From: Isoptericola halotolerans
GTDB taxonomy: Bacteria > Actinomycetota > Actinomycetes > Actinomycetales > Cellulomonadaceae
Reading direction: 5' to 3'
Assembly (NCBI RefSeq): GCF_013149785.1
Contig: NZ_JABEZU010000002.1
Coordinates: 868,001 to 932,000 of the forward strand
DNA length: 64,000 nucleotides
Shown: positions 1 through 64,000 of the stretch, piece by piece
Layout: each line of letters begins with the position of its first letter
How positions within the stretch are numbered: position 1 is the first letter of the stretch
Translations under genes and position numbers: made by a program
Notes under the pieces: generated by a model
Database searches by the model: none
What the model saw: the letters and a program-made list of their open reading frames with translations, nothing else
Told to the model about the DNA's origin: nothing

Positions 1-699
1 CTGGACGAGAACGCGCTCGAGGCGGCCCTGCGCATCGTCGAGGCCCTGCCCGACGACGAGCGCGAGACCAGCGAGGTCGTCGCCCTGACGGTGGCACCGC
101 CCGCGGGTGACGTCGCCCTGCGCAAGGCCTACCAGATGGGGGTCGACCGCGGGGTCCGCGTCTCCGACGAGGCGCTGGCCGACTCGGACTACTTCGGTAC
201 GACGACGGCGCTCGCCGCCGCGGTCCGCCGGCTGGAGACCGAGGGCCCGGTCGACCTGGTCGTGACCGGCATGGCGGCCCTGGACGGGCTCGGCTCCGTG
301 GTGCCGGCGCTGCTCGCCGCCGACCTCGGGCGGCCGTCGCTGACCTTCGCCAAGACGGTGACGGTCGCCGACGGCGCCCTGACGATCACCCGTGAGACGG
401 ACGAGGCGGCCGAGACGCTGACGGCGCCGCTGCCGGCCCTGCTGTCCGTCGCGGACACCGCGAACACCCCGCGGTTCCCCAACTTCAAGCTCATCATGGC
501 GGCGCGCTCCAAGACGATCGAGGAGTGGTCGGCCGCCGACCTCGGCCTCGACGCGGCGACCGTGGGCGCCGCCGGTGCCCGCACCGCGACGACCCAGGCG
601 GCGCCGCGTCCCGAGAAGCCCGAGGTCGAGCTGGTCCAGGACAAGGGTTCTGGTGGCCGCGAGCTGGCCGAGTACCTGATCCGCAACGAGCTGGTGTGA
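1..699 (+). CDS. etfB: Electron transfer flavoprotein subunit beta (5' end outside window)
   Basis: The reading frame is already open at base 1, so the gene starts upstream; about 232 C-terminal codons are present. EtfB is the AMP/FAD-binding partner of EtfA and passes electrons from acyl-CoA and related dehydrogenases to the respiratory chain. The visible part has the usual EtfB features: a GVDRGVRVSD segment, the DLVVTGMAALDG strand, and a C-terminal tail with KPEVELVQD and a final helix that wraps around EtfA. etfA follows after 11 bp, the normal etfBA order. Nothing looks degraded. Confidence is high for the family; the physiological dehydrogenase partner cannot be inferred from this window. 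Confidence 0.93.
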   Translation: MDENALEAALRIVEALPDDERETSEVVALTVAPPAGDVALRKAYQMGVDRGVRVSDEALADSDYFGTTTALAAAVRRLETEGPVDLVVTGMAALDGLGSVVPALLAADLGRPSLTFAKTVTVADGALTITRETDEAAETLTAPLPALLSVADTANTPRFPNFKLIMAARSKTIEEWSAADLGLDAATVGAAGARTATTQAAPRPEKPEVELVQDKGSGGRELAEYLIRNELV

Positions 700-710
700 A
701 CGGAGTCGCC

Positions 711-1700
711 ATGTCTGAGCCCACGCACAACCGCACCGTCCTGGTCCTGCTCGACCCTGCGACCGAGGTCCGCTCCAGCGTGCTCGAGCTGCTGACCATC
801 GGCCGCTCGCTCGGTCGGGTCGAGGCCGTCACCCTGGAGGCTCCGAGCGTCGAGGCGCTGGCCCAGCTCGGCGCGTACGGCGTCGAGACGGTTCACCAGG
901 CCGAGCTGCCCGCCGAGCTGCGCGGCGACGCCCGGCACCTGTCCGCCGTCGTCGCCGAGGTGCTGGCCGCCGCCGTGCGGCTCACCGACGCCGACGTCGT
1001 GCTGGCGCCCTCCACCTTCGCCGCCAAGGAGGCCGCGGCCCTGGCCGGACGCGCTCTCGGCGCGGGGGTCGTCATCGACGCCGCGGGGGTGACCTCGGGG
1101 ACCGACGGCCGCGTCGTGGCGACCAAGCGTGTCTTCGCCGGGTCCTGGGACACGGCGTGCGAGGTCACCACCGACGTGGCCGTCCTGACGGTCCGCGCCA
1201 ACGCCGTCGTGGCCCAGCCGGCCGAGGCCGCGGTGGCCACGGAGGTCGAGGGCTTCGCCGTCACCGTCGACGCCCCGCTGCCCGCGGTGGCCGCACGGAC
1301 CGCCACGGCCCGTGACGCCGACCGGCCCACGCTGGAGGAGGCGGCCATCGTGGTCGCCGGGGGCCGGGGCACCGGCGGGGACTTCGGTCCGGTCACCGAG
1401 CTCGCCGACGCCCTGGGCGCGGCCGTCGGGGCCTCGCGCGACGCCGTATTCGAGGGGTGGTTCGACCGGTACGTCGGGCAGACCGGCGTGACGGTCGCGC
1501 CTCGGCTCTACATCGGTGCGGGCATCTCGGGCGCGCCGCACCACCGTGGCGGCATGCAGGCGTCGCAGGTGGTCGTCGCGGTCAACAACGACCCCGAGGC
1601 GCCGATCTTCGAGATCTGCGACTTCGCCGTCGTCGGTGACCTGAGCGACGTGCTCCCGCAGGCGGCCGAGGTCATCCGCGCCCACAAGCAGCAGGCCTGA
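711..1700 (+). CDS. etfA: Electron transfer flavoprotein subunit alpha
   Basis: A 329-residue EtfA, the usual length. The N-terminal domain packs against EtfB. The C-terminal FAD domain shows GRGTGGDFGPV near residue 219, VGQTGVTVAPRLYIGAGISG, then HHRGGMQASQVVVAVNNDPEAP and IFEICDFAVVGD, which bind FAD in the family. The ATG at 711 is 12 bp after the etfB stop and preceded by a purine-rich ACGGAG. A longer frame runs upstream through etfB but has no family similarity, so it was not used. The two subunits form the heterodimeric flavoprotein. In place of the common SGAIQH segment this protein has SGAPHH, a mild variation in the flavin-contact loop. Confidence 0.95.
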   Translation: MSEPTHNRTVLVLLDPATEVRSSVLELLTIGRSLGRVEAVTLEAPSVEALAQLGAYGVETVHQAELPAELRGDARHLSAVVAEVLAAAVRLTDADVVLAPSTFAAKEAAALAGRALGAGVVIDAAGVTSGTDGRVVATKRVFAGSWDTACEVTTDVAVLTVRANAVVAQPAEAAVATEVEGFAVTVDAPLPAVAARTATARDADRPTLEEAAIVVAGGRGTGGDFGPVTELADALGAAVGASRDAVFEGWFDRYVGQTGVTVAPRLYIGAGISGAPHHRGGMQASQVVVAVNNDPEAPIFEICDFAVVGDLSDVLPQAAEVIRAHKQQA

Positions 1701-1721
1701 CCGCGAGATCGCAGGTGCGGC

Positions 1722-1964
1722 TCAGCCGCCGGCGAAGGGCGGCAGCAGGTCGAGTCGCGCACCGTCGGGCACGACGTCGCCCGGGGCCGCCCGGCGCCCG
1801 TCCAGCAGCACCGAGCAGCGGGACAGCACCGCCGCGGCCTCCGGCGACCTCTGCGTGAGCCGCCCGACGACGTCACCGACCGTGGCGCCGTCGTCGACCA
1901 CCAGCGTCTCGCCGGGACGGCCCAGGGCTGCCCGGGCGGCGGCGAAGTAGCGCAGCTCCACCAT
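1722..1964 (-). CDS. moaD: MoaD/ThiS-family sulfur carrier (molybdopterin synthase small subunit)
   Basis: An 80-residue ubiquitin-fold protein that starts MVELRYFAAARAALG and ends LLPPFAGG. The C-terminal Gly-Gly is the site of adenylation and thiocarboxylation, the defining feature of MoaD; the YFAAARAALG start is typical of MoaD rather than ThiS. It carries sulfur to precursor Z (cPMP) with MoaE, here supplied by the MoaB-MoaE fusion at 35256-36236. It is the last gene of the minus-strand cofactor operon, 4 bp after moaA. No MoeB/MoeZ activating enzyme is in the window. Confidence 0.9.
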   Translation of the reverse strand: MVELRYFAAARAALGRPGETLVVDDGATVGDVVGRLTQRSPEAAAVLSRCSVLLDGRRAAPGDVVPDGARLDLLPPFAGG

Positions 1965-1968
1965 GCCC

Positions 1969-3051
1969 CTAGCCCCCGATCGCGCTCATGGTCCGGTCGG
2001 GCTGGGTGAACGACGGGTCGTCCATCCCGTGCCCGGCGCCCTTGCCCCACATGGCCGTCCGCCACAGGTCGGCGAGCTGTGCGTCGGTGGCGCCGGCACG
2101 CAGCGGACCGAGCAGGTCGGTCTCGGTGTGCGCGAAGAGGCAGTCGCGCACCCCGCCCTCGGCGGTGAGGCGGGTGCGGCGGCAGTCGGCGCAGAACGGC
2201 TCGGTGACCGACGCGATGATGCCGACGCGCCCCCACCGCTGCCCGGTGGCGAGCGAGCGCACCTCGAAGCGCTCGGCGGGGGCGCCGTCGCGGGGCTCGT
2301 CGTCGGGCGCCAGCGCGAACCGGCGGCCCAGCAGCCCGCGCACCTCGGCCGCGGTGACCATCGCCGAGCGGTCCCACGAGTGGTCCGCGTCCAGGGGCAT
2401 CTGCTCGATGAACCGCAGCTCGAACCCGCGCTCCAGGCACCAGGACAGCAGGTCGGCGGCGTGGTCGAGGTTGACCCCGCGCACCAGGACCGCGTTGATC
2501 TTCACCAGGTCGAACACGCGGGCGGCGGCGTCGATGCCGGCCAGCGTCCGCTCGAGGAACGGGCGCCGGGCGAGGGTGGCGAAGGTGTCCGGGTCGAGCG
2601 TGTCGAGGGAGACGTTCACGCGGTCCAGGCCGGCGTCGCGCAGCGCCTCCGCCCGCGTGTCGAGCCCGACGGCGTTGGTCGTCAGGCTGATCTCGGGCCG
2701 GGGCTCGAGGGCCGCGACGTCGCGGACGACGTCGACCAGGTCGCCGCGCAGCAGCGGCTCGCCCCCGGTGAACCGCACCTGGCGCACGCCGAGGTCGCGG
2801 GTCGCCACGCCCACCAGGCGCGTGATCTCGGCGCGCGCCATGACGGCGTCCCGCGGCAGCGCCGGCAGGCCCTCGGCCGGCATGCAGTAGGTGCAGCGCA
2901 GGTTGCACCGGTCGGTCAGGGAGACCCGCAGGTCGGTGGCGATCCGCCCGTACCGGTCCACGAGCCCGGGCCCGGCGGGACGTTCCGCGGGCAGGGTGCG
3001 CGACCGCCAGGCGGTGGGGACCTGCGGGATCCCGAGGTCGACGGAGGTCAT
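1969..3051 (-). CDS. moaA: GTP 3',8-cyclase MoaA (radical SAM)
   Basis: A 360-residue radical SAM enzyme for the first step of molybdenum cofactor synthesis, GTP to 3',8-cyclo-7,8-dihydro-GTP. The N-terminal cluster motif is TDRCNLRCTYCMPAEG (CxxxCxxC). The C-terminal second [4Fe-4S] site is seen as EPFCADCRRTRLTAEGGVRDCLF. The protein ends SAIGG, and the terminal Gly-Gly is needed for catalysis in the family. The ATG at 3051 overlaps the preceding stop as ATGA, so translation is probably coupled to the DUF6457 gene. The frame is open further upstream but that stretch is the DUF6457 gene in another frame. Confidence 0.95.
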   Translation of the reverse strand: MTSVDLGIPQVPTAWRSRTLPAERPAGPGLVDRYGRIATDLRVSLTDRCNLRCTYCMPAEGLPALPRDAVMARAEITRLVGVATRDLGVRQVRFTGGEPLLRGDLVDVVRDVAALEPRPEISLTTNAVGLDTRAEALRDAGLDRVNVSLDTLDPDTFATLARRPFLERTLAGIDAAARVFDLVKINAVLVRGVNLDHAADLLSWCLERGFELRFIEQMPLDADHSWDRSAMVTAAEVRGLLGRRFALAPDDEPRDGAPAERFEVRSLATGQRWGRVGIIASVTEPFCADCRRTRLTAEGGVRDCLFAHTETDLLGPLRAGATDAQLADLWRTAMWGKGAGHGMDDPSFTQPDRTMSAIGG

Positions 3052-3344
3052 GTGTCTCCTCGCGTCGACGCGGGCTCCCAGCCGAGTGCCAGCCGGGAGG
3101 CCTGGGCGGCGAGCTGGTCGTCGGGCTGGTCGTCGGGCAAGCGCGGGCCCGCCCCGGCGGCGAGCCCGCGCGCGTAGCCCACGAGGTAGGTGGTGACCGG
3201 GGCAGCGGGGCGGGCGACGTGGTGCGCGGCGTCGCGGGCGAGGTCGAGGACCTCGGTGACGTCCACGCTCCCGGCGGGCAGCTCGAGCTCTGCCTCGACG
3301 GCCTCGACCCACCGGGCGAGCACGGTCGGCGTCTCCTGCGTCAT
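3048..3344 (-). CDS. DUF6457 domain protein in the Moco operon
   Basis: A 98-residue acidic protein: MTQETPTVLARWVEAVEAELELPAG, then a region rich in Ala and His (LARDAAHHVARPAAPVTTYLVGYARG). This matches the DUF6457 family, found beside or fused to MobA in actinobacteria; the biochemical role is not established. The gene overlaps mobA upstream and moaA downstream, each by an ATGA junction, so it is stoichiometrically tied to both. The position suggests an accessory role in cofactor assembly, for instance holding MobA or MoaA, but that is inference. Confidence 0.75.
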   Translation of the reverse strand: MTQETPTVLARWVEAVEAELELPAGSVDVTEVLDLARDAAHHVARPAAPVTTYLVGYARGLAAGAGPRLPDDQPDDQLAAQASRLALGWEPASTRGDT

Positions 3345-3961
3345 GGTGATCTCTCCTCGGCGTCGTCCGTCGCACGGCGGTCCGCCAGCCGTGCGGTGAG
3401 TCTGTCCCTATCGTCCCAGGTGTCGACGTCGTCGCTCATCCCCGTCTCGTCGGGCACCGTGACCAGGTGCAGGCCGGCGGCCAGGGTCCGCACCGGGGCT
3501 CCGTGCGGGTCCGTGCCCTGCAGGGCCGCGGCCAGGGCGTCACGGCGGTAGAGGCCGACGAGCCACTGGGCGCGGCCGGCCCGGACGAGGTGGGCACCGT
3601 CGGCCTCCGGGTGCCGTGCGACGGCGGCGTGCAGCGCGGGCAGGGCGGCGGCCGCCCCGGGGACGTCGACGGCCAGCACCAGCACCCACGGCGGTGCACC
3701 GGGCCGGCCCAGCGCACGCAGACCGGCGTCGATCCCGGCCACGGGGCCGCCGAAGGGCGGATCCTCGCGGGTGACGACGAGCGGCCCACCGCCCGTGCCG
3801 AGGATCTCGTCGGGTCCGACGACGGCGGTCAGCTCGGCGTCGGCGGTGGCGGCCAGGGCATGCTCCAGAAGGGTGGCGTGCCCGACGACGACGCGCGGTT
3901 TCGGGGTCCCGCCGAGACGGGCGGCGCGACCTCCCGCGAGGACGACGGCGTCGTACCTCAT
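3341..3961 (-). CDS. mobA: Molybdenum cofactor guanylyltransferase-like NTP transferase
   Basis: A 206-residue nucleotidyltransferase. It starts MRYDAVVLAGGRAARLGGTPKP, the LAGG...G...KP nucleotide-binding loop of MobA/GlmU-type enzymes. Later it has DEILGTGGGPLVVTREDPPFGGPVAGIDAGLRAL and LVLAVDVPGAAAAL; the DVP corresponds to the metal-binding DxP of the family. MobA attaches GMP to molybdopterin; the nitrate reductase encoded at 6909-9143 is of a class that needs this bis-MGD form. The start at 3961 overlaps the moeA stop as ATGA. The loop departs from the usual RMGxDK, as in other actinobacterial MobA-like proteins, so exact nucleotide specificity is not proven. Confidence 0.82.
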   Translation of the reverse strand: MRYDAVVLAGGRAARLGGTPKPRVVVGHATLLEHALAATADAELTAVVGPDEILGTGGGPLVVTREDPPFGGPVAGIDAGLRALGRPGAPPWVLVLAVDVPGAAAALPALHAAVARHPEADGAHLVRAGRAQWLVGLYRRDALAAALQGTDPHGAPVRTLAAGLHLVTVPDETGMSDDVDTWDDRDRLTARLADRRATDDAEERSP

Positions 3962-5268
3962 GGGCACCACGCACCCAGGGGGTGGACGGTCACCTCGTCG
4001 CCGACGGCGACGCCCAGCGTCCCGGCCGGGACCACGGCGAGGGCGTCGGCCCGGGGGAGCGCGGACAGGTGGTGCCCGTCGCGCGCGGCCGGGGTGACGC
4101 CGTCGGGGCCGGTGACGACGGGGAGCACCTGCTCGGCGTGCGGCGGGCACGACCACGCGCTCGCGGCGCGCACCGTGCTGGCCGGAGGAGGCCCGTCCCG
4201 GCCCGCGAGCCGTCCGACGGCGGGCCGGGCGAACAGCGCGAAGGACACGAGGGCGCTGACAGGGTTGCCGGGGACGGCGATCCACGGCACCCCCCGCCAG
4301 GTGGCGAGCGCCTGGGGTCGGCCGGGCCGCATGGCGACCGCCGCGACGTCCACGCCATCGGCCGCCCCGGAGGCCAGCACCTCGCGGACCACGTCGCTCG
4401 CTCCGGCGGAGACGCCCCCCGAGGTCACGATCAGATCCACTCCCGGATGTTGTGGGCGCGAAACCTGGCCCGAATCATCCCGTTCTGCGGCATGAATGGG
4501 CACGGAAATCGCGCCCACAACCCTGTCGAGGGCGGTAGTCAGGGAGTCGGCGGCGTCGGGGACCGCGCCGACGCGGACGACGTCCGCCCCGGCCTGCCGC
4601 GCGAGGGCGGCCAGCATGAGGGAGTTCGAGTCGGGGATCGTCCCCGGGGCGGTCGATCCGAGACCGGCGAGCTCGGTGCCGGTCGAGAGCACGGCGACGC
4701 GCGGTCGCCGGTGCACGGGCAGCGCGGTGAGACCGGCCGCGGCGGCGGCGGCGACGAGACCGGGGCCGACCGTGGTGCCGGAGTCGGCCAGCACCTCGCC
4801 GGCGGTGATGTCGGTACCGGCCCGCCGCACGTGGTCGCGCCGCTGGCGCCCCAGCGTCACCGTCCGCTCCGTCGTCGGGCGGCCCGCGACGAACCGGCCG
4901 GTCGAGGTGCGCTCGACGGGCACGACGGCGTCGAACCCGTCGGGCAGGGGTGCGCCGGTCATGATCCGCACCACCCCCGGATGTTGTGCACCCACAGCAT
5001 CGAGGGGGTGGCCGGGGCGGGCGTCGGCGAGCACCGGCAGCGTGACGTCCGTGCCGTCGTCGGGCAGGTCGGCGCTGCGTACGGCGTAGCCGTCCATCGC
5101 GGAGTTGTCGAACGCCGGGACGGGGGCTGCCGCGACCACGTCACGTCCGACGACCAGGCCGATCGGGTCGGCTGCGTCCAGCGGCACGTCGATCACCTCG
5201 AGCGGGCGCACCAGGGCGAGCGTCGCCGTAACGTGCTCGGCGATCGTGCGCGGCGTCGGACCGGTCAT
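3958..5268 (-). CDS. moeA: Molybdopterin molybdenumtransferase MoeA (copy 1) carrying two in-frame palindromic insertions
   Basis: MoeA inserts molybdate into adenylylated molybdopterin. This 436-residue copy has FDNSAMDGYAVR, VVRIMTGAPLPDG, VLSTGTEL, DSNSLMLAAL, VTSGGVSAG and AVPGNPVSALVSF, all core MoeA motifs. Two stretches do not fit the family: about 25 residues (near 250-274) just before VDLIVTSGGVS, and a short one (near 86-100) before VVRIMTGAP. Both are encoded by DNA palindromes (4449-4521 and 4971-5011) and both end QHPGV. The second MoeA in the window (33479-34777) lacks them. The frame stays open, so the protein may be functional. It is the first gene of the operon; TACGGT lies 6 bp before the ATG, so the transcript is probably leaderless. 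Confidence 0.93.
   Translation of the reverse strand: MTGPTPRTIAEHVTATLALVRPLEVIDVPLDAADPIGLVVGRDVVAAAPVPAFDNSAMDGYAVRSADLPDDGTDVTLPVLADARPGHPLDAVGAQHPGVVRIMTGAPLPDGFDAVVPVERTSTGRFVAGRPTTERTVTLGRQRRDHVRRAGTDITAGEVLADSGTTVGPGLVAAAAAAGLTALPVHRRPRVAVLSTGTELAGLGSTAPGTIPDSNSLMLAALARQAGADVVRVGAVPDAADSLTTALDRVVGAISVPIHAAERDDSGQVSRPQHPGVDLIVTSGGVSAGASDVVREVLASGAADGVDVAAVAMRPGRPQALATWRGVPWIAVPGNPVSALVSFALFARPAVGRLAGRDGPPPASTVRAASAWSCPPHAEQVLPVVTGPDGVTPAARDGHHLSALPRADALAVVPAGTLGVAVGDEVTVHPLGAWCP
4449..4521. repeat. 73-bp palindromic element inserted in frame in moeA
   Basis: The ends form a perfect 13-bp inverted repeat, GTTGTGGGCGCGA at 4449-4461 and TCGCGCCCACAAC at 4509-4521. The interior continues as an imperfect palindrome (CCTGGCCCGAATCAT against ATGAATGGGCACGG) around a loop near 4478-4490. 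It falls where MoeA proteins normally run straight into the VDLIVTSGG motif, and it reads through in the moeA frame without a stop. The flank CCACTCCCGGATGTTGTG (4437-4454) recurs with one difference at 4971-4988. It resembles REP/MITE-like or coding palindromic elements. There is no transposase nearby. Confidence 0.72.
4971..5011. repeat. Short palindrome related to the 4449-4521 element, also inside moeA
   Basis: The left arm CCACCCCCGGATGTTGTG (4971-4988) and the right arm CACAGCATCGAGGGGGTGG (4993-5011) pair imperfectly around CACC. The left arm matches 17 of 18 bases at 4437-4454. In the moeA frame it encodes AVGAQHPGV, while the longer element encodes VGA, then about 19 extra residues, then QHPGV. 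This looks like the same element without its interior. Confidence 0.6.
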
Positions 5269-5274
5269 GCGCTC

Positions 5275-5280
5275 ACCGTA
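5275..5280 (-). promoter_or_regulatory. Probable -10 box of the moeA operon (leaderless)
   Basis: TACGGT on the minus strand ends 6 bp before the moeA ATG at 5268, the spacing of leaderless actinobacterial promoters. No good Shine-Dalgarno sequence precedes the ATG. No strong -35 box is visible. The 237-bp gap between moeA and narK (5269-5505) must hold both divergent promoters; I see no clear GlnR box in it. Confidence 0.5.
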
Positions 5281-5505
5281 GGCCGCCGATGTGTCGCCGG
5301 TGCAGCGACGACCTCACAGTGCGCCCCAGCCCCCTGAGAGAATCGCCTCATCGAGAATTCACGGCTTCACACCGCGCAGCGAAACACCGCGTTCCTACTG
5401 TCGTCCTCACCGGCACGACGTCGAGCCGGTCCGGCTCCCGACACCTGTCGGTGGCCGCGGCCTCGCCCGGCGTCACCGGGCACGAGCACGGATGGGAGAA
5501 CGACG

Positions 5506-6912
5506 ATGGTTGCTCCGACGAGTGGGACCGCATCGTCCGACGCGGCGCCGACCAGCGCCGCCACCACGACGGCCGAGGCCACCGGCCCGGCCGGGACGGA
5601 CGCTCCACCGCGCCGCCCCGTCCACCGCTCCGGGCGGTGGATCGACCACTGGGACCCCGAGGACCCGGTCTTCTGGCGCGACGGCGGACGCCGTATCGCC
5701 CGCCGCAACCTCGTGGTCTCGATCTTCGCGGAGTTCCTGGGGTTCTGCGTCTGGGCCATCTGGTCGATCGTCGTGCCGCAGCTGCCGGCCGCGGGCTTCG
5801 CGCTCACCGCCGACCAGATGTTCTGGCTCATCGGGGTCCCGGCGCTCGTCGGCGCCACCCTGCGCATCCCCTACACGCTCGCGGTGCCCGTGTTCGGCGG
5901 GCGCAACTGGACCGTCATCTCGGCTGCGCTGCTGCTCATCCCGACACTCTCCCTGGCGTTCATCGTGCAGCGTCCCGAGACGTCGTTCGGCGTGCTGCTG
6001 CTGGTCGCCGCGCTCGCCGGCCTGGGCGGTGGCAACTTCGCGTCGTCGATGGCCAACATCTCGTTCTTCTTCCCCGAGAAGGAGAAGGGTGCGGCGCTCG
6101 GCTGGAACGCGGCCGGCGGGAACCTCGGCACCGCCGTCGTGCAGTTCGTCGTCCCGCTGGTCATCGTCACCGCGGCCGGGATCTCGCTGGAACGCGCCGG
6201 GCTGGTGTTCGTCCCCTTCATCCTGCTCGCCGTGATCCTGTCGTGGCGGCTCATGGACAACCTCGGCACGGCCAAGGCAGACCCCCGGTCCTTCGGCGCG
6301 GCGGTGCGCGAGAAGCACACCTGGATCATCTCGTTCATCTACATCGGGACGTTCGGCAGCTTCGTCGGGTTCGCCGGGGTGTTCCCGACGCTGCTGGCCG
6401 GCCAGTTCCCCGAGGTGACCCTCTCGCTGGCCTTCATGGGCGCCCTCGTCGGGTCGGTGGCCCGTCCGGTCGGCGGCATCATCGCCGACCGGCTCGGGGG
6501 AGCGGTCGTGACCGTCGCCAGCTTCGCCGTGATGATCATCGGTGCCGTCGGCGCGATCCAGGCGCTCGGGACCGGGTCCTTCGCGCTGTTCTTCGGTTCG
6601 TTCATGCTGCTGTTCGTCGCGACCGGCATCGGCAACGGGTCGGTCTACCGCATGATCCCGATCGCGTTCCGGGTCGCCCGGGGCGGCGGCGCCGCGACGG
6701 CGAAGGCTGCCGCCGGGTGCATCGGGGTCGCCGGTGCCGTGGGAGCCTTCGGTGGCTTCCTCATCCCGCGCGGTTTCGCGATGTCGACCACGGCGACGGG
6801 CTCCCTGGTCCCCGCCCTGTGGGTGTTCGTCGGTGCGTACGTGGTGATGGCGGCCGTCACCTGGTTCGTCTACGGCCGGCGCAGCGGGGTCATGGGGGCG
6901 GCCCGCGTATGA
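5506..6912 (+). CDS. narK: Nitrate/nitrite MFS transporter NarK-type
   Basis: A 468-residue major facilitator protein with about 12 hydrophobic segments after a 60-residue polar Thr/Ala-rich N-terminus. The line RSGRWIDHWDPEDPVFWRDGGRRIARRNL is characteristic of actinobacterial NarK. The NNP-family glycine-rich signatures appear as GLGGGNFASSMANISFFFPEKEKGAALGWNAAGGN and again in the second half as ATGIGNGSVYRMIP. It imports nitrate, perhaps exchanging nitrite. The ATG at 5506 has GGGAGAA 5 bp upstream. Its stop overlaps the nitrate reductase start as ATGA, so it is the first gene of the nitrate reductase operon. Confidence 0.93.
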   Translation: MVAPTSGTASSDAAPTSAATTTAEATGPAGTDAPPRRPVHRSGRWIDHWDPEDPVFWRDGGRRIARRNLVVSIFAEFLGFCVWAIWSIVVPQLPAAGFALTADQMFWLIGVPALVGATLRIPYTLAVPVFGGRNWTVISAALLLIPTLSLAFIVQRPETSFGVLLLVAALAGLGGGNFASSMANISFFFPEKEKGAALGWNAAGGNLGTAVVQFVVPLVIVTAAGISLERAGLVFVPFILLAVILSWRLMDNLGTAKADPRSFGAAVREKHTWIISFIYIGTFGSFVGFAGVFPTLLAGQFPEVTLSLAFMGALVGSVARPVGGIIADRLGGAVVTVASFAVMIIGAVGAIQALGTGSFALFFGSFMLLFVATGIGNGSVYRMIPIAFRVARGGGAATAKAAAGCIGVAGAVGAFGGFLIPRGFAMSTTATGSLVPALWVFVGAYVVMAAVTWFVYGRRSGVMGAARV

Positions 6913-9143
6913 GCAGGACCGTCGCCGAACCGGTCAGGACGCACTGCCCCTACTGCGCCCTGCAGTGCGGCATGCAGCTCACGCCCGGCCCGGTCCCGGC
7001 ACCCGACGCGCCCGCCGCGTCGGTGTCGGCCCCGGCCGGGCGCGAGCCCCTGCCGGTCGTCGCACCGCGAGACTTCCCCACGAACGCCGGCGGCCTGTGC
7101 CAGAAGGGCTGGACGAGCGCCACGGTGCTCGGTGTGCCGGACCGCATCACCACGCCGCTGGTGCGCGGCGCCGACGGGGAGCTGGCCGCGGCGACCTGGG
7201 ACGAGGCCCTCGACGTGATCACCGAGGGTGTGCGGTCCGTCCAGGCGGAGCACGGCCCGCAGGGCGTCGCGGTCTTCGGCGGCGGCGGCCTGACCAACGA
7301 GAAGGCGTACACGCTGGGGAAGTTCGCGCGGACGGTGCTGCGGACGCCGAACATCGACTACAACGGGCGGTTCTGCATGTCGTCCGCGGCGGCGGCCGGC
7401 AACCGGTCGTTCGGTGCCGACCGCGGTATGCCGTTCCCCCTGACGGACCTCGGTGGGGCCGAGGTCGTGCTGCTGCTCGGCTCCAACCCTGCCGAGACCA
7501 TGCCGCCCTTCGTCCAGCACCTCGCCGGTGCCCGGGAGCACGGCGGCCTGGTGGTGCTGGACCCGCGCCGCTCGGCCACGGCCCGGCTCGCCGCCGACGG
7601 GCAGGGGATCCACCTGCAGCCCGTGCCCGGCACCGACATGGTCGTGCTGCTCGCGCTGCTGCACGTCGTCGTCGCCGAGGGTCTGGCGGACCGCACCTAC
7701 CTCGCCGAGCGCACCAGCGGGTGGGACGACGTCGTCCGCTCGGTCGCCGCCTGGTGGCCCGAGCGCGCCGAGACGGTGTGCGGGGTCCCGGCCGAGGAGC
7801 TGCGCACGACGGCGCGGCGGCTGGCGGCCGCTGCCCCGTCACGCGGCGGCCGGGGTGCCTACGTGCTCACGGGACGGGGCGTCGAGCAGTCCTCCCAGGG
7901 GACGGCGACGGTCACGGCGGCCATCAACCTGTCGCTCGCGCTCGGGCTGGTCGGCCGGGAGGGGTCCGGCTACGGATGCCTGACCGGCCAGGGCAACGGT
8001 CAGGGCGGCCGCGAGCACGGCCAGAAGAACGACCAGCTCCCGGGCTACCGCAAGATCGACGACCCGGCCGCACGTGAGCACGTCGCCGGGGTGTGGGGCG
8101 TCGACCCGGCCGTCCTGCCCGGCCCGGGGCTGCCGGCCGTGGCGCTCCTGAACGCGCTCGGCACCCCGGGCGGGCCCCGGGCGCTGTTCGTGCACGGCTC
8201 CAACGTCCTGGTGTCGGCACCGAACGCCGACCGGGTCCGTGAGCGCCTCGAGGCGCTCGACCTGCTGGTGGTGTGCGACTTCGTGCCGTCGGAGACCGCC
8301 CGCATGGCCGACGTCGTGCTCCCCGTGACCCAGTGGGCCGAGGAGGAGGGCACGATGACGTCGCTCGAGGGCCGGGTCATCCGGCGCCGGCAGGTCACCA
8401 CGGCACCGGGCGAGGCCCGCTCGGAGCTGTGGCTGCTCGCCGAGCTCGCGCGACGTCTCGGTTCCGAGGTGTCCTTCCCCACCGATCCCGCCGTCGTGTT
8501 CGACGAGCTCGCCCGGGCCTCGGCCGGTGGCGTCGCGGACTACTCGGGCCTGTCGCACGCACGGCTGGACGCCGCCGAGGACGCCGGCGCCCCGGGGCTG
8601 TTCTGGCCCTGCCCGGCCCCGTCGGCGGGGGAGCCGGAGCACCCCGGGACGCCCCGGATGTTCCTCGACCGCTTCGAGACACCGGACGGTCGCGCGCGCA
8701 TGGTGCCGGTCGACCACGTCGGTCCCACCGACGACGTGCGCGGGGACGCCCCGACGTACCTCGTGACCGGCCGGGTGCTCCAGCACTACCAGTCGGGGGC
8801 CCAGACCCGCCGGGTGCCCGAGCTCGACCGGATCGTCCCCGAGCCGTACGCGGAGCTCCACCCGCAGCTCGGGCTGCGCGTGGGGGTCGCCGACGGCGCC
8901 CGGGTCCGCATCACCTCGGCTCGCGGGGTGGTGGAGGCCACGGCGCGGTGGACGGACGTCGTCCGCCCCGACACGGTCTTCATGCCCTTCCACTGGAGCG
9001 GGGCCGGCAGCGTCAACCGCATCACCAGCGACGCCGTCGACCCGATCTCCTCGATGCCCGAGTTCAAGGTGTGCGCGGTCAGCGTGAGCCCGGCCGCCCA
9101 CGGCGAGCGCGACGTCCACGACAGCCAGGAGGTTCCGGCATGA
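6909..9143 (+). CDS. nasC: Assimilatory nitrate reductase catalytic subunit (molybdopterin oxidoreductase)
   Basis: A 744-residue Mo-bis-MGD enzyme that reduces nitrate to nitrite in the cytoplasm. The N-terminal [4Fe-4S] ligands are C13, C16, C20 and C64 (HCPYCALQCGMQ and GLCQKGW). The Mo/pterin domain follows with NIDYNGRFCMSSAAAAGNRSFG, LLLGSNPAETMPP, and the signature GQGNGQGGREHGQKNDQLPGYR typical of NasC/NarB-type assimilatory enzymes. The C-terminal dinucleotide-binding domain has PTYLVTGRVLQHYQSGAQTRR. There is no Tat signal, as expected for a cytoplasmic assimilatory form. It overlaps narK and the FAD subunit gene by ATGA junctions. It depends on the cofactor genes on both sides of the window. 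Confidence 0.93.
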   Translation: MSRTVAEPVRTHCPYCALQCGMQLTPGPVPAPDAPAASVSAPAGREPLPVVAPRDFPTNAGGLCQKGWTSATVLGVPDRITTPLVRGADGELAAATWDEALDVITEGVRSVQAEHGPQGVAVFGGGGLTNEKAYTLGKFARTVLRTPNIDYNGRFCMSSAAAAGNRSFGADRGMPFPLTDLGGAEVVLLLGSNPAETMPPFVQHLAGAREHGGLVVLDPRRSATARLAADGQGIHLQPVPGTDMVVLLALLHVVVAEGLADRTYLAERTSGWDDVVRSVAAWWPERAETVCGVPAEELRTTARRLAAAAPSRGGRGAYVLTGRGVEQSSQGTATVTAAINLSLALGLVGREGSGYGCLTGQGNGQGGREHGQKNDQLPGYRKIDDPAAREHVAGVWGVDPAVLPGPGLPAVALLNALGTPGGPRALFVHGSNVLVSAPNADRVRERLEALDLLVVCDFVPSETARMADVVLPVTQWAEEEGTMTSLEGRVIRRRQVTTAPGEARSELWLLAELARRLGSEVSFPTDPAVVFDELARASAGGVADYSGLSHARLDAAEDAGAPGLFWPCPAPSAGEPEHPGTPRMFLDRFETPDGRARMVPVDHVGPTDDVRGDAPTYLVTGRVLQHYQSGAQTRRVPELDRIVPEPYAELHPQLGLRVGVADGARVRITSARGVVEATARWTDVVRPDTVFMPFHWSGAGSVNRITSDAVDPISSMPEFKVCAVSVSPAAHGERDVHDSQEVPA

Positions 9144-10795
9144 CTCTCCACGTGCCGCTCAAGATCGTCGTCGTCGGCCACGGGATGGTCGGCTCGCGCC
9201 TGGTGGACGAGCTGGTCCGCCGCAGCGCCGAGTCGTTCGACATCACGATCCTGGGCGCCGAGCCGTACGAGCCGTACAACCGGGTGCTGCTGAGCGACGT
9301 GGTCGCCGGCCGGACCGACGTCGCGGCGATCACCATGCCCGAGCCCTCCGGGGAGCACGTGACCACGCTCCGGGGCGTGTCCGCGGTGTCGGTGGACCGT
9401 CGAGCCCGCACGGTGACGGACTCGGCGGGCGCCGTGCACGGCTACGACCATCTCGTGCTCGCGACCGGGTCGCGGGCGAGGGTCTTCCCGGTGCCAGGGC
9501 TGGTGGACGACGACGGCGAGGTGCGGCTGCCGGCGGGCGTGCACGCCCTGCGCACGCTCGACGACGCCCGGGAGATCGTGGCGGCGAGCGTCAACACCCC
9601 CCGCGCGGTCGTGGTCGGCGGCGGGGTGCTGGGCGTCGAGGCGGCCTACGGCCTGGCGGGCCGAGGCCTGCAGGTCACGCTGGTGGACACCGCGCCGGCA
9701 CCGATGGCCCGTCAGCTGGACTCGGCGGCGGGGTCGGTCCTCGCGGCCGGGCTGGAAGCATCCGGGGTGACCCTGCACAGCCGGACCAGCGTGAGCGAGG
9801 TGCTCGTCGCGGGCGGGCGCGCGGTGGGCGTCCGGCTGGCCACCGGCGGCGAGGACGGGGAGGTCGTCGCGGCGCGGCTGGTCGTCCTGACCACGGGGAC
9901 CGTGCCCGAGGCCGGGCTCGCCCGTGACGCCGGCCTGAGCACGGACCGCGGGATCGTCGTCGGGCACGACCTGGCGAGCCCCGACGACCCGCGCGTCTTC
10001 GCGATCGGCGACTGCGCCCAGCCCCCGACGGGCTCCCGGGGCCTCGTCGCCGAAGGGTGGGACCAGGCCCGACGCCTCGCCGACCACCTCTCCTCGCTCG
10101 TCGCGGTCCGGGCCGAGCAGGCCAAGCGGGTCACCGCACCTCGCGAGCACCTGCGGTTCCCCCACGAGGGCGAGCGGCCCTCGATGGCGGTGCGGCTCGG
10201 CACGCTGATCGCCTCGCGCGCGGCCACGGACGCGGGCGTGGACACCCGCGGGACGGACGTGGTGAAGGTCAAGGCCGGATCGCTGAGCATTGTCGCGATG
10301 GGGGTGAGCGGCGCGCGGGACCGGGAGGTGCCGGGTCAGCGGGCCGTGACGCTGCACGACGCCGCGGCGGGCCGCTACGTCGAGGCGGTGGTCGCCGACG
10401 GGATCCTCGTCGGTGCCACCTGCGTCGGGGACCCCCGGGTCGCCGCGGACCTCACGGCCGCCTACACCCGCCGCACCCCGGTCCCGGTGGACCCGGCGTT
10501 CCTGCTCCTGACCCCGGTCATGCCGAGCGCGGAGCCGGCGTCGTCGCCGGAGCACATGCCCGACGACACCACCGTCTGCCGGTGCAACGGCGTCACCAAG
10601 CACGACATCACGCGCTGCTGGGACGACGGCGCCCGCACGCCGGAGGACATCGCGACCGCCACGCGCGCGACGACGGGCTGCGGCAGCTGCCGTGAGGCCG
10701 TGTGCGGGCTGGCGGACTGGCTAGCGGCGAGCCGCGCCGACGGCGGCGAGGCCGCGGACGCGGAGCCCGAGCCGGCCGGTCTCGCCAGCGTGTGA
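9140..10795 (+). CDS. nasB: FAD-dependent oxidoreductase with BFD-like [2Fe-2S] domain (nitrate reductase electron-transfer subunit)
   Basis: A 551-residue protein. Residues 1-300 form a pyridine nucleotide-disulfide oxidoreductase fold: IVVVGHGMVGSRLVDEL for FAD, VVVGGGVLGVEAAYGLAGRG for NAD(P)H, and VFAIGDCAQP closing the FAD domain. The C-terminus has a BFD-like domain with TVCRCNGVTKHDI and TGCGSCREAVCG, the four cysteines of a [2Fe-2S] site. The architecture matches NasB-type subunits and the N-terminal part of NirB. It most likely passes NAD(P)H electrons to the catalytic subunit just upstream. The ATG overlaps that gene. A strong hairpin terminator follows, so this ends the operon. Confidence 0.86.
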   Translation: MTLHVPLKIVVVGHGMVGSRLVDELVRRSAESFDITILGAEPYEPYNRVLLSDVVAGRTDVAAITMPEPSGEHVTTLRGVSAVSVDRRARTVTDSAGAVHGYDHLVLATGSRARVFPVPGLVDDDGEVRLPAGVHALRTLDDAREIVAASVNTPRAVVVGGGVLGVEAAYGLAGRGLQVTLVDTAPAPMARQLDSAAGSVLAAGLEASGVTLHSRTSVSEVLVAGGRAVGVRLATGGEDGEVVAARLVVLTTGTVPEAGLARDAGLSTDRGIVVGHDLASPDDPRVFAIGDCAQPPTGSRGLVAEGWDQARRLADHLSSLVAVRAEQAKRVTAPREHLRFPHEGERPSMAVRLGTLIASRAATDAGVDTRGTDVVKVKAGSLSIVAMGVSGARDREVPGQRAVTLHDAAAGRYVEAVVADGILVGATCVGDPRVAADLTAAYTRRTPVPVDPAFLLLTPVMPSAEPASSPEHMPDDTTVCRCNGVTKHDITRCWDDGARTPEDIATATRATTGCGSCREAVCGLADWLAASRADGGEAADAEPEPAGLASV

Positions 10796-10805
10796 CCACC
10801 CAGCC

Positions 10806-10847
10806 CCGGTGCGCCCGACGCATTCCCCTCGCTGTCGGGCGCACCGG
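10806..10847 (+). terminator. Hairpin terminator after the nitrate reductase operon
   Basis: A perfect 14-bp stem, CCGGTGCGCCCGAC with GTCGGGCGCACCGG, around a 14-nt loop. It begins 11 bp after the stop at 10795. There is no T-run, which is common for actinobacterial terminators. It also marks the left edge of the restriction island. Confidence 0.8.
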
Positions 10848-10863
10848 ACTCCAAGCATCCCGG

Positions 10864-10869
10864 TACGGT
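10864..10869 (+). promoter_or_regulatory. Probable -10 box of the hsd operon (leaderless)
   Basis: TACGGT lies 8 bp before the hsdR ATG at 10878. The only purine run before the ATG (GGGTCGGG) sits directly against it, too close for a normal ribosome site, so the mRNA probably begins at or next to the ATG. Confidence 0.45.
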
Positions 10870-10877
10870 GGGTCGGG

Positions 10878-13706
10878 ATGACCAGCGACGACGTGATGGA
10901 TCGCCTCCCCGCGGAGGCTCGTGCCCGTGTGCTCATCGACACCCAGCTCGCCGCCACGGGGTGGGCGGTGCAGGACGCCAAGAACCTGAACCTGTTCGGG
11001 GGTCGCCCGGGCGAGCACGGCGTCGCGGTCCGCGAGGTGGTGATGGCGCCGGGTCACGGCCGGGTGGACTACCTGCTGTACGTGGACAAGAAGGTCGTCG
11101 GGGTCATCGAGGCCAAGCCGGTCGGCACCACGCTGAGCGGGGTGGAGTGGCAGTCCGCGATGTACGCCACCGGCCTGCCGGAGCGGCACCGCAAGCGGGC
11201 GTTCACCGTGGGCGGTCGGATCCCGTTCGTCTTCGAGGCGTCTGGCAGCGAGACGCACTTCACCAACGGCTACGACCCTGACCCGCGGGCACGCCGGCTC
11301 TTCGCGTTCCCCCGGCCGTCCACGCTGGCGCGCCTGGTCCGGGACGCCGAGACCGACCCGGACCGCCCGACCTGGCGGGCCAAGGTGCGCTCGATGCCGC
11401 CGCTCGACGTCGAGAGCCTGCGGCCGGCGCAGATCGACGCGATCACCAACGCGGAGCGGTCGCTGGCCGCGCAGCGGTCGGACCGCTCGCTGGTGCAGAT
11501 GGCCACGGGCGCGGGCAAGACCTTCGCCGCCGTCACGCTGTCCTACCGGCTGCTCAAGCACGCCGGGTTCCGTCGCATCCTCTTCCTGGTCGACCGCAAC
11601 AATCTCGGCGACCAGACGGCGGGGGAGTTCTCCAACTACGCGACGCCGGACGACGGGCGGCGGTTCACGGAGATCTACAGCGTCCAGAAGCTGCAGGCGG
11701 CGGGGATGCTGGCGAGCTCCGACGTCGTGATATCCACCATCCAACGTGTCCACTCGGTGCTGCGCGGCAAGGACGTTCCCGAGGGTGACGACCCGCAGCT
11801 CGACGACTGGGTGCCGGACGAGCCCGTGACGGTGCAGTACAGCCCTGAGATACCGCCGGAGTCTTTCGACCTGGTGATCGTGGACGAGGCACATCGGTCA
11901 ATCTACGGCGTGTGGCGCGGGGTGCTGGAGTACTTCGACGCGCACGTCCTGGGCTTGACGGCGACGCCGGGCAAGCAGACGTTCGCGTTCTTCCGCCAGA
12001 ACCTCGTCTCCCAGTACACGTACACCGAGTCCGTGGCAGACGGCGTGAACGTCGACTTCGACATCTACCGGATCCGCACCCAGGTGTCGGAGCACGGCGC
12101 GACAATCGAGGCGGGCACACACGTACCAAAGGTGGACCGCCGAACTCGTGTGCAGCGCATCGAGGCCATCGACGAGACGCTGGAGTACAAGCGCTCGCAG
12201 CTCGACCGGGCGGTGACGAACGTCAACCAGATCCGCCTGGTGCTGGAGACGTTCCGCGACCGGCTGTTCACCGAGATCTTCCCGGGCCGCACGACCGTGC
12301 CGAAGACACTGATCTTCTGCAAGGACGATGCGCATGCCGAGGAAGTCGTGACGCAGGTGCGGCAGGTGTTCGGCAAGGGCAACGACTTTGCCGCGAAGAT
12401 CACGTACCAGGCCAAGGACCCGAAGGGTCATCTCCAGGCATTCCGTACCTCGGCGAGCCTGCGGGTCGCGGTCACGGTGGACATGATCGCCACCGGCACG
12501 GACGTGAAGCCGCTGGAGTGTGTGTTCTTCCTGCGTGACGTACGCAGCGCCCAGTACTTCGAGCAGATGAAGGGCCGCGGCGCGCGCACGATCGCATCGG
12601 CAGACTTCCAGGCAGTGACACCCGACGACGGCGCGACGGCGAAGACACGGTTCGTCATCGTCGACGCGGTCGGCGTCACGGAGCACGACTTCGTGGACCC
12701 TCCGCTGAACCGGGACCGGTCGGCCTCGCTGGAGCAGTTGCTGAAAAAGGCGGCGAGCCTCACCATCACCGAGCCGGAGACGGCGACCCTCGCGTCGCGG
12801 CTCTCGGCGCTGGAGCTGCAGCTCACGCCGTCCGAGCGGGCGGAGCTCGACGGCGTCGCGAGGCAGCCGCTCAAGCAGATCGCACGCGGGCTGGTCGATG
12901 CCGTCGACCCTGAGATCCAGCAGGACCGGCTCACCGAGGAGAGCGCGGCGGCGCTCGCGGCGGGGGATCCTGAGCCGACGATCGAGGATGTGGCCGAGCG
13001 GATGATCGAGGCGGCGATCGAGCCGCTGGCCGCTAACCCCGAGTTGCGCACCCGCATCCTGGAACTGCGCCGCCAGCACGACCTGATCATCGACGACGTC
13101 AACCCCGACGTCCTTGAAGACGCGTACGGCGTGGTCGATCCTCACCGGGCATGGACTGTGGTGGAGTCCTGGTTCGAGTACCTCACCGAGCACCGGGACG
13201 AGATCGCCGCGATCCAGGTGCTGCAGGAAGCGAAGGACGGTGGTGCACGACGCTCGGGCGTGACGTTCGAGCAGGTACAGGAACTTGCCGACCGTATCGC
13301 CCGGCCACCGCACCGCTGGACGCCCGACATCCTGTGGGCCGCGTACGAGCAGGTGGCGAAGGGTCGCGTACGTCACAACGCGCGGGCGCAGATCACGGAC
13401 CTGGTCTCGCTCCTGCGGTTTACGCTGCAGGCCGACGACGAGCTGGTCCCGTACGCCGACAGGGTGTCGGAGCGGTACGCGGGCTGGCTGGCGCAGCAAC
13501 AGCAAGCCGGGGTCGTCTTCACTCCGCAACAGAGGTGGTGGCTCGACAACATGGCGACTGTGATCGCCCACTCCGCAGGCATTGACGCCGACGATCTGGA
13601 TGAGGCCCCGTTCACCGAGCGTGGCGGTGTCGACGGTGCGCTCCGGGATCTGGGCGATGATGCTGGGGAGCTGCTCAACGAGTTGAACCGGGAGCTCACC
13701 GCGTGA
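10878..13706 (+). CDS. hsdR: Type I restriction endonuclease subunit R
   Basis: A 942-residue HsdR of the EcoEI-like class. The N-terminal nuclease shows the PD-(D/E)xK arrangement with D64 (GRVDYLLY) and E78-x-K80 (VIEAKPVG). The translocase has Walker A ATGAGKTF at 209-216, DEAH at 336-339, LTATPG, and VDMIATGTDVKPLECVFFLRDVRS with QMKGRGAR (helicase motifs V and VI). The C-terminal helical region binds the methylase core. It cuts DNA after ATP-driven translocation when HsdS/HsdM find an unmethylated site. Codon choice from about 11700 on is looser than in the flanking metabolic genes, in keeping with horizontal transfer. hsdS overlaps the stop as GTGA. Confidence 0.95.
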   Translation: MTSDDVMDRLPAEARARVLIDTQLAATGWAVQDAKNLNLFGGRPGEHGVAVREVVMAPGHGRVDYLLYVDKKVVGVIEAKPVGTTLSGVEWQSAMYATGLPERHRKRAFTVGGRIPFVFEASGSETHFTNGYDPDPRARRLFAFPRPSTLARLVRDAETDPDRPTWRAKVRSMPPLDVESLRPAQIDAITNAERSLAAQRSDRSLVQMATGAGKTFAAVTLSYRLLKHAGFRRILFLVDRNNLGDQTAGEFSNYATPDDGRRFTEIYSVQKLQAAGMLASSDVVISTIQRVHSVLRGKDVPEGDDPQLDDWVPDEPVTVQYSPEIPPESFDLVIVDEAHRSIYGVWRGVLEYFDAHVLGLTATPGKQTFAFFRQNLVSQYTYTESVADGVNVDFDIYRIRTQVSEHGATIEAGTHVPKVDRRTRVQRIEAIDETLEYKRSQLDRAVTNVNQIRLVLETFRDRLFTEIFPGRTTVPKTLIFCKDDAHAEEVVTQVRQVFGKGNDFAAKITYQAKDPKGHLQAFRTSASLRVAVTVDMIATGTDVKPLECVFFLRDVRSAQYFEQMKGRGARTIASADFQAVTPDDGATAKTRFVIVDAVGVTEHDFVDPPLNRDRSASLEQLLKKAASLTITEPETATLASRLSALELQLTPSERAELDGVARQPLKQIARGLVDAVDPEIQQDRLTEESAAALAAGDPEPTIEDVAERMIEAAIEPLAANPELRTRILELRRQHDLIIDDVNPDVLEDAYGVVDPHRAWTVVESWFEYLTEHRDEIAAIQVLQEAKDGGARRSGVTFEQVQELADRIARPPHRWTPDILWAAYEQVAKGRVRHNARAQITDLVSLLRFTLQADDELVPYADRVSERYAGWLAQQQQAGVVFTPQQRWWLDNMATVIAHSAGIDADDLDEAPFTERGGVDGALRDLGDDAGELLNELNRELTA

Positions 13707-14965
13707 TCGAGGTGCCGGCCGGGTGGTCGAGCGCGCCGTTGGGTGACGTCTGCAAGGTCGTGTCGGGCGGAACACCGAAGACCGCCGTAGATCGTTTCTG
13801 GGGTGGCGAAGTTCCCTGGATCACTCCTGCCGATATGTCGCGCGATCGGTCCCAGGTGCTGTATTCCGGGGCTCGCTCGTTGTCCGACGAGGGGTACAGA
13901 TCGTGCGGCGCGACTCTTGTTCCGGAAGGCTCGGTAGTGGTCAGTTCCCGAGCCCCGGTCGGGTACGTAGCCATCGCAGGCCAGGAACTCAGCACGAACC
14001 AAGGTTGCAAGACTGCCGTTCCACCGTCGGGCATCGACTCGAAATACCTCTACTGGTTCCTAGTTGCGGCCAAGCCCGATCTCGAGGCGCGCGCCAGCGG
14101 GACGACGTTCAAAGAGATCTCCGCGAAGCGGTTCGCGGAAACGAGACTGTGGTGGCCTGAGCCGTCGGAGCAGGAGCGGATCGTCGAGATCCTTGAGGAC
14201 CACCTCTCCCGCCTCGACGCTGGGGTGGACTACCTGCACGCGGTGCACAAGCGAGCAAACTCTCTGCGTCAGGCGTATCGACAGTCCGCGCTGGACGAGT
14301 TCGGTGCCGAACTCGTGCCGCTCGGCGACCTGGTCGCGAAGGTAGAGGCGGGCAGGTCCCTCGGTGGTGCTGCCCCGCCGGCGGCCGCGGACGAGTGGGG
14401 CATCATCAAGGTCAGTGCGATGACGTGGGGCGAGTTCCGTCCCAACGAGAACAAGCTCATCCCCGCAGAGAAGGCGAACGCCCGATACGAGATTCTGCCG
14501 GGCGACCTGCTCGTCAGTCGTGCCAACACATCGGCTTACGTGGGGGCGAGCGTCCTTGTGAAGGAGGCCAGACCGCGCCTGCTGCTCAGCGACAAGAGTC
14601 TTCGCCTCATGCCTGCGCCAGGCGTGTCCGCTGAGTGGCTCCACGAGGTGCTCCAGGCCCCCGGATCCCGCGATCAGATCTCACGGTTGGCGACGGGTAC
14701 GAAGGACTCGATGCGCAACATCTCGCAGAAGGCCCTGCTGTCGATCCAGGTTCCCGTGATGGATGAGGATGCACAGACCGCCGTCGTCGAACGCTGTGCT
14801 CGGTCGGCCGAGATGGTTGGGACCGTTGTTGATGCCGTAGATCGGGAGCTCCGCCGGGCTGACCGCCTCCGCCGCTCCCTCCTGATCGCCGCGTTCTCCG
14901 GCCGCATGACGGGCGCGTCGTCGGACGTGGACCGCGTGGAGGAACTCGCGGAGGCGATGGCGTGA
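13703..14965 (+). CDS. hsdS: Type I restriction-modification specificity subunit S
   Basis: A 420-residue HsdS with two target-recognition domains. The first begins VPAGWSSAPLGDVCKVVSGGTPK with PWITPADMS and ASGTTFKEISAKRFAETRLWWPEPSEQERI. The second begins VPLGDLVAKVEAGRSLGG with GIIKVSAMTWGEF and GDLLVSRANT. Each is followed by a conserved helical spacer (LDAGVDYLHAVHKRANSLRQAYRQSAL and the C-terminal VDRELRRADRLRRSLLIAAFSGRM). It reads a bipartite DNA site and holds HsdM and HsdR together. The start is GTG in a GTGA overlap. The recognition sequence cannot be read from the protein. Confidence 0.95.
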   Translation: MIEVPAGWSSAPLGDVCKVVSGGTPKTAVDRFWGGEVPWITPADMSRDRSQVLYSGARSLSDEGYRSCGATLVPEGSVVVSSRAPVGYVAIAGQELSTNQGCKTAVPPSGIDSKYLYWFLVAAKPDLEARASGTTFKEISAKRFAETRLWWPEPSEQERIVEILEDHLSRLDAGVDYLHAVHKRANSLRQAYRQSALDEFGAELVPLGDLVAKVEAGRSLGGAAPPAAADEWGIIKVSAMTWGEFRPNENKLIPAEKANARYEILPGDLLVSRANTSAYVGASVLVKEARPRLLLSDKSLRLMPAPGVSAEWLHEVLQAPGSRDQISRLATGTKDSMRNISQKALLSIQVPVMDEDAQTAVVERCARSAEMVGTVVDAVDRELRRADRLRRSLLIAAFSGRMTGASSDVDRVEELAEAMA

Positions 14966-15951
14966 TGGTGCGCACTCCAGGCAAGCAGGTGCGGCTGTTC
15001 CTGGTCGACGGCACACCCGGTGGCCTGATGACGGCCGAGATCATGAACTGGACGGGCCACGTGCTGCGCGGCAAGCACGACAAGCTGGGGGAGATCCGCC
15101 GTCGTCCGGAGGCACAGCGCACGTGTGTGTACATCCTGCTGAGCGACGACCCGGAGACCACCGGCGGTCGGCGTGCGTACATCGGTCAGAGCGACGACGT
15201 CGCGAGCCGGTTGACGCAGCACGACGCGCACAAGGAATTCTGGGACGAGGTCGTGCTGGTGACGTCCAAGGATGCCAACCTCACGAGCGCGCACGTGCGG
15301 TATCTGGAGGCGCGACTGGTCGCATTGGCGAAGGTGACTGGCCGTGCGCCGTTGCTCAACGGCAACGCGCCGACGGGTGGAGCACCCCTCCCCGAGGCAG
15401 ACGCCTCGGACATGGACTACTTCATCGAGCAGCTGCGGATCCTCTTGCCGGTCCTCGGGATCGACCTGTTCCGTGGCCGTGACGTCTCGCCGTCGACCAC
15501 GCGCAGTGCCACGCCGGCGGACATGGTGGCAACCGACGCTGCGACGTCGCCGGTGTTCCACCTCCGCAACCGCAAGCATGGCGTCGACGCGCGTGCCCAG
15601 CAGGTGGATGGTGTATTCACCGTGCTGACCGGATCGCGTATCCGGGCATCGATGCCGCCGCGCGCGGGCCACGGGACGAGCACCGCTCGTCAGTGCGCGG
15701 CTCGTCAGGAGCGGCACGCACAGCTGATCGCCGACGGGTCCGCGCACGTCGAGGGCACGTCGCGACGCTCATCCGCGACGTGGTCTTCAGCTCGTCGTCC
15801 GCCGCAGGAGCGGTGGTGCAGGGTGCCACGTCGGCCAACGGGCGCAAGGCATGGGTGGCGGACGACGGGACGACATTCGGGGGATGGGAGGACCGGGGCG
15901 TCTGATTCCGGTATTCGAACGTTCCGAAAGCGCGTACGATTGCTGCACTGA
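14962..15951 (+). CDS. GIY-YIG nuclease with DUF4357 domain, C-terminus frameshifted
   Basis: The first 130 residues carry a GIY-YIG-type domain (RTCVYILLSDDP, RRAYIGQSDDVASRLTQH, FWDEVVLVTSKD, LTSAHVRYLEARLVALA). A DUF4357 domain starts near residue 190 (FHLRNRKHGVDARAQQVDGVFTVLTGSRIRA). At about 15759 the frame breaks: the written frame turns to Arg/Ser-rich nonsense and stops at 15951, while the other frame continues the domain as TLIRDVVFSSSSAAGAVV to FGGWEDRGV with a stop at 15905. One missing base explains this. The nuclease part is intact. The GTG overlaps the hsdS stop. Such proteins occur in restriction loci; the role here is unknown. Confidence 0.82.
   Translation: MMVRTPGKQVRLFLVDGTPGGLMTAEIMNWTGHVLRGKHDKLGEIRRRPEAQRTCVYILLSDDPETTGGRRAYIGQSDDVASRLTQHDAHKEFWDEVVLVTSKDANLTSAHVRYLEARLVALAKVTGRAPLLNGNAPTGGAPLPEADASDMDYFIEQLRILLPVLGIDLFRGRDVSPSTTRSATPADMVATDAATSPVFHLRNRKHGVDARAQQVDGVFTVLTGSRIRASMPPRAGHGTSTARQCAARQERHAQLIADGSAHVEGTSRRSSATWSSARRPPQERWCRVPRRPTGARHGWRTTGRHSGDGRTGASDSGIRTFRKRVRLLH
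15914..15940 (+). promoter_or_regulatory. Internal promoter/operator of the antitoxin-toxin pair
   Basis: TTCGAACGTTCCGAA (15914-15928), an imperfect palindrome, lies 6 bp before a -10-like TACGAT (15935-15940). A strong AAGGAGGTCA ribosome site follows at 15951-15960. An operator overlapping the -35 region would fit autoregulation by the HTH antitoxin, and would let the pair and hsdM be transcribed without hsdR. Inferred from layout. Confidence 0.45.
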
Positions 15952-15962
15952 AGGAGGTCAAC

Positions 15963-16487
15963 ATGGCTGCCAGGTCGGTTGTTGCAGAGACGTACGTACC
16001 GCACGAGAGTGACAGCGCGCTCGCTGACGTGCGGAGCTTCATGGCCGCCCACGAGAGCAAGCACGGCAGCGCGCCGAACTCTCGCTTCCTCTTGGTCGGT
16101 GACAGCGAAGGCGACCAGGTCGAGCTGCCCGAGACGCTCTACCTGGTGCTCCGGCAGGCGGTCGATGCGATGGCCGCGGGCAAGGCCGTCACGATCAGCC
16201 TCCAGGAGCCACAACTCACCACCCAACAGGCGGCTGACCTCCTGGGGGTCTCCAGGCCGACGGTCGTCCGGCTCGTCGAGTCCGGTGAGCTGTCGGCGGA
16301 ACGCGTGGGATCCCGTCGGCGGCTCGCGCTCGGTGACGTGCTCGCCTACCGGGAGAAGCGCCGTCGCCGCCAGTACGCGATGCTCGAGGCGACCTCGGTC
16401 GACCTGGATGATGAGGAGAACCCCGAGCTGATGATCGAAAGGCTCCGGGAAGCCCGCAAGGCCGTGGCCGGCAAGCGGGACGCCTGA
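15963..16487 (+). CDS. Excisionase-type HTH DNA-binding antitoxin
   Basis: A 174-residue protein. Residues about 83-130 hold a MerR/excisionase-like helix-turn-helix: TTQQAADLLGVSRPTVVRLVESGELSAERVGSRRRLALGDVLAYREKRR. The rest is charged and probably wraps the toxin. It stands 6 bp before a PIN-domain gene, a known type II toxin-antitoxin arrangement. It should neutralise the PIN protein and repress the promoter in front of it. It has the best ribosome site in the island (AAGGAGGTC), in line with the need for excess antitoxin. The partner assignment rests on adjacency and domain types. Confidence 0.8.
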   Translation: MAARSVVAETYVPHESDSALADVRSFMAAHESKHGSAPNSRFLLVGDSEGDQVELPETLYLVLRQAVDAMAAGKAVTISLQEPQLTTQQAADLLGVSRPTVVRLVESGELSAERVGSRRRLALGDVLAYREKRRRRQYAMLEATSVDLDDEENPELMIERLREARKAVAGKRDA

Positions 16488-16493
16488 GCCGAC

Positions 16494-17090
16494 GTGTTTA
16501 CCGCGCTCCTCGACACCTCCGTTCTCTGGCCGAGCCTGCAACGCGACGTCCTGCTCTCGATGGCGGCCGAAGGCCTCTACCGGCCCATCTGGTCCACCGC
16601 CGTCCTGCAAGAGTTGACGTGGGCGGAAGAGGCCAAACGTGTGCGCCGCGGCGCCACCCCGAAGAAGGCGCACGCAGCAGCTGAATGGCTCGTCACACAG
16701 ATGACCCAAGCCTTTGACGATTCGTGCGTGCAGGGCTGGGAACCGCTCGTCGGTTCCTACGGCCTGCCCGACCCCGACGACGAGCATCTGGTGGCCGCAG
16801 CGGTCGTCGGCGGCGCCGGTGTGATCGTGTCGAGCAACCTCAAGGACCTCCCGGAAGATCGGCTGCCCGAAGGAATCGGCGCAGTCTCGGCGGCGCGATT
16901 CGCCGCCGACACGGTCTCGGTGTCACCGGGGTTCGCGCTGCGGGCGCTCGAGAACATCGCACAGCGCTACCAGAACCCGGCCCGGACGGTGCGCGAGCTC
17001 GTGGCCACGCTCGAGGCACGGTACGACATGACAGACGCGGCGACCCTCCTGGTCGCCGCCTTGGAACGTGAGGAGGACCGGCATGGCTGA
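16494..17090 (+). CDS. PIN-domain ribonuclease toxin (VapC-like)
   Basis: A 198-residue protein starting MFTALLDTSVLWPSLQRDVLL, with D7 as the first PIN acidic residue. Further acidic positions appear in STAVLQELTWAEE and PDPDDEHLVAAAVVGGAGVIVSSNLKDLP, the second half of a PIN active site. PIN toxins cut RNA, often tRNA or rRNA. The start is GTG, 6 bp after the antitoxin. Its last 8 bp overlap hsdM, so toxin and methylase translation are linked. The C-terminal 60 residues (ALRALENIAQRYQNPARTVRELVATLE) extend beyond a minimal VapC; this longer type is usually paired with an HTH antitoxin. Confidence 0.82.
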   Translation: MFTALLDTSVLWPSLQRDVLLSMAAEGLYRPIWSTAVLQELTWAEEAKRVRRGATPKKAHAAAEWLVTQMTQAFDDSCVQGWEPLVGSYGLPDPDDEHLVAAAVVGGAGVIVSSNLKDLPEDRLPEGIGAVSAARFAADTVSVSPGFALRALENIAQRYQNPARTVRELVATLEARYDMTDAATLLVAALEREEDRHG

Positions 17091-18570
17091 CGCTCGCCGT
17101 CTGGTCGACAAGATGTGGTCGTACGCGAACGTGCTGCGCGACGACGGCGTCGGCGTCATCGAGTACACCGAGCAGTTGACGTACCTGCTGTTCCTCAAGA
17201 TGGCGCACGAGCGCGCCACTCGGAAGCTCAAGCCGGAGCGCGTGGTACCCGAGCGGTACTCGTGGCAGCGCTTGCTCGACGCCGACGGTGCCGCGCTCGA
17301 GACCGAGTACACGCTCATCCTGCAGGGACTGGGCCGTCAGCCCGGCACGCTCGGCACGATCTTCCGCAAGGCGCAGAACCGGATCCAGGACCCCGCCAAG
17401 CTGAAGCGGCTGATCCACGACCTCATCGACAAGGAGAACTGGTCGCAGTCCGGAACGGACATCAACGGCGACGCCTACGAGTCGCTGCTGTCCAAGGGCG
17501 CCAGCGACAAGGGTTCGGGTGCGGGCCAGTACTTCACGCCGCGGTCCATCATCTCGGCGATGGTCGATGTCGTGCAGCCCACCGTCGCGGACAGTGTGGT
17601 GGACCCAGCCTGCGGAACAGGCGGGTTCCTCCTCGCCGCGCACGAGTACGCCGCGCGCGACGCAGGGTCGATGACGCCGCCACAACGCGACCACCTGCGG
17701 GACACGTTCGTGCACGGAGTGGAGCTGGTGGACGGCACCGCGCGCCTGGCCGCGATGAACCTGTTGCTGCACGGCATCGGCGACGCCAACGGCGAGTCCG
17801 TGATCGAGGTCAAGGACGCGCTCATCGCCGACCCCGTGCGCCGCTGGTCCGTCGTCCTCGCCAACCCGCCGTTCGGCACCAAGTCGTCGGTCACGATGGT
17901 GGGCGCCGACGGCCGGGAGGCCCGCGAGGAGCGCGAGATCGAACGCCAGGACTTCGTCGTTACGACGTCCAACAAGCAGCTCAACTTCCTGCAGCACATC
18001 ATGACGATCCTCGACATCAACGGACGGGGCGCCGTCGTGCTGCCCGACAACGTGCTGTTCGAGGGGGGCGCCGGCGAGACGCTCCGCCGTCGGCTGCTAC
18101 GAGACTTCGACCTGCACACCCTGCTGCGACTGCCCACCGGCGTCTTCTATGCCCAGGGCGTCAAGGCGAACGTGCTGTTCTTCGACAAGAAGCCCGCGTC
18201 CGAGACGCCGTGGACGTCGAAGCTCTGGGTGTACGACATGCGCACCAACCAGCACTTCACGCTCAAGCAGAACCCGCTGACCCGTGCGCACCTGGACGAC
18301 TTCGTCACCCGCGCTGCCGGGCCGCGCGAGCATCGGGTGGAGTCGGAGCGGTTCACAGCGTTCGCCTACGACGAGCTCGTCGCGCGTGACAAGGTCAACC
18401 TCGACATCACCTGGTTGCGCGACGAGTCGCTGGAGGACCTGGACGACCTGCCTGCGCCGGACGTCATCGCCCGCGAGATCGTCGAGGACCTCACCGCCGC
18501 ACTGGAGGAGTTCGCCGCCGTCGCGGAATCGTTGGAGGCGGCGCGCAGCAGCGACCCCGTGTCCAGCTGA
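17083..18570 (+). CDS. hsdM: Type I restriction-modification methyltransferase subunit M
   Basis: A 495-residue N6-adenine methyltransferase. The N-terminal helical domain (MWSYANVLRDDGVGVIEYTEQLTYLLFLKM) is followed by QYFTPRSIISAMVDVV, the SAM-binding motif I DPACGTGGFLLAAH, and the catalytic NPPFGTK. LPTGVFYAQGVKANVLFFDK is also typical. It modifies host DNA with HsdS so that HsdR does not cut. The ATG at 17083 has GTGAGGAGGA upstream and overlaps the PIN gene. hsdM usually lies beside hsdS; here three genes separate them. A strong terminator follows 2 bp after the stop. Confidence 0.95.
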   Translation: MADARRLVDKMWSYANVLRDDGVGVIEYTEQLTYLLFLKMAHERATRKLKPERVVPERYSWQRLLDADGAALETEYTLILQGLGRQPGTLGTIFRKAQNRIQDPAKLKRLIHDLIDKENWSQSGTDINGDAYESLLSKGASDKGSGAGQYFTPRSIISAMVDVVQPTVADSVVDPACGTGGFLLAAHEYAARDAGSMTPPQRDHLRDTFVHGVELVDGTARLAAMNLLLHGIGDANGESVIEVKDALIADPVRRWSVVLANPPFGTKSSVTMVGADGREAREEREIERQDFVVTTSNKQLNFLQHIMTILDINGRGAVVLPDNVLFEGGAGETLRRRLLRDFDLHTLLRLPTGVFYAQGVKANVLFFDKKPASETPWTSKLWVYDMRTNQHFTLKQNPLTRAHLDDFVTRAAGPREHRVESERFTAFAYDELVARDKVNLDITWLRDESLEDLDDLPAPDVIAREIVEDLTAALEEFAAVAESLEAARSSDPVSS

Positions 18571-18572
18571 CC

Positions 18573-18608
18573 TCGGCTCTGCGGCAGCCCCCGCTGCCGC
18601 AGAGCCGA
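18573..18608 (+). terminator. Hairpin terminator after hsdM
   Basis: A perfect 15-bp stem, TCGGCTCTGCGGCAG with CTGCCGCAGAGCCGA, around CCCCCG. It starts 2 bp after the hsdM stop and faces the 3' end of the mannanase gene, so it may end both transcripts. It marks the right edge of the restriction island. Confidence 0.85.
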
Positions 18609-18624
18609 AGGCCCTTCCTGCCGG

Positions 18625-19992
18625 TCAGCCGGCGGAGCAGCCGACCTCGGCGCCCGACGGCGCGGCGCCGGAACCGATGAACCCGTACGACGTCGTCGCC
18701 CCGGTGCCGAGCGTGCCGTTCCACGGCGCGTGCGTGACGGTGACGCCGTCGCCGGCGAGGGTGCCGCCCCAGAGCTGGGAGACCACGATGCCTGCGGGCA
18801 GGGTGGTGCTCCAGCCGTTCAGGGCGTCCCCGGCGGTGAGGGTGACGTCGGCCTGGTAGCCGCCCTGCCAGGAGCCGACGACGGTGAGCGCGGCGGTGCA
18901 GGAGCCGTCACCCGGGTCCTCGGTCGGGTCGGGGTCCGGGGTCGGGTCCGGGTCGGGCGTCGGGTCGGGGTCCGGGGCGCCGCCGAAGACGGAGGCCTCG
19001 ACGGAGGTCTCCGAGAGACCGTCCGGTCCGGTGAAGATGCGCTCGCCCCAGGGCGACGGGTTCGTCACGTCGAAGCCCTCGACCAGGTCGAGGTACTCCA
19101 CGGGGCTGCCGTTGCCGCTCCACGACCAGGCGAGCCAGCCGATCCCGAGGCGCTCGCTCTCGGCGAGGATCGTGTCCAGGGCGACGCTGCCGTCGGAGTG
19201 GTCCCAGCCGAACTCGCCGATCATCAGGGGCAGCCCGGCGTCGACGAAGTGCTCCAGGTACTGGGTGACGGTGGAGCCCTGGGCGTACACGCCGTACATG
19301 TGCACGGAGAAGATCGTGTTGGCGTCGGGGTCGGCCGCCGCGACGAGCGGGGCCTGGTCGCGCATGGTGTGCGTCCAGTCCTGCCCCCAGTTCGGGGCGT
19401 CGACCACCAGGACGTGCTCGTAGCCGACGTGGCGCAGCCGGTGGATGGCGGCGGAGGTGTCGTCGGCCCACCCGGCGTTGACCGCGGCGTCGTTGCCGTA
19501 GGGCTCGTTGCCGATGTTGACCATGATGTGGTCCTCGCTGCCGGCGAGCGTGGGGTAGAGGTACTCCCAGTAGTCGGCGGCCTGGTCGAGGGTGGCGGCG
19601 CCCGCCTGCTCGCCGTAGCCGGTGGTGTCGTGCACCTCGAGCTGGCAGATCAGCCGGTTCGCCTCGCACTGGTCGACGATGGTCGCGACCTCGGCGGAGT
19701 CGGTGCGGGTCCAGCGGTCGCCGCTGGCGAGCACCACGCGCACGGCGTTGGCGTCGACCGACTTGATGTCGGCCAGTGCCTGGGTGGTGGTGTGCGTGTA
19801 CCAGGCGTGCGGGTGGTTGACGCCGCGCAGCACCAGGTCGGTGCCGTCGGCCTCGAGGAGGCGGCCGTCGGTGACGTGGAGGCCGGGTGGTTCGTCCGCG
19901 GCGGCCGACTGCGCGGCCAGCGCGGTCAGTCCTCCGGCCGCGAGCGCGGCTGCTGCGATGCCCGCGACGCTGCGGGTGCGAATGGTCGTCAT
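18625..19992 (-). CDS. Secreted GH5 subfamily 8-like beta-mannanase with CBM2
   Basis: A 455-residue secreted glycoside hydrolase, probably an endo-1,4-beta-mannosidase. A Sec signal (RTRSVAGIAAAALAAGGLTALAAQSAAA) precedes the GH5 barrel. LRGVNHPHAWY, VRVVLASGDRW, LEVHDTTGYGEQAGAATLDQA and VVDAPNWGQDW are close to GH5_8 mannanases. The acid/base Glu is in NIGNEPYG and the nucleophile in IGEFGWD. A (PDPDPT)3 linker leads to a C-terminal family 2 cellulose-binding module (CTAALTVVGSWQGGYQADVTL...ATTSYGF). The ATG at 19992 has GAGAGGAA upstream; an earlier ATG at 20031 lies inside a palindrome and lacks support. Mannan versus glucan activity is inferred. Confidence 0.88.
   Translation of the reverse strand: MTTIRTRSVAGIAAAALAAGGLTALAAQSAAADEPPGLHVTDGRLLEADGTDLVLRGVNHPHAWYTHTTTQALADIKSVDANAVRVVLASGDRWTRTDSAEVATIVDQCEANRLICQLEVHDTTGYGEQAGAATLDQAADYWEYLYPTLAGSEDHIMVNIGNEPYGNDAAVNAGWADDTSAAIHRLRHVGYEHVLVVDAPNWGQDWTHTMRDQAPLVAAADPDANTIFSVHMYGVYAQGSTVTQYLEHFVDAGLPLMIGEFGWDHSDGSVALDTILAESERLGIGWLAWSWSGNGSPVEYLDLVEGFDVTNPSPWGERIFTGPDGLSETSVEASVFGGAPDPDPTPDPDPTPDPDPTEDPGDGSCTAALTVVGSWQGGYQADVTLTAGDALNGWSTTLPAGIVVSQLWGGTLAGDGVTVTHAPWNGTLGTGATTSYGFIGSGAAPSGAEVGCSAG
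18921..18977 (-). repeat. Tandem 18-bp coding repeats (Pro-Asp-Pro-Asp-Pro-Thr linker)
   Basis: Three near-identical 18-bp units encode PDPDPT and form the flexible linker between the mannanase catalytic domain and its CBM2. Such units expand and contract by slippage. Confidence 0.75.
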
Positions 19993-20019
19993 GCGAGTTC
20001 CTCTCGGTCTCGTTGCCCT

Positions 20020-20076
20020 CTGCACGGTCACCGTGCAGGGGGAAGGGGCTCTGCCACCAGAGCATTAAGCGTTTAA
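20020..20076 (-). promoter_or_regulatory. Candidate operators upstream of the mannanase gene
   Basis: Two palindromes lie 28-85 bp before the start. CTGCACGG-TCA-CCGTGCAG (20020-20038) is perfect, 8 bp per arm. TTAAGCGTTTAA (20065-20076) is symmetric apart from one pair and has the central CG of LacI-family operators. The AT-rich second site stands out against GC-rich surroundings. Repression relieved by mannan sugars would fit, but neither the regulator nor the exact -10 box is identified. Confidence 0.5.
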
Positions 20077-20177
20077 GTTAGCATCGTCCGTCACCCGTGT
20101 CGGGTCCCACCCGGACGTTCTGTGTCCGGCGCCTCTCACGGCGCGCAGAGCGCGAGTGAGCAAGATGTTCCCGTGGG

Positions 20178-20204
20178 GTAACCACCACCTGACGGTGTGG
20201 TCAC
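20178..20204 (+). promoter_or_regulatory. GlnR-box-like site upstream of nirB
   Basis: GTAAC-n6-CTGAC-n6-GTCAC. Actinobacterial GlnR sites alternate gTnAC and GaAAC elements spaced by 6 nt. The two outer elements match exactly and the middle one is a weak GaAAC. It is centred about 36 bp before the proposed transcription start. GlnR activates nirBD in mycobacteria and streptomycetes. Confidence 0.55.
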
Positions 20205-20214
20205 GGCCGCTGCC

Positions 20215-20220
20215 TAGGTT
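20215..20220 (+). promoter_or_regulatory. -10 box of nirB (leaderless)
   Basis: TAGGTT ends 6 bp before the nirB ATG at 20227. The -35 position (about 20192-20197) has no match and lies inside the GlnR-like box, which fits an activator-dependent promoter. Confidence 0.55.
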
Positions 20221-20226
20221 CGAGTC

Positions 20227-22926
20227 ATGACCAGCGATCCCCCCACCTCAGGCAGCAGCACCCCGGGTGCCGACCGCCGTCACGTCGTCGTCGTCGGCGG
20301 CGGGATGGTCGCGCAGCGCTTCGTCGAGGCCCTGCGCGCCCGCGACACCGCCGGCGAGTGGCGCGTCAGCCTCTTCGCCGAGGAGCCGCGCAAGCCGTAC
20401 GACCGCGTCGGCCTCACCCGCTACTTCGAGGTGCGCGACGCCGAGGAGCTCACCCTCGGCGACCCCGCGCTCTGGGACGACCCGCTCGTCGAGCTGCACC
20501 GCGACTGCACGGTCGTCGCCATCGACCGGGAGGCCCGGACGGTCACCGACCGCCTCGGCAACGTCCACCCCTACGACGAGCTGGTGCTGGCCACCGGGTC
20601 GAACGCGGCGCGCCCGCCGATCCCCGGCAACGACCTGCCCGGCGTCTTCGTCTACCGCACCATCGACGACGTCGCCGAGCTGCGCGGCTGGGTCGAGGCC
20701 AAGCGCGAGGCGGGCCGCGTCGAGACCCGGGGCGGCGTCGTCGAGAAGCCCGTCCGCGGCGCCGTGATCGGCGGCGGTCTGCTCGGGCTCGAGGCCGCCG
20801 GTGCCCTCAAGGCGCTCGGCGCCCAGGCCACGGTGATCGAGTTCGGCACGCACCTGATGGGCGTGCAGGTCGACCTCGGGGGCGGGCAGGCCCTCAAGCG
20901 CCTCATCAACGACAAGGGCATCGCGGTGCGTGCCGAGACCGCCACGAAGGAGATGAAGCCGCACCGCCGCACCGGCCACGTGGGACGCATGGACTTCGCC
21001 GACGGCGGCCGCCTCGACGTCGACGTCGTCGTCATGGCCACCGGCGTGCGGCCCCGCGACGAGCTCGCCCGCGAGGCCGGGCTGCCGGTCGGCGAGCGCG
21101 GCGGCGCCGTCGTCGACCTGTCCTGCCGCACCGAGGACCCGCACGTGTGGGCGATCGGCGAGGTGGCCTGCATCGAGGGCCGGTGCATCGGTCTGGTCGC
21201 ACCGGGCAACACGATGGCCGAGGTCGTCGTCGACCAGCTCCTCGGCGGCGAGGCCGAGTTCCCCGGTGCGGACACCGCCACCAAGCTCAAGCTGTCCGGC
21301 GTCGACGTCGCCTCGTTCGGTGACGCGCACGGCCGCACCGAGGACTGCATCGAGATCGTCTGGGCCGACCCGACCGCGGGCGTCTACAAGAAGCTCGTCA
21401 TGTCCGACGACGCGAAGACGCTGCTCGGTGGCGTGTTCGTCGGGGACGCCGCGCCCTATGCCTCGCTGCGCCCCATGCTGGGTGCCGAGCTGCCCGGTGA
21501 CCCGGCCGCGTTCCTGCTGCCCGAGGGCACCGGCGGCGCCCCGGACATCGAGCTCCCGGACGAGGCGAACGTCTGCTCCTGCAACAACGTCTCCGCGGGC
21601 ACCATCCGCGGTGCGGTCACCGACCACGACTGCACGTCGGTCGGCGACGTCAAGAGCTGCACCAAGGCCGGCACCACCTGCGGCGCCTGCCTGCCCCTGG
21701 TCAAGAAGATCACCGAGACCGAGATGACCAAGGCCGGCATCGAGGTCAGCACCGCGCTGTGCGAGCACTTCGAGATGTCCCGCGCGCAGCTCTTCGACGC
21801 CGTGCGCGTGGCGGAGCTGCACTCGTTCACCGAGATCATCGGACGGTTCGGCGTCGTGCCCGAGGGCGCCTCGAGCCCGGGGCGCGGCTGCGACATCTGC
21901 AAGCCCGTGGTCGGCTCGATCCTGGCCAGCCAGGGCAACGGCCACATCCTGTCCGGCGAGCAGTCGACGCTGCAGGACACCAACGACCACATGCTCGCCA
22001 ACATGCAGAAGGACGGCACCTACTCGGTGGTGCCGCGGATGCCCGGTGGCGAGGTCACGCCCGAGGGGCTCATCGTCGTCGGGCAGGTCGCGAAGGACTT
22101 CGGTCTCTACACGAAGATCACCGGTGGGCAGCGCATCGACATGTTCGGCGCCCGCGTCGAGCAGCTCCCGCAGATCTGGAAGCGCCTGGTCGAGGCCGGC
22201 TTCGAGTCCGGACACGCCTACGGCAAGTCGCTGCGCACCGTGAAGTCCTGCGTCGGCTCCACCTGGTGCCGCTACGGCGTGCAGGACTCGGTCGGCATGG
22301 CCGTCGAGCTCGAGCTGCGCTACCGCGGTCTGCGCTCGCCGCACAAGCTCAAGATGGGTGTCTCCGGGTGTGCACGCGAGTGCGCCGAGGCGCGTGGCAA
22401 GGACGTCGGTGTCATCGCGACCGACAAGGGCTGGAACCTCTACGTCGGCGGCAACGGTGGCCAGACGCCCAAGCACGCGCTGCTCATCGCCGAGGACCTC
22501 GACACCGCCACCCTGCTGACCACCATCGACCGGTTCCTCATGCTGTACATCCGTACCGCGGACCGCCTGCAGCGCACCGCGCCCTGGGTGGAGGAGTACG
22601 AGGGCGGCCTCGACGCCATCCGTGACGTGATCATGGCCGACTCCCTCGGAATCGCCGAGGACCTCGACGCCGCCATGGCCGCTCACGTCGAGGGGTACGA
22701 GGACGAGTGGAAGGCCGTGCTGGAGGACCCGGAGAAGCTCGCGCGGTTCGGCTCGTTCGTCAACGCGCCGTCGACGCCGGACCCTGCGCTGGCCTACGTC
22801 CCCGAGCGTGGGCAGAAGCGCCCCGCCACCCCCGAGGAGATCGCCGCCGGGCCCGACGGCCCGGTCGACCCCTCGCTCACCGGACCGGTCCTCGTGGCCG
22901 GCGCCACGCTGGAGGTCCGCGCATGA
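20227..22926 (+). CDS. nirB: Nitrite reductase (NADH) large subunit
   Basis: An 899-residue siroheme enzyme reducing nitrite to ammonium with NADH. The N-terminal FAD/NADH module has HVVVVGGGMVAQRFVEAL, VIGGGLLGLEAAGALKALGAQ and VWAIGEVACI. A BFD-like [2Fe-2S] region follows: NVCSCNNVSAGTI with KAGTTCGACLPLV. The siroheme/[4Fe-4S] module has KITGGQRIDMFGARVEQLPQIW, KSCVGSTWCRYGVQDS and MGVSGCARECAEARGKDVGVI (C-x5-C and C-x3-C cluster ligands). Length and domain order are normal. It starts the nirB-nirD-cobA-nnaR operon and overlaps nirD by ATGA. The ATG at 20227 is probably the 5' end of the mRNA. Confidence 0.96.
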   Translation: MTSDPPTSGSSTPGADRRHVVVVGGGMVAQRFVEALRARDTAGEWRVSLFAEEPRKPYDRVGLTRYFEVRDAEELTLGDPALWDDPLVELHRDCTVVAIDREARTVTDRLGNVHPYDELVLATGSNAARPPIPGNDLPGVFVYRTIDDVAELRGWVEAKREAGRVETRGGVVEKPVRGAVIGGGLLGLEAAGALKALGAQATVIEFGTHLMGVQVDLGGGQALKRLINDKGIAVRAETATKEMKPHRRTGHVGRMDFADGGRLDVDVVVMATGVRPRDELAREAGLPVGERGGAVVDLSCRTEDPHVWAIGEVACIEGRCIGLVAPGNTMAEVVVDQLLGGEAEFPGADTATKLKLSGVDVASFGDAHGRTEDCIEIVWADPTAGVYKKLVMSDDAKTLLGGVFVGDAAPYASLRPMLGAELPGDPAAFLLPEGTGGAPDIELPDEANVCSCNNVSAGTIRGAVTDHDCTSVGDVKSCTKAGTTCGACLPLVKKITETEMTKAGIEVSTALCEHFEMSRAQLFDAVRVAELHSFTEIIGRFGVVPEGASSPGRGCDICKPVVGSILASQGNGHILSGEQSTLQDTNDHMLANMQKDGTYSVVPRMPGGEVTPEGLIVVGQVAKDFGLYTKITGGQRIDMFGARVEQLPQIWKRLVEAGFESGHAYGKSLRTVKSCVGSTWCRYGVQDSVGMAVELELRYRGLRSPHKLKMGVSGCARECAEARGKDVGVIATDKGWNLYVGGNGGQTPKHALLIAEDLDTATLLTTIDRFLMLYIRTADRLQRTAPWVEEYEGGLDAIRDVIMADSLGIAEDLDAAMAAHVEGYEDEWKAVLEDPEKLARFGSFVNAPSTPDPALAYVPERGQKRPATPEEIAAGPDGPVDPSLTGPVLVAGATLEVRA

Positions 22927-23333
22927 CCGTCACCGACAACCCGCCCGCGTCCCCGGTGGGGAGCGCCGTCGCCCGATGGGCCCCCGTCTGCCGGCTCGAC
23001 GACCTCGTGCCCGAGCGGGGTGCGGCGGCCCTGCTGGAACGCACCGACGGGACGACCGTGCAGGTCGCCGTCTTCCGTCTGCTGGACGACACGGTGCGTG
23101 CCGTCCAGCAGCTCGACCCGTACTCCGGCGCGAACGTCATGTCCCGCGGCATCGTCGGCAGCCGGGGCGAGGAACCGACCGTCGCCTCGCCGATCTACAA
23201 GCAGGTCTTCGCCCTGGCCACCGGCCGCTGCCTCGAGTCGGGCGGCAAGACTCCGAAGCCGGGGCTGGACGCCCACCTGGAGCTCTTCGCCACCGAGGTG
23301 CGCGACGGCGTCGTGCACGTCGGGCTGGTCTGA
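22923..23333 (+). CDS. nirD: Nitrite reductase (NADH) small subunit
   Basis: A 136-residue Rieske-fold protein that pairs with NirB. It has WAPVCRLDDLVPERGAAALL, VQQLDPYSGANVMSRGIVGS and SPIYKQVFALATGRCLESGGKTP. As in other NirD proteins, the Rieske Cys/His ligands are absent, so no cluster is expected. The start overlaps nirB as ATGA; cobA follows after 1 bp. Confidence 0.93.
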   Translation: MTVTDNPPASPVGSAVARWAPVCRLDDLVPERGAAALLERTDGTTVQVAVFRLLDDTVRAVQQLDPYSGANVMSRGIVGSRGEEPTVASPIYKQVFALATGRCLESGGKTPKPGLDAHLELFATEVRDGVVHVGLV

Positions 23334-23334
23334 C

Positions 23335-24123
23335 ATGACCGGCCGGGGGCGAGTCACCCTCGTCGGGGCGGGCCCCGGCGCCGCCGACCTGCTCACCTAC
23401 CGGGCCTGGCGGGCGATCGCCCAGGCCGACGTCGTCGTCCACGACCGGCTGGTCCCTCTCGAGGTGCTCGACGACCTCGGCGAGGACGTGGAGGTCATCG
23501 ACGTCGGCAAGGCGCCCGGGAAGCACAAGGTGCCCCAGGACGGGATCAACGCGCTGCTCGTGCAGCACGCCCTCGCCGGGCGCCGCGTGGTCCGGCTCAA
23601 GGGCGGCGACCCGTTCGTCTTCGGCCGCGGTGGCGAGGAGCACGCGGCCTGCACGGCGGCCGGGGTCGGCGTCGACGTCGTCCCCGGCGTCTCCTCGGCC
23701 CTGGCGGTCCCGGCGCTCGCGGGCGTCCCGCTGACGCACCGCGGCACGACGACGGCGTTCCACGTCGTCACCGCGCACACGCGCTCCGGTGAGCAGGAGC
23801 TGGACGACGTCGCGGTGGCCTGCGTCACGCAGCGGGCGGCTACGCTGGTGATCCTCATGGGGGTGTCCTCGCTCCCGGCGATCGTGACCCGGCTGCTCGA
23901 CGCCGGAGCGGACCCGGACACCCCCGTGGCGATCGTGGAACGCGGGTCGACGCCGGAGCAACGGGTGACCCGTGTCGGGCTGGACCTGGCGGCCAAGCGG
24001 GCCGACGAGCTCGGGGTACGCGCGCCCGCCGTGATCGTCGTCGGGGACGTGGCGGCCGAGGGCCTGCTGGAGGGATCGAGTGAGCGAGGCGGAGAAGGCG
24101 TCCTGGGGGACCCGCGTGGCTGA
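23335..24123 (+). CDS. cobA: Uroporphyrinogen-III C-methyltransferase
   Basis: A 262-residue SUMT. It methylates uroporphyrinogen III twice with SAM to precorrin-2, the first step to siroheme, which NirB needs. Motifs are VTLVGAGPGAADLLTYRAWRAIAQADVVVHDRLV, RLKGGDPFVFGRGGEE and VVPGVSSALAVPALAGVPLTHRG. It has no N-terminal CysG-type dehydrogenase/ferrochelatase domain, so that step must come from elsewhere. The ATG is 1 bp after the nirD stop. Its end overlaps the next gene by 44 bp. A place in the nitrite operon indicates a siroheme role rather than cobalamin. Confidence 0.92.
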   Translation: MTGRGRVTLVGAGPGAADLLTYRAWRAIAQADVVVHDRLVPLEVLDDLGEDVEVIDVGKAPGKHKVPQDGINALLVQHALAGRRVVRLKGGDPFVFGRGGEEHAACTAAGVGVDVVPGVSSALAVPALAGVPLTHRGTTTAFHVVTAHTRSGEQELDDVAVACVTQRAATLVILMGVSSLPAIVTRLLDAGADPDTPVAIVERGSTPEQRVTRVGLDLAAKRADELGVRAPAVIVVGDVAAEGLLEGSSERGGEGVLGDPRG

Positions 24124-25252
24124 CACCTCGACGCGTCCTGCCCTGGGGCAGGTCATGGCGGGGTGCACCGTCCTGGTCACCGCGGACCGGCGCTCGGGCG
24201 AGCTCGCCGCCGCCCTCGAGCGTCGCGGCGCCGCGATCCGCCACGCGCCGGCGCTGAGCATGATCCCGCACGTGGACGACGACGCCCTCGTCGCGGCGAC
24301 GGCCGACCTCATCGCGGACCCGCCCGACGTCGTCGTCGCCACCACCGGGGTCGGCTTCCGTGCCTGGGTCGAGGCCGCGGACGCGCACGGCCTGGCCGAC
24401 GACCTGCTGCGGGTGCTCGGCGAGGCGCGCATCGTGGCCCGCGGTCCCAAGGCGCGCGGGGCGGTCCAGGCCGCCGGGCTCGCCGCCGACTGGGTCGCGG
24501 AGTCCGAGACGTCCGCCGAGGTGGCCGAGGTGCTGCTCAGCGAGGGCGTCGGTGGTCTGCACGTGGCGATCCAGCACCACGGTGCCGGGGCGGACGGTCT
24601 GGACGAGGTCTTCGCCAAGGCCGGGGCGCAGGTGTCCCCGCTGGTCGTGTACCGCTGGGGTCCGGCGCCGGACCCGGACGCGGTGCGGGCCTCGGTGCGC
24701 GCCGCGGCCGACGGCGAGGTCGACGCCGTGGTCTTCACCTCGGCACCCGGCGCCGAGGCCTGGATGGAGGCCGTGGAGTCCGCCGGTGTGCGGGACGAGG
24801 TGGTGTCCCGCTGCCAGACGGGCGAGATGGTGGTCGCCTCCGTCGGTCCGGTCACGTCGCGCCCGCTCGCGGCGCGCGGCATCACCCCGCTCGAGCCCGA
24901 GCGGGGTCGGCTGGGTGCGTTGGTCCGGGCGTTGGTGGGCCACTACGAGCACATCGAGTCCGTCGCGCTGAGCACCGTCGCGGGTCCGCTGCTGATCCGT
25001 GCCCGCGTGGCCGTGCTGGACGGGCAGGTGCTGCCGTTGTCACCGACGGGCGTCGAGGTGCTGCGGCTGCTCGCCTCCGCCGGCGGGGACGTCGTCTCCC
25101 GCGACCAGGTGCTCGAGGTGCTGCCCGGCGTCTCCCGCGACGGGCACGCCGTCGAGGTGGCCGTGGCGCGGCTGCGCGAGGCCGCCGGTCGCCGCGACCT
25201 GATCAAGACGGTCGTCAAGCGCGGGTACCGGCTCGAGCTCGCGCACGGCTGA
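24080..25252 (+). CDS. nnaR: NnaR-type regulator: uroporphyrinogen-III synthase-like domain fused to winged helix
   Basis: A 390-residue two-part protein. Residues about 25-275 form a HemD-like fold (GCTVLVTADRRSGELAAALERRGA, VVVATTGVGFRAWVEAADA, VVFTSAPGAEAW, VVASVGPVTSRPLAARGI). Residues about 295-390 form an OmpR-type winged helix (LPLSPTGVEVLRLLASAGGDVVSRDQVLEVL, VEVAVARLREAAGRRDLIKTVVKRGYRLEL). This architecture matches NnaR of mycobacteria and Streptomyces, which acts with GlnR on nitrate and nitrite genes. The GTG at 24080 has GGAGGGATC upstream and overlaps cobA by 44 bp; a GTG at 24116 is possible. HemD catalytic activity is doubtful. Confidence 0.85.
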   Translation: MSEAEKASWGTRVADTSTRPALGQVMAGCTVLVTADRRSGELAAALERRGAAIRHAPALSMIPHVDDDALVAATADLIADPPDVVVATTGVGFRAWVEAADAHGLADDLLRVLGEARIVARGPKARGAVQAAGLAADWVAESETSAEVAEVLLSEGVGGLHVAIQHHGAGADGLDEVFAKAGAQVSPLVVYRWGPAPDPDAVRASVRAAADGEVDAVVFTSAPGAEAWMEAVESAGVRDEVVSRCQTGEMVVASVGPVTSRPLAARGITPLEPERGRLGALVRALVGHYEHIESVALSTVAGPLLIRARVAVLDGQVLPLSPTGVEVLRLLASAGGDVVSRDQVLEVLPGVSRDGHAVEVAVARLREAAGRRDLIKTVVKRGYRLELAHG

Positions 25253-25258
25253 CCGCCG

Positions 25259-26557
25259 TCAAGGGCCCCGGTCCGGCGCGGGCAGCGTCACCGTGGCCCG
25301 CAAGCCGCCCAGCAGGCTGTCGCCCAGCGTGACGTCGCCCCCGTGCTCCCGGGCGATCTCGCGCGCGATGGCCAGGCCGAGCCCCGTGCCGCCCTCGTCC
25401 CGGCCGCGGGCCGACCCGAGCCGGGTGAACCTCTCGAAGACGCGGTCGCGGTCCGGTGCGGGGACCCCCGGGCCGTCGTCGTCCACCGTCACCACGCCGT
25501 CGCGCACCTCGACGACGACCCGCTCGCGGGCGAACCGGCGCGCGTTGTCCACCAGGTTGCGCACGACGCGCCCGACGGCGGAGGGGTCGGCCGTCGCGCG
25601 GCCCTCGCCGCGGACCTCGACGCCCGCCGCGGCCTCCCGGACCACCTCGGCCAGGTCGACCGCGCGAACCTCCAGGGGTGCGGCCCCGACCCGGGCCAGG
25701 ACGAGCAGGTCGTCGGCGAGCGCCTGCATGCGGGCCACCTCGTGCTCCAGGTCCGCCGTCAGCTCTGCGCTCTCGTACGCCTCCGGGTGCGCCCGTGCGA
25801 CCTCCAGGCTGGTGCGCAGGGCGGCGATCGGCGAGCGCAGCTCGTGGGCGGCGTCCGCCACGAAGCTCTGCTGCCGCTGCGCCGACGCGTCCAGCCGGTC
25901 CAGCATCTCGTTGAGGGTCCGGGCCAGGGCGGCGATCTCTCGGGCGGGGGGCACCGGCAGCGTGCCCGGCCCCCCGACGTCGCTGACCCGGGCGGCGCCG
26001 GCGCGCAGCTCCTCGACGGGCCGCAGCGCACGTCCGAGCACGACCCACGTGACGAGCCCGAGGGTGAGGGTCAGCAGCGGGACCACCACGCCGAGCGAGA
26101 GGCGCAGCGCGTCCAGCGCCCCCTCGATCGTGCCCAGCGGCAGGGCGGCCACCACGCGCTGCCCGTCGGGCGCCGTCCCGACGAGCACGCGCACCGGCCC
26201 GGTCCCGTAGGCCGCGTCGTCGCGGGTCGAGGTGCCGTCGGGGGTCTCCTCGAGCACCTCGGGCGCCAGGACGGGCAGCGTCCGGCTCGCGTTGGGCGAC
26301 GTCGCCACCACCCGGCCCGAGGTGTCGACCAGCTGCACGACCTCGCCCGGCTCGTCGGCGGAGAGAACTCGCGGGACGCGGTCCTCGGCCACGAGCGTCG
26401 AGACCTGCTCGAGGGTGCCGACCAGGATGGCGTCGGTCGCGGCGATCCTGCTCTGGGAGACGACGGTGGTCAGCAGCAGCGCCCCGACCGCCAGGGTGAT
26501 GCCGGTCAGCCCGGCCGCCGCGAGGGTCAGGCGCAGGCGCAGCGACCAGGCGCTCAC
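25259..26557 (-). CDS. Sensor histidine kinase
   Basis: A 432-residue membrane kinase. A transmembrane helix near residues 10-32 and another near 165-188 flank an extracellular sensor of about 130 residues. A HAMP region follows (LGRALRPVEELRAGAARVSDV), then the H-box SFVADAAHELRSPIAALRTSLEVA with the phospho-accepting His, the N-box NLVDNARRFA, and G-boxes DDDGPGVP and GGTGLGLAIAREIAREHGG. It would phosphorylate the regulator encoded just upstream in the same operon (ATGA overlap). It converges on nnaR with 6 bp between stops. The signal is unknown; the divergent LolA-like protein and ABC exporter are likely targets. Confidence 0.92.
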   Translation of the reverse strand: MSAWSLRLRLTLAAAGLTGITLAVGALLLTTVVSQSRIAATDAILVGTLEQVSTLVAEDRVPRVLSADEPGEVVQLVDTSGRVVATSPNASRTLPVLAPEVLEETPDGTSTRDDAAYGTGPVRVLVGTAPDGQRVVAALPLGTIEGALDALRLSLGVVVPLLTLTLGLVTWVVLGRALRPVEELRAGAARVSDVGGPGTLPVPPAREIAALARTLNEMLDRLDASAQRQQSFVADAAHELRSPIAALRTSLEVARAHPEAYESAELTADLEHEVARMQALADDLLVLARVGAAPLEVRAVDLAEVVREAAAGVEVRGEGRATADPSAVGRVVRNLVDNARRFARERVVVEVRDGVVTVDDDGPGVPAPDRDRVFERFTRLGSARGRDEGGTGLGLAIAREIAREHGGDVTLGDSLLGGLRATVTLPAPDRGP

Positions 26558-27213
26558 CGCCCCACGACCCGGTAGCCGACGCCGCGCACCGTCTCGATCG
26601 TCTCCCGGCCGAGCTTGCGCCGCAGGTAGCCGACGTAGACCTCCACGACGTTGAGGTCGTCGCCCGCCGCGTCCCAGACGTGGTCACGCAGCTCGATCTT
26701 GCTCAGCACCTCGCCCGGCCTGCGCATCAGCTGCTCGAGCAGCGCCGTCTCGCGGGTGGTGAGCGCGACGGGTTCCTCGTCCCGGTGGACCTCGCGCGTG
26801 GCGGGGTCCAGCTCCAGGCGTCCCACCCGCAGGACGGCGGGCCGCGGCGGGGCCCCGCGTCGCAGGAGCGCACGCAGCCGGGCCACCAGCACGGTGAAGG
26901 CGAACGGCTTGGGCAGGTAGTCGTCCGCCCCGACGTCCAGGCCGCCGGCCACGTCGGCGTCGCTGTCCCGGGCGCTGAGGATCAGCACGGGCGTCCAGAC
27001 CTGCTCGCCGCGCATCGTGCGGAGCACGTCGACGCCCGAGCGGCCCGGGAGCATGAGGTCGAGCACGACGACGTCGTGCCCTCCCTCCAGCGCCAGCTGC
27101 AGGCCGGTGTCGCCGTCGGAGGCCACGTCGACGGCGAACCCCTCGGCCTGCAGCCCCCGGCGCAGCGCCCGCGAGAGCACCTGCTCGTCCTCCACCACCA
27201 GTACGCGCACCAC
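26554..27213 (-). CDS. OmpR-family response regulator
   Basis: A 219-residue regulator. The receiver domain has VRVLVVEDEQVLSRAL (acidic pocket), VVVLDLMLPGRSGVDVL (phospho-Asp in LDLMLPG) and DDYLPKPFAFTVL (Lys switch). The C-terminal winged helix has LTTRETALLEQLMRRPGEVLSKIELRDHVWD and VEVYVGYLRRKLGRETIETVRGVGYRV. It forms an operon with the kinase that follows. Divergent transcription from the LolA-like gene at 27301 suggests that it controls that promoter. Confidence 0.93.
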   Translation of the reverse strand: MVRVLVVEDEQVLSRALRRGLQAEGFAVDVASDGDTGLQLALEGGHDVVVLDLMLPGRSGVDVLRTMRGEQVWTPVLILSARDSDADVAGGLDVGADDYLPKPFAFTVLVARLRALLRRGAPPRPAVLRVGRLELDPATREVHRDEEPVALTTRETALLEQLMRRPGEVLSKIELRDHVWDAAGDDLNVVEVYVGYLRRKLGRETIETVRGVGYRVVGR

Positions 27214-27300
27214 CGCAGCATGGCACCCGCGAGCACGGCGTGCGTCCTCAGCCCGTGCCTTCTCAGGCTCGTCTCAGGCGCCGTCACGCACAGTGGTCCC

Positions 27301-28521
27301 ATGGACACCACGCGCACGCTCTCGCCCCGCGCCCGGTGGACGATCCCCGCGGTCGTCGCCGGGGCCGTCGCCGCCGCCTTCGTCCTCCCCGGCGCCCTCG
27401 GTGCGACGGCGGACGACGACCTGCCCGCCCTCACGGCCGACCAGCTGGTCGACCGGGTGGCGAACGCCGACCCGGTGCCGGTCTCCGGGACCGTCGTGTA
27501 CACGGCCCGGCTGGGGCTGCCGGACGTGACCGTCCCGGAGCTGCAGGGCGCCGGCCCGCTCGACCTGCTCGGCGGCAGCTCGACGGTCCGCGTCTGGTCC
27601 GACGGCGAGGACTCCTCGCGCGCCGCGCTGCTCGGCCCCGTCTCGGAGTACTCCGTGGTCCGGGACGGACCGGAGGCGTGGACGTACTCCAGCGCGGACG
27701 ACGAGGCGGTCCACTACGTCGTCGACCCCGCGGACCAGGAGCGTTACGACGAGCTCGCCGAGAAGGCGGCCGCACCGCCGGTCGACGGCGACCTGCCCAC
27801 CCCCGACGAGGCCGCTGACCTGCTCCTCGCCTACGCCCGCACGACCACCGACATCGACACGACGGGGCCGGTCGAGGTCGCCGGGCGTGCCGCCTACCAG
27901 CTCGAGATGAGCCCGCGGACCGACGGGACGCTGGTGGACCGGGTGCGGGTCGCCGTCGACGCCGAGACGTTCGTGCCGTTGCGCACCCAGGTGTGGGGCG
28001 TCGGCGACACCGAGGTTCCGGCCGTGGAGGTCGGGTTCACCGACGTCTCCTTCGAGGCGCCCGACCCGAGCGTCTTCGACTTCTCCGCCCCGGCGGGCGC
28101 CGACGTCCGCGAGGTCGTGGTGCCGCTGCCGGAGCCCGGGGCGATGGAACAGCCGCCGGCTGCCGACCTGGGCGGCGGCGAGGGGTTCGCGGTGCGCGGC
28201 ACGGGCTGGGAGACCGTCGTCGAGCTCACCGACGTCGACGTCGACGCGATCCTCGGCGCCGCGGCCGAGGGTCGGCTGCCCGAGGGTGGCACCGGGTCCA
28301 GCGGGGCGGAGGCCCTGCTCGACGAGCTCGCGCCGACCGAGGACGGCGAGATGCCCGGGCTGCCGGAGCTCGACACGCGGGCCCTGTACGAGCAGCTCAC
28401 GACCGAGGTCGACGGCGGCCGGCTGCTGACGTCGGCGCTGCTGTCCGTGCTGGTGACCGACGACGGCCGCGTCCTGGCGGGGGCCGTGCCGCCGGCCACC
28501 CTCGAGGAGCTCGCCGGATGA
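27301..28521 (+). CDS. Exported LolA-like protein
   Basis: A 406-residue protein with an N-terminal signal/anchor (WTIPAVVAGAVAAAFVLPGALGA). The following part (LTADQLVDRVANADPVPVSGTVVYTARLGLPD, VRVWSDGEDSSRAALLGP, DRVRVAVDAETFVPLRTQVW) resembles LolA/LolB-like or DUF2092 proteins of actinobacteria, which have a half-barrel that binds hydrophobic ligands. The C-terminal half (WETVVELTDVDVDAILGAAAEG) is less familiar. It overlaps the ABC ATPase gene and diverges from the two-component system, so it is probably the extracytoplasmic partner of that exporter. Substrate unknown. Confidence 0.7.
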   Translation: MDTTRTLSPRARWTIPAVVAGAVAAAFVLPGALGATADDDLPALTADQLVDRVANADPVPVSGTVVYTARLGLPDVTVPELQGAGPLDLLGGSSTVRVWSDGEDSSRAALLGPVSEYSVVRDGPEAWTYSSADDEAVHYVVDPADQERYDELAEKAAAPPVDGDLPTPDEAADLLLAYARTTTDIDTTGPVEVAGRAAYQLEMSPRTDGTLVDRVRVAVDAETFVPLRTQVWGVGDTEVPAVEVGFTDVSFEAPDPSVFDFSAPAGADVREVVVPLPEPGAMEQPPAADLGGGEGFAVRGTGWETVVELTDVDVDAILGAAAEGRLPEGGTGSSGAEALLDELAPTEDGEMPGLPELDTRALYEQLTTEVDGGRLLTSALLSVLVTDDGRVLAGAVPPATLEELAG

Positions 28522-29477
28522 CGGGTGCCGGGGGCGCCACAGACTCTGCGGTGCGCACCCGCGGGCTGACGAAGAGGTTCCGCTCCGGGCAGGTCGGCGT
28601 CGACGGGATCGACCTGCTCGTGCCGCGCGGGGCCGTCTACGGGTTCCTCGGGCCGAACGGCTCGGGCAAGACGACCACGATCCGCATGCTGCTCGGCCTC
28701 GTGGCCCCCACGGCGGGGACGGTCGAGCTGCTGGGGGCGTCCGTCCCTGCGGACGCGCGCTCGGTGCTGCCGCGGGTGGGGGCGCTCGTGGAGGGGCCCG
28801 CCTTCCACCCCTACCTCGACGGGCGGGCGAACCTCGAACGGCTCGACGCCGCCGACGCGACCGCGGACCCCCGCTCCCGGGACCGCCGGGTCGGCGCCGC
28901 GCTCGAGAGGGTGGGCCTGGCCGCGGCGGCGGCCAAGCGCTACCGGCAGTACTCGCTGGGGATGAAGCAACGGCTCGGGCTCGCCGCGACGCTCCTGCGG
29001 CCTCGGGACCTGCTGCTCCTCGACGAGCCCACCAACGGTCTCGACCCCCAGGGCACGCGTGAGGTGCGGGCGCTCGTGCGCGAGGTCGCCGCGGCCGGCA
29101 CGACCGTGCTCGTCTCGTCGCACCTGCTCAGCGAGATCGAGCAGGTGTGCTCGCACGTGGGGATCATGAGCCGCGGGTCGCTGCTCGTCCAGGGTGCCCG
29201 GGAGGAGATCGCGGACGCCGGGACCACCGAGGTGCGGGTCGCCGTCCGCCCGGACCAGCGCGACCACCTGGCCCGGGTCGTCGGGGACCTGGGGCTCGGC
29301 GAACCACGGGTCGACGGCGACGTCCTCGTCGCCCCTCTCGGCGGGGTGGCCGTCGAGAAGGTCGCCCAGGCGGTGGTCGGCGACGGGATCGACCTGCTGG
29401 GGCTCGAGGTCCGGCGGCCCACGCTGGAGGACGTCTTCGTGCGGCTCACGGGGGAGGGCTTCGATGTCGCTCGTTGA
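28518..29477 (+). CDS. ABC transporter ATP-binding protein (exporter type)
   Basis: A 319-residue ATPase of the CcmA/BcrA group. Walker A is GPNGSGKTTT near residue 50. The signature region reads YSLGMKQRLGLAATLL and Walker B LLLLDEPTNGLDP, with the switch His in VSSHLLSEIE. A C-terminal extension of about 100 residues (TTEVRVAVRPDQRDHLARVV to PTLEDVFVRLTGEG) is typical of antibiotic or lipid exporters. The start overlaps the LolA-like gene by ATGA; the permease gene starts inside its last codons. It powers the permease that follows. Confidence 0.92.
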   Translation: MTGAGGATDSAVRTRGLTKRFRSGQVGVDGIDLLVPRGAVYGFLGPNGSGKTTTIRMLLGLVAPTAGTVELLGASVPADARSVLPRVGALVEGPAFHPYLDGRANLERLDAADATADPRSRDRRVGAALERVGLAAAAAKRYRQYSLGMKQRLGLAATLLRPRDLLLLDEPTNGLDPQGTREVRALVREVAAAGTTVLVSSHLLSEIEQVCSHVGIMSRGSLLVQGAREEIADAGTTEVRVAVRPDQRDHLARVVGDLGLGEPRVDGDVLVAPLGGVAVEKVAQAVVGDGIDLLGLEVRRPTLEDVFVRLTGEGFDVAR

Positions 29478-30327
29478 GGCACCGGCCGCCGCCCCGGCAC
29501 GCCGCGGGGCCGCCACCGCGCGGCTGCTGCGCAGCGAGCTGCGCCTGGTGTTCGGGCGCCTGCGGAACCTCGTCCTGCTCGCCGGGCTGGCGGCCGTCCC
29601 GCTGCTGATCGGGACCGTCCTGCTCGTCACGCAGGACACCCCGGTCGCCGGGCAGGGGCCGCCGTTCCTCGACCGGGTGACGGGCAACGGCCTGTTCCTC
29701 GTGCTCGCCGCGCTGGTCAGCTGCCTGCCGTTCCTGCTGCCGCTGTGCGTCGCCATCGTCGCCGGCGACGCCGTGGCGGGCGAGGCGGCCACCGGGACGC
29801 TGCGCTACCTGTTGGTGGTGCCGGTGTCGCGCACCCGCCTGCTGCTGGTCAAGGCGGTCGCGGTGCTGGCGTTCGCCGGCGCGGCGGTCGCCGCGATCGC
29901 CGTCACGGGGCTGATCGCCGGGGCGGCGTTCTTCGGCGTGGGGGACGTGACCCTGCTCTCGGGGGACACCGTCCCGCTCGCCGACGGGCTGCTCCGCGCG
30001 CTGGGCGTGGTCGCCTACGTCGCCCTGTCGCTCACGGGTCTGGTCGCCGTGGGGCTGTTCTTCTCCACGCTGACCGAGGTCCCGGTCGCCGCGATGGCCT
30101 CGACCGTGGTGGTCGCGATCGTCAGCGGCGTCCTCGACGCGCTGCCGCAGCTCTCCGCCGTCCACCCGTGGCTGCTCACCCACCACTGGCTCGACCTCGG
30201 CGAGTTCCTGCGGCTCCAGGTGGACGTCTCGGTGCTGCTCGCGGGCCTGGCCGTGCAGGCCGCCTGGGTCGCGATCTTCGGCACCCTGGCGTGGAGCCGG
30301 TTCACCACGGCCGACGTCTCGTCCTGA
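29464..30327 (+). CDS. ABC transporter permease
   Basis: A 287-residue ABC-2-type permease with about six hydrophobic segments, starting MSLVEAPAAAPARRGAATARLLRSELRLVFG and including LVLAALVSCLPFLLPLCVAIV, GEAATGTLRYLLVVPVSRTRLLLVKA and LSLTGLVAVGLFFSTLTEVPVAA. The GEAATGTLRYLL loop is typical of this class. It overlaps the ATPase gene by 14 bp. It ends 4 bp from the converging modC stop, with no visible terminator between. The export substrate is not predictable. Confidence 0.88.
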   Translation: MSLVEAPAAAPARRGAATARLLRSELRLVFGRLRNLVLLAGLAAVPLLIGTVLLVTQDTPVAGQGPPFLDRVTGNGLFLVLAALVSCLPFLLPLCVAIVAGDAVAGEAATGTLRYLLVVPVSRTRLLLVKAVAVLAFAGAAVAAIAVTGLIAGAAFFGVGDVTLLSGDTVPLADGLLRALGVVAYVALSLTGLVAVGLFFSTLTEVPVAAMASTVVVAIVSGVLDALPQLSAVHPWLLTHHWLDLGEFLRLQVDVSVLLAGLAVQAAWVAIFGTLAWSRFTTADVSS

Positions 30328-30331
30328 GGCG

Positions 30332-31387
30332 TCAGCCGGGGTAGACGTCGACCTCGGCGGCCTTGACGGTCCCGATCACGGTGCGCCCGGGCACCAGCGC
30401 GAGCTCGGCCACGGCCTGCGGGGTCACGTCCGCGGCGAGCTGGTCGGTGCGCACCCGCAGCAGGTCGCCGCGCGGCTCCACCGACCGCACCGTCCCGCGG
30501 AAGGTGTTGCGCGGCGAGCCGTGCGGGTCCCTCAGGTGCAAGGACACCGCCGCGGGCCGGAACACGGCGGTCATCGGCGCTCCCACCGCGACCCCGGGGT
30601 GCGACGCGTACCCGTGCACGACGGCGCCGCTCGCCGTGGAGACGCCGTCACCGGTCCACGTCCCGGACAGCAGGTTGAGGCCGGCGACGGACGCGGCGAA
30701 GGCGCTGCGCGGGCGCGACAGGATCTCCGCCGTCGGCCCTCGTTCGACGACCCGGCCGCCGTCGACGACGGCGACCTCGTCGGCGAGCAGCAGCGCGTCG
30801 AGGACGTCGTGGGTGGCGACGACGGTGGTCTGGTCGTCGAGCAGGTGCTGGAGCGTCTGGCGCAGCGCGGGGGTGACGTCGACGTCGAGCGCCGCCATCG
30901 GTTCGTCGAGCAGCAGCAGCCGGGGTGCCGCCGCGAGCGCCCGGGCGATCGCGACGCGTTGTGCCTGCCCGCCGGACAGGCCGGCCGGCCGGCGCTCGGC
31001 GAGGTGCGCGAGCCCGATCGCGTCGAGCCACCGGTCGGCCGCCGTCCCGGCGCCGCGGCGGGACCGTCCCTGGGCGCGCGGTCCGAACGCGACGTTGTCG
31101 CGGACGGTCAGGTGAGGGAACAGCATCGGGTCCTGGGCGAGCAGTGCGACCTGTCGGCGGTGCGCAGGGACCCAGGTGGTCGTCCGGCCGGCTCGGGCTC
31201 CGGCGAGGACCCGGCCGTCCAGGGTGATCTCGCCGTCGTGCGGGCGCAGCGTCCCCGCCGCGAGGCCCAGCGCCGTGGACTTGCCGGCGCCGTTGGGACC
31301 CAGCAGCGCCAGGGTGCGGCCCTCGGGGACGTCGAGCGTGACGTCGACCCCGCGCGAGGGGACCGTCGCGGTGAGCGTGAACGTCAT
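30332..31387 (-). CDS. modC: Molybdate ABC transporter ATP-binding protein
   Basis: A 351-residue ATPase. Walker A is [11 protein letters not shown] near residue 30, the signature [15 protein letters not shown], and Walker [14 protein letters not shown]. The C-terminus carries a MOP/TOBE domain ([57 protein letters not shown]), which in ModC binds molybdate and gives feedback inhibition. It overlaps modB by ATGA and is last in the mod operon. Confidence 0.9.
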
Positions 31388-32199
31388 GGCGCAGCCCGGC
31401 GGTGGGTGACGGCGATGACGACGACGGCGATGGCCACCAGCAGCAGGGACAGCGCCACGGCGGCGTCGGGGTCGGTCTCGCGCTGCAGGTAGATCTCCAG
31501 CGGGAGGGTGCGGGTGACGCCCTGCAGGCTGCCCGCGAACGTGAGGGTGGCACCGAACTCGCCGAGGGCGCGGGCGAAGGCGAGCACCGTGCCGGAGACG
31601 AGCCCCGGCCACACCAGCGGCAGCGTCACCCGCCGCAGCACCGTGGTGGGGCCCGCGCCCAGGGAGGCGGCGACGACGTCGTACCTGCTGCCGGCCGTGC
31701 GCAGCGCCCCCTCGAGGCTGACGACGAGGAACGGCAGCGCCACGAACGTCTGGGCGAGCACGACCGCCGTCGTCGAGAACGCGACCTGCAGGCCGAGCAC
31801 CTCGATCGACTCGCCCAGCAGGCCGCGACGCCCGAACGTGGACAGCAGCGCGATGCCCCCGACGACGGGCGGCAGCACCAGCGGCACGAGCACGAGGGAC
31901 CGCAGGAGGTCCCGCCCGGGGAACCGTCCACGCGCCAGCACGAGCGCCAGGGGGATGCCGAGGACGAGGCACAGCGCCGTGCTCGTGGCCGCCGTCTGCA
32001 GGCTGAGCACGAGGGCGGCGCGGGCGGGCTCGCTGGTGACCAGCGTCCAGTAGCCGGTCCAGGGCACGCGGGTACCCAGGGCGAGCAGCGGCAGGACGAC
32101 GAACAGGCCGCCGACGACGGCGGGGACGTACGTCCAACGGGGGAGCCCGGTGGGGGCGGCGGCCGGGTCGTGGGCGATGGTGGTGCGGCCGGTGCTCAT
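31384..32199 (-). CDS. modB: Molybdate ABC transporter permease
   Basis: A 271-residue permease with about six transmembrane helices. The binding-protein-dependent EAA loop reads [73 protein letters not shown] and [34 protein letters not shown] are strongly typical of ModB. ATGA overlaps link it to modA upstream and modC downstream. Confidence 0.92.
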
Positions 32200-32972
32200 G
32201 GCGCGGCGAACCCGAGGTCGGCGAGCGTGCTCCGGCCCTCGGAGGACAGGACGGCGTCGACGAACGCCTCGGTGAGCTCGGTCTCGTCGGCGGTCCGGCC
32301 CGTGCGTTCCACCGTGGCGATCGGGTAGGCGTTCACCGCGCCGTCGGCCTCCGGGAAGGCGACGCCCTCGACCTGGTCGCCGGCGCGGGCGACGTCGGTG
32401 ACGTAGACCAGCCCGGCGTCGGCTTCACCGCTGGTCACCTTGCCGAGGACGTCGGTGACGCTCGGCTCCTCGCTGACCGGGTGCAGGGTGAGGCCGGCGT
32501 CGCCGACGACGGCGGTGGTGGCGGCGCCGCACGGCACCTCGGGGGCGCAGACGACCAGGCGCAGACCCGGTGCGGCGAGGTCGGTCAGCGCGGCGACGTC
32601 GGCGGGGTTGCCGGGCGGGACCGCGATCTGGAGCGTGTTGGTCGCGAAGACCTGGGGGACGCCGACGAGGCCGTCGGTGACGAGCCTGTCCATGGTCGCG
32701 GTGTCGGCCGAGGCGATGACGTCGGCGGGCGCCCCCTGCTGGATCTGGGCCGCCAGGCTCGACGAGCCCGCGAGGTTGAGCAGGACGTCCACCCCGGGGT
32801 GATCGGCCTCGAAGTCGTCGGCGATCTGCTCGAAGGCCTGTGCCAGGGAGGCTGCGGCGAAGACGGTGAGGGTGGTGTCCGCCTCCGCGGCGGTGCTGCA
32901 CCCGGCGAGCGTGACGGCGGCGCTCGCGGCCAGCAGCGCTGCCCGTGCGGCCACGCGGCGGGGAGGCGTCAT
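32196..32972 (-). CDS. modA: Molybdate-binding lipoprotein
   Basis: A 258-residue solute-binding lipoprotein. The signal peptide ends in a lipobox (AAVTLAGCS), so the mature protein is anchored to the membrane outside. The mature part has [56 protein letters not shown], the usual ModA anion site. It delivers molybdate to ModBC for the cofactor genes on both sides. The ATG at 32972 overlaps the regulator stop as ATGA; an in-frame extension upstream is the regulator gene in another frame. Confidence 0.93.
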
Positions 32973-33376
32973 GCTCTGTCCTGGTCGGGTGCCTCGATGA
33001 CGACGTTCGTCGACTTGATCGTGGCCACCGCGACGGAACCACGTTCCAGCCCGAGGTCGCGGACGGCCTCGCTGCTCATGAGCGACACGACCCGGAACGG
33101 GCCGCACTGCAGCTCGACCTGCGCCATCACGGTGTCCACCGTCAGATCGGTGACCAGGCCGACGAACCGGTTGCGGGCCGAGCTCTTCATGCCGTGGGGG
33201 AGTCCGGGCGCGGTGGCGTGCTCGCGCGCGACCATGGCCACGTCGTAGCCGTCGACGACCTGGCGGCCGGCGCCGTCGCGGGTGGCGGTCAGCGGGCCCC
33301 GCTCGACCCAGCGGCGCACGGTGTCGTCGCTGACGCCGAGGTAGACGGCGGCCTCACTGATACGCATCTGCGGCAT
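32969..33376 (-). CDS. HTH-MOP molybdenum-responsive regulator
   Basis: A 135-residue protein with an excisionase/MerR-like helix-turn-helix at the N-terminus (RISEAAVYLGVSDDTVRRWVERGPLTATRDGAGRQVVDGYDVAMVA) and a single MOP domain at the C-terminus (SARNRFVGLVTDLTVDTVMAQVELQCGPFRVVSLMSSEAVRDLGLERGSVAVATIKSTNVVIE), the fold that binds molybdate. It differs from E. coli ModE, which has two MOP units. It is first in the mod operon and overlaps modA, so it probably senses molybdate and controls modABC. The start may be ATG 33376 or ATG 33367; neither has a clear ribosome site. Confidence 0.85.
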   Translation of the reverse strand: MPQMRISEAAVYLGVSDDTVRRWVERGPLTATRDGAGRQVVDGYDVAMVAREHATAPGLPHGMKSSARNRFVGLVTDLTVDTVMAQVELQCGPFRVVSLMSSEAVRDLGLERGSVAVATIKSTNVVIEAPDQDRA

Positions 33377-33465
33377 GAGAGCGACGATATGCCCGTGCAT
33401 GCGGACTCGACAAGGGCCGGGGATCGTCCTGCGTCGATGCCCCGACCTGGTCGCCGGGTGCCCCG

Positions 33466-33471
33466 TAGGCT
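33466..33471 (+). promoter_or_regulatory. -10 box of the second moeA operon (leaderless)
   Basis: TAGGCT ends 7 bp before a GTG at 33479, and no ribosome site is visible. This supports the GTG as both mRNA start and translation start. Confidence 0.5.
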
Positions 33472-33478
33472 GGCGCCC

Positions 33479-34777
33479 GTGCATCACGACACGACGACCC
33501 GTCGGCCGGTGGCGGAGCACGCCGCGGCCGTGGCAGGCCTGGTCGGCCCGGCGCTCCGGCGGGCAGCCGCGCGGCGTGCGGTCCCCGCCGGGCTCGCCGA
33601 CCTGCTGGCCGTCGCCGCGGGGGGCGCGGCGTTGGCACCGCGAGTGCTCGCGCGGGACGCCGTTGCCGCCGTCGACCTGCCGGGCTTCGACAACTCGCAG
33701 ATGGACGGCTACGCGGTCCGCGCCGCCGACCTGGCCGGCGCGGCGCCGTCGGACCCGGTCCCCGTGCCGGTCGCGGCGCCGGTGCCGGCCGGGACCCAGC
33801 CCTCTCCGCTGGCCCCCGGAACCGCGGCACCGGTGATGACCGGCGCCCCGGTCCCGGCCGGGGCGGACGCCGTCGTGAAGATCGAGGACGCCGACCCACC
33901 GGCCTTTCCGGCGCCGGGCACCACGGCGACCGTCCGGTTCGGCGCGCCCGTCGCGCCGGGGACCTTCGTGCGCCGGAGAGGGTCCGACGTCGTCGCCGGG
34001 GACGTCGTCCTCCCGGCGGGCACCCCGCTCGGACCGCCGCAGCTCGGCGTGCTCGCCGCGGCCGGAGTCGTCGAGGTCGCCGTCGCCGAACCACCGCACG
34101 TGCTGCTGCTCTCCACCGGTTCCGAGCTGGTGGCGGCGGGCGGACGGCTCGGCCCGGCGCAGGTGCACGACGCGAACGGGGCCGCGCTGACCGCCGGGCT
34201 CGCGCAGGCCGGGGCCCGCGCCACCCACCGCGTCGTCCCCGACGACCCGGCCGCCCTGCGCGCCGTCCTGGCCGAGGCGCCCGACGACGTCGCCCTCGTG
34301 GTCACGAGCGGGGGCGTCTCCGCCGGGGCGTACGAGGTGGTGCGCCAGACCCTCACGGACGCCTGGTTCGGGCACGTCGCCGTCCAGCCGGGCGGGCCGC
34401 AGGGGCTCGGCACCATCGCCCTGGGTGACCCGGCGGTGCCGCGGGACGTGCCGCTGGTCGCGTTCCCCGGGAACCCGGTCAGCGCCTACGTCTCCTTCGA
34501 GCTGTTCCTGCGCCCGGTGCTCGCGGCGGCCACGGGGTCGACGCCGGCCCACCGCCCCCGTGGCCGGGCGCCGCTCGCCGAGGCGATCGACTCGCCCGAG
34601 CACCTGCGCCAGGTGCGCCGCGCCCGCCTCGACGCCGACGGCCGCGTCGTCATGGTGGGCGGTCCCGGGTCCCACCTCCTGGCCCACCTCGCGGCCGCTA
34701 CGCTCCTGGTGCACGTGCCACCCGGCGTCGCCCACCTCGACGAGGGCGACGACGTCGACTACTGGGAGATCCGATGA
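33479..34777 (+). CDS. moeA: Molybdopterin molybdenumtransferase MoeA (copy 2)
   Basis: A 432-residue MoeA with FDNSQMDGYAVR, APVMTGAPVPAGADAVVKIED, RRRGSDVVAGDVVL, LLLSTGSELV, VTSGGVSAGAYEVV and VAFPGNPVSAYVSF. It is clearly a paralogue of the MoeA at 3958-5268, not a duplicate, and lacks the two palindromic insertions found there. GTG 33479 was chosen because TAGGCT sits 7 bp upstream; an ATG at 33437 is an alternative. It overlaps moaC by ATGA and diverges from the mod operon. Two MoeA proteins are common in actinobacteria; a division of labour is not established here. Confidence 0.92.
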   Translation: MHHDTTTRRPVAEHAAAVAGLVGPALRRAAARRAVPAGLADLLAVAAGGAALAPRVLARDAVAAVDLPGFDNSQMDGYAVRAADLAGAAPSDPVPVPVAAPVPAGTQPSPLAPGTAAPVMTGAPVPAGADAVVKIEDADPPAFPAPGTTATVRFGAPVAPGTFVRRRGSDVVAGDVVLPAGTPLGPPQLGVLAAAGVVEVAVAEPPHVLLLSTGSELVAAGGRLGPAQVHDANGAALTAGLAQAGARATHRVVPDDPAALRAVLAEAPDDVALVVTSGGVSAGAYEVVRQTLTDAWFGHVAVQPGGPQGLGTIALGDPAVPRDVPLVAFPGNPVSAYVSFELFLRPVLAAATGSTPAHRPRGRAPLAEAIDSPEHLRQVRRARLDADGRVVMVGGPGSHLLAHLAAATLLVHVPPGVAHLDEGDDVDYWEIR

Positions 34778-35259
34778 GCGACCTGTCCCACTACCGCGAC
34801 GACGGCGCCGCCCACATGGTCGACGTCACCGCCAAGGACGTCACCCAGCGCCGGGCCACCGCGCGCGGGGTCCTGCGCACGCGGGCCGACGTCGTCGACC
34901 GGATCCTGTCCGGCGACCTGCCCAAGGGCGAGGCGGTCGCCACCGCGCGCATCGCCGGGATCATGGGCGCCAAGCGGACACCGGACCTCGTGCCGCTGTG
35001 CCACCCGCTGCCGCTGTCGGGGGTGGACCTCGAGATCGTCCCGACGGGCGAGGCGGCCCTCGAGATCACCGCGACCGTGAGGACCACGGGCCGGACCGGC
35101 GTCGAGATGGAGGCGCTCACCGCCGTGACGGTGGCGGGCCTGACGCTCTACGACATGATCAAGGCGGTCGACAAGGCCGCCGTGCTGACCGACATCGCGG
35201 TCGTGGCCAAGTCGGGCGGGAAGTCCGGCGACTGGGTCCGCGGCGAGGAGCAGGCATGA
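34774..35259 (+). CDS. moaC: Cyclic pyranopterin monophosphate synthase
   Basis: A 161-residue MoaC that converts the MoaA product to cPMP. It has HMVDVTAKDVTQRRATARGVL, GIMGAKRTPDLVPLCHPLPLSGVDLEI (active-site Lys and His), TTGRTGVEMEALTAVTVAGLTLYDMIKAVDKA and KSGGKSG. Length and motifs are standard. It overlaps moeA and the MoaB-MoaE gene by ATGA, so the three are translationally coupled. Confidence 0.96.
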   Translation: MSDLSHYRDDGAAHMVDVTAKDVTQRRATARGVLRTRADVVDRILSGDLPKGEAVATARIAGIMGAKRTPDLVPLCHPLPLSGVDLEIVPTGEAALEITATVRTTGRTGVEMEALTAVTVAGLTLYDMIKAVDKAAVLTDIAVVAKSGGKSGDWVRGEEQA

Positions 35260-36236
35260 GAGCCGCCGTCGTCGTCGCCTCCGACCGTGCCGCCGCAGGT
35301 GTCTACCCGGACCGCTCCGGGCCGGCCGCCGCCGCGTGGTTCACCGACCGTGGCTGGGAGGTGCTGCCCGTGGTGGTGGTGCCCGACGGCGAACCCGTGC
35401 GCGAGGCGCTGCTCGAGCTGCTCGACGGGCACGACGGCGAGGCCCCGGACGTGATCGTCACCTCCGGCGGGACCGGGGTCGCGCCGTCGGACGCCACCCC
35501 CGAGGTGACGCGCGCCGTGGTGGACCGCGAGGTGCCGGGGATCGCCGAGCTGGTGCGGGCCCGCTCGCTCGCCCCGACCGACCCGGCGAAGCCTGCGGTG
35601 CCCGGTGCTGCGCTGTCGCGGGGGATCGCCGGGGTCGCCGACAGCACCCTGATCGTCAACCTGCCGGGTTCGAGGGGCGGTGTCCTCGACGGGCTCGACG
35701 CGCTCGCCGACGTCCTGCCGCACGCGGTGGACCAGCTCCGCGGCGGTGACCACCCCGCCGTCGCCCGCCCCACCACTTCGCAGGAGGGGAGCGCCACGGT
35801 GCTGCGCGCCGACGTCGTCGAGTCACCGATCGACGACCGCCTCGTCGCGCTGAGCGACCTGGTCCGCGACGACGCCTGCGGGGCCGTGGCCACCTTCGTC
35901 GGCCACGTGCGCGACCACGACGAGGGTCGCGGGGTCACAGCCCTGCGCTACGAGTCGCACCCGGACGCCGCCCGGATCCTGGGGGAGGTCGCCCGGCGGG
36001 TGGCGCACCGCACGGCGGACGCCACCGGTGACACGGTGCGTGCCGCCGTCGTGCACCGGGTGGGTGACCTCGCGATCGGGGACGTCGCGGTCGTCGTCGC
36101 CGTCGCCTCCGGGCACCGGCAGGCCGCCTTCACGTGTGCGAGCGACCTGATCGAGGAGCTCAAGGCCGAGGTGCCGATCTGGAAGGAGCAGGGCTTCACG
36201 GACGGCTCCAGCGAGTGGGTGGGCTCGCTCGGCTGA
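35256..36236 (+). CDS. MoaB/MogA-MoaE fusion protein
   Basis: A 326-residue fusion. Residues 1-165 are a MogA/MoaB molybdopterin adenylyltransferase (RAAVVVASDRAAAGVYPDRSG, VIVTSGGTGVAPSDATPEV, STLIVNLPGSRGGVLDGLDAL). After a linker (RPTTSQEGSATV) residues 185-326 are MoaE, the molybdopterin synthase large subunit (GAVATFVGHVRDHDEGRGVTALRYESH, VHRVGDLAIGDVAVVVAVASGHRQAAFTCASDLIEELKAEVPIWKEQ with the catalytic Lys). The fusion joins sulfur insertion and the next adenylation step, with MoaD supplied from 1722-1964. No second moaE or mogA is in the window. Confidence 0.9.
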   Translation: MRAAVVVASDRAAAGVYPDRSGPAAAAWFTDRGWEVLPVVVVPDGEPVREALLELLDGHDGEAPDVIVTSGGTGVAPSDATPEVTRAVVDREVPGIAELVRARSLAPTDPAKPAVPGAALSRGIAGVADSTLIVNLPGSRGGVLDGLDALADVLPHAVDQLRGGDHPAVARPTTSQEGSATVLRADVVESPIDDRLVALSDLVRDDACGAVATFVGHVRDHDEGRGVTALRYESHPDAARILGEVARRVAHRTADATGDTVRAAVVHRVGDLAIGDVAVVVAVASGHRQAAFTCASDLIEELKAEVPIWKEQGFTDGSSEWVGSLG

Positions 36237-36246
36237 CGCGCCCGTC

Positions 36247-36268
36247 GGTCATCGGCTGTTTACCGGGG
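36247..36268 (+). promoter_or_regulatory. PHO-box-like direct repeat upstream of the PhoX gene
   Basis: Two adjacent 11-nt units, GGTCATCGGCT and GTTTACCGGGG, resemble the PhoP direct repeat unit of Streptomyces (G-G/T-T-C-A, pyrimidines, then G/C-rich end). A -10-like TAGCGT is at 36307-36312. The site lies about 80-100 bp before the phosphatase ATG. Confidence 0.5.
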
Positions 36269-36350
36269 CGACAGCCTCGGGACGCACGGCAGTCATCGAG
36301 CGTTCCTAGCGTCTGTCGCGACCCCCCGGTCCCGAACCTGGAGTGCACCG

Positions 36351-38597
36351 ATGACGATCGCCCCCGAGTCCCGCCCCACCCTGCCGCTCACCGTCGGGCC
36401 GCACTACGCCCGCGGCAAGCGGGCCGCCGCGACCTGCCGTTACAAGTGCGCCGACGCGTGCGCCCACCCCGCGCCGAACACGAGCGCCAACGAGTACTTC
36501 CGCGACGTCGCCTCCCGTGCCCTGAGCCGGCGCGTCATGCTCGGCGGCATGGCCGCGGCCGCGGCCGTCGTGGTGGTCGGCGCCGAGGTGGTCGGCGCCC
36601 AGCCGGCCGCCGCGACCGCCGCCGGCAAGCCCGGCGGCAAGGGACTCGCCTTCGGGGCGATCGAGCCGCAGCCGATGACCGTCGACGACCTCGTCGTCCC
36701 CGCCGGCTACGAGTGGTCGGCCATCGTCCGCTGGGGCGACCCGATCCTGCCCGGCGGCCGGGCGTTCGACGCCTCGGCGCAGACTCCGGAGCGTCAGGCC
36801 AAGCAGTTCGGCTACAACTGCGACTACCTCGACATCCTGCCCGACGACCCGAAGCACATCACCTCCATGGTCGAGACGCGGCGGGGCAAGCGCGGGCTCC
36901 TCGTGGCCAACCACGAGTACACCAACCCGGGCATCATGTTCGACGGCTCCTACGACGCTGCCACCCGGCGCGCGATCGAGCGGGCCGCCCACGGCATGTC
37001 CGTGGTCGAGCTGACCCGCGCCAAGGAGGGCACCCCCTGGGAGTACTCCCGGATCGCCCCGCGCAACCGGCGCATCCACATGGACACCGAGTTCGTCATC
37101 GACGGCCCGGCCGCCGGGCACGACCTGATGAAGACCGTCGAGGACCCCACCGGGACCCGGGTGCGCGGCACCCTCAACAACTGCGCCGGCGGCACCACGC
37201 CGTGGGGCACCGTGCTCTCGGGCGAGGAGAACTTCCACGGCTACCTGCGTGTCGACGGCGCCGACCCGCGCGATGCGCGCTACGGCCTGCGCAACGCCGC
37301 CACGGGGTACGGCTGGGAGAACGACGACCCGCGGTTCGACGGCAACAACGCCGGCTACGAGAACGAGAACCACCGTTTCGGCTGGATGGTCGAGCTCGAC
37401 CCGTACGACCCCGACGCCGCACCCGTGAAGCACACCGCGATGGGCCGGTTCAAGCACGAGGGTGCGAACGTCATCCTCGCGAAGAACAAGCGGGTCGTGG
37501 CGTACATGGGCGACGACGAGCGGTTCGACTACGTGTACAAGTTCGTCTCGAAGCACGCGATGCGACCCGGCAACAGCGCCAAGGCCCGTGCCTTCAACAA
37601 GACGCTGCTCAGCGAGGGCGACCTCTACGTCGCACGGTTCGACGGCAACTCGCCCGGCGAGATCGACGGCTCCGGGGCGCTGCCCAGCGACGGCGCGTTC
37701 GACGGCACCGGCGAGTGGCTCCCGCTCGTGCTCGACGGCGAGTCCCAGGTCGAGGGCATGTCCCTGGCGGAGGTCCTCGTCTTCACCCGCCTGGCGGCCG
37801 ACGCCGTCGGCGCCACCAAGATGGACCGCCCCGAGGACGTCGAGCCGAACCCGTTCACCGGTCACGTCTACGTCGCCTGCACCAACAACTCGAACCGCGG
37901 GACGGGCAGCAACGCGCCCGCCGACGAGGCGAACCCCCGTAGCTCGAACCGCCACGGCCACATCGTGGAGATGATCGAGGACGGCGGCGACCAGACCGCG
38001 ACCACGTTCACCTGGAACCTGCTCATCGTGTGCGGGGACCCCGAGGTCGACGACACCACCTACTTCTCCGGCTTCCCGGCGGACAAGGTCTCGCCGATCT
38101 CGTGCCCGGACAACGTCGCCTTCGACACCGACGGCAACCTGTGGATCTCGACCGACGGCCAGCCGTCGTCGATCCAGAAGTGCGACGGCCTGTTCAAGGT
38201 CACGCTCGACGGGCGGCAGCGGGGGCGCGTCGAGCAGTTCCTGTCCGTGCCCCGTAGCGCCGAGACCTGCGGGCCGCTCGTGGACGTCCGCGACTCCATG
38301 GCCTACGTCAACGTCCAGCACCCCGGCGACGACGGCTCGTTCGCCGCGCAGACCTCCTACTTCCCGGACTACCTCGGCGCGGACGAGGAGGTGCCCGCCG
38401 GTGCCTGGCGCGGTCCGCGTCCCTCGACCGTCCAGGTGTTCCCGGCCGGTGCCGGGGAGAAGCCCGGCAAGGGGAAGGGCAAGGGCGGCAGGCACGACGG
38501 CCCCGGGCCCTTCCCTCCTGGTCGGGGTGGCCGGGGCAAGGGGTCGAAGAACCGCAGCTCGTTCCGTCCCGGGCCGGGGGAGCAGTTCCGCGGCTGA
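36351..38597 (+). CDS. phoX: PhoX-family (DUF839) phosphatase, Tat-exported
   Basis: A 748-residue protein. Twin Arg in ALSRRVMLGGMAAAAAVVVVGAEVVGA marks a Tat signal near residues 57-85, after a cytoplasmic leader with CRYKCADACAHP. The body matches PhoX/DUF839: VVPAGYEWSAIVRWGDPILP, LLVANHEYTNPGIMF, NNCAGGTTPWGTVLSGEENFHGY, GRFKHEGANVILAKNKRVVAYMGDDERFDYVYKFVS, EDVEPNPFTGHVYVACTNN and DNVAFDTDGNLWISTDGQPS. PhoX binds Ca and Fe and releases phosphate from organic esters. The Lys/Gly/Pro-rich tail (KPGKGKGKGGRHDG) is probably disordered. SD CTGGAG precedes the ATG. A PHO-box-like site upstream suggests induction by phosphate starvation. Confidence 0.88.
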   Translation: MTIAPESRPTLPLTVGPHYARGKRAAATCRYKCADACAHPAPNTSANEYFRDVASRALSRRVMLGGMAAAAAVVVVGAEVVGAQPAAATAAGKPGGKGLAFGAIEPQPMTVDDLVVPAGYEWSAIVRWGDPILPGGRAFDASAQTPERQAKQFGYNCDYLDILPDDPKHITSMVETRRGKRGLLVANHEYTNPGIMFDGSYDAATRRAIERAAHGMSVVELTRAKEGTPWEYSRIAPRNRRIHMDTEFVIDGPAAGHDLMKTVEDPTGTRVRGTLNNCAGGTTPWGTVLSGEENFHGYLRVDGADPRDARYGLRNAATGYGWENDDPRFDGNNAGYENENHRFGWMVELDPYDPDAAPVKHTAMGRFKHEGANVILAKNKRVVAYMGDDERFDYVYKFVSKHAMRPGNSAKARAFNKTLLSEGDLYVARFDGNSPGEIDGSGALPSDGAFDGTGEWLPLVLDGESQVEGMSLAEVLVFTRLAADAVGATKMDRPEDVEPNPFTGHVYVACTNNSNRGTGSNAPADEANPRSSNRHGHIVEMIEDGGDQTATTFTWNLLIVCGDPEVDDTTYFSGFPADKVSPISCPDNVAFDTDGNLWISTDGQPSSIQKCDGLFKVTLDGRQRGRVEQFLSVPRSAETCGPLVDVRDSMAYVNVQHPGDDGSFAAQTSYFPDYLGADEEVPAGAWRGPRPSTVQVFPAGAGEKPGKGKGKGGRHDGPGPFPPGRGGRGKGSKNRSSFRPGPGEQFRG

Positions 38598-38623
38598 CCC
38601 CCGCGAGTCAGCGAGTCCCCAGC

Positions 38624-38658
38624 AGGTAGCGCACGGCCTGGTGCGCCGTGCGCTACCT
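38624..38658 (+). terminator. Hairpin terminator after phoX
   Basis: A perfect 14-bp stem, AGGTAGCGCACGGC with GCCGTGCGCTACCT, around a 7-nt loop, 26 bp after the stop. There is no T-run. Confidence 0.82.
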
Positions 38659-38699
38659 CGCACCGCCGCTGGGATGAGAACGGACCTCCACGGGGTTCG

Positions 38700-38705
38700 T
38701 AGACT
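38700..38705 (+). promoter_or_regulatory. -10 box of the cysteine desulfurase-mnmA operon
   Basis: TAGACT is 8 bp before GTG 38714 and only 2 bp before ATG 38708. The spacing favours leaderless translation from GTG 38714. Confidence 0.45.
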
Positions 38706-38713
38706 TGATGACC

Positions 38714-39949
38714 GTGACAACCACCGAGGCGCCCGGCGCCTACCTCGACCACGCCGCCACGACACCCATGTCGCCGGCGGCGCTCGAGGCGTTCGTCGCC
38801 GAGGCGGGCCGGACGGGCAACGCCTCGTCCCTGCACTCCGCGGGCCGGGCCGCCCGTCGGGTGGTGGAGGAGTCCCGCGAGTCCGCCGCCGCCGCGCTCG
38901 GCGCGCGCCCCAGCGAGGTGATCTTCACCGGGGGCGGGACCGAGGCGGACAACCTCGCGATCAAGGGGATCTTCTGGGGACGGCGGTCCCAGGACCCGCG
39001 GAGGCGGCGCGTGCTGGTCTCGGCGGTCGAGCACCACGCGGTGCTCGACCCGGCGTTCTGGCTCGCCGGTCACGCGGGTGCGGACATCACGCTGCTGCCC
39101 GTCGACGGCGAGGGGCGCCTCGACCTCGACGCGCTGACCGACGAGCTCGCCGCCCACGGCGACGAGATCGCCCTCGTCTCGGTCATGTGGGCCAACAACG
39201 AGGTCGGGACGCTGCAGCCCGTGCGTGAGGTCGCGCGGATCGCCCACCGGCACGGAGTCCCGGTGCACACCGATGCCGTGCAGGCCGTCGGGCAGGTGGA
39301 GGTCGACTTCGCGGCGTCCGGCGTCGACGCCCTGACCGTCACGGGCCACAAGCTGGGCGGGCCCGTCGGCGTCGGTGCGCTGCTCGCCCGGCGCGACCTG
39401 CCCCTGGAGGCCGTCTCGCACGGCGGCGGGCAGGAGCGCGGCGTGCGCTCCGGGACCCTGGACGTCGCGGCGATCCGCTCCTTCGCCGTCGCGCTCCGCG
39501 AGGCCGTCGACGCACGCGGGGAGCGGGCGACCGCGCTGGCCGACCTGCGTGACGTCCTCGTCGCCGGTGTGCGGCGCGTCGTTCCCGACGCCGTCCTGCG
39601 AGGGCCCGCCCCGGATGCGACGACGCCGTCCGGCGACATGGCCCGGCTGCCTGCCAACGCGCACTTCACGTTCCCCGGCGCGGAGGGTGACTCGCTGCTG
39701 TACCTGCTCGACTCGGCCGGGGTGCAGGCCTCGACCGGGTCCGCCTGCCAGGCCGGGGTGCCGCAGCCCAGCCACGTCCTGCTCGCGATGGGCGTCGAGG
39801 AGACGGACGCCCGTGGCGCGCTGCGCTTCTCGCTCGGGGCCTCGTCCACGCGCGACGACGTCGACCGGCTCCTCGAGGCGCTGCCCGGCGTGGCCGAGCG
39901 TGCGCGAGCGGCCGGCCTGGTGTCGACCCGTCCGGGAGGTGTCGCATGA
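38714..39949 (+). CDS. iscS: Cysteine desulfurase
   Basis: A 411-residue PLP enzyme moving sulfur from cysteine to a carrier. It begins [27 protein letters not shown]. The PLP Lys is in [12 protein letters not shown] (about residue 213) and the persulfide Cys in [14 protein letters not shown] (about residue 345). Class I NifS/IscS features include [44 protein letters not shown] and [10 protein letters not shown]. The start is taken as GTG 38714 from the promoter spacing; ATG 38708 would add two residues. ATGA overlap with mnmA indicates that it supplies sulfur for tRNA thiolation. Confidence 0.93.
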
Positions 39950-41094
39950 GGGTGCTCGCCGCCATGTCCGGTGGGGTCGACTCCGCGGTCGCCGCCGCGC
40001 TCGCCGTCGAGGCGGGGCACGACGTCGTCGGGGTCCACATGGCCCTGAGCCGCAACCGGGACCAGTTCCGCACCGGCTCGCGAGGATGCTGCTCGATCGA
40101 GGACGCCGGTGACGCGCGTCGTGCCGCCGACGTCCTCGGCATCCCGTACTACGTCTGGGACCTGTCCGAGACGTTCGAGGAGACGGTCGTCGCGGACTTC
40201 CTGTCCGAGTACTCGGCGGGTCGCACGCCCAACCCGTGCGTGCGCTGCAACGAGCACATCAAGTTCGAGGCGCTCCTCGACAAGGCGACGGCCCTGGGCT
40301 TCGACGCCGTCGCCACCGGGCACTACGCCCGGATCGAGACCCACGAGGCCGATGACGGCACGCGCACGCCCGAGCTGCACCGGTCGCCCAACGACGCGAA
40401 GGACCAGTCGTACGTGCTCGCCGTGATGGGGCGCGAGCGGCTCGCCCGCTCGATGTTCCCCCTGGGCGGGTTCGCCAGCAAGGACGAGGTGCGCGCCGAG
40501 GCGGAGCGCCGGGGGCTGTCGGTCAGCGCGAAGCCGGACTCCTACGACATCTGCTTCGTGGCCGACGGCGACACCCGCGGCTTCCTGCGCTCGCGTCTCG
40601 GTGAGCAGCCGGGCGAGGTGCGGGACACCGACGGCAACGTCGTCGGCGAGCACCAGGGCGCCTACGCGTACACCGTCGGCCAGCGCAAGGGCCTCGGCCT
40701 CGGCAAGCCTGCGCCCGACGGCCGGGCGCGCTACGTGGTGGACGTGGACACCAGCTCCAACACCGTCGTCGTCGGCGCGGCCGAGCTGCTCAGCGTCGAC
40801 CGCATCGCGGGTCAGAAGGCGGTCTGGCTGGCCGCGGCACCGGACGACTGGACCGCCTGCGAGGTGCAGGTCCGGGCGCACGGCCGGGCGGTGCCCGCCC
40901 ACGCACGGGCGGTACCAGGGCCCGACGGCGCCGCGTCGGGCCTGGAGGTCCGGCTCGGCGAGCAGCTGCGCGGGGTCGCGGCAGGGCAGTCGGTCGTCGT
41001 CTATCGCGGGACGCACGTGCTGGGGCAGGCGACCGTGACGCGCGCCTGGCGTGACGCGTCGGCACTGGCCGGCGCGTCGGGCACGGGGTCCTGA
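39946..41094 (+). CDS. mnmA: tRNA-specific 2-thiouridylase MnmA
   Basis: A 382-residue PP-loop enzyme that makes 2-thiouridine at the wobble position of Lys, Glu and Gln tRNAs. The ATP site is [16 protein letters not shown]. Catalytic cysteines lie in [16 protein letters not shown] and [48 protein letters not shown] and [12 protein letters not shown] are typical. ATGA overlap with the desulfurase gene gives a direct sulfur supply. Its end comes 31 bp before the next small gene. Confidence 0.95.
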
Positions 41095-41125
41095 GAACGG
41101 ACGCCCGTCCGCCCACGGGGGAGCG

Positions 41126-41461
41126 GTGGGCCGTGCGTACCTTCGCGAGTGGGACTACGTGGACCAGTTCTGGCACACGCTCGTGCAGGTCGGTCTGGAC
41201 CTGGTGGACGAGGGAGTCGCCGACCCCTTCTTCCTGGACCAGTCGATGCCGATCCGTGCTCGCGTGCCCCGGCGTGAGCCGGAACGGGTCCTCTTCACGG
41301 TGGTGGACACCACGGTACGGGTCGGGCGTCGGGCCTTCCTCCGTCAGCTCGCGGAGCACGCCCTGTGGTTCGACGACCGGCACCGCCGGGTGACCGGAGA
41401 CGTGATGAGCACCTACCGGGCGGACGCGGAGCGGGTGCGCGCGGCAGCAGAGGCATGGTGA
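41126..41461 (+). CDS. Small protein of unknown function
   Basis: A 111-residue acidic, aromatic-rich protein: VGRAYLREWDYVDQFWHTLVQVGLDLVDEGVADPFFLDQSMPIRARVPRREPERVLFTVVDTTVRVG, then LAEHALWFDDRHRRV. The GTG at 41126 has CACGGGGGAG just upstream. The frame is open back to 41051 inside mnmA, but the shorter start avoids that overlap. Third-position GC is high, which supports coding. I recognise no family or membrane segment. It may be co-transcribed with mnmA. Confidence 0.65.
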   Translation: MGRAYLREWDYVDQFWHTLVQVGLDLVDEGVADPFFLDQSMPIRARVPRREPERVLFTVVDTTVRVGRRAFLRQLAEHALWFDDRHRRVTGDVMSTYRADAERVRAAAEAW

Positions 41462-41480
41462 GGTCCACGCCCTCGCCGCG

Positions 41481-41486
41481 TAGTCT
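41481..41486 (+). promoter_or_regulatory. -10 box before a leaderless small ORF and the MetE-like gene
   Basis: TAGTCT is 6 bp before GTG 41493. The spacing is that of leaderless actinobacterial promoters. No -35 match is obvious. Confidence 0.45.
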
Positions 41487-41492
41487 CCCGGT

Positions 41493-41588
41493 GTGAGCTA
41501 TTCGAGCAAGGCCCGTCAGGCATCGGCGCACCGCCGGCCCGGCTGCTGGGACGTCGTCGAACCCGTCTTCCGGGTGGGGGAGGCATGA
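41493..41588 (+). CDS. Leaderless 31-residue small ORF overlapping the MetE-like gene
   Basis: GTG 41493 opens a 31-codon frame encoding VSYSSKARQASAHRRPG, then CWDVVEPVFRVGEA. Its TGA overlaps the next ATG (ATGA at 41585-41588). TAGTCT sits 6 bp upstream, so ribosomes would load at the mRNA 5' end, translate this ORF, and restart on the MetE-like gene. GGGGGAGGC inside the small ORF could also serve that gene as a ribosome site. It may be a regulatory upstream ORF or a small protein; I know no family. Expression is unproven. Confidence 0.45.
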   Translation: MSYSSKARQASAHRRPGCWDVVEPVFRVGEA

Positions 41589-42634
41589 CGGCGGTCAGCG
41601 GCCACGGGCCGTGGCCGGGCGGCGAGCGGGAGGAGCTCGAGGCGCAGCAGCAGGTCTTCGGCGACCTCGCGGAGCTGCCGACCGGCGTCGACGCGATCCC
41701 GTTCCTCACCCAGCTCACGGACCGGGGCCCGGGGGCCGCGCCGACCGGGCGCACCGCGACGCTCCTGACCGAGATGCCGGTCGAGCTCGGCCCGCACGGG
41801 TGGAAGCTCACCGACCGCCCAGGGATGGACGAGCGCCGTGCGCGGGCCTTCCTGCGCGAGGACCTGGGCGCTCTCGCGATCGCGGCCCACGGGTATGAGG
41901 GACCTCTGACCGTCGAGGCCACCGGTCCGTGGACCCTCGCCGCCGAGCTGTGGTCGGCTCGCGGGGACCGTGTGCTCGCCGACGTCGGCGCGCGCCGTGA
42001 CCTGGCGTTGGCGCTGGCCTCGGGCCTGGCGGACCACGTCGCCGAGGTGCGCCGCCAGGTGTCGGGTGCTGAGGTCGTCGTGCAGCTCTCCGAGGCTCTC
42101 CTGGGTCAGGTGCATGCCGGTGTGCTGCCCACCTTCTCGGGCTACTCGCGGATCCGCGGCGTGGACGGCCCTGCCGTGGTCGAGGGTCTGCGGCCGGTGA
42201 TCGAGGCCGTGCACGACGCCGGAGCGACCGTGGTCGTGCACCTGGGCGGCACGTGGGTGGGCATCCCGCCGGTGGTGCTGGCCGGGGCCGACGCGATCGG
42301 CCTGGACCTGTCCGCCGTCGGGCCCGAGGGGTGGAACGAGCGGGCGTGGGAGCTCGTCGCCCGCGCGACCGAGCGCGACGTCATGCTCTGGGCGGGGCTG
42401 CCGCCCGCTCGGGTCTCCCAGTGTGCCGGCCCCGCGCTGGGCGAGCTCGTGGGCCTGGTGACGGAGCCGTGGCGCCGTATCGGTCTGCCGGCGGCCGGGC
42501 TGGCCGGGCTCACCCTGCTCGGTGCCATGGCGCCGGGGGGCGGGTCGACCGGTGGGGCGCCGGAGGAGCATCGAGCGTTGCTCGCGAACCTCGGGCGCGT
42601 GGCCGAGGCCGTGACCGAGCGCGCCCACGCCTGA
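41585..42634 (+). CDS. MetE C-terminal-like protein (cobalamin-independent methionine synthase family)
   Basis: A 349-residue barrel protein related to the C-terminal domain of MetE and to UROD-like folds, an actinobacterial family often annotated as methionine synthase and placed near mnmA and ligA. Visible parts are LPTGVDAIPFLTQLTDRGPG, GPLTVEATGPWTLAAELWSARGDRVLADVGARRDLALALASGLADHVAEVRRQVSGAEVVVQLSEALLGQVHAGVLPT and VVVHLGGTWVGIPPVVLAGADAIGLDLSAV. Family zinc ligands (His, Cys, Glu, Cys) are not all evident: one candidate His is in VVVHLGG and one Cys in SQCAGPALG. It lacks the N-terminal MetE half. Methionine synthesis is unproven. Confidence 0.7.
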   Translation: MTAVSGHGPWPGGEREELEAQQQVFGDLAELPTGVDAIPFLTQLTDRGPGAAPTGRTATLLTEMPVELGPHGWKLTDRPGMDERRARAFLREDLGALAIAAHGYEGPLTVEATGPWTLAAELWSARGDRVLADVGARRDLALALASGLADHVAEVRRQVSGAEVVVQLSEALLGQVHAGVLPTFSGYSRIRGVDGPAVVEGLRPVIEAVHDAGATVVVHLGGTWVGIPPVVLAGADAIGLDLSAVGPEGWNERAWELVARATERDVMLWAGLPPARVSQCAGPALGELVGLVTEPWRRIGLPAAGLAGLTLLGAMAPGGGSTGGAPEEHRALLANLGRVAEAVTERAHA

Positions 42635-42666
42635 GGCCTGCCTCCTACCACCTGCGACCGTCGTGG

Positions 42667-42695
42667 TTGCCACGTCCCGGCCGGACGGCTAGCGT
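42667..42695 (+). promoter_or_regulatory. Promoter of the LacI-ThuA-oxidoreductase operon
   Basis: TTGCCA (42667-42672), a 17-bp spacer, then TAGCGT (42690-42695). Spacing is ideal for a housekeeping sigma factor. Transcription would start near 42702, directly before the operator at 42707-42730. Confidence 0.6.
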
Positions 42696-42706
42696 TGCCG
42701 TCACCC

Positions 42707-42730
42707 GATCGTCGATGCGCATCGATGATC
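42707..42730 (+). promoter_or_regulatory. LacI-type operator, near-perfect palindrome
   Basis: GATCGTCGATGC and GCATCGATGATC pair at 11 of 12 positions, with the central CG of LacI-family operators. It lies at about +5 to +28 relative to the predicted start, so binding would block transcription. It is probably bound by the LacI protein at 42761, giving autorepression of the operon. Confidence 0.65.
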
Positions 42731-42760
42731 CGGCGCGGACCGATCCTCGAGGAGGCGACC

Positions 42761-43813
42761 ATGCCCAAGGCTCCGACGAGCGCCGACGTGGCGCGCGAGG
42801 CCGGGGTCTCGCAGTCGACCGTCTCCTACGTGATGAGCGGCAAGCGGCCGATCTCGGAGAAGACCCGCCGCCGTGTCGCCGAGGCCATCGACCGGCTCAC
42901 GTACGAGCCGCACGCGGGAGCCCGCGCCCTGGCGGGGCATCGGACCAGCACCATCGCCGTCGTCATGCCGCTGCGGCAGGCCTCCAGCGCGGAGCGGCTC
43001 ATGATCTTCGTCGAGGAGTTCACCTACGCGGCCCGTCGGCGCGACCACGACGTCCTGCTCGTCACGGCGGACGAGGGCGCCGCCGGACTGCGGCGGGTCG
43101 CCGGGAGGTCGCTGTGCGACGCGATCGTGGTCATGGAGGTCGGCAGCCACGACGCCCGCGTGGAGACCGCGCGAGGCCTGGCGGTCCCGGTCGTGTTCGT
43201 CGGGATCCCCGACGACGGCGAGGGCCTGGACTGCCTGGACTTCGACTTCGAGGGCGCCGGCGAGGTGATCGTGTCCGAGCTCGCCGGGCTGGGGCACCGC
43301 ACCGTCGACGTGATCGGGTGGGGTGAGGACGTCCACGCCCAGGGCTTCAACTACATACCGCGGTTCACGGCGGGCGCCGAGCGCGCCGCGCGGCGGTCGG
43401 ACGTCCGGCTCCGCTGGCACCGTGCGAGCACGGGGGAGGACGTGCGGCGGGCGGTCGACAATGCCCGCGCGGCCTCCGGGGTGCCCGCCCTGGCAGTCGT
43501 GACGGCGATCCCGGAGACCCTGCATGCTCTGTCCGAGCGAAGGTTGCGCCCCGGCCGGGACGTCGACGTCGTCGCCCTCACGACGGGCTTCGTGTCCGAG
43601 GCCGACGGGCTGACGAACGTGTCGACCCGCCCGCGAGACGTCTCGCGCCGGGTCATGGAGCGGGTGTTCGGGCTGATCGACGGCGACCTCGCCACCAGGG
43701 GCGGTGCCGACCTCGTCCCCGCCTCACTGACGCGCGGCGGATCGACACGGTCCCGCCCGGCCGACCGACCGGCAGGGCCGGCGGACAACCACCGAGAGAA
43801 AGAGGCATCATGA
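42761..43813 (+). CDS. LacI-family transcriptional regulator
   Basis: A 350-residue repressor. The N-terminal helix-turn-helix reads [53 protein letters not shown], including the hinge helix that enters the minor groove. The sugar-binding core follows ([99 protein letters not shown]). GAGGAGGCGACC precedes the ATG. It is the first gene in an operon with ThuA and a dehydrogenase and has a palindromic operator in front. The inducer is unknown, probably a sugar or sugar acid. Confidence 0.93.
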
Positions 43814-44637
43814 CCGCACCGATCCGCGTCACCGTCTGGGGCGAGAACCGGCACGAGCAGCTCGAGCCCTCGGTGGCCGCGCGCTACCCCGACGGCATGC
43901 ACGGCGCCGTCGCCCAGGGCATCGAGCACCACCTCGGTGACGGCGTGCGCGTGCGCACCGCGACCCTCGACGACCCGGAGCACGGCCTCACCGAGGAGGT
44001 CCTGCGCGACACCGACGTCCTGACGTGGTGGGGGCACGCCGCGCACGGCGAGGTCTCCGACGAGGTGGTCGACCGGGTGCACCGGCACGTGCTGGCGGGC
44101 ATGGGCCTGATCGTGCTGCACTCCGGGCACTGGTCGAAGATCTTCATGAGGCTCATGGGGACCAGCTGCACGCTGCGCTGGCGCGCCGAGCACGACCGCG
44201 AGCTCGTGTGGACGGTCGACCCGACCCACCCGATCGCCCAGGGGATCCCGCACCCGATGATCATCGAGGAGGACGAGATGTACGGGGAGTTCTTCGACGT
44301 CCCCGCTCCCGACGAGACCGTGTTCCTCAGCACCTTCTCCGGCGGCGAGGTCTTCCGCTCCGGGATCACGTACCGCCGTGGCTACGGCAAGATCTTCTAC
44401 TTCCGCCCCGGCGACCAGGAGTACCCCACGTACTTCCACGACGGTGTGCGCCGGGTGATCGCCAACGCCGTGGAGTGGGCCGTCACGGTGCGCCCGGAGC
44501 GCGCCGCGCCCACCCTGCTGCGCTACGACACCGACGACTTCTACCGTGGCCACGGCTACGAGGGTCCGCTCGATCCCGAGGCCGAGGCGGCCCTCGCCGA
44601 GCCTGCGGCCACGACCTCGGACGAGGACGCCCGATGA
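43810..44637 (+). CDS. ThuA-domain (trehalose utilization-like) protein
   Basis: A 275-residue cytoplasmic ThuA protein with a class I glutamine-amidotransferase-like fold. It has [121 protein letters not shown] and [34 protein letters not shown]. In rhizobia ThuA works with ThuB, a Gfo/Idh/MocA dehydrogenase, in catabolism of trehalose and related sugars through 3-keto intermediates. Here the next gene is such a dehydrogenase, overlapping by ATGA, so the pair probably acts on an oxidised sugar. Substrate not determined. Confidence 0.88.
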
Positions 44638-45722
44638 CCGTGCCGCTGGTCCTGGTCGGCGCGGGCGGGATGGGACGGGCGTGGCTCGCCGCCATCGAGG
44701 CCGACCCGGGGGCGCAGCTCGCGGGCGTCGTGGACCTCGACGTCGACGCCGCCCGCAGGGCACTCGCCGACGCCGGTCTGCCGGACGTGCCGGTGGGCAC
44801 GGACGTGGTCGACCTGGCCCGGGAGACCGGCGCCCGCGCCGTCGTCGACGTCACCGTCCCGGCGGCCCACCACCCGGTGACGACGGCAGCCCTGTTCGCC
44901 GGCCTGCCGGTGCTGGGGGAGAAGCCGGCTGCGTCGACGGTCGCGCAGACGCTCTCTCTCGTGGCGGCCGCCGAGGTCACGGGCCAGCTGTTCATGGTCA
45001 GCCAGTCGCGGCGGTACAACCACCAGCTCGCGGTCTTCCGGGAGCAGGCGCGGTCGCTGGGAGCGCTCGGGGTGCTGACCACCGAGTTCTTCAGGGCGCC
45101 ACGCTTCGGCGGCTTCCGCGAGCGGATGGCGCACCCGCTGCTGGTGGACATGGCGATCCACCCGTTCGACAGCGCGCGCTACCTCACCGGTGCTGAACCG
45201 GTGTCGGTGTACTGCGAGGCGTTCAACCCGTCCTGGAGCTGGTACGACGGCGCCGCCGCGGCCGGCGCTGTGTTCGAGATGACCGGTGGCCTGCGCTACG
45301 CCTACACGGGGAGCTGGTGCAGCCCTGGTCGGGAGACCTCGTGGAACGGCTCCTGGCGGCTGTCCGGCGAGGGCGGCACCGCGCTGTGGGACGGCGACCA
45401 CGACCCGGTCGTCGAGCACGCCCCCGGCACCGAGCCCGCGGTCGGGGCGGCGGCTGCCCCGGGCGACGGGATCGCCGGGTCGCTGACGTCGTTCCTGGCC
45501 GCGCTCGACGGCGGCCCCACGCCCATGGGCGAGGTGCACGAGAACGTGCTGAGCCTGGCCATGGTGGAGGCCGCCGTGGAGTCCGCGGAGTCCGGCGTGC
45601 GCGTGCGGATCGACGACGTGCTCGACCGTGCCCACGAGCGGGCGCTGGCCGACGAGTCCCGCAGAGAGGTCCGCGTGCAGCTGTCCTCCTGGGGGTCGGC
45701 CCGCACCGCGCTCGGCGTCTAG
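44634..45722 (+). CDS. Gfo/Idh/MocA-family oxidoreductase
   Basis: A 362-residue NAD(P)-dependent dehydrogenase. The Rossmann domain begins [34 protein letters not shown] and includes [42 protein letters not shown], where the EKP Lys is catalytic in the family. The C-terminal alpha/beta domain has [54 protein letters not shown] and [45 protein letters not shown] matches the DxGxHxxD-like catalytic region. It is coupled to ThuA upstream. Its TAG stop shares the palindrome CTAG (45719-45722) with the converging peptidase stop. Confidence 0.9.
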
Positions 45723-47878
45723 GTGAGCCTGGCGCGCAGGAACGTCCAGGCCAGCGCCGTCATGTAGGCGGCCTGCGCGTTGTTGGCCGCGCCGCCGTGG
45801 CCGCCCTCGATGTTCTCGTAGTAGGTGACGTCCTTGCCGGCGGCGAGCATCTTCGCGGCCATCTTGCGGGCGTGGCCCGGGTGGACGCGGTCGTCCTTGG
45901 TCGAGGTCGTGAACAGCACCGGCGGGTAGTCCTGGTCGGCGTCGAACAGGTGGTACGGCGAGAACGTCTGCAGGAACTCCCAGTCCTCGGGGACGTCGGG
46001 GTCGCCGTACTCGGCGACCCAGGAGGCACCGGCGAGAAGGTGGGAGTACCGCTGCATGTCGAGCAGCGGCACCTGGATCACCACGGCGCCGAACAGGTCG
46101 GGGTACCGGGTCAGCATGTTGCCGGCGAGCAGCCCGCCGTTGGAGCCGCCCTGGACGCCGAGGTGGTCCGGGGCGGTGATCCCACGCGCCACCAGGTCGC
46201 GGGCGACGGCGGCGAGGTCCTCGTACGCCCGGTGCCGGTTCTCACGCCGTGCGGCCTGGTGCCAGCGCGGCCCGTACTCGCCGCCCCCGCGGATGTTCGC
46301 CACGACGCGCACGCCCCCGTGGGCGAGCCAGGCGCGGCCGGCCGTCCCGGAGTAGCCGGGCAGCAACGGGATCTCGAACCCGCCGTAGGCGTACAGCAGC
46401 GTCGGGGCGGTGCCCGGCGTCGTGGGGTCGGCCGGCCGGACGAGGTCGCCGCGACCCACCACGAAGTACGGCACCCGGGTGCCGTCGTCGGACGTCGCGA
46501 AGTGCTGCTCGACCACCATCTCGCTCGCGTCGAAGAAGGTCGGGGAGGACTTCAGGGGCTCGGGGTCGGCGGCGTCGCGCCCGGGGCCGACGACGGTGGT
46601 GAGCGCGAGGGTGGCCGGCTCCAGGAAGCCGCTGCTCGTGACCCACACGTCGTCGCTGTCCACGGGCGAGACGGCGCGGACGCCGACGGTCAGCAGCTCG
46701 CCCCCGACGGGCAGCGACGATCGTGACCACGGCGCGCCGGGGTCGTCGCCGGCCGCGAGGTCGGGAGGGGTGAGCACGTGCAGCGCGCTCTTGACGTCGT
46801 CGAGGACGTTGACGACCAGGTGGTGGCGCGTCCAGGTCGCCCCGACGAGCGACGTCGAGGCCGAGGGCTCGAACAGCACGGTGAGGTCGCGCGACCCGGC
46901 GACGTACGCGTCCACGGGTGCGGCCAGCAGCGAGCCGCCCGCGTAGCGGCGGTCGGCCACCGTCCAGTCCTCGCGCAGCTCGACCAGCAGCCACTCGCGG
47001 TGGAGACCGACCTCGGCGGAGTCCGGGACGTCGAGGAGGACGAGCTCCTGGTCGGGCTTCCCCACGTGGTGCACCAGGTACGTCTCGGAGCGGTAGAACT
47101 CGATCGCCCGCTCCACGACGTCGCGCTCGAAACCTGGCGTACGGGACCGGCGTCCCATGATGTACATGTCGTCGTCGGAACCCTCGTAGACCACCGTCGC
47201 CTGGTCCAGGGTGTCCCCGCGGCGCCAGAGCTTGACGATCCGGGGGTATCCCGACGCCGTCATGGTGCCCGGCCCGAGGTCGGTGTACACGTAGACCGTG
47301 TCCTCGTCCGCCCAGGAGAGACCGCCCTTGGCCAGCGGGCGCGCGAAGCCGCCCTCCTCGACCGGCACGAACCGCTGGTCGACCAGGTCGAACTCCCGGG
47401 TGACGTCCGCGTCCGAGCCCCCGGGCGACAGGTCCACCAGCGCGCGACGCCAGGGCTCTCCCGCAGCGAGCTGGTCCGGTGTCGGCCGGAGCACGGACGC
47501 ACCGTGCCAGACCCACGACTCGCCCTCCGCGGCCGCGAGCGCGTCCAGGTCGAGCACCGTCTCCCAGCGGGGCTCCTCGGTGCGGTACTCCGCGAGGGTC
47601 GTGCGTCGCCACACCCCGCGCTCATGGTCGCCGTCGCGCCAGAAGTTGTAGAGGTGGTCGCCGATCCGGGAGACCTCGGGGATGCGGTCGTCGGAGTCGA
47701 GCACCTCGAGCACGGAGTCGCGCGTCCGGTCGAGCTGCGGGCCGCCGAGACCGGCGTGGCAGTGCTCGTTGCGGGCCCGCACCCACGCCAGGGCCTCGTC
47801 GCCGGTCACCTCCTCGAGCCAGCGGTACGGGTCGGCGACGGCCGTCGCGTCGGTCCGGAGCAAGGGGTCGGCACTCAT
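45719..47878 (-). CDS. Prolyl oligopeptidase (S9 family)
   Basis: A 719-residue cytosolic serine peptidase. The N-terminal beta-propeller begins LRTDATAVADPYRWLEEVTGDEALAWVRARNEHC. The C-terminal alpha/beta hydrolase has PTLLYAYGGFEIPLLPGYSGTAGRAWLAHGGVRVVANIRGGGEYGPRWHQAARRENRHRAYEDLAAVARDLV, the nucleophile in VQGGSNGGLLAGNM, the Asp in TSTKDDRVHPGHARKMAAKM and the His in ENIEGGHGG. It cleaves short peptides after proline. The ATG at 47878 is the start closest to the conserved DPYRWLEE; a longer frame to 47908 is possible. No signal peptide was seen. Confidence 0.94.
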   Translation of the reverse strand: MSADPLLRTDATAVADPYRWLEEVTGDEALAWVRARNEHCHAGLGGPQLDRTRDSVLEVLDSDDRIPEVSRIGDHLYNFWRDGDHERGVWRRTTLAEYRTEEPRWETVLDLDALAAAEGESWVWHGASVLRPTPDQLAAGEPWRRALVDLSPGGSDADVTREFDLVDQRFVPVEEGGFARPLAKGGLSWADEDTVYVYTDLGPGTMTASGYPRIVKLWRRGDTLDQATVVYEGSDDDMYIMGRRSRTPGFERDVVERAIEFYRSETYLVHHVGKPDQELVLLDVPDSAEVGLHREWLLVELREDWTVADRRYAGGSLLAAPVDAYVAGSRDLTVLFEPSASTSLVGATWTRHHLVVNVLDDVKSALHVLTPPDLAAGDDPGAPWSRSSLPVGGELLTVGVRAVSPVDSDDVWVTSSGFLEPATLALTTVVGPGRDAADPEPLKSSPTFFDASEMVVEQHFATSDDGTRVPYFVVGRGDLVRPADPTTPGTAPTLLYAYGGFEIPLLPGYSGTAGRAWLAHGGVRVVANIRGGGEYGPRWHQAARRENRHRAYEDLAAVARDLVARGITAPDHLGVQGGSNGGLLAGNMLTRYPDLFGAVVIQVPLLDMQRYSHLLAGASWVAEYGDPDVPEDWEFLQTFSPYHLFDADQDYPPVLFTTSTKDDRVHPGHARKMAAKMLAAGKDVTYYENIEGGHGGAANNAQAAYMTALAWTFLRARLT

Positions 47879-47943
47879 GGCTGGGACCCTAACCCGCTGG
47901 TCCGACACCCCGTGCGCACGACGCCCGGGCCGGGGCGCTGCTC

Positions 47944-47972
47944 TTTCACCCTCGGCAGCGCTGTGGTAGAAA
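47944..47972 (+). promoter_or_regulatory. Candidate promoter of the conservon
   Basis: TTTCAC (47944-47949), a 17-bp spacer, then TAGAAA (47967-47972). This would give a 5' leader of about 115 bases before cvnA, which has CGGAGGTG as ribosome site. No other hairpin or riboswitch-like pattern is obvious in the leader. Confidence 0.4.
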
Positions 47973-48093
47973 CTCCTGGTCAGGGCTTCGTTGCCCGCTT
48001 TCAGGCCTTCCCACGGGTTCGCGGAGAAAAGTCGTTGCCGGGCGATCTGGTGCGCGACGCCGCGGGACCCGACCTCACACCGACGGAGGTGCG

Positions 48094-49494
48094 GTGAGCA
48101 CGACGAACCCGACCCGACCCGGTGCGACCGGGCGTGTGCTGCCGTGGGTCCTCGTCGCGGCCATGGTGCTGTGCGTCGCGGCCCTCCCGCTCGTCGACCC
48201 GTCGGTCGCCTCGTGGTCGCTGTGGGTGCTCGGTGGGGCGGCGGTGGTCCTGCCGGTCAGCGCGGCCGTGATGCTCTCCCGCGCCGCGCGCCGCGAGGAC
48301 ACCGCCTTCCGCGCCCTGCTCGCCGAGCGCGACGGGCTGGCCACGAGCCTCCACCAGACGGCCCAGGCGTTGCAGGGGACGACGGCGGCGCTGACGGCCG
48401 AGCAGGAGGCGAGAGCCGACCAGCGGGCGGCCGTCGAGACCGCCGTCGTCTCGCTGAGCCGCAAGGTCCAGTCGTCCGCGCACCGCATCCAGGAGGAGGC
48501 GGCACGCATGGTCCAGCGGCACGCCACCGACCCGGACGTCCTGCAGACCTCGATGCGCATCGACCATGCCGCAGCGCAGCACGCCCGGCAGGCGCAGAGC
48601 CTCGTCGCCCTGTGCGGGAGGCGTCCCGGTCAGACCTGGGAGGACGCCCTGCCCCTGCCGGACGTGGTGAAGGCCGCCGCCGGTCGGATCACCGCGTTCC
48701 ACCGCGTCGAGGTCTCCGGCGACCCCGGGCTGGCCGTCACCGCCCGCGCCGTCGAACCGCTCGTGCACGTCGTGGCCGAGCTCCTCGCCAACGCCACGCA
48801 GAGCTCGCCGCCGAACACCCAGGTCCTCGTCGTGATCCGCCAGGTGCAGCGTGGCGCGGTCCTCGAGATCGACGACTGCGGGGTCGGCATGGACCCGCGG
48901 GAGCTCTCCAGGGTCCGCGCGGTCGCCGCCGGCGAGCACCCCGTCGGGATCGCCGACCTCGGCGAGGTTCCCCAGACCGGCCTGGCCGTGGTCGGGACCT
49001 ACGCCCGGTTCCTCGGGCTGCGGGTCGACCTCACCGAGTCGGTGTACGGAGGGCTGCGCGCCGTGGTGATGGTCCCCGGGGACCTGACCGAGGTCGCGGC
49101 GACCGCACCGGACGTCCTGGCGCCCAGCGTCGACGAGGCGTGGGCGGCCGACGCGGGGCCCGCGTCGTCGACCCCGCGGCAGCCCGCCCGGGGTCGGTCG
49201 GAGTCCGGTACGGGTCCGGGCAGGAGTGCCGAGCCGTCGGCTCCCGGGGCCGCGGCAGCACCTCCGGCGCTGCCTCAGCGCCGCTCCCGTCGAGCGGCGA
49301 TGGACCGTGCGCCCACCTCGGGGAGCGGTCTGCCCCAGGTGGTGCCGCCGGACACCGACCCGATGTCGGACCAGACCGCGCAAGAGGCGGGAGCCTGGAT
49401 CGGCGCCTTCTTCGCCGCGACGGCCGACGCACCGCAGGACGACCCTGATACCCACCCGTCCGTCGTGACGGACGGGACCTCGGAGGACAGATGA
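48094..49494 (+). CDS. cvnA: Conservon sensor histidine kinase-like protein CvnA
   Basis: A 466-residue membrane protein. Two N-terminal helices (LPWVLVAAMVLCVAALPLV and WSLWVLGGAAVVLPVSAAVML) precede a long coiled coil (about residues 65-160, Ala/Gln/Glu-rich). An HATPase domain follows, with LVHVVAELLANATQSSPPNTQVLVVI and DDCGVGMDPRELSRVRAVAAG, TGLAVVGTYARFLGLRVDL. There is no clear phospho-His box, as usual for these sensors. The Pro/Ser/Arg-rich tail of about 100 residues is likely disordered. GTG start with CGGAGGTG upstream. First of cvnA-B-C-D-E, a G-protein-like signalling complex studied in Streptomyces (conservons). Confidence 0.88.
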   Translation: MSTTNPTRPGATGRVLPWVLVAAMVLCVAALPLVDPSVASWSLWVLGGAAVVLPVSAAVMLSRAARREDTAFRALLAERDGLATSLHQTAQALQGTTAALTAEQEARADQRAAVETAVVSLSRKVQSSAHRIQEEAARMVQRHATDPDVLQTSMRIDHAAAQHARQAQSLVALCGRRPGQTWEDALPLPDVVKAAAGRITAFHRVEVSGDPGLAVTARAVEPLVHVVAELLANATQSSPPNTQVLVVIRQVQRGAVLEIDDCGVGMDPRELSRVRAVAAGEHPVGIADLGEVPQTGLAVVGTYARFLGLRVDLTESVYGGLRAVVMVPGDLTEVAATAPDVLAPSVDEAWAADAGPASSTPRQPARGRSESGTGPGRSAEPSAPGAAAAPPALPQRRSRRAAMDRAPTSGSGLPQVVPPDTDPMSDQTAQEAGAWIGAFFAATADAPQDDPDTHPSVVTDGTSEDR

Positions 49495-49907
49495 CCACCC
49501 AGACGACCGGAGCGACACCCGGGACCGAAGACCCCGACAGCTGGATGCTGGACCTCGTCTCTGGGGTGCGCGGCGTGCAGCATGCCGTCGTCCTCAGCTC
49601 GGACGGGCTGGTGAGGGTCCGGACGGACGACACCGACCCGGACACGGCCGACAAGGTCGCAGCGGCCTGCGCGGGCCTCGTCGCCCTCGGGATGAGCATG
49701 GGCCGCGAGTTCGGGGCCGGTGACCGTCTGCGCCAGGTGGTCGTGGAGTTCGACGGTGGGTTCCTCTTCGTGCGGGGCGCCGGCGACGGTTCTCGCCTCG
49801 CGGTCGTCACCGACGCGACCGTGGACCCGGGGCTCGTCGCCCAGCAGATGCAGGCACAGGTGCTCATGATCGGCGAGCACACGCTCGGTACGGACGCGGT
49901 CAGCTGA
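49491..49907 (+). CDS. cvnB: Roadblock/LC7 protein CvnB
   Basis: A 138-residue Roadblock/LC7 protein: WMLDLVSGVRGVQHAVVLSSDGLVRVRTDDTDPDTADKVAAACAGLVALGMSMGREFGAGDRLRQVVVEFDGGFLFVRGAGDGSRLAVVTDATVDPGLVAQQMQ. In this family it is the likely GTPase-activating or scaffold partner of CvnD. It overlaps cvnA by ATGA; cvnC starts 11 bp later. Confidence 0.93.
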   Translation: MTTQTTGATPGTEDPDSWMLDLVSGVRGVQHAVVLSSDGLVRVRTDDTDPDTADKVAAACAGLVALGMSMGREFGAGDRLRQVVVEFDGGFLFVRGAGDGSRLAVVTDATVDPGLVAQQMQAQVLMIGEHTLGTDAVS

Positions 49908-49918
49908 GGGATGGTGCC

Positions 49919-50272
49919 ATGCGCTCGGACGGATATCGCGACCACCCGGTACGTTCCTACGTCCTGACCGGCGGTCGGGCGCACCCGACCCGCAACACGC
50001 TCAGGCCGGAGACGCTGCTGCGTGCCGTCGACGACGGCCGCGAGCTCCCGGCGTCAGCGGGTCGGCACGAGCGCACGCTCGTGCGGACCTGTCGGGGCAC
50101 CCTGGCCCTCGCCGAGCTGGCGGCGCACGTCCACCTGCCGGTGAGCCTGGTCGCGGTGCTGGTCTCCGACCTGGTCGACGGTGGATACCTGGCCGTGCTG
50201 TCGACCCCGGCCCACGACCTGCCCGCGAAGGATCTGCTGGAGGAGGTGCTCGATGGGCTCCGCCGCCTCTGA
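49919..50272 (+). CDS. cvnC: DUF742 protein CvnC
   Basis: A 117-residue DUF742 protein. It begins MRSDGYRDHPVRSYVLTGGRAHPTRNTLRPETLLRA and continues with a helix-turn-helix-like stretch (LALAELAAHVHLPVSLVAVLVSDLVDGGYLAV), usual for the family. The ATG has GAGGGATGG upstream. It overlaps cvnD by 20 bp. Its molecular role in the conservon is not settled; adapter or DNA-linked output are proposed. Confidence 0.9.
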   Translation: MRSDGYRDHPVRSYVLTGGRAHPTRNTLRPETLLRAVDDGRELPASAGRHERTLVRTCRGTLALAELAAHVHLPVSLVAVLVSDLVDGGYLAVLSTPAHDLPAKDLLEEVLDGLRRL

Positions 50273-50855
50273 GCCCGGCACGGCACGGCACCTGGCCCCG
50301 ACCGTCGACAGGTCGGTCAAGGTCCTGGTGGTCGGCGCGTTCGGCGTCGGCAAGACGACGCTCATCCGTGCGGTGAGCGAGATCCCCATGCTCAGCACGG
50401 AGGAGTCGATCACGACGGCCAGCGTGGGCGTGGACCCACGCCGGGGCGAGAAGCGGACGACGACGGTCGCGATGGACTTCGGCCGTGTCACCGTCGGCTC
50501 GAGCACGGCGCTGTACCTGTTCGGCACCCCCGGTCAGCGCCGGTTCTGGGACCTGTGGTCCGGGCTGGCGGACGGCGCGGTCGGGGCCCTGGTGATGGTC
50601 GACACCCGCGACCTCGCCCAGAGCTTCGAGGTCCTCGACCAGCTCGAGGAGCACACCCGGTTGCCGATCACGGTGGTCGTCAACGAGTTCCCGGACTCGC
50701 CGCGGCACGGTGTCGACGAGGTGCGCGCGGCGCTCGACCTGCCCGCCGGCACCCCTGTCGTCGCCGGTGACGTCCGGGGGCGCACGGGGGCGGTCGAGGC
50801 GCTCACGACGCTCGTCGCCCACGCGTTGCAGCGGGCCGAGGGCGTCGCCGCATGA
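50253..50855 (+). CDS. cvnD: Conservon GTP-binding protein CvnD
   Basis: A 200-residue Ras-like ATP/GTP-binding protein. The P-loop is GAFGVGKTT (about residues 28-36). The G3 region reads LYLFGTPGQRRFWDLW in place of DxxGQ. G4 is VVVNEFPDS instead of NKxD, common in this family. The ATG at 50253 has GGAGGAGGTG upstream and lies inside the end of cvnC. It is the switch of the conservon module; CvnE overlaps it by ATGA. Confidence 0.92.
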   Translation: MGSAASEPGTARHLAPTVDRSVKVLVVGAFGVGKTTLIRAVSEIPMLSTEESITTASVGVDPRRGEKRTTTVAMDFGRVTVGSSTALYLFGTPGQRRFWDLWSGLADGAVGALVMVDTRDLAQSFEVLDQLEEHTRLPITVVVNEFPDSPRHGVDEVRAALDLPAGTPVVAGDVRGRTGAVEALTTLVAHALQRAEGVAA

Positions 50856-52081
50856 GCGTCACCGCCGCCGGCCGTGTGGTGCGGCTGGAGGAGGTGGCGG
50901 ACCGGCCGCTGCTCGCCGACCTGGCCGGGCGGGCGGACGCCCGTCAGGGCTACGCAGACCTGCGGTCCCGCTGGGGTGCCGTCGCACCGGTGGACCTGGA
51001 GCCGGGAGTCCCGGCCTGGCTCGTCCTCGGCTACGACGAGGTCAGCACCGTCCTGCGCAACGAGGTGCTGTTCTCCCGCGACTCCCGGGACTGGCGGTAC
51101 GAGGCCGAGCGGCTCGTGGCCTGGCGCTCCCCGGCACGTGCTGTCCTGGCCCAGACGGACACCGCCCACGACCGCGACGGCGCGGAGCACCGTCGTCTGC
51201 GTGCCCCGCTGGCCGACGCGCTGGCCGGCATCGACCACAAGCGGCTCACGCGGACGGTCGCCGTGGCGTGCACGTCGACACTGGACCGCCTCGCCGCCCG
51301 GGGGAGCGCCGACCTCGTGGCGGACTACGCGGTGGACGTCCCTGTCCGGGTCCTGGCCGACCTGCTCGGCATGACGCTCGCTGACGCCCGGCGACTGCGC
51401 GAGCTCACCGTCGCCCGACGGTCGGGGACGGAGGCCGCCTACCCTGCGCTCGCCGAGACCGAGAACCTGCTCGCCACGTTCGTGGCCGGGCGACGGGCCG
51501 AACCGGGCGACGACCTGACGTCGCAGCTGCTGGCTCACCCGCAGCACCATCACGACCTGGAGGTGATGGGCGCCGTCGGGCTGCTCTTCCGGACGGCCCA
51601 CGACGCGGAGATCTCCTGGATCGCCACGGCGCTGCGCCGCCTGCTGGTGGACCCGGGTTTCGCGGCGACGGTGCACGGTGGGCGGTTGTCGATCGATGCC
51701 GCCCTGGACGAGATCGCGCGTGACACGCCGCCGGTGCCGCACCTGATGCCGCGGTACGCGCTGGAGAACTGCGACCTCGGTGGGCAACCGATCGCTGCCG
51801 GGGACGCCGTCGTCCCCGCTGTCGCCGCCGCCAACGCGGACGGCGCGGTCCAGGCGGCCGACCCGTGGGAAGAGGTCGACGCGCGGTTCCACCTGACCTG
51901 GGGGGTCGGTGCGCACGCCTGTCCGGCGCACCGGACCGCCCCGTTGCTCACCCGGCTCGTCGTCGGACACGTCCTCGGTCGCCTGGCCGACCTAGAGCTC
52001 ATGGTCCCGCCCGAGGACATCACGCCCGTCCGGTCGGCGTGGACGTGCTATCCCCGAGAGCTACCGGTCCGGTTCCGCTGA
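50852..52081 (+). CDS. cvnE: Cytochrome P450-like protein CvnE
   Basis: A 409-residue P450. The heme region reads FHLTWGVGAHACPAHRTAP, where Cys is the axial ligand; the usual FGxGxHxCxG has Trp for Phe and Ala for the last Gly. The region before it (LMPRYALENCDLGGQPIAAGDAVVPAVAAANAD) matches the PERF-to-heme segment. The I-helix area (VMGAVGLLFRTAHDAEISWIATAL) lacks the normal A/G-Gx-D/E-T acid-Thr pair, so oxygen activation may be altered. It is the last gene of the conservon, as in several Streptomyces clusters. Its stop codon lies in the terminator stem. Confidence 0.87.
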   Translation: MSVTAAGRVVRLEEVADRPLLADLAGRADARQGYADLRSRWGAVAPVDLEPGVPAWLVLGYDEVSTVLRNEVLFSRDSRDWRYEAERLVAWRSPARAVLAQTDTAHDRDGAEHRRLRAPLADALAGIDHKRLTRTVAVACTSTLDRLAARGSADLVADYAVDVPVRVLADLLGMTLADARRLRELTVARRSGTEAAYPALAETENLLATFVAGRRAEPGDDLTSQLLAHPQHHHDLEVMGAVGLLFRTAHDAEISWIATALRRLLVDPGFAATVHGGRLSIDAALDEIARDTPPVPHLMPRYALENCDLGGQPIAAGDAVVPAVAAANADGAVQAADPWEEVDARFHLTWGVGAHACPAHRTAPLLTRLVVGHVLGRLADLELMVPPEDITPVRSAWTCYPRELPVRFR

Positions 52082-52121
52082 GCGACCGGCCCGGGAGTCC
52101 GTGCTCCCGGGCCGGTCGCTC
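52080..52121. terminator. Bidirectional terminator shared by cvnE and the monooxygenase gene
   Basis: A perfect 18-bp stem, GAGCGACCGGCCCGGGAG with CTCCCGGGCCGGTCGCTC, around TCCGTG. The last bases of the cvnE stop codon (52079-52081) and of the converging gene's stop codon (52120-52122) form the two feet of the stem. Confidence 0.88.
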
Positions 52122-53607
52122 AGGCGGTGACGCGGGTCCGCAACCGGCCCGCGACCCGGCGGTACGCCGTCGGGTCGACAGGCAGCAGCCACTGCTTCAC
52201 CCGGGCAGGACCTGAGAGGTTGAGGTCCAGGTCGTCCAGCAGCTCGTCGACCTGGTGCAACGAGAACGGGATGATGTTGGTGCCCCGGGCGTGCTTGCCC
52301 TCGGTCCGCTTCTCCATCCAGTCCACGCGGTCGGCGACGTGCTCGCGTCGCACCTCGACCGGGGGGAGGTCCAGAGCGCCGGCCAGGTGGGCGGCGGTCC
52401 ACACGGCGGCCATCTCGGCCGACAGCGGGCTGAACAGCGAGGAGTTGTAGCCGGCGAACGTCAGGTGCGGGACGTCGTGCGGGAGTATCTGACGGTAGAG
52501 CTGGAAGTTGCCCCGGTCGTCGAGCAGCCGGTCGGTGACCTCCTGGTCCAGGAACGGCACCCGCTGGTGGAACCCGGTGCCGCACACGACCAGGTCGGCG
52601 CGCACCATCCTGCCGTTGCTGAGCACCGCCGCCGGGGCGCCGTCGTCGTCGGTGGTGAAGCGCTCGACCTCGGTGTCGCGGTGCACGGTGATGGCGCCGT
52701 CGGCGACCTGGTCGTAGAGGGCGTCGGACGCCAGCGAGACGGTGGAACGGGCGATGTCCTCGAACTCGCCACGAGGGACGAGGCCGAGCTCCTTGAGCCG
52801 GAGCTGCTTCGTGGTGACCGCGGCCACGGAGGAGAGCATGGACTTGCGCACGGCGTTGCCCGGGCCGTGGAGGAACTTCTCCACCCCTGCGAGGTCCTGG
52901 TAGCGGAAGAGGGCCTCGCCCAGCCGCGTGAGCAGCAGGTACTTCATGTTCACGGCGTTGCCGAGCTTCTTGGGGACCTTCCACAGCAGCTTGCGGGCCA
53001 CCAGGTGGGTGTCGGCGGCGACCGGGCCGATCTCCGCGGCGACGTCGCAGGCCGACTTGCCGTAGCCGACGACGACGACGTTCTTGCCGCGGGCGTCCTC
53101 CACCGAGCCGAGCTGGCTCGCGGCCACGACCTTCCCGCCGGCGCGCAGGAGCTGCGCGAGCCCCTCGAACGCGGGGATCACCGGGTCCGAGAAGATGCCG
53201 TTGGCGACGACGACGTGGTCGAACCGCTCCGGGTCACCGACCGCCTCCCCGGAGTGCCGGGACGTCACGAGCCAGCCGTCCTCGGCGTCGGTGAGCTCGG
53301 CGCGCACGACCTCGGTGGACAGCCGCAGCGCCTCGGACAGGCCGTGTGCCTCGACGTACTGCTCGAGGTAGGCCTGGACCTGCTCGCCGCTCGGCCACTC
53401 CGGGTAGTGCTTCGGCATCGGCAGGTCGGAGAACGAGTAGGAGCCCTTGTTGTTCTGCGTGTACAGACCCGTGTACCGGCGGGTGGCGCTCCAGACGCCT
53501 CCGACGTCGGGGGCCTTGTCGAACACGGCGACCTGGTGGCCGAACTCGGTCAGGACCTTGGCGCTGGCCAGACCGGCGAATCCGGCGCCGACGACGGCGA
53601 TCTTCAT
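52120..53607 (-). CDS. FAD-dependent monooxygenase-like oxidoreductase
   Basis: A 495-residue flavoprotein. The FAD motif is KIAVVGAGFAGLASAKVLTEFGHQVAVFDKAPDVGGVWS (residues 1-40). A second Rossmann site, KNVVVVGYGKSACDVAAEIG, binds NADPH. ADLVVCGTGFHQRVPFL closes the FAD domain. It resembles flavin-containing and Baeyer-Villiger-type monooxygenases, but a full FxGxxxHxxxW/P fingerprint is not present. The ATG at 53607 has AAGGACG upstream. It converges on the conservon. Substrate and link to CvnE are unknown. Confidence 0.85.
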   Translation of the reverse strand: MKIAVVGAGFAGLASAKVLTEFGHQVAVFDKAPDVGGVWSATRRYTGLYTQNNKGSYSFSDLPMPKHYPEWPSGEQVQAYLEQYVEAHGLSEALRLSTEVVRAELTDAEDGWLVTSRHSGEAVGDPERFDHVVVANGIFSDPVIPAFEGLAQLLRAGGKVVAASQLGSVEDARGKNVVVVGYGKSACDVAAEIGPVAADTHLVARKLLWKVPKKLGNAVNMKYLLLTRLGEALFRYQDLAGVEKFLHGPGNAVRKSMLSSVAAVTTKQLRLKELGLVPRGEFEDIARSTVSLASDALYDQVADGAITVHRDTEVERFTTDDDGAPAAVLSNGRMVRADLVVCGTGFHQRVPFLDQEVTDRLLDDRGNFQLYRQILPHDVPHLTFAGYNSSLFSPLSAEMAAVWTAAHLAGALDLPPVEVRREHVADRVDWMEKRTEGKHARGTNIIPFSLHQVDELLDDLDLNLSGPARVKQWLLPVDPTAYRRVAGRLRTRVTA

Positions 53608-53697
53608 GGAGGCGTCCTTGCTTTCGGTCGGTGCGGGCGATCGGATGGATCGTAGCGGTCCGGACACACCGGGCGATAGACCCCGAGAGCGGACTAA

Positions 53698-56247
<2,550 letters not shown>

Positions 56248-56259
56248 GGCGCCGCCGGA

Positions 56260-56937
56260 TCAGGGCGTCGAAGGCTCCCGCGCGGCCCAGAGGAGCCCTC
56301 GTTCGATCATCGTGCGGATCTGGGGGACCTGGAGGTCTTCGACGCCGTGCCCGATCGTGCAGGCAAACACCTTGCCGCGGCCCCAGCGCCGGGTCCACGC
56401 CACCGGGATCGTGACCGGCTCGTTCCACGGCGCGTCGGGGTGCACGGCGTGCGTGGTCGTGGCGAGCACGTCGCACAGCGCGTCGGTGTGGAGCCAGTAC
56501 TGCTCGGTGGTCAGGCGGATGCGCGGGCCGATCCCCTCGACCACCGGGTGGTCGGCGCGTTCGGGCCGGATGAGGATCTCGTGGTCGACCATGTCGCCCG
56601 GGTGCGCGACGAACTGACCACCCACGATGTGCTGGTAGTCGGTGGCGCCGCGGAAGGCGTCGAGCAGCCCACCGTGCCATCCGGCCAGGCCGGTGCCGTT
56701 CTCGACGGCGAGGCGCAGCCCGTGCATCTCGTCGGCGAGGATGTCGCCCATGGTCCAGCTCTGGACGATCAGGTCGGTGCGGGACATGACGGTCTCGTCG
56801 GCGTACACCTCGAGCGATTCCTCGACGGACACGTCGAACCCGGCGTCGTCCAGGAACGGGAGGAAGAGGTCCGTGGAGCCGACAGGGTCGTGTCCCTGCC
56901 AGCCTCCGCGGACCACGAGGGCCCTACGCTTGCTCAC
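56260..56937 (-). CDS. ThuA-domain protein (cytoplasmic)
   Basis: A 225-residue ThuA protein: RRALVVRGGWQGHDPVGSTDLFLPFLDDAGFDVSVEESLEVY, ENGTGLAGWHGGLLDAFRGATDYQHIVGGQFVAHPGD, YWLHTDALCDVLAT and PVTIPVAWTRRWGRGKVFACTIGHGVEDLQVPQIRTMIERGLLWAA. The WHGG and IGHG segments are typical of this ThuA branch. The start is GTG, overlapping the ROK stop as GTGA, so both are coupled. It probably acts on a sugar intermediate taken up by the divergent ABC importer. It converges on ligA, 12 bp apart. Reaction unknown. Confidence 0.86.
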   Translation of the reverse strand: MSKRRALVVRGGWQGHDPVGSTDLFLPFLDDAGFDVSVEESLEVYADETVMSRTDLIVQSWTMGDILADEMHGLRLAVENGTGLAGWHGGLLDAFRGATDYQHIVGGQFVAHPGDMVDHEILIRPERADHPVVEGIGPRIRLTTEQYWLHTDALCDVLATTTHAVHPDAPWNEPVTIPVAWTRRWGRGKVFACTIGHGVEDLQVPQIRTMIERGLLWAAREPSTP

Positions 56938-58130
56938 TGGTCCTCCTTGACGGTGATGAGGGCGTCGATCGAGTGCGGTGCGAGGAAGCGGTCGGTGACC
57001 AGGGTGGCGGCGCCGACGACGCCGGCGTGGGCGCCGGCCTGCGAGGTGACGATGCGCAGGTGCTGGGTGGCCAGCGGCAGGGACCGCTGGTAGACGACCT
57101 CGCGGATGCCGGCCACGAGATGCTCGCCCGCCCCGGCCAGGACGCCACCGATGATGATGCGTGACGGGTTGAGCAGGCTCACCGACGCCGCCAGGACGGT
57201 GCCGATGTCCCGTCCGGCCTGGCGTACCGCCTGGCCGGCTGCGACGTCGCCGGTGCGGACCAGGTCGACGATGTCCTGGGTGGTCCGGATCCGGGCACCC
57301 CCCTCGCGCAGGGCGGAGGCGATCGCCAGCCCGCCGGCCACCGCCTCGAGGCAGCCGGTGTTGCCGCAGCGGCAGGGGGTGTCGGCGGCCCCGGACACGG
57401 CGACGTGCCCGAGGTCGCCGGCGGCCCCTTGCGCGCCTCGTCGTAGCTCGCCGTCCATCACGACCCCGGCCCCGATGCCGGTGGCGACCTTGACGAAGAG
57501 GAGGTTCTGCTCGTCGGGGCACACGGTGCGGTGCTCGCCGAGCGCCATGACGTTGACGTCGTTGTCGACGACGACGGGCGCACCCAGGAGCCGGTGCAAC
57601 GTGCCGGGCACGTCGGCGCCGTCCCACCCGGGCATGATCGGCGGGTTCACGGGCCGGCCGTCGGCGTGGTCGACGGGCCCGGGGAGACCGATGCCGATCC
57701 CGGCGAGCTCGTCGAGCTGCCGTCCCGCGTCGGTGACGAGCTTGGCACCGGTCTCGGCGACCCAGGACAGCACGTGGTCGGGACCGTCGGCGATGGCCAG
57801 CGGTTCCTGCGTCGAGGCGAGCGAGTTGGCGGCGAGGTCGGTGATGGCGAGACGCGCGTGCGTGGCCCCGAGGTCGACCCCGAGCACGATCCGGTTGGAC
57901 GGGTTGAACGCGAACGTCGACGGGGGCCGTCCGCCGGTGCTGGTTGCCTCGCCCGCCGGGACGAGCAGCCCGATCGCGGTCAGGGCGTCGATGCGTGCGG
58001 CGACGGTCGACCGGGACTGCCCGGTCTCGGCGACGAGCGAGGCGCGCGTGTGCGGGGTGCCGTCCCGGAACAGCTGGAACATCTCGCCGGCCCCGGTGGG
58101 ACGTGGCGGGAACTTCTGCAGCCCTTCCAT
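56934..58130 (-). CDS. ROK-family transcriptional repressor
   Basis: A 398-residue ROK regulator. The N-terminal winged helix is seen as MFQLFRDGTPHTRASLVAETGQSRSTVAARIDALTAIGLL. The kinase-like core has VLGVDLGATHARLAITDL, FVKVATGIGAGVVMDGELRRGAQGAAGDLGHVAV and the zinc motif CRCGNTGCLEAVAGG, typical of ROK repressors such as Mlc/XylR. Divergent transcription from the sugar ABC operon and the palindrome at 58191-58216 suggest it represses that operon. ATG 58130 was preferred; GTG 58136 is possible. ThuA follows in the same operon. Confidence 0.92.
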   Translation of the reverse strand: MEGLQKFPPRPTGAGEMFQLFRDGTPHTRASLVAETGQSRSTVAARIDALTAIGLLVPAGEATSTGGRPPSTFAFNPSNRIVLGVDLGATHARLAITDLAANSLASTQEPLAIADGPDHVLSWVAETGAKLVTDAGRQLDELAGIGIGLPGPVDHADGRPVNPPIMPGWDGADVPGTLHRLLGAPVVVDNDVNVMALGEHRTVCPDEQNLLFVKVATGIGAGVVMDGELRRGAQGAAGDLGHVAVSGAADTPCRCGNTGCLEAVAGGLAIASALREGGARIRTTQDIVDLVRTGDVAAGQAVRQAGRDIGTVLAASVSLLNPSRIIIGGVLAGAGEHLVAGIREVVYQRSLPLATQHLRIVTSQAGAHAGVVGAATLVTDRFLAPHSIDALITVKEDQ

Positions 58131-58190
58131 GAGCACAGTGAACCACGCCCCTTTGCGGTGTGTGTTTTGGTCGCTCGGTGTCTATCACGA

Positions 58191-58216
58191 GCGGGTAACG
58201 ATCACAAAGTACCCGC
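58191..58216. promoter_or_regulatory. Candidate ROK operator between divergent promoters
   Basis: A perfect inverted repeat GCGGGTA / TACCCGC with a 12-bp AT-richer spacer, 8 bp upstream of the ABC operon -35 box and about 60 bp upstream of the ROK start. The position suits repression of both directions. Confidence 0.5.
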
Positions 58217-58224
58217 ACTTTTGC

Positions 58225-58253
58225 TTGACGGCCAACATAAGTCCGTCTACGTT
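58225..58253 (+). promoter_or_regulatory. Promoter of the sugar ABC operon (leaderless)
   Basis: TTGACG (58225-58230), 17-bp spacer, TACGTT (58248-58253), then 6 bp to the ATG at 58260. This is the clearest housekeeping-type promoter in the window. No ribosome site lies before the ATG. Confidence 0.7.
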
Positions 58254-58259
58254 CGTCAC

Positions 58260-59780
58260 ATGGTCACAGAAGACCCCCCAGCACCGCTGCTGCAGATGCA
58301 AGGCATCGTGAAGACGTTCCCCGGCGCCCGAGCGCTCGACGGGGTGGACCTCGACGTCCTGCCCGGCGAGGTCCACTGCCTCCTCGGCCAGAACGGCGCC
58401 GGGAAGTCCACGCTCATCAAGGTCCTCGCCGGCGCCCACCAGCCGACCGACGGCACGATCCTCATGGACGGCGAGCCGATCGACATCCCCCACCCGGTGG
58501 CGGCGCTGGAGCACGGCGTCGCCACGATGTACCAGGAGCTCGACGTCGTCGACGGTCTCACCGTCGCCGAGAACATCTTCCTCGGTCACGAGCTGGCGAC
58601 CGGCGGGTTCACCAGGCGCCGCGAGCTCGTGCGCCGCACCCGCGAGATCCTCGCGCGCCTCGGCCACAGCGAGATCTCGCCGAACCGCGAGGTCAGCTCG
58701 CTGCCGGCCGCCGGCAAGCAGGTCGTCTCGATGGCGCGTGCCCTGTCGCACGACGCTCGCGTCATCGTCATGGACGAGCCGTCCGCCGTGCTGGACTCCG
58801 GCGAGGTCGACAACCTCTTCCGTGTGGTCGAGGAGCTGACCAACCAGGGCATCGCGATCATCTACATCTCGCACCGGCTCGAGGAGATCCGGCGCATCGG
58901 CGACCGGATCACCGTCCTCAAGGACGGCAAGACGGTGGGACGCAACCTCCGCGTCGCCGACACCCCCACCGACGAGCTCATCCGACTGATGACCGGTCGC
59001 GACGTCGAGTTCGTCTTCCCCGACAGCCCCGGCGTCGCCGAGGACGCTCCCGTCCTGCTCGACGTCGACGGGCTGGCTCTGGACGGGACGTTCCACGACG
59101 TCTCGTTCCGGGTGCGCTCGGGCGAGATCGTCGGGCTGGCAGGTCTGGTCGGCTCGGGGCGCTCGGAGATCATCGAGACGGTCTACGGCGCGCGGCGCGC
59201 CTCCCGGGGCACCGTCACCGTGTCGGGCAAGAAGCTCCGCCCGGGTGACGTGCCCGCCGCGGTGGACGCCGGGATCGGCCTCTGCCCGGAGGAGCGCAAG
59301 AGCCAGGGGCTCGTGCTGGACGAGCCGGTCTACCGCAACATCACGCTGTCCTCCTTCGCGAGCCTCGCCCGGGCCGGCTGGCTCGACGAGCCTGCTGAGA
59401 AGAAGGCCGCGACCGTGCAGATCGAGGCGCTCGACCTGCGGCCCCGCGACGCCGGACGCGCCGCACGCACCCTCTCGGGCGGGAACCAGCAGAAGGCGTT
59501 GCTCGCCCGCTGGCTGGTGCACGGCTGCGAGGTGCTCCTCCTCGACGAGCCCACCCGCGGCGTCGACGTCGGAGCCCGGTCGGAGATCTACGCGCTGATC
59601 CGCCGCCTCGCGGACGCCGGGAACGCCGTCGTCGTGATCTCCAGCGAGATCCCCGAGGTCCTCGGGCTGGCCGACAACGTCCTGGTCGTCTCCGACGGCG
59701 AGGTCGTCCACCGGTGCCCGGCGAAAGACATCAACGAGCACGGTGTGCTCGACCTCGTCATGGAAGGAAGTGTCGCGTGA
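58260..59780 (+). CDS. Sugar ABC transporter ATP-binding protein (RbsA-type, two ATPase domains)
   Basis: A 506-residue double ATPase. The first domain has Walker A LLGQNGAGKST and Walker B VIVMDEPSAVLD, with ISHRLEEI as switch. The second has a degenerate Walker A (GLVGSGRSEI), the usual state in RbsA/MglA-type proteins, with GLCPEERKSQGLVLDEPVYRNIT, the intact signature LSGGNQQKALLARWL and LLLDEPTRGVDVGARSEIY. It powers uptake of a monosaccharide or polyol through the permease that follows (GTGA overlap). Probably leaderless. The substrate is not determined. Confidence 0.93.
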   Translation: MVTEDPPAPLLQMQGIVKTFPGARALDGVDLDVLPGEVHCLLGQNGAGKSTLIKVLAGAHQPTDGTILMDGEPIDIPHPVAALEHGVATMYQELDVVDGLTVAENIFLGHELATGGFTRRRELVRRTREILARLGHSEISPNREVSSLPAAGKQVVSMARALSHDARVIVMDEPSAVLDSGEVDNLFRVVEELTNQGIAIIYISHRLEEIRRIGDRITVLKDGKTVGRNLRVADTPTDELIRLMTGRDVEFVFPDSPGVAEDAPVLLDVDGLALDGTFHDVSFRVRSGEIVGLAGLVGSGRSEIIETVYGARRASRGTVTVSGKKLRPGDVPAAVDAGIGLCPEERKSQGLVLDEPVYRNITLSSFASLARAGWLDEPAEKKAATVQIEALDLRPRDAGRAARTLSGGNQQKALLARWLVHGCEVLLLDEPTRGVDVGARSEIYALIRRLADAGNAVVVISSEIPEVLGLADNVLVVSDGEVVHRCPAKDINEHGVLDLVMEGSVA

Positions 59781-60790
59781 ACACCCAGACATCAGCACCA
59801 CCGGCCGAGGAGCACGCCTCCCGGTCGTCGTGGCTGCGCGGCTCCGCCGGGCGCAATCTCGGGCTGGTCCTGGCGCTGGCGCTCATCTGCGTGGTCGGTG
59901 TGATCACCGGCGGCGAGCGCTTCGCCGACTGGGGGAACATCCTGACCATCCTGCGGCTCGCCGCCGTGCTGGGCGTGGTGTCCATCGGGATGACCTTCGT
60001 CATCACCTCGGGCGGCATCGACCTGTCGGTCGGTTCCGTCCTGGGGCTCGCGACGGTCTGGGCGACGACGCTCGCCACCCAGACGATGGCCGACAGCTTC
60101 CACTGGATCGTCATCGTCTTCACCGCCCTCGCGGTCGGCACCGCGGCCGGCCTGATCAACGGGGCGATCATTGCCTACGGCAAGGTCGTGGCGTTCATCG
60201 CCACCCTGGCGATGATGGCCGGCGCTCGCGGTCTGGCCGAGATCATCTCGGACCGGCAGACCCAGCGCGTCCAGTCCAACGAGTTCACGGCCTTCTTCCG
60301 GGCGGACTTCCTCGGCGTGCCCGTGCTCGTGTGGATGTTCGTCGTGGTGGCGATCGCCGGCTGGTTCCTGCTCAACCGCACGACCTTCGGCCGCCGCACC
60401 GTGGCCATCGGCGGCAACGCCGAGGCAGCCCGGCTGGCCGGCATCAAGGTCAAGCGTCACACGGTGTACATCTACGGTCTGGCCGGGCTCACCGCCGGCA
60501 TCGCCGCCGTCGGGATGCTGGGCCGGACCACGGCCGGCACGTCCACCAACGGGTTCCTCCTGGAGCTCGACGCCATCGCCGCCGTCGTCGTCGGGGGCAC
60601 CCTGCTCGCCGGTGGTCGCGGCACCATCTTCGGCACCGTCCTCGGCGTCCTCATCTTCACCACGCTCACGAACGTGTTCGTGATGAACAACATGTCGTCC
60701 TCGGCCCAGCTCGTGGCCAAGGGCCTCATCATCGTCGTCGCCGTGCTGCTCCAGCAGCGTTTCGCCAACAAGCCGTCGTCGACGACCTAG
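59777..60790 (+). CDS. Sugar ABC transporter permease (RbsC-type)
   Basis: A 337-residue permease with about eight to ten membrane helices. Family lines are LRLAAVLGVVSIGMTFVITSGGIDLSVGSVLGLATVWA, GLINGAIIAYGKVVAFIATLAMMAGARGLAEIIS, FGRRTVAIGGNAEAARLAGIKVKRHTVYIYGLAGLTAGIAAV and LDAIAAVVVGGTLLAGGRGTIFGTVLG, strongly typical of RbsC/XylH proteins. GTG start overlaps the ATPase stop. The binding protein follows after 49 bp. Confidence 0.93.
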   Translation: MNTQTSAPPAEEHASRSSWLRGSAGRNLGLVLALALICVVGVITGGERFADWGNILTILRLAAVLGVVSIGMTFVITSGGIDLSVGSVLGLATVWATTLATQTMADSFHWIVIVFTALAVGTAAGLINGAIIAYGKVVAFIATLAMMAGARGLAEIISDRQTQRVQSNEFTAFFRADFLGVPVLVWMFVVVAIAGWFLLNRTTFGRRTVAIGGNAEAARLAGIKVKRHTVYIYGLAGLTAGIAAVGMLGRTTAGTSTNGFLLELDAIAAVVVGGTLLAGGRGTIFGTVLGVLIFTTLTNVFVMNNMSSSAQLVAKGLIIVVAVLLQQRFANKPSSTT

Positions 60791-60839
60791 CCGCGACAAG
60801 CCTCTCCCATCAACACCGGATCGAATCGAGGAAGATTTC

Positions 60840-61910
60840 ATGTCCGCACGAATGACTCGAAACCACCGTCTGCTCGGCCTGACGGCCGCCGCAGCGACGA
60901 CTGCCCTCCTGCTGAGCGGTTGCGTCAGCAACGAGCCGCCCGAGGAGGAGAACGACTCCGACTCCATGAGCGCTGACGAGGGTGCGGCGGGCGGCACCGC
61001 GAACGACGAGCCCGGTGAGACCATCACCATCGGCTTCTCCGCCCCCGCCGCCGACCACGGCTGGATGGGTGCGATCACCCGCGCCGCGCTCGACGAGGCG
61101 GAGGGCTACGAGGACGTCGAGCTGCGGCAGGCCGAGGCCACCAACGACGTCAACATGCAGATCAGCCACATCGAGCAGTTCATCAACGAGGGCGTCGACG
61201 CCATCGTGCTGCTGCCCTTCGACGGCGACGCCCTGACCGAGATCGCCATCGAGGCGATGGAGGCGGGCATCCCGGTCGTCAACGTGGACCGCGAGTTCTC
61301 CAGCCCGTTCGCCGCCCGCGCCACGATCCTGGGCGACAACTACGGCATGGGTGTCTCGGCCGGCACCTACATCTGCGAGCAGCTCGGCGGCCAGTCGGAC
61401 GCCGTCGTCGCCGAGATCCAGGGCATCGCCAACCTGCCGTTGACGCAGGACCGTTCGGAGGGCTTCGCGGACGCGCTGAGCGACTGCGGCCTGTCGGTCT
61501 CCACGCAGGTCTCCGCCGACTTCACGATCCAGGGCGGCGAGACGGCGACGTCGAACCTCCTGCAGGCCGAGCCGGAGATCGACGCCATCTGGAACCACGA
61601 CGACGACCAGGGCGTCGGCGTGCTCGCCGCGATCGACAACGCCGGTCGCGACGAGTTCTTCATGGTCGGCGGCGCCGGCTCGCTCGACGTGATGGAGGAG
61701 ATCCAGTCGGGTGACTCGGTCCTGCAGGCCACGGTCATCTACCCGTCCACGCAGGCGGCCGACGGGATCAAGATGGCCCGCCTCATCGCCCAGTCCAAGA
61801 ACATGTCCGACCTCGCCTCGGCGGGCGTGCCGCGCACGACCCAGCTGTTCGCGCCCGTCGTGACGGCGGACAACGTCGACCAGTACCTGGAGATCGGCTT
61901 CCGGTCCTGA
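60840..61910 (+). CDS. Sugar-binding lipoprotein of the ABC importer
   Basis: A 356-residue type I periplasmic-binding-fold lipoprotein. The lipobox is in TTALLLSGCVSNE. An acidic linker (EEENDSDSMSADEGAAGG) follows. The mature domain has TITIGFSAPAADHGWMGAITRAALDEAEGYEDVEL, IEQFINEGVDAIVLLPFDGDALTEIAIEAMEAGIPVVNVDREF and EIDAIWNHDDDQGVGVLAAIDNAGRDEFFMVGGAGS. It captures the sugar outside the cell. GAGGAAG precedes the ATG. A hairpin after the gene may let it be expressed above the downstream dehydrogenase. Confidence 0.92.
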   Translation: MSARMTRNHRLLGLTAAAATTALLLSGCVSNEPPEEENDSDSMSADEGAAGGTANDEPGETITIGFSAPAADHGWMGAITRAALDEAEGYEDVELRQAEATNDVNMQISHIEQFINEGVDAIVLLPFDGDALTEIAIEAMEAGIPVVNVDREFSSPFAARATILGDNYGMGVSAGTYICEQLGGQSDAVVAEIQGIANLPLTQDRSEGFADALSDCGLSVSTQVSADFTIQGGETATSNLLQAEPEIDAIWNHDDDQGVGVLAAIDNAGRDEFFMVGGAGSLDVMEEIQSGDSVLQATVIYPSTQAADGIKMARLIAQSKNMSDLASAGVPRTTQLFAPVVTADNVDQYLEIGFRS

Positions 61911-61928
61911 CGGACGCACACCTCGACC

Positions 61929-61956
61929 CGGCGGCGGGGCCCTGTCCCCGCCGCCG
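61929..61956 (+). terminator. Hairpin (terminator or mRNA stabiliser) after the binding-protein gene
   Basis: CGGCGGCGGGG and CCCCGCCGCCG form a perfect 11-bp stem around CCCTGT. It lies inside the probable operon, so partial termination or 3'-end protection of the binding-protein mRNA is likely. Confidence 0.65.
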
Positions 61957-62012
61957 CGGCCCTGGCCGCCTCGCGGGCACGGGCCGTGCCCCACGAAGGA
62001 AGGACCACACAC

Positions 62013-63188
62013 ATGGGTGATGCAGCACGCGCCCGTCTCGGCGTCGGGATGGTCGGCTACTCGTTCATGGGCGCCGCGCACTCGCAGGCGTGGCGTACCG
62101 CACCCCGATTCTTCGACCTGCCGCTGCGCACGGAGATGACCGCCGTCGTCGGACGTGACAAGGAGCGGGTCACCGAAGCCGCCGAGCGGCTCGGGTGGGA
62201 GTCCACCGAGACCGACTGGCGACGACTGCTGGAGCGGGACGACATCGACCTCGTCGACATCTGCACGCCCGGCAACACGCACGCGGAGATCGCGATCGCG
62301 GCGCTCGACGCCGGCAAGCACGTGCTGTGCGAGAAGCCGCTGGCGAACAGCGTCGCCGAGGCCGAGCAGATGACGGCCGCCGCCGAACGGGCCGCCGCCC
62401 GGGGCGTGCGCTCCATGGTGGGCTTCACCTACCGGCGTGTCCCCGCGATCCAGCTGGCTCGCCAGCTCGTGGCGGAGGGCCGGATCGGCGAGGTCCGCCA
62501 CGTCCGGGCCCAGTACCTGCAGGACTGGCTCACCGACCCGGCCGCACCGCTGTCATGGAGGCTGGACAAGGCGAAGGCGGGATCGGGCGCACTGGGCGAC
62601 ATCGGTGCCCACGTCGTCGACCTGGCCCAGTTCGTGACCGACCAGTCGGTGGTGGGGGTCAACGGCACGCTCGAGACCTTCGTCACCGAGCGGCCGGTGG
62701 CGGCGTCGTCGAGCGGGCTCACCGGCGAGGCCGGCGAGGGCACGGGCCCGGTGACCGTCGACGACGCGGCGCTGTTCTTCGGCCGGCTGTCCGGTGGCGG
62801 GCTCGCGAGCTTCGAGGCCACCCGCTTCGCTGCGGGCCGCAAGAACGCGATCCGCCTCGAGATCAACGGATCCCGCGGTTCGGTGGCGTTCGACTTCGAG
62901 GACATGAACGTCCTGCACTACTTCGACGGCGACGAGCCGGGCGCGACGGCCGGCTTCCGCCGCATCGTGGTGACCGAGCCGGAGCACCCGTACGTCGCCG
63001 CCTGGTGGCCCCCGGGCCACGGGCTCGGGTACGAGCACGGGTTCACCCACCAGGTCGTCGACCTCGTGGAGGACCTCGCGGCAGGCAGGGCGCCGACGCC
63101 CTCGTTCGCCGACGGGCTGGCGGTCCAGCGCGTGCTCGACGCCGTCGAGCGGAGCTCGGACTCGGGCGGTGCCTGGACCGAGATCTGA
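62013..63188 (+). CDS. Gfo/Idh/MocA-family oxidoreductase
   Basis: A 391-residue NAD(P) dehydrogenase. The Rossmann start reads LGVGMVGYSFMGAAHSQAWRTAPRFFDLPLRTEMTAVVGRD. DLVDICTPGNTHAEIAIAALDAGKHVLCEKPLANSVAEAEQM contains the EKP Lys. MVGFTYRRVPAIQLARQLVAEGRIGEVRHVRAQYLQDW and SGALGDIGAHVVDLAQFVTDQSV carry the DxGxHxxD catalytic pattern (D, H, D all present). The ATG at 62013 has GAAGGAAGGACC upstream. It follows the sugar importer and precedes a secreted ThuA, so it likely oxidises the imported sugar or polyol. Inositol-dehydrogenase-like, but specificity is unproven. Confidence 0.91.
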   Translation: MGDAARARLGVGMVGYSFMGAAHSQAWRTAPRFFDLPLRTEMTAVVGRDKERVTEAAERLGWESTETDWRRLLERDDIDLVDICTPGNTHAEIAIAALDAGKHVLCEKPLANSVAEAEQMTAAAERAAARGVRSMVGFTYRRVPAIQLARQLVAEGRIGEVRHVRAQYLQDWLTDPAAPLSWRLDKAKAGSGALGDIGAHVVDLAQFVTDQSVVGVNGTLETFVTERPVAASSSGLTGEAGEGTGPVTVDDAALFFGRLSGGGLASFEATRFAAGRKNAIRLEINGSRGSVAFDFEDMNVLHYFDGDEPGATAGFRRIVVTEPEHPYVAAWWPPGHGLGYEHGFTHQVVDLVEDLAAGRAPTPSFADGLAVQRVLDAVERSSDSGGAWTEI

Positions 63189-63194
63189 CGGCAC

Positions 63195-63228
63195 CACCGG
63201 TGGCCGGCGACGACGCCGGCCACCGGTG
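63195..63228 (+). terminator. Hairpin terminator after the dehydrogenase gene
   Basis: CACCGGTGGCCGGCG and CGCCGGCCACCGGTG form a perfect 15-bp stem around ACGA, 6 bp after the stop. The rest of the gap to 63383 holds a smaller inverted repeat, CGAGAGCTC / GAGCTCTCG (63312-63335), and no gene. Confidence 0.85.
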
Positions 63229-63383
63229 AGCCTCGCCCCGGCAGAGGAAGGAGGCACGACGACGCCCGTCCGCGGGCAGGACGACCGGCGACACCGTCGC
63301 CGTCAGGCAGACGAGAGCTCAGGGCCGAGCTCTCGCCACGCCTCGGAGCGCAGCACCACTGACCCACCACGAAGGAGATCTTG

Positions 63384-64000
63384 GTGATACACGTGCTCTC
63401 GCGCAGACCGCGCGCAGCGACTCGCCTCGTCGCGAGTGCCGCCGCCGCAGCGGTGTGCCTACCCCTGATGCTGGCGACGGCGGCGAGCGCCGCCGTCCCG
63501 GCTGCCGCAGACGAAGCCGTCGACGTCGACGTCGCGGCCGAGACCGACCCGTTCGACGTCCTCGTCTTCTCCAAGACGGCGGGATTCCGCCACGGCTCCA
63601 TCCCTGCCGGCATCGCCGCGATCGAGCAGCTGGGAGTGGAGAACGGTTTCTCGGTGGACTCCACCGAGGACGCCGGGGCGTTCACCGACGAGAACCTCGA
63701 GCAGTACGAGGCCGTCGTCTGGCTCTCCACCACCGGTGACGTGCTCAACGACGAGCAGCAGGAGGCGTTCGAGCGCTACATCGGCAACGGCGGCGGCTAC
63801 GCCGGCGTCCACGCCGCCTCCGACACCGAGTACGACTGGCCCTGGTACGGCGAGCTGGTCGGTGCGTACTTCGCCTCGCACCCGGCGAACCAGGACGCGA
63901 CGATCAAGGTCGAGGACTCCGTCCACCCCTCCACGGACCACCTGCCCGAGCGGTGGGAGAGGTACGACGAGTGGTACAACTTCCGCTCCAGCCCGCGGGA
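63384..64000 (+). CDS. Secreted ThuA-domain protein (3' end outside window)
   Basis: At least 205 codons, open at the window end. The signal peptide starts VIHVLSRRPRAATRLVASA and continues through AAAAVCLPLMLATAASAAVPAAADEA. The mature part is a ThuA domain: FDVLVFSKTAGFRHGSIPAGIAAIEQLGVENGFSVDSTEDAGAF, YEAVVWLSTTGDVLNDEQQEAFERYIGNGGGYAGVHAASDTEYDWPWYGELVGAYFASHPANQDATIKV. Secreted actinobacterial ThuA proteins of this type are often long, with sugar dehydrogenase, PKD or carbohydrate-binding domains after ThuA; that part is not visible here. GAAGGAGA lies 6-8 bp before GTG 63384. It is the third ThuA protein in the window and the only exported one. Confidence 0.86.
   Translation, partial: MIHVLSRRPRAATRLVASAAAAAVCLPLMLATAASAAVPAAADEAVDVDVAAETDPFDVLVFSKTAGFRHGSIPAGIAAIEQLGVENGFSVDSTEDAGAFTDENLEQYEAVVWLSTTGDVLNDEQQEAFERYIGNGGGYAGVHAASDTEYDWPWYGELVGAYFASHPANQDATIKVEDSVHPSTDHLPERWERYDEWYNFRSSPR

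Follow-up and report, generated by a model that had tools for sequence, protein, structure and literature searches.

The window analysed here (the whole stretch of 64,000 nucleotides from the genome of Isoptericola halotolerans, G000; the other Isoptericola genomes compared are G001 to G017, 18 in all) carries a moeA gene in which the initial annotation had noticed a palindrome with perfect 13-bp ends, placing it at 4437-4526. The palindrome is indeed there, slightly inside those limits, as a full 73-bp element (Table 1), and the minus-strand open reading frame of the gene runs through it without a stop codon, gaining about 25 residues, as had also been proposed; translated in frame on that strand, the element reads VVGAISVPIHAAERDDSGQVSRPQ. 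Pairing is found at 25 of its 36 symmetric positions, which none of 20,000 shuffles equalled, and the suggested folding of both strands gave one long hairpin on either (-44.8 and -45.0 kcal/mol, with z-scores of -5.9 and -6.4 and none of 200 shuffles as stable). In an alignment with the E. coli MoeA, 30 residues lie between the aligned blocks here against 7 in E. coli. The second MoeA-type protein of the window lacks the segment, in agreement with the initial annotation, its preceding helix running straight into ALVVTSGGVS. A structure model of MoeA computed from a two-row alignment had a mean pLDDT of 38 and was discarded as useless.

Table 1. Coordinates of the moeA features in the window, and loci of the in-frame inserts in the HATPase/sacsin-like gene
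Feature	Position	Strand	Description
MoeA host gene	3958..5268	-	MoeA_N, MoCF_biosynth, MoeA_C; 436 aa
Full 73-bp palindromic element, moeA site 2	4449..4521		ends GTTGTGGGCGCGA / TCGCGCCCACAAC, perfect 13 bp
16-bp remnant GTTGTGCACCCACAGC, moeA site 1	4983..4998		place of hairpins in G001, G007, G009, G011, G012, G017
Second MoeA-type protein	33626..34768	+
HATPase/sacsin-like insert, L018 (G000)	1501-1573 of L018
HATPase/sacsin-like insert, L150 (G005)
HATPase/sacsin-like inserts, L192, L197, L203, L206

Hairpins of this kind are found at two places in moeA, which makes it one gene with two in-frame landing sites across Isoptericola. A MoeA orthologue was obtained from 16 genomes (G013 and G015 matched the paralogue only), and 15 of these were read across both sites, the MoeA of G010 ending before site 2. 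At site 2, which lies before VDLIVTSGG, the element is present in six of 15 orthologues (G000, G005, G006, G009 in decayed form, G016 and G017), with its left end on the identical codon in all six, between LDx and VV or between LDx and AV, an end that may partly coincide with native sequence, since species with an empty site 2 (e.g. G007 and G011) have VVG codons. The segment is absent from the other nine. At site 1, before VRIMTGAP, six of the 16 orthologues carry a hairpin (Table 1), G000 and G005 a short remnant (16 bp in G000), and G004, G006, G010 and G014 either an ambiguous sequence or at most the remnant of one end. The 16-bp remnant of the window would be the scar of a deletion. G002, G003 and G008, in which the hairpin family was not detected, have no trace at either site.

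Two further features of these sites are recorded here. In the moeA gene of G007 (L074) a stretch of about 21 bp (..CGGCCGGGGTGGTGCG..) is duplicated in tandem directly after the palindrome, in frame, which adds extra site-1 residues. In the window, the flank ATCCGGG(A/G)GTGG is common to the site-1 remnant (4983-4998) and the site-2 element (flank at 4437-4448). A reading of this shared flank as a trace of conversion was rejected: 11 of the 14 bases next to the two sites agree, column-shuffled flanks mostly yield a best pair with 10-12 matches too, and the likeness does not go beyond the genome-wide null.

Just as close orthologues do not all carry the segment without the DNA palindrome, the moeA copy is not the only one in its genome. 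The search for further copies recommended by the initial annotation found the 13-bp end, with at most one mismatch, 24 times in forward and 24 times in reverse orientation (3 and 1 for the reversed control), mostly outside genes, and 24 full paired copies were extracted. They represent a family of 60-73-bp hairpins, mostly with the ends GYTGTGRGC...GCYCACARC. The strict pattern GTTGTGGGCGNGA...TCNCGCCCACAAC is present in four of the 18 Isoptericola genomes, and all 31 stretches that it matched in a species-level genome collection bear the name Isoptericola. With the wider pattern TGTGRGC...GCYCACA, 10-56 copies were counted in 14 of the 18 genomes (controls 0-2), one in G004 and none in G002, G003 and G008; outside Isoptericola, 396 genomes of the order from 107 genera have at most 8 per genome. 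There was no match in viral contigs, searched with three strict patterns, nor in phage or plasmid collections, searched with one copy as query. An Rfam 15 RNA family was ruled out for the eight loci searched, as none of the six hits exceeded its gathering score (four of microRNA families on the elements, one of a microRNA family and one of an sRNA elsewhere). Open-licence literature on palindromic repeats or elements in Isoptericola, Promicromonosporaceae or actinobacteria, judged by titles and abstract openings, contained no description of this family among the matches listed.

To describe the placement of the copies we classified 171 of them from six genomes, which are part of the 197 places counted there by the wide pattern (G000 23/23, G001 39/40, G006 49/56 with 50 copies listed, G005 24/27 with two of the three left-out places lacking a palindrome, G007 15/22, G012 21/29). 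Duplicate sequences were removed, as were candidates with under 14 of the 20 outer pairs formed, and genes were predicted by a home-made caller that uses codon usage learned from the window. The wide pattern forces pairing at positions 3-9, and those positions were left uncounted. Because of the search pattern and the pairing cut-off, decayed copies are missed, among them one of the 24 copies of G000. Copies in genes are undercounted, as the one left out from G001 (L096) is its in-gene moeA copy.

Convergent gene pairs flank 101 of the 171 copies, codirectional pairs 54 and divergent pairs two, while 12 lie in genes and two at the edge of a locus; among the 52 gene pairs of the window, seven are convergent, seven divergent and 38 codirectional. 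The two divergent copies may mark places of missed genes. Of the convergent and codirectional copies taken together, 148 of 155 have a stop codon at most 60 bp away, and 49 of the 54 codirectional ones are closer to the upstream stop codon (p=4e-10; median 14 bp). The copies are also oriented: where a 72/73-bp copy lies between codirectional genes, the better conserved of its inner arms (TGGCCCGATATGCCC) has the direction of the upstream gene in 21 of the 24 cases that were clearly scored (24 of 28 when all are included), and the four clearly scored in-gene copies of this type are oriented against their gene. From orientation and placement behind stop codons together, the element is an oriented gene-end hairpin, with the moeA copy away from its usual home.

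Ordinary RNA-hairpin termination is not supported by the sequence of these copies, since there is neither a T-tract nor a preference for G-U pairs. Four or more T in the 8 nt after the hairpin were found in just one of the 54 codirectional copies, and the 10 nt downstream of these copies are 49% G. G-U mismatches numbered 50 against 46 for A-C on the sense strand, and in a second count 12 against 13, or 21 against 34 when oriented. Selection on the RNA acting through G-U pairs was ruled out, there being no excess of them.

In-frame copies were found in five gene families, namely moeA, a HATPase/sacsin-like gene, a carboxyltransferase, a glycosyltransferase (where the copy lies within the last codons) and a YjeF/Carb_kinase gene. 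The HATPase/sacsin-like gene is a second tolerant gene alongside moeA. Inserts that keep its frame and bear peptide motifs of the family occur in G000, G007, G012, G001, G005, G015, G016 and G017, where they occupy more than one place and are read in two different frames; the DNA palindrome was checked in G000, G007, G012 and G005, and the inserts of the other genomes were read from the protein. Of the 72/73-bp type, every one of the five copies in genes measures 73 bp, a length that 21 of its 81 intergenic copies have (p=0.0019), or nine of 54 within the clade of G000, G007 and G012, where 72 bp is usual (p=4e-4). This is as expected if frame-breaking insertions get removed. For the shorter type the length is little informative, as 62 bp, the length of all seven in-gene copies, is also that of 63 of the 78 intergenic ones. 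Lengths of 73 and 62 bp leave unlike remainders modulo 3, and no single duplication length fits both. Tolerance in proteins is partly explained by the openness of the element itself, with 740 of the 1026 reading frames through the 171 copies being open.

Copies in genes remain well paired. Over the outer 18 positions pairing is 0.89-0.97 in genes and 0.91-0.99 outside, and decay of the in-gene copies was rejected as a general trend, outer pairing being lower in four of the six genomes and inner pairing having no consistent direction; the clearest in-gene drop is that of G005 (0.55 in four copies against 0.835 in 20).

Many positions recur from one species to another. For G000, no fewer than 15 of 24 copies have a counterpart where the orthologous genes of G007 or G012 meet, as judged from a subset of the copies of those two genomes; of the 21 G000 copies in the set that are intergenic, eight have both neighbours in common with a copy of G001, G005 or G006. 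As so many positions are common to several species, most copies are not recent jumps. The distant clades nevertheless have different dialects of the arms at some of these orthologous junctions, and even at the same moeA codon. At the NagD-like junction, G000, G007 and G012 carry a hairpin of the GCGATTTC type, G001 one of the GCACTTC type, G006 a 62-bp one of the GTGAAATCTGCAG type and G013 a decayed one; G003, G005, G008, G015 and G016 have retained the convergent setting without a hairpin, and the remaining seven genomes have a different neighbour. At this junction, clean absence is as common as presence. On the NagD gene tree three of the dialect groups require a single change apiece (support is weak for two of them, 89/88 and 69/88), the mixed remainder three and absence three; the dialect labels of this tree were assigned by us, and G001 was placed with the 62-bp type, 27 of its 39 copies being of the 72/73-bp type. 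At the L013 junction, for which seven other genomes were searched, G000, G007, G012, G006 and G013 have hairpins in two dialects, G008 has a different, imperfect hairpin, and G001 and G003 have none. The imperfect hairpin of G008 prompted a search for a shifted dialect, GCTGCGGGC...GCCCGCAGC, which was ruled out as a family by a single match in the 18 genomes against 0-4 in controls.

The outer arms differ from clade to clade like dialects, and in most of the six genomes they are more uniform within the genome than between clades. Within single genomes the outer arms have identities of 0.95 (G012), 0.94 (G007), 0.91 (G006), 0.89 (G000), 0.84 (G005) and 0.78 (G001); when those of G000 are compared with G001, G005 or G006, identity is 0.71-0.78. 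G001, which has two length types, is barely more uniform internally than in comparison with other clades. The dialects of G009 to G011 and G013 to G017 were taken from one example copy each, the moeA copies and two junctions.

Palindromy is upheld where the sequence itself varies. The outer 22 bp of the 62-bp copies of G006 (35 intergenic ones) are almost invariant, and the most variable of these positions (2, 10 and 17) are paired in 89-100% of copies; positions 23-31 vary by 0.8-1.8 bits and are still paired in 60-83%. Orthologous copies of G000, G007 and G012 were compared in 15 sets, picked by hand from this same-dialect clade. With one pair taken from each set, seven paired double changes were found among 285 outer position pairs, where 0.25 was expected, along with 13 one-sided changes and one position changed on both sides without pairing. 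The inner sequence carries a trace of descent, as its identity is 0.706 for 27 orthologous pairs from these sets, compared with 0.610 for a sample of 600 non-orthologous ones (p=6e-7); with one copy reversed it is 0.589, which is no excess. Position, palindromy and arm sequence evolve under three different rules in a repeat system without RAYT.

The absence of that enzyme is shown by a search for the Y1/RAYT transposase (PF01797), which found it in none of the 18 Isoptericola genomes and in five of 14 control genomes; it is thereby ruled out as the mover. In the genome of the window the exact arms never occur unpaired, the partner always being some 60 bp away, so that no autonomous relative is visible there. 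An autonomous element between close pairs of copies (L019, L086) was likewise rejected, none of the listed open reading frames looking like a transposase by eye. The flanks of the 24 copies of this genome share no common duplication, and filled and empty sites are too diverged to fix the boundary of the element. The initial annotation had suggested a small mobile repeat that tolerates coding regions, or a source of new protein segments. The element is a multicopy repeat that can stand in frame, and the moeA copy does add a protein segment, as Rickettsia palindromic elements (RPE) do; coding copies are however the exception (12/171), and neither a transposase (of the Y1/RAYT family searched) nor a clear target duplication nor an autonomous relative was found.

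Among the closest known systems are the REP superfamilies with their RAYT transposases. In the account of PMC3733652 these are short palindromes with many copies per genome, mostly in convergent or unidirectional settings just downstream of coding regions, and they form species-specific families with some copies inside genes and frequent GT pairing; the main text of that article contains neither 'actino' nor any of six actinobacterial name stems. The Isoptericola family is alike in its extragenic location at gene ends, whether convergent or unidirectional. It differs in length (60-73 bp against 20-40 bp for REP/REPIN), in having no RAYT transposase and no preference for G-U pairs, and in lacking a counterpart of the unpaired GTAG/CGTC tag by the stem of REP, the 24 copies of G000 having no fixed base at 14 flank positions on each side. 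RPE, as portrayed in PMC10969869, are palindromic repeats that stand in frame in unrelated protein genes and add a peptide segment. They are about 150 bp long, and nearly half of the described copies are in genes. In-frame palindromes in unrelated genes are found here too; the Isoptericola hairpins are shorter, rarely in genes and in another phylum. The same article places SPRITE of pneumococcus, a terminator-like repeat, among MITEs. Terminal inverted repeats are a MITE-like trait of the Isoptericola element; unlike in MITEs, its centre is free in sequence yet kept palindromic. No clear target duplication was recognised, and no autonomous element sharing its ends was seen in the genome of the window. 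A G+C-rich hairpin directly behind the gene recalls intrinsic terminators, from which the near absence of T-tracts sets the family apart. DNA uptake sequences of Neisseriaceae, according to what PMC3630211 says of them, have thousands of copies, one sequence per clade, are congruent with the phylogeny, and as inverted pairs are linked to transcription terminators. Their dialects resemble the clade-specific repeat sequence of the Isoptericola family, which differs in having 10-56 paired copies per genome and, in G000, exact arms in paired form only.

The family is best read as a REP-like, RAYT-independent palindromic repeat that is kept at gene ends. We tentatively favour, at a little under even confidence, an account in which the moeA palindrome belongs to a family of gene 3'-end hairpins, confined to the genus, that is homogenised in place and at times becomes an in-frame passenger. 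The repeat would have spread as a non-autonomous palindrome by means of some trans-acting enzyme recognising its outer arms, and copies behind genes would have been kept because the hairpin is useful or harmless there (as a bidirectional transcription end, an mRNA 3' stem or a topological boundary). Homogenisation in place, through re-insertion or hairpin-templated conversion by some factor, would let the dialect turn over while positions stay. Rare copies may have landed in frame in tolerant stretches of proteins, twice in MoeA, and been carried as passengers, some being deleted again to leave short in-frame scars. Several results count against this account: no Y1/RAYT transposase, larger autonomous version or clear target duplication was found, T-tracts are all but absent and G-U pairs are not preferred, G001 is barely more uniform internally than against other clades, and one junction is as often cleanly empty as filled. 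A pure function at 3' ends also leaves the good outer pairing of in-gene copies unexplained, and the four clearly scored in-gene copies of the 72/73-bp type are oriented against their gene. A bolder version, which we think unlikely, sees a new class of dispersed palindromes rewritten in place, with positions (the moeA codons included) fixed across much of the genus and the 20-bp arms of a genome shifting dialect together without RAYT or a recognised transposase. The rewriting would be done through conversion templated by the hairpin, or else a trans factor specific to the dialect would re-insert copies at sites already occupied.

Could the palindrome instead be purely selfish, a MITE- or RPE-like element moved by some transposase, for which sites behind stop codons do least harm and shared positions reflect hot spots and descent? 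The in-frame insertions in five unrelated gene families would fit, as would the avoidance of divergent intergenic space, the several dialect and length types within G001, and the inserts of the HATPase gene, which in G016, G017 and the G000 clade lie at slightly different places of one stretch, in two frames, and look independent at the protein level. We nonetheless find this doubtful, as no duplication was recognised and no autonomous partner found, orthologous copies are more alike than others, as descent predicts, and a nearly symmetric insertion is not expected to be oriented in 21 of 24 cases; paired changes, needless in a dead copy, together with this orientation make a pure selfish element insufficient. 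At the opposite extreme, the copies would be commonplace hairpins of gene ends, serving as bidirectional terminators, that were inherited where they stand without ever having moved and whose arms derive from an ancestral terminator or from convergent selection. This agrees with the position behind stop codons, the shared junctions and the compensatory changes. It seems improbable to us, because a terminator has no need of a common 20-bp arm, and neither common arms nor copies in genes are accounted for by a pure terminator. The presence or absence of in-gene copies among relatives, with two sites in moeA, indicates insertion or deletion of a unit, hairpins are cleanly absent from orthologous junctions in G001, G003 or G008, and T-tracts and G-U preference are lacking.

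By analogy with the uptake-sequence dialects of Neisseria, the copies might also be address sequences for a drifting host DNA-binding factor with a role in nucleoid structure, topology, recombination or uptake. Such a factor would account for arms that are clade-specific and uniform within most genomes, for palindromy at the DNA level without G-U preference, and for the retention of the arms, slightly less well, inside genes too. We hold it to be decidedly improbable, since uptake sequences number thousands of copies per genome (as given in PMC3630211) against 10-56 here, the exact arms of G000 occur solely as inverted pairs, three of the 18 species have no copy of the wide pattern, and dozens of sites could hardly track a drifting factor by point mutation without a copying bias. 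Were the arms nevertheless a recognised address, their dialects would be ready-made specificity swaps for finding the factor. The family makes testable the way in which dispersed repeats become homogenised in bacteria, a possible recruitment of gene-end hairpins from mobile repeats, and the origin of new protein segments from them.

Some minor observations on the copies and their ends can be added. Copies are clustered in places, with 11 of them within about 100 kb in G001 (G001:C1:447100-549694) and 11 within about 190 kb in G006 (G006:C1:2827104-3018696). The ends of some dialects, GTTGTGAGC...GCTCACAAC, resemble two halves of a LacI-type operator drawn apart, a likeness that is probably a coincidence. 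The reversed control ACACYCG...CGRGTGT, itself palindromic, was matched 56 times in G217, 15 times in G178 and 12 times in G252, and 0-8 times elsewhere; families of hairpin repeats with different ends may exist in other genera.
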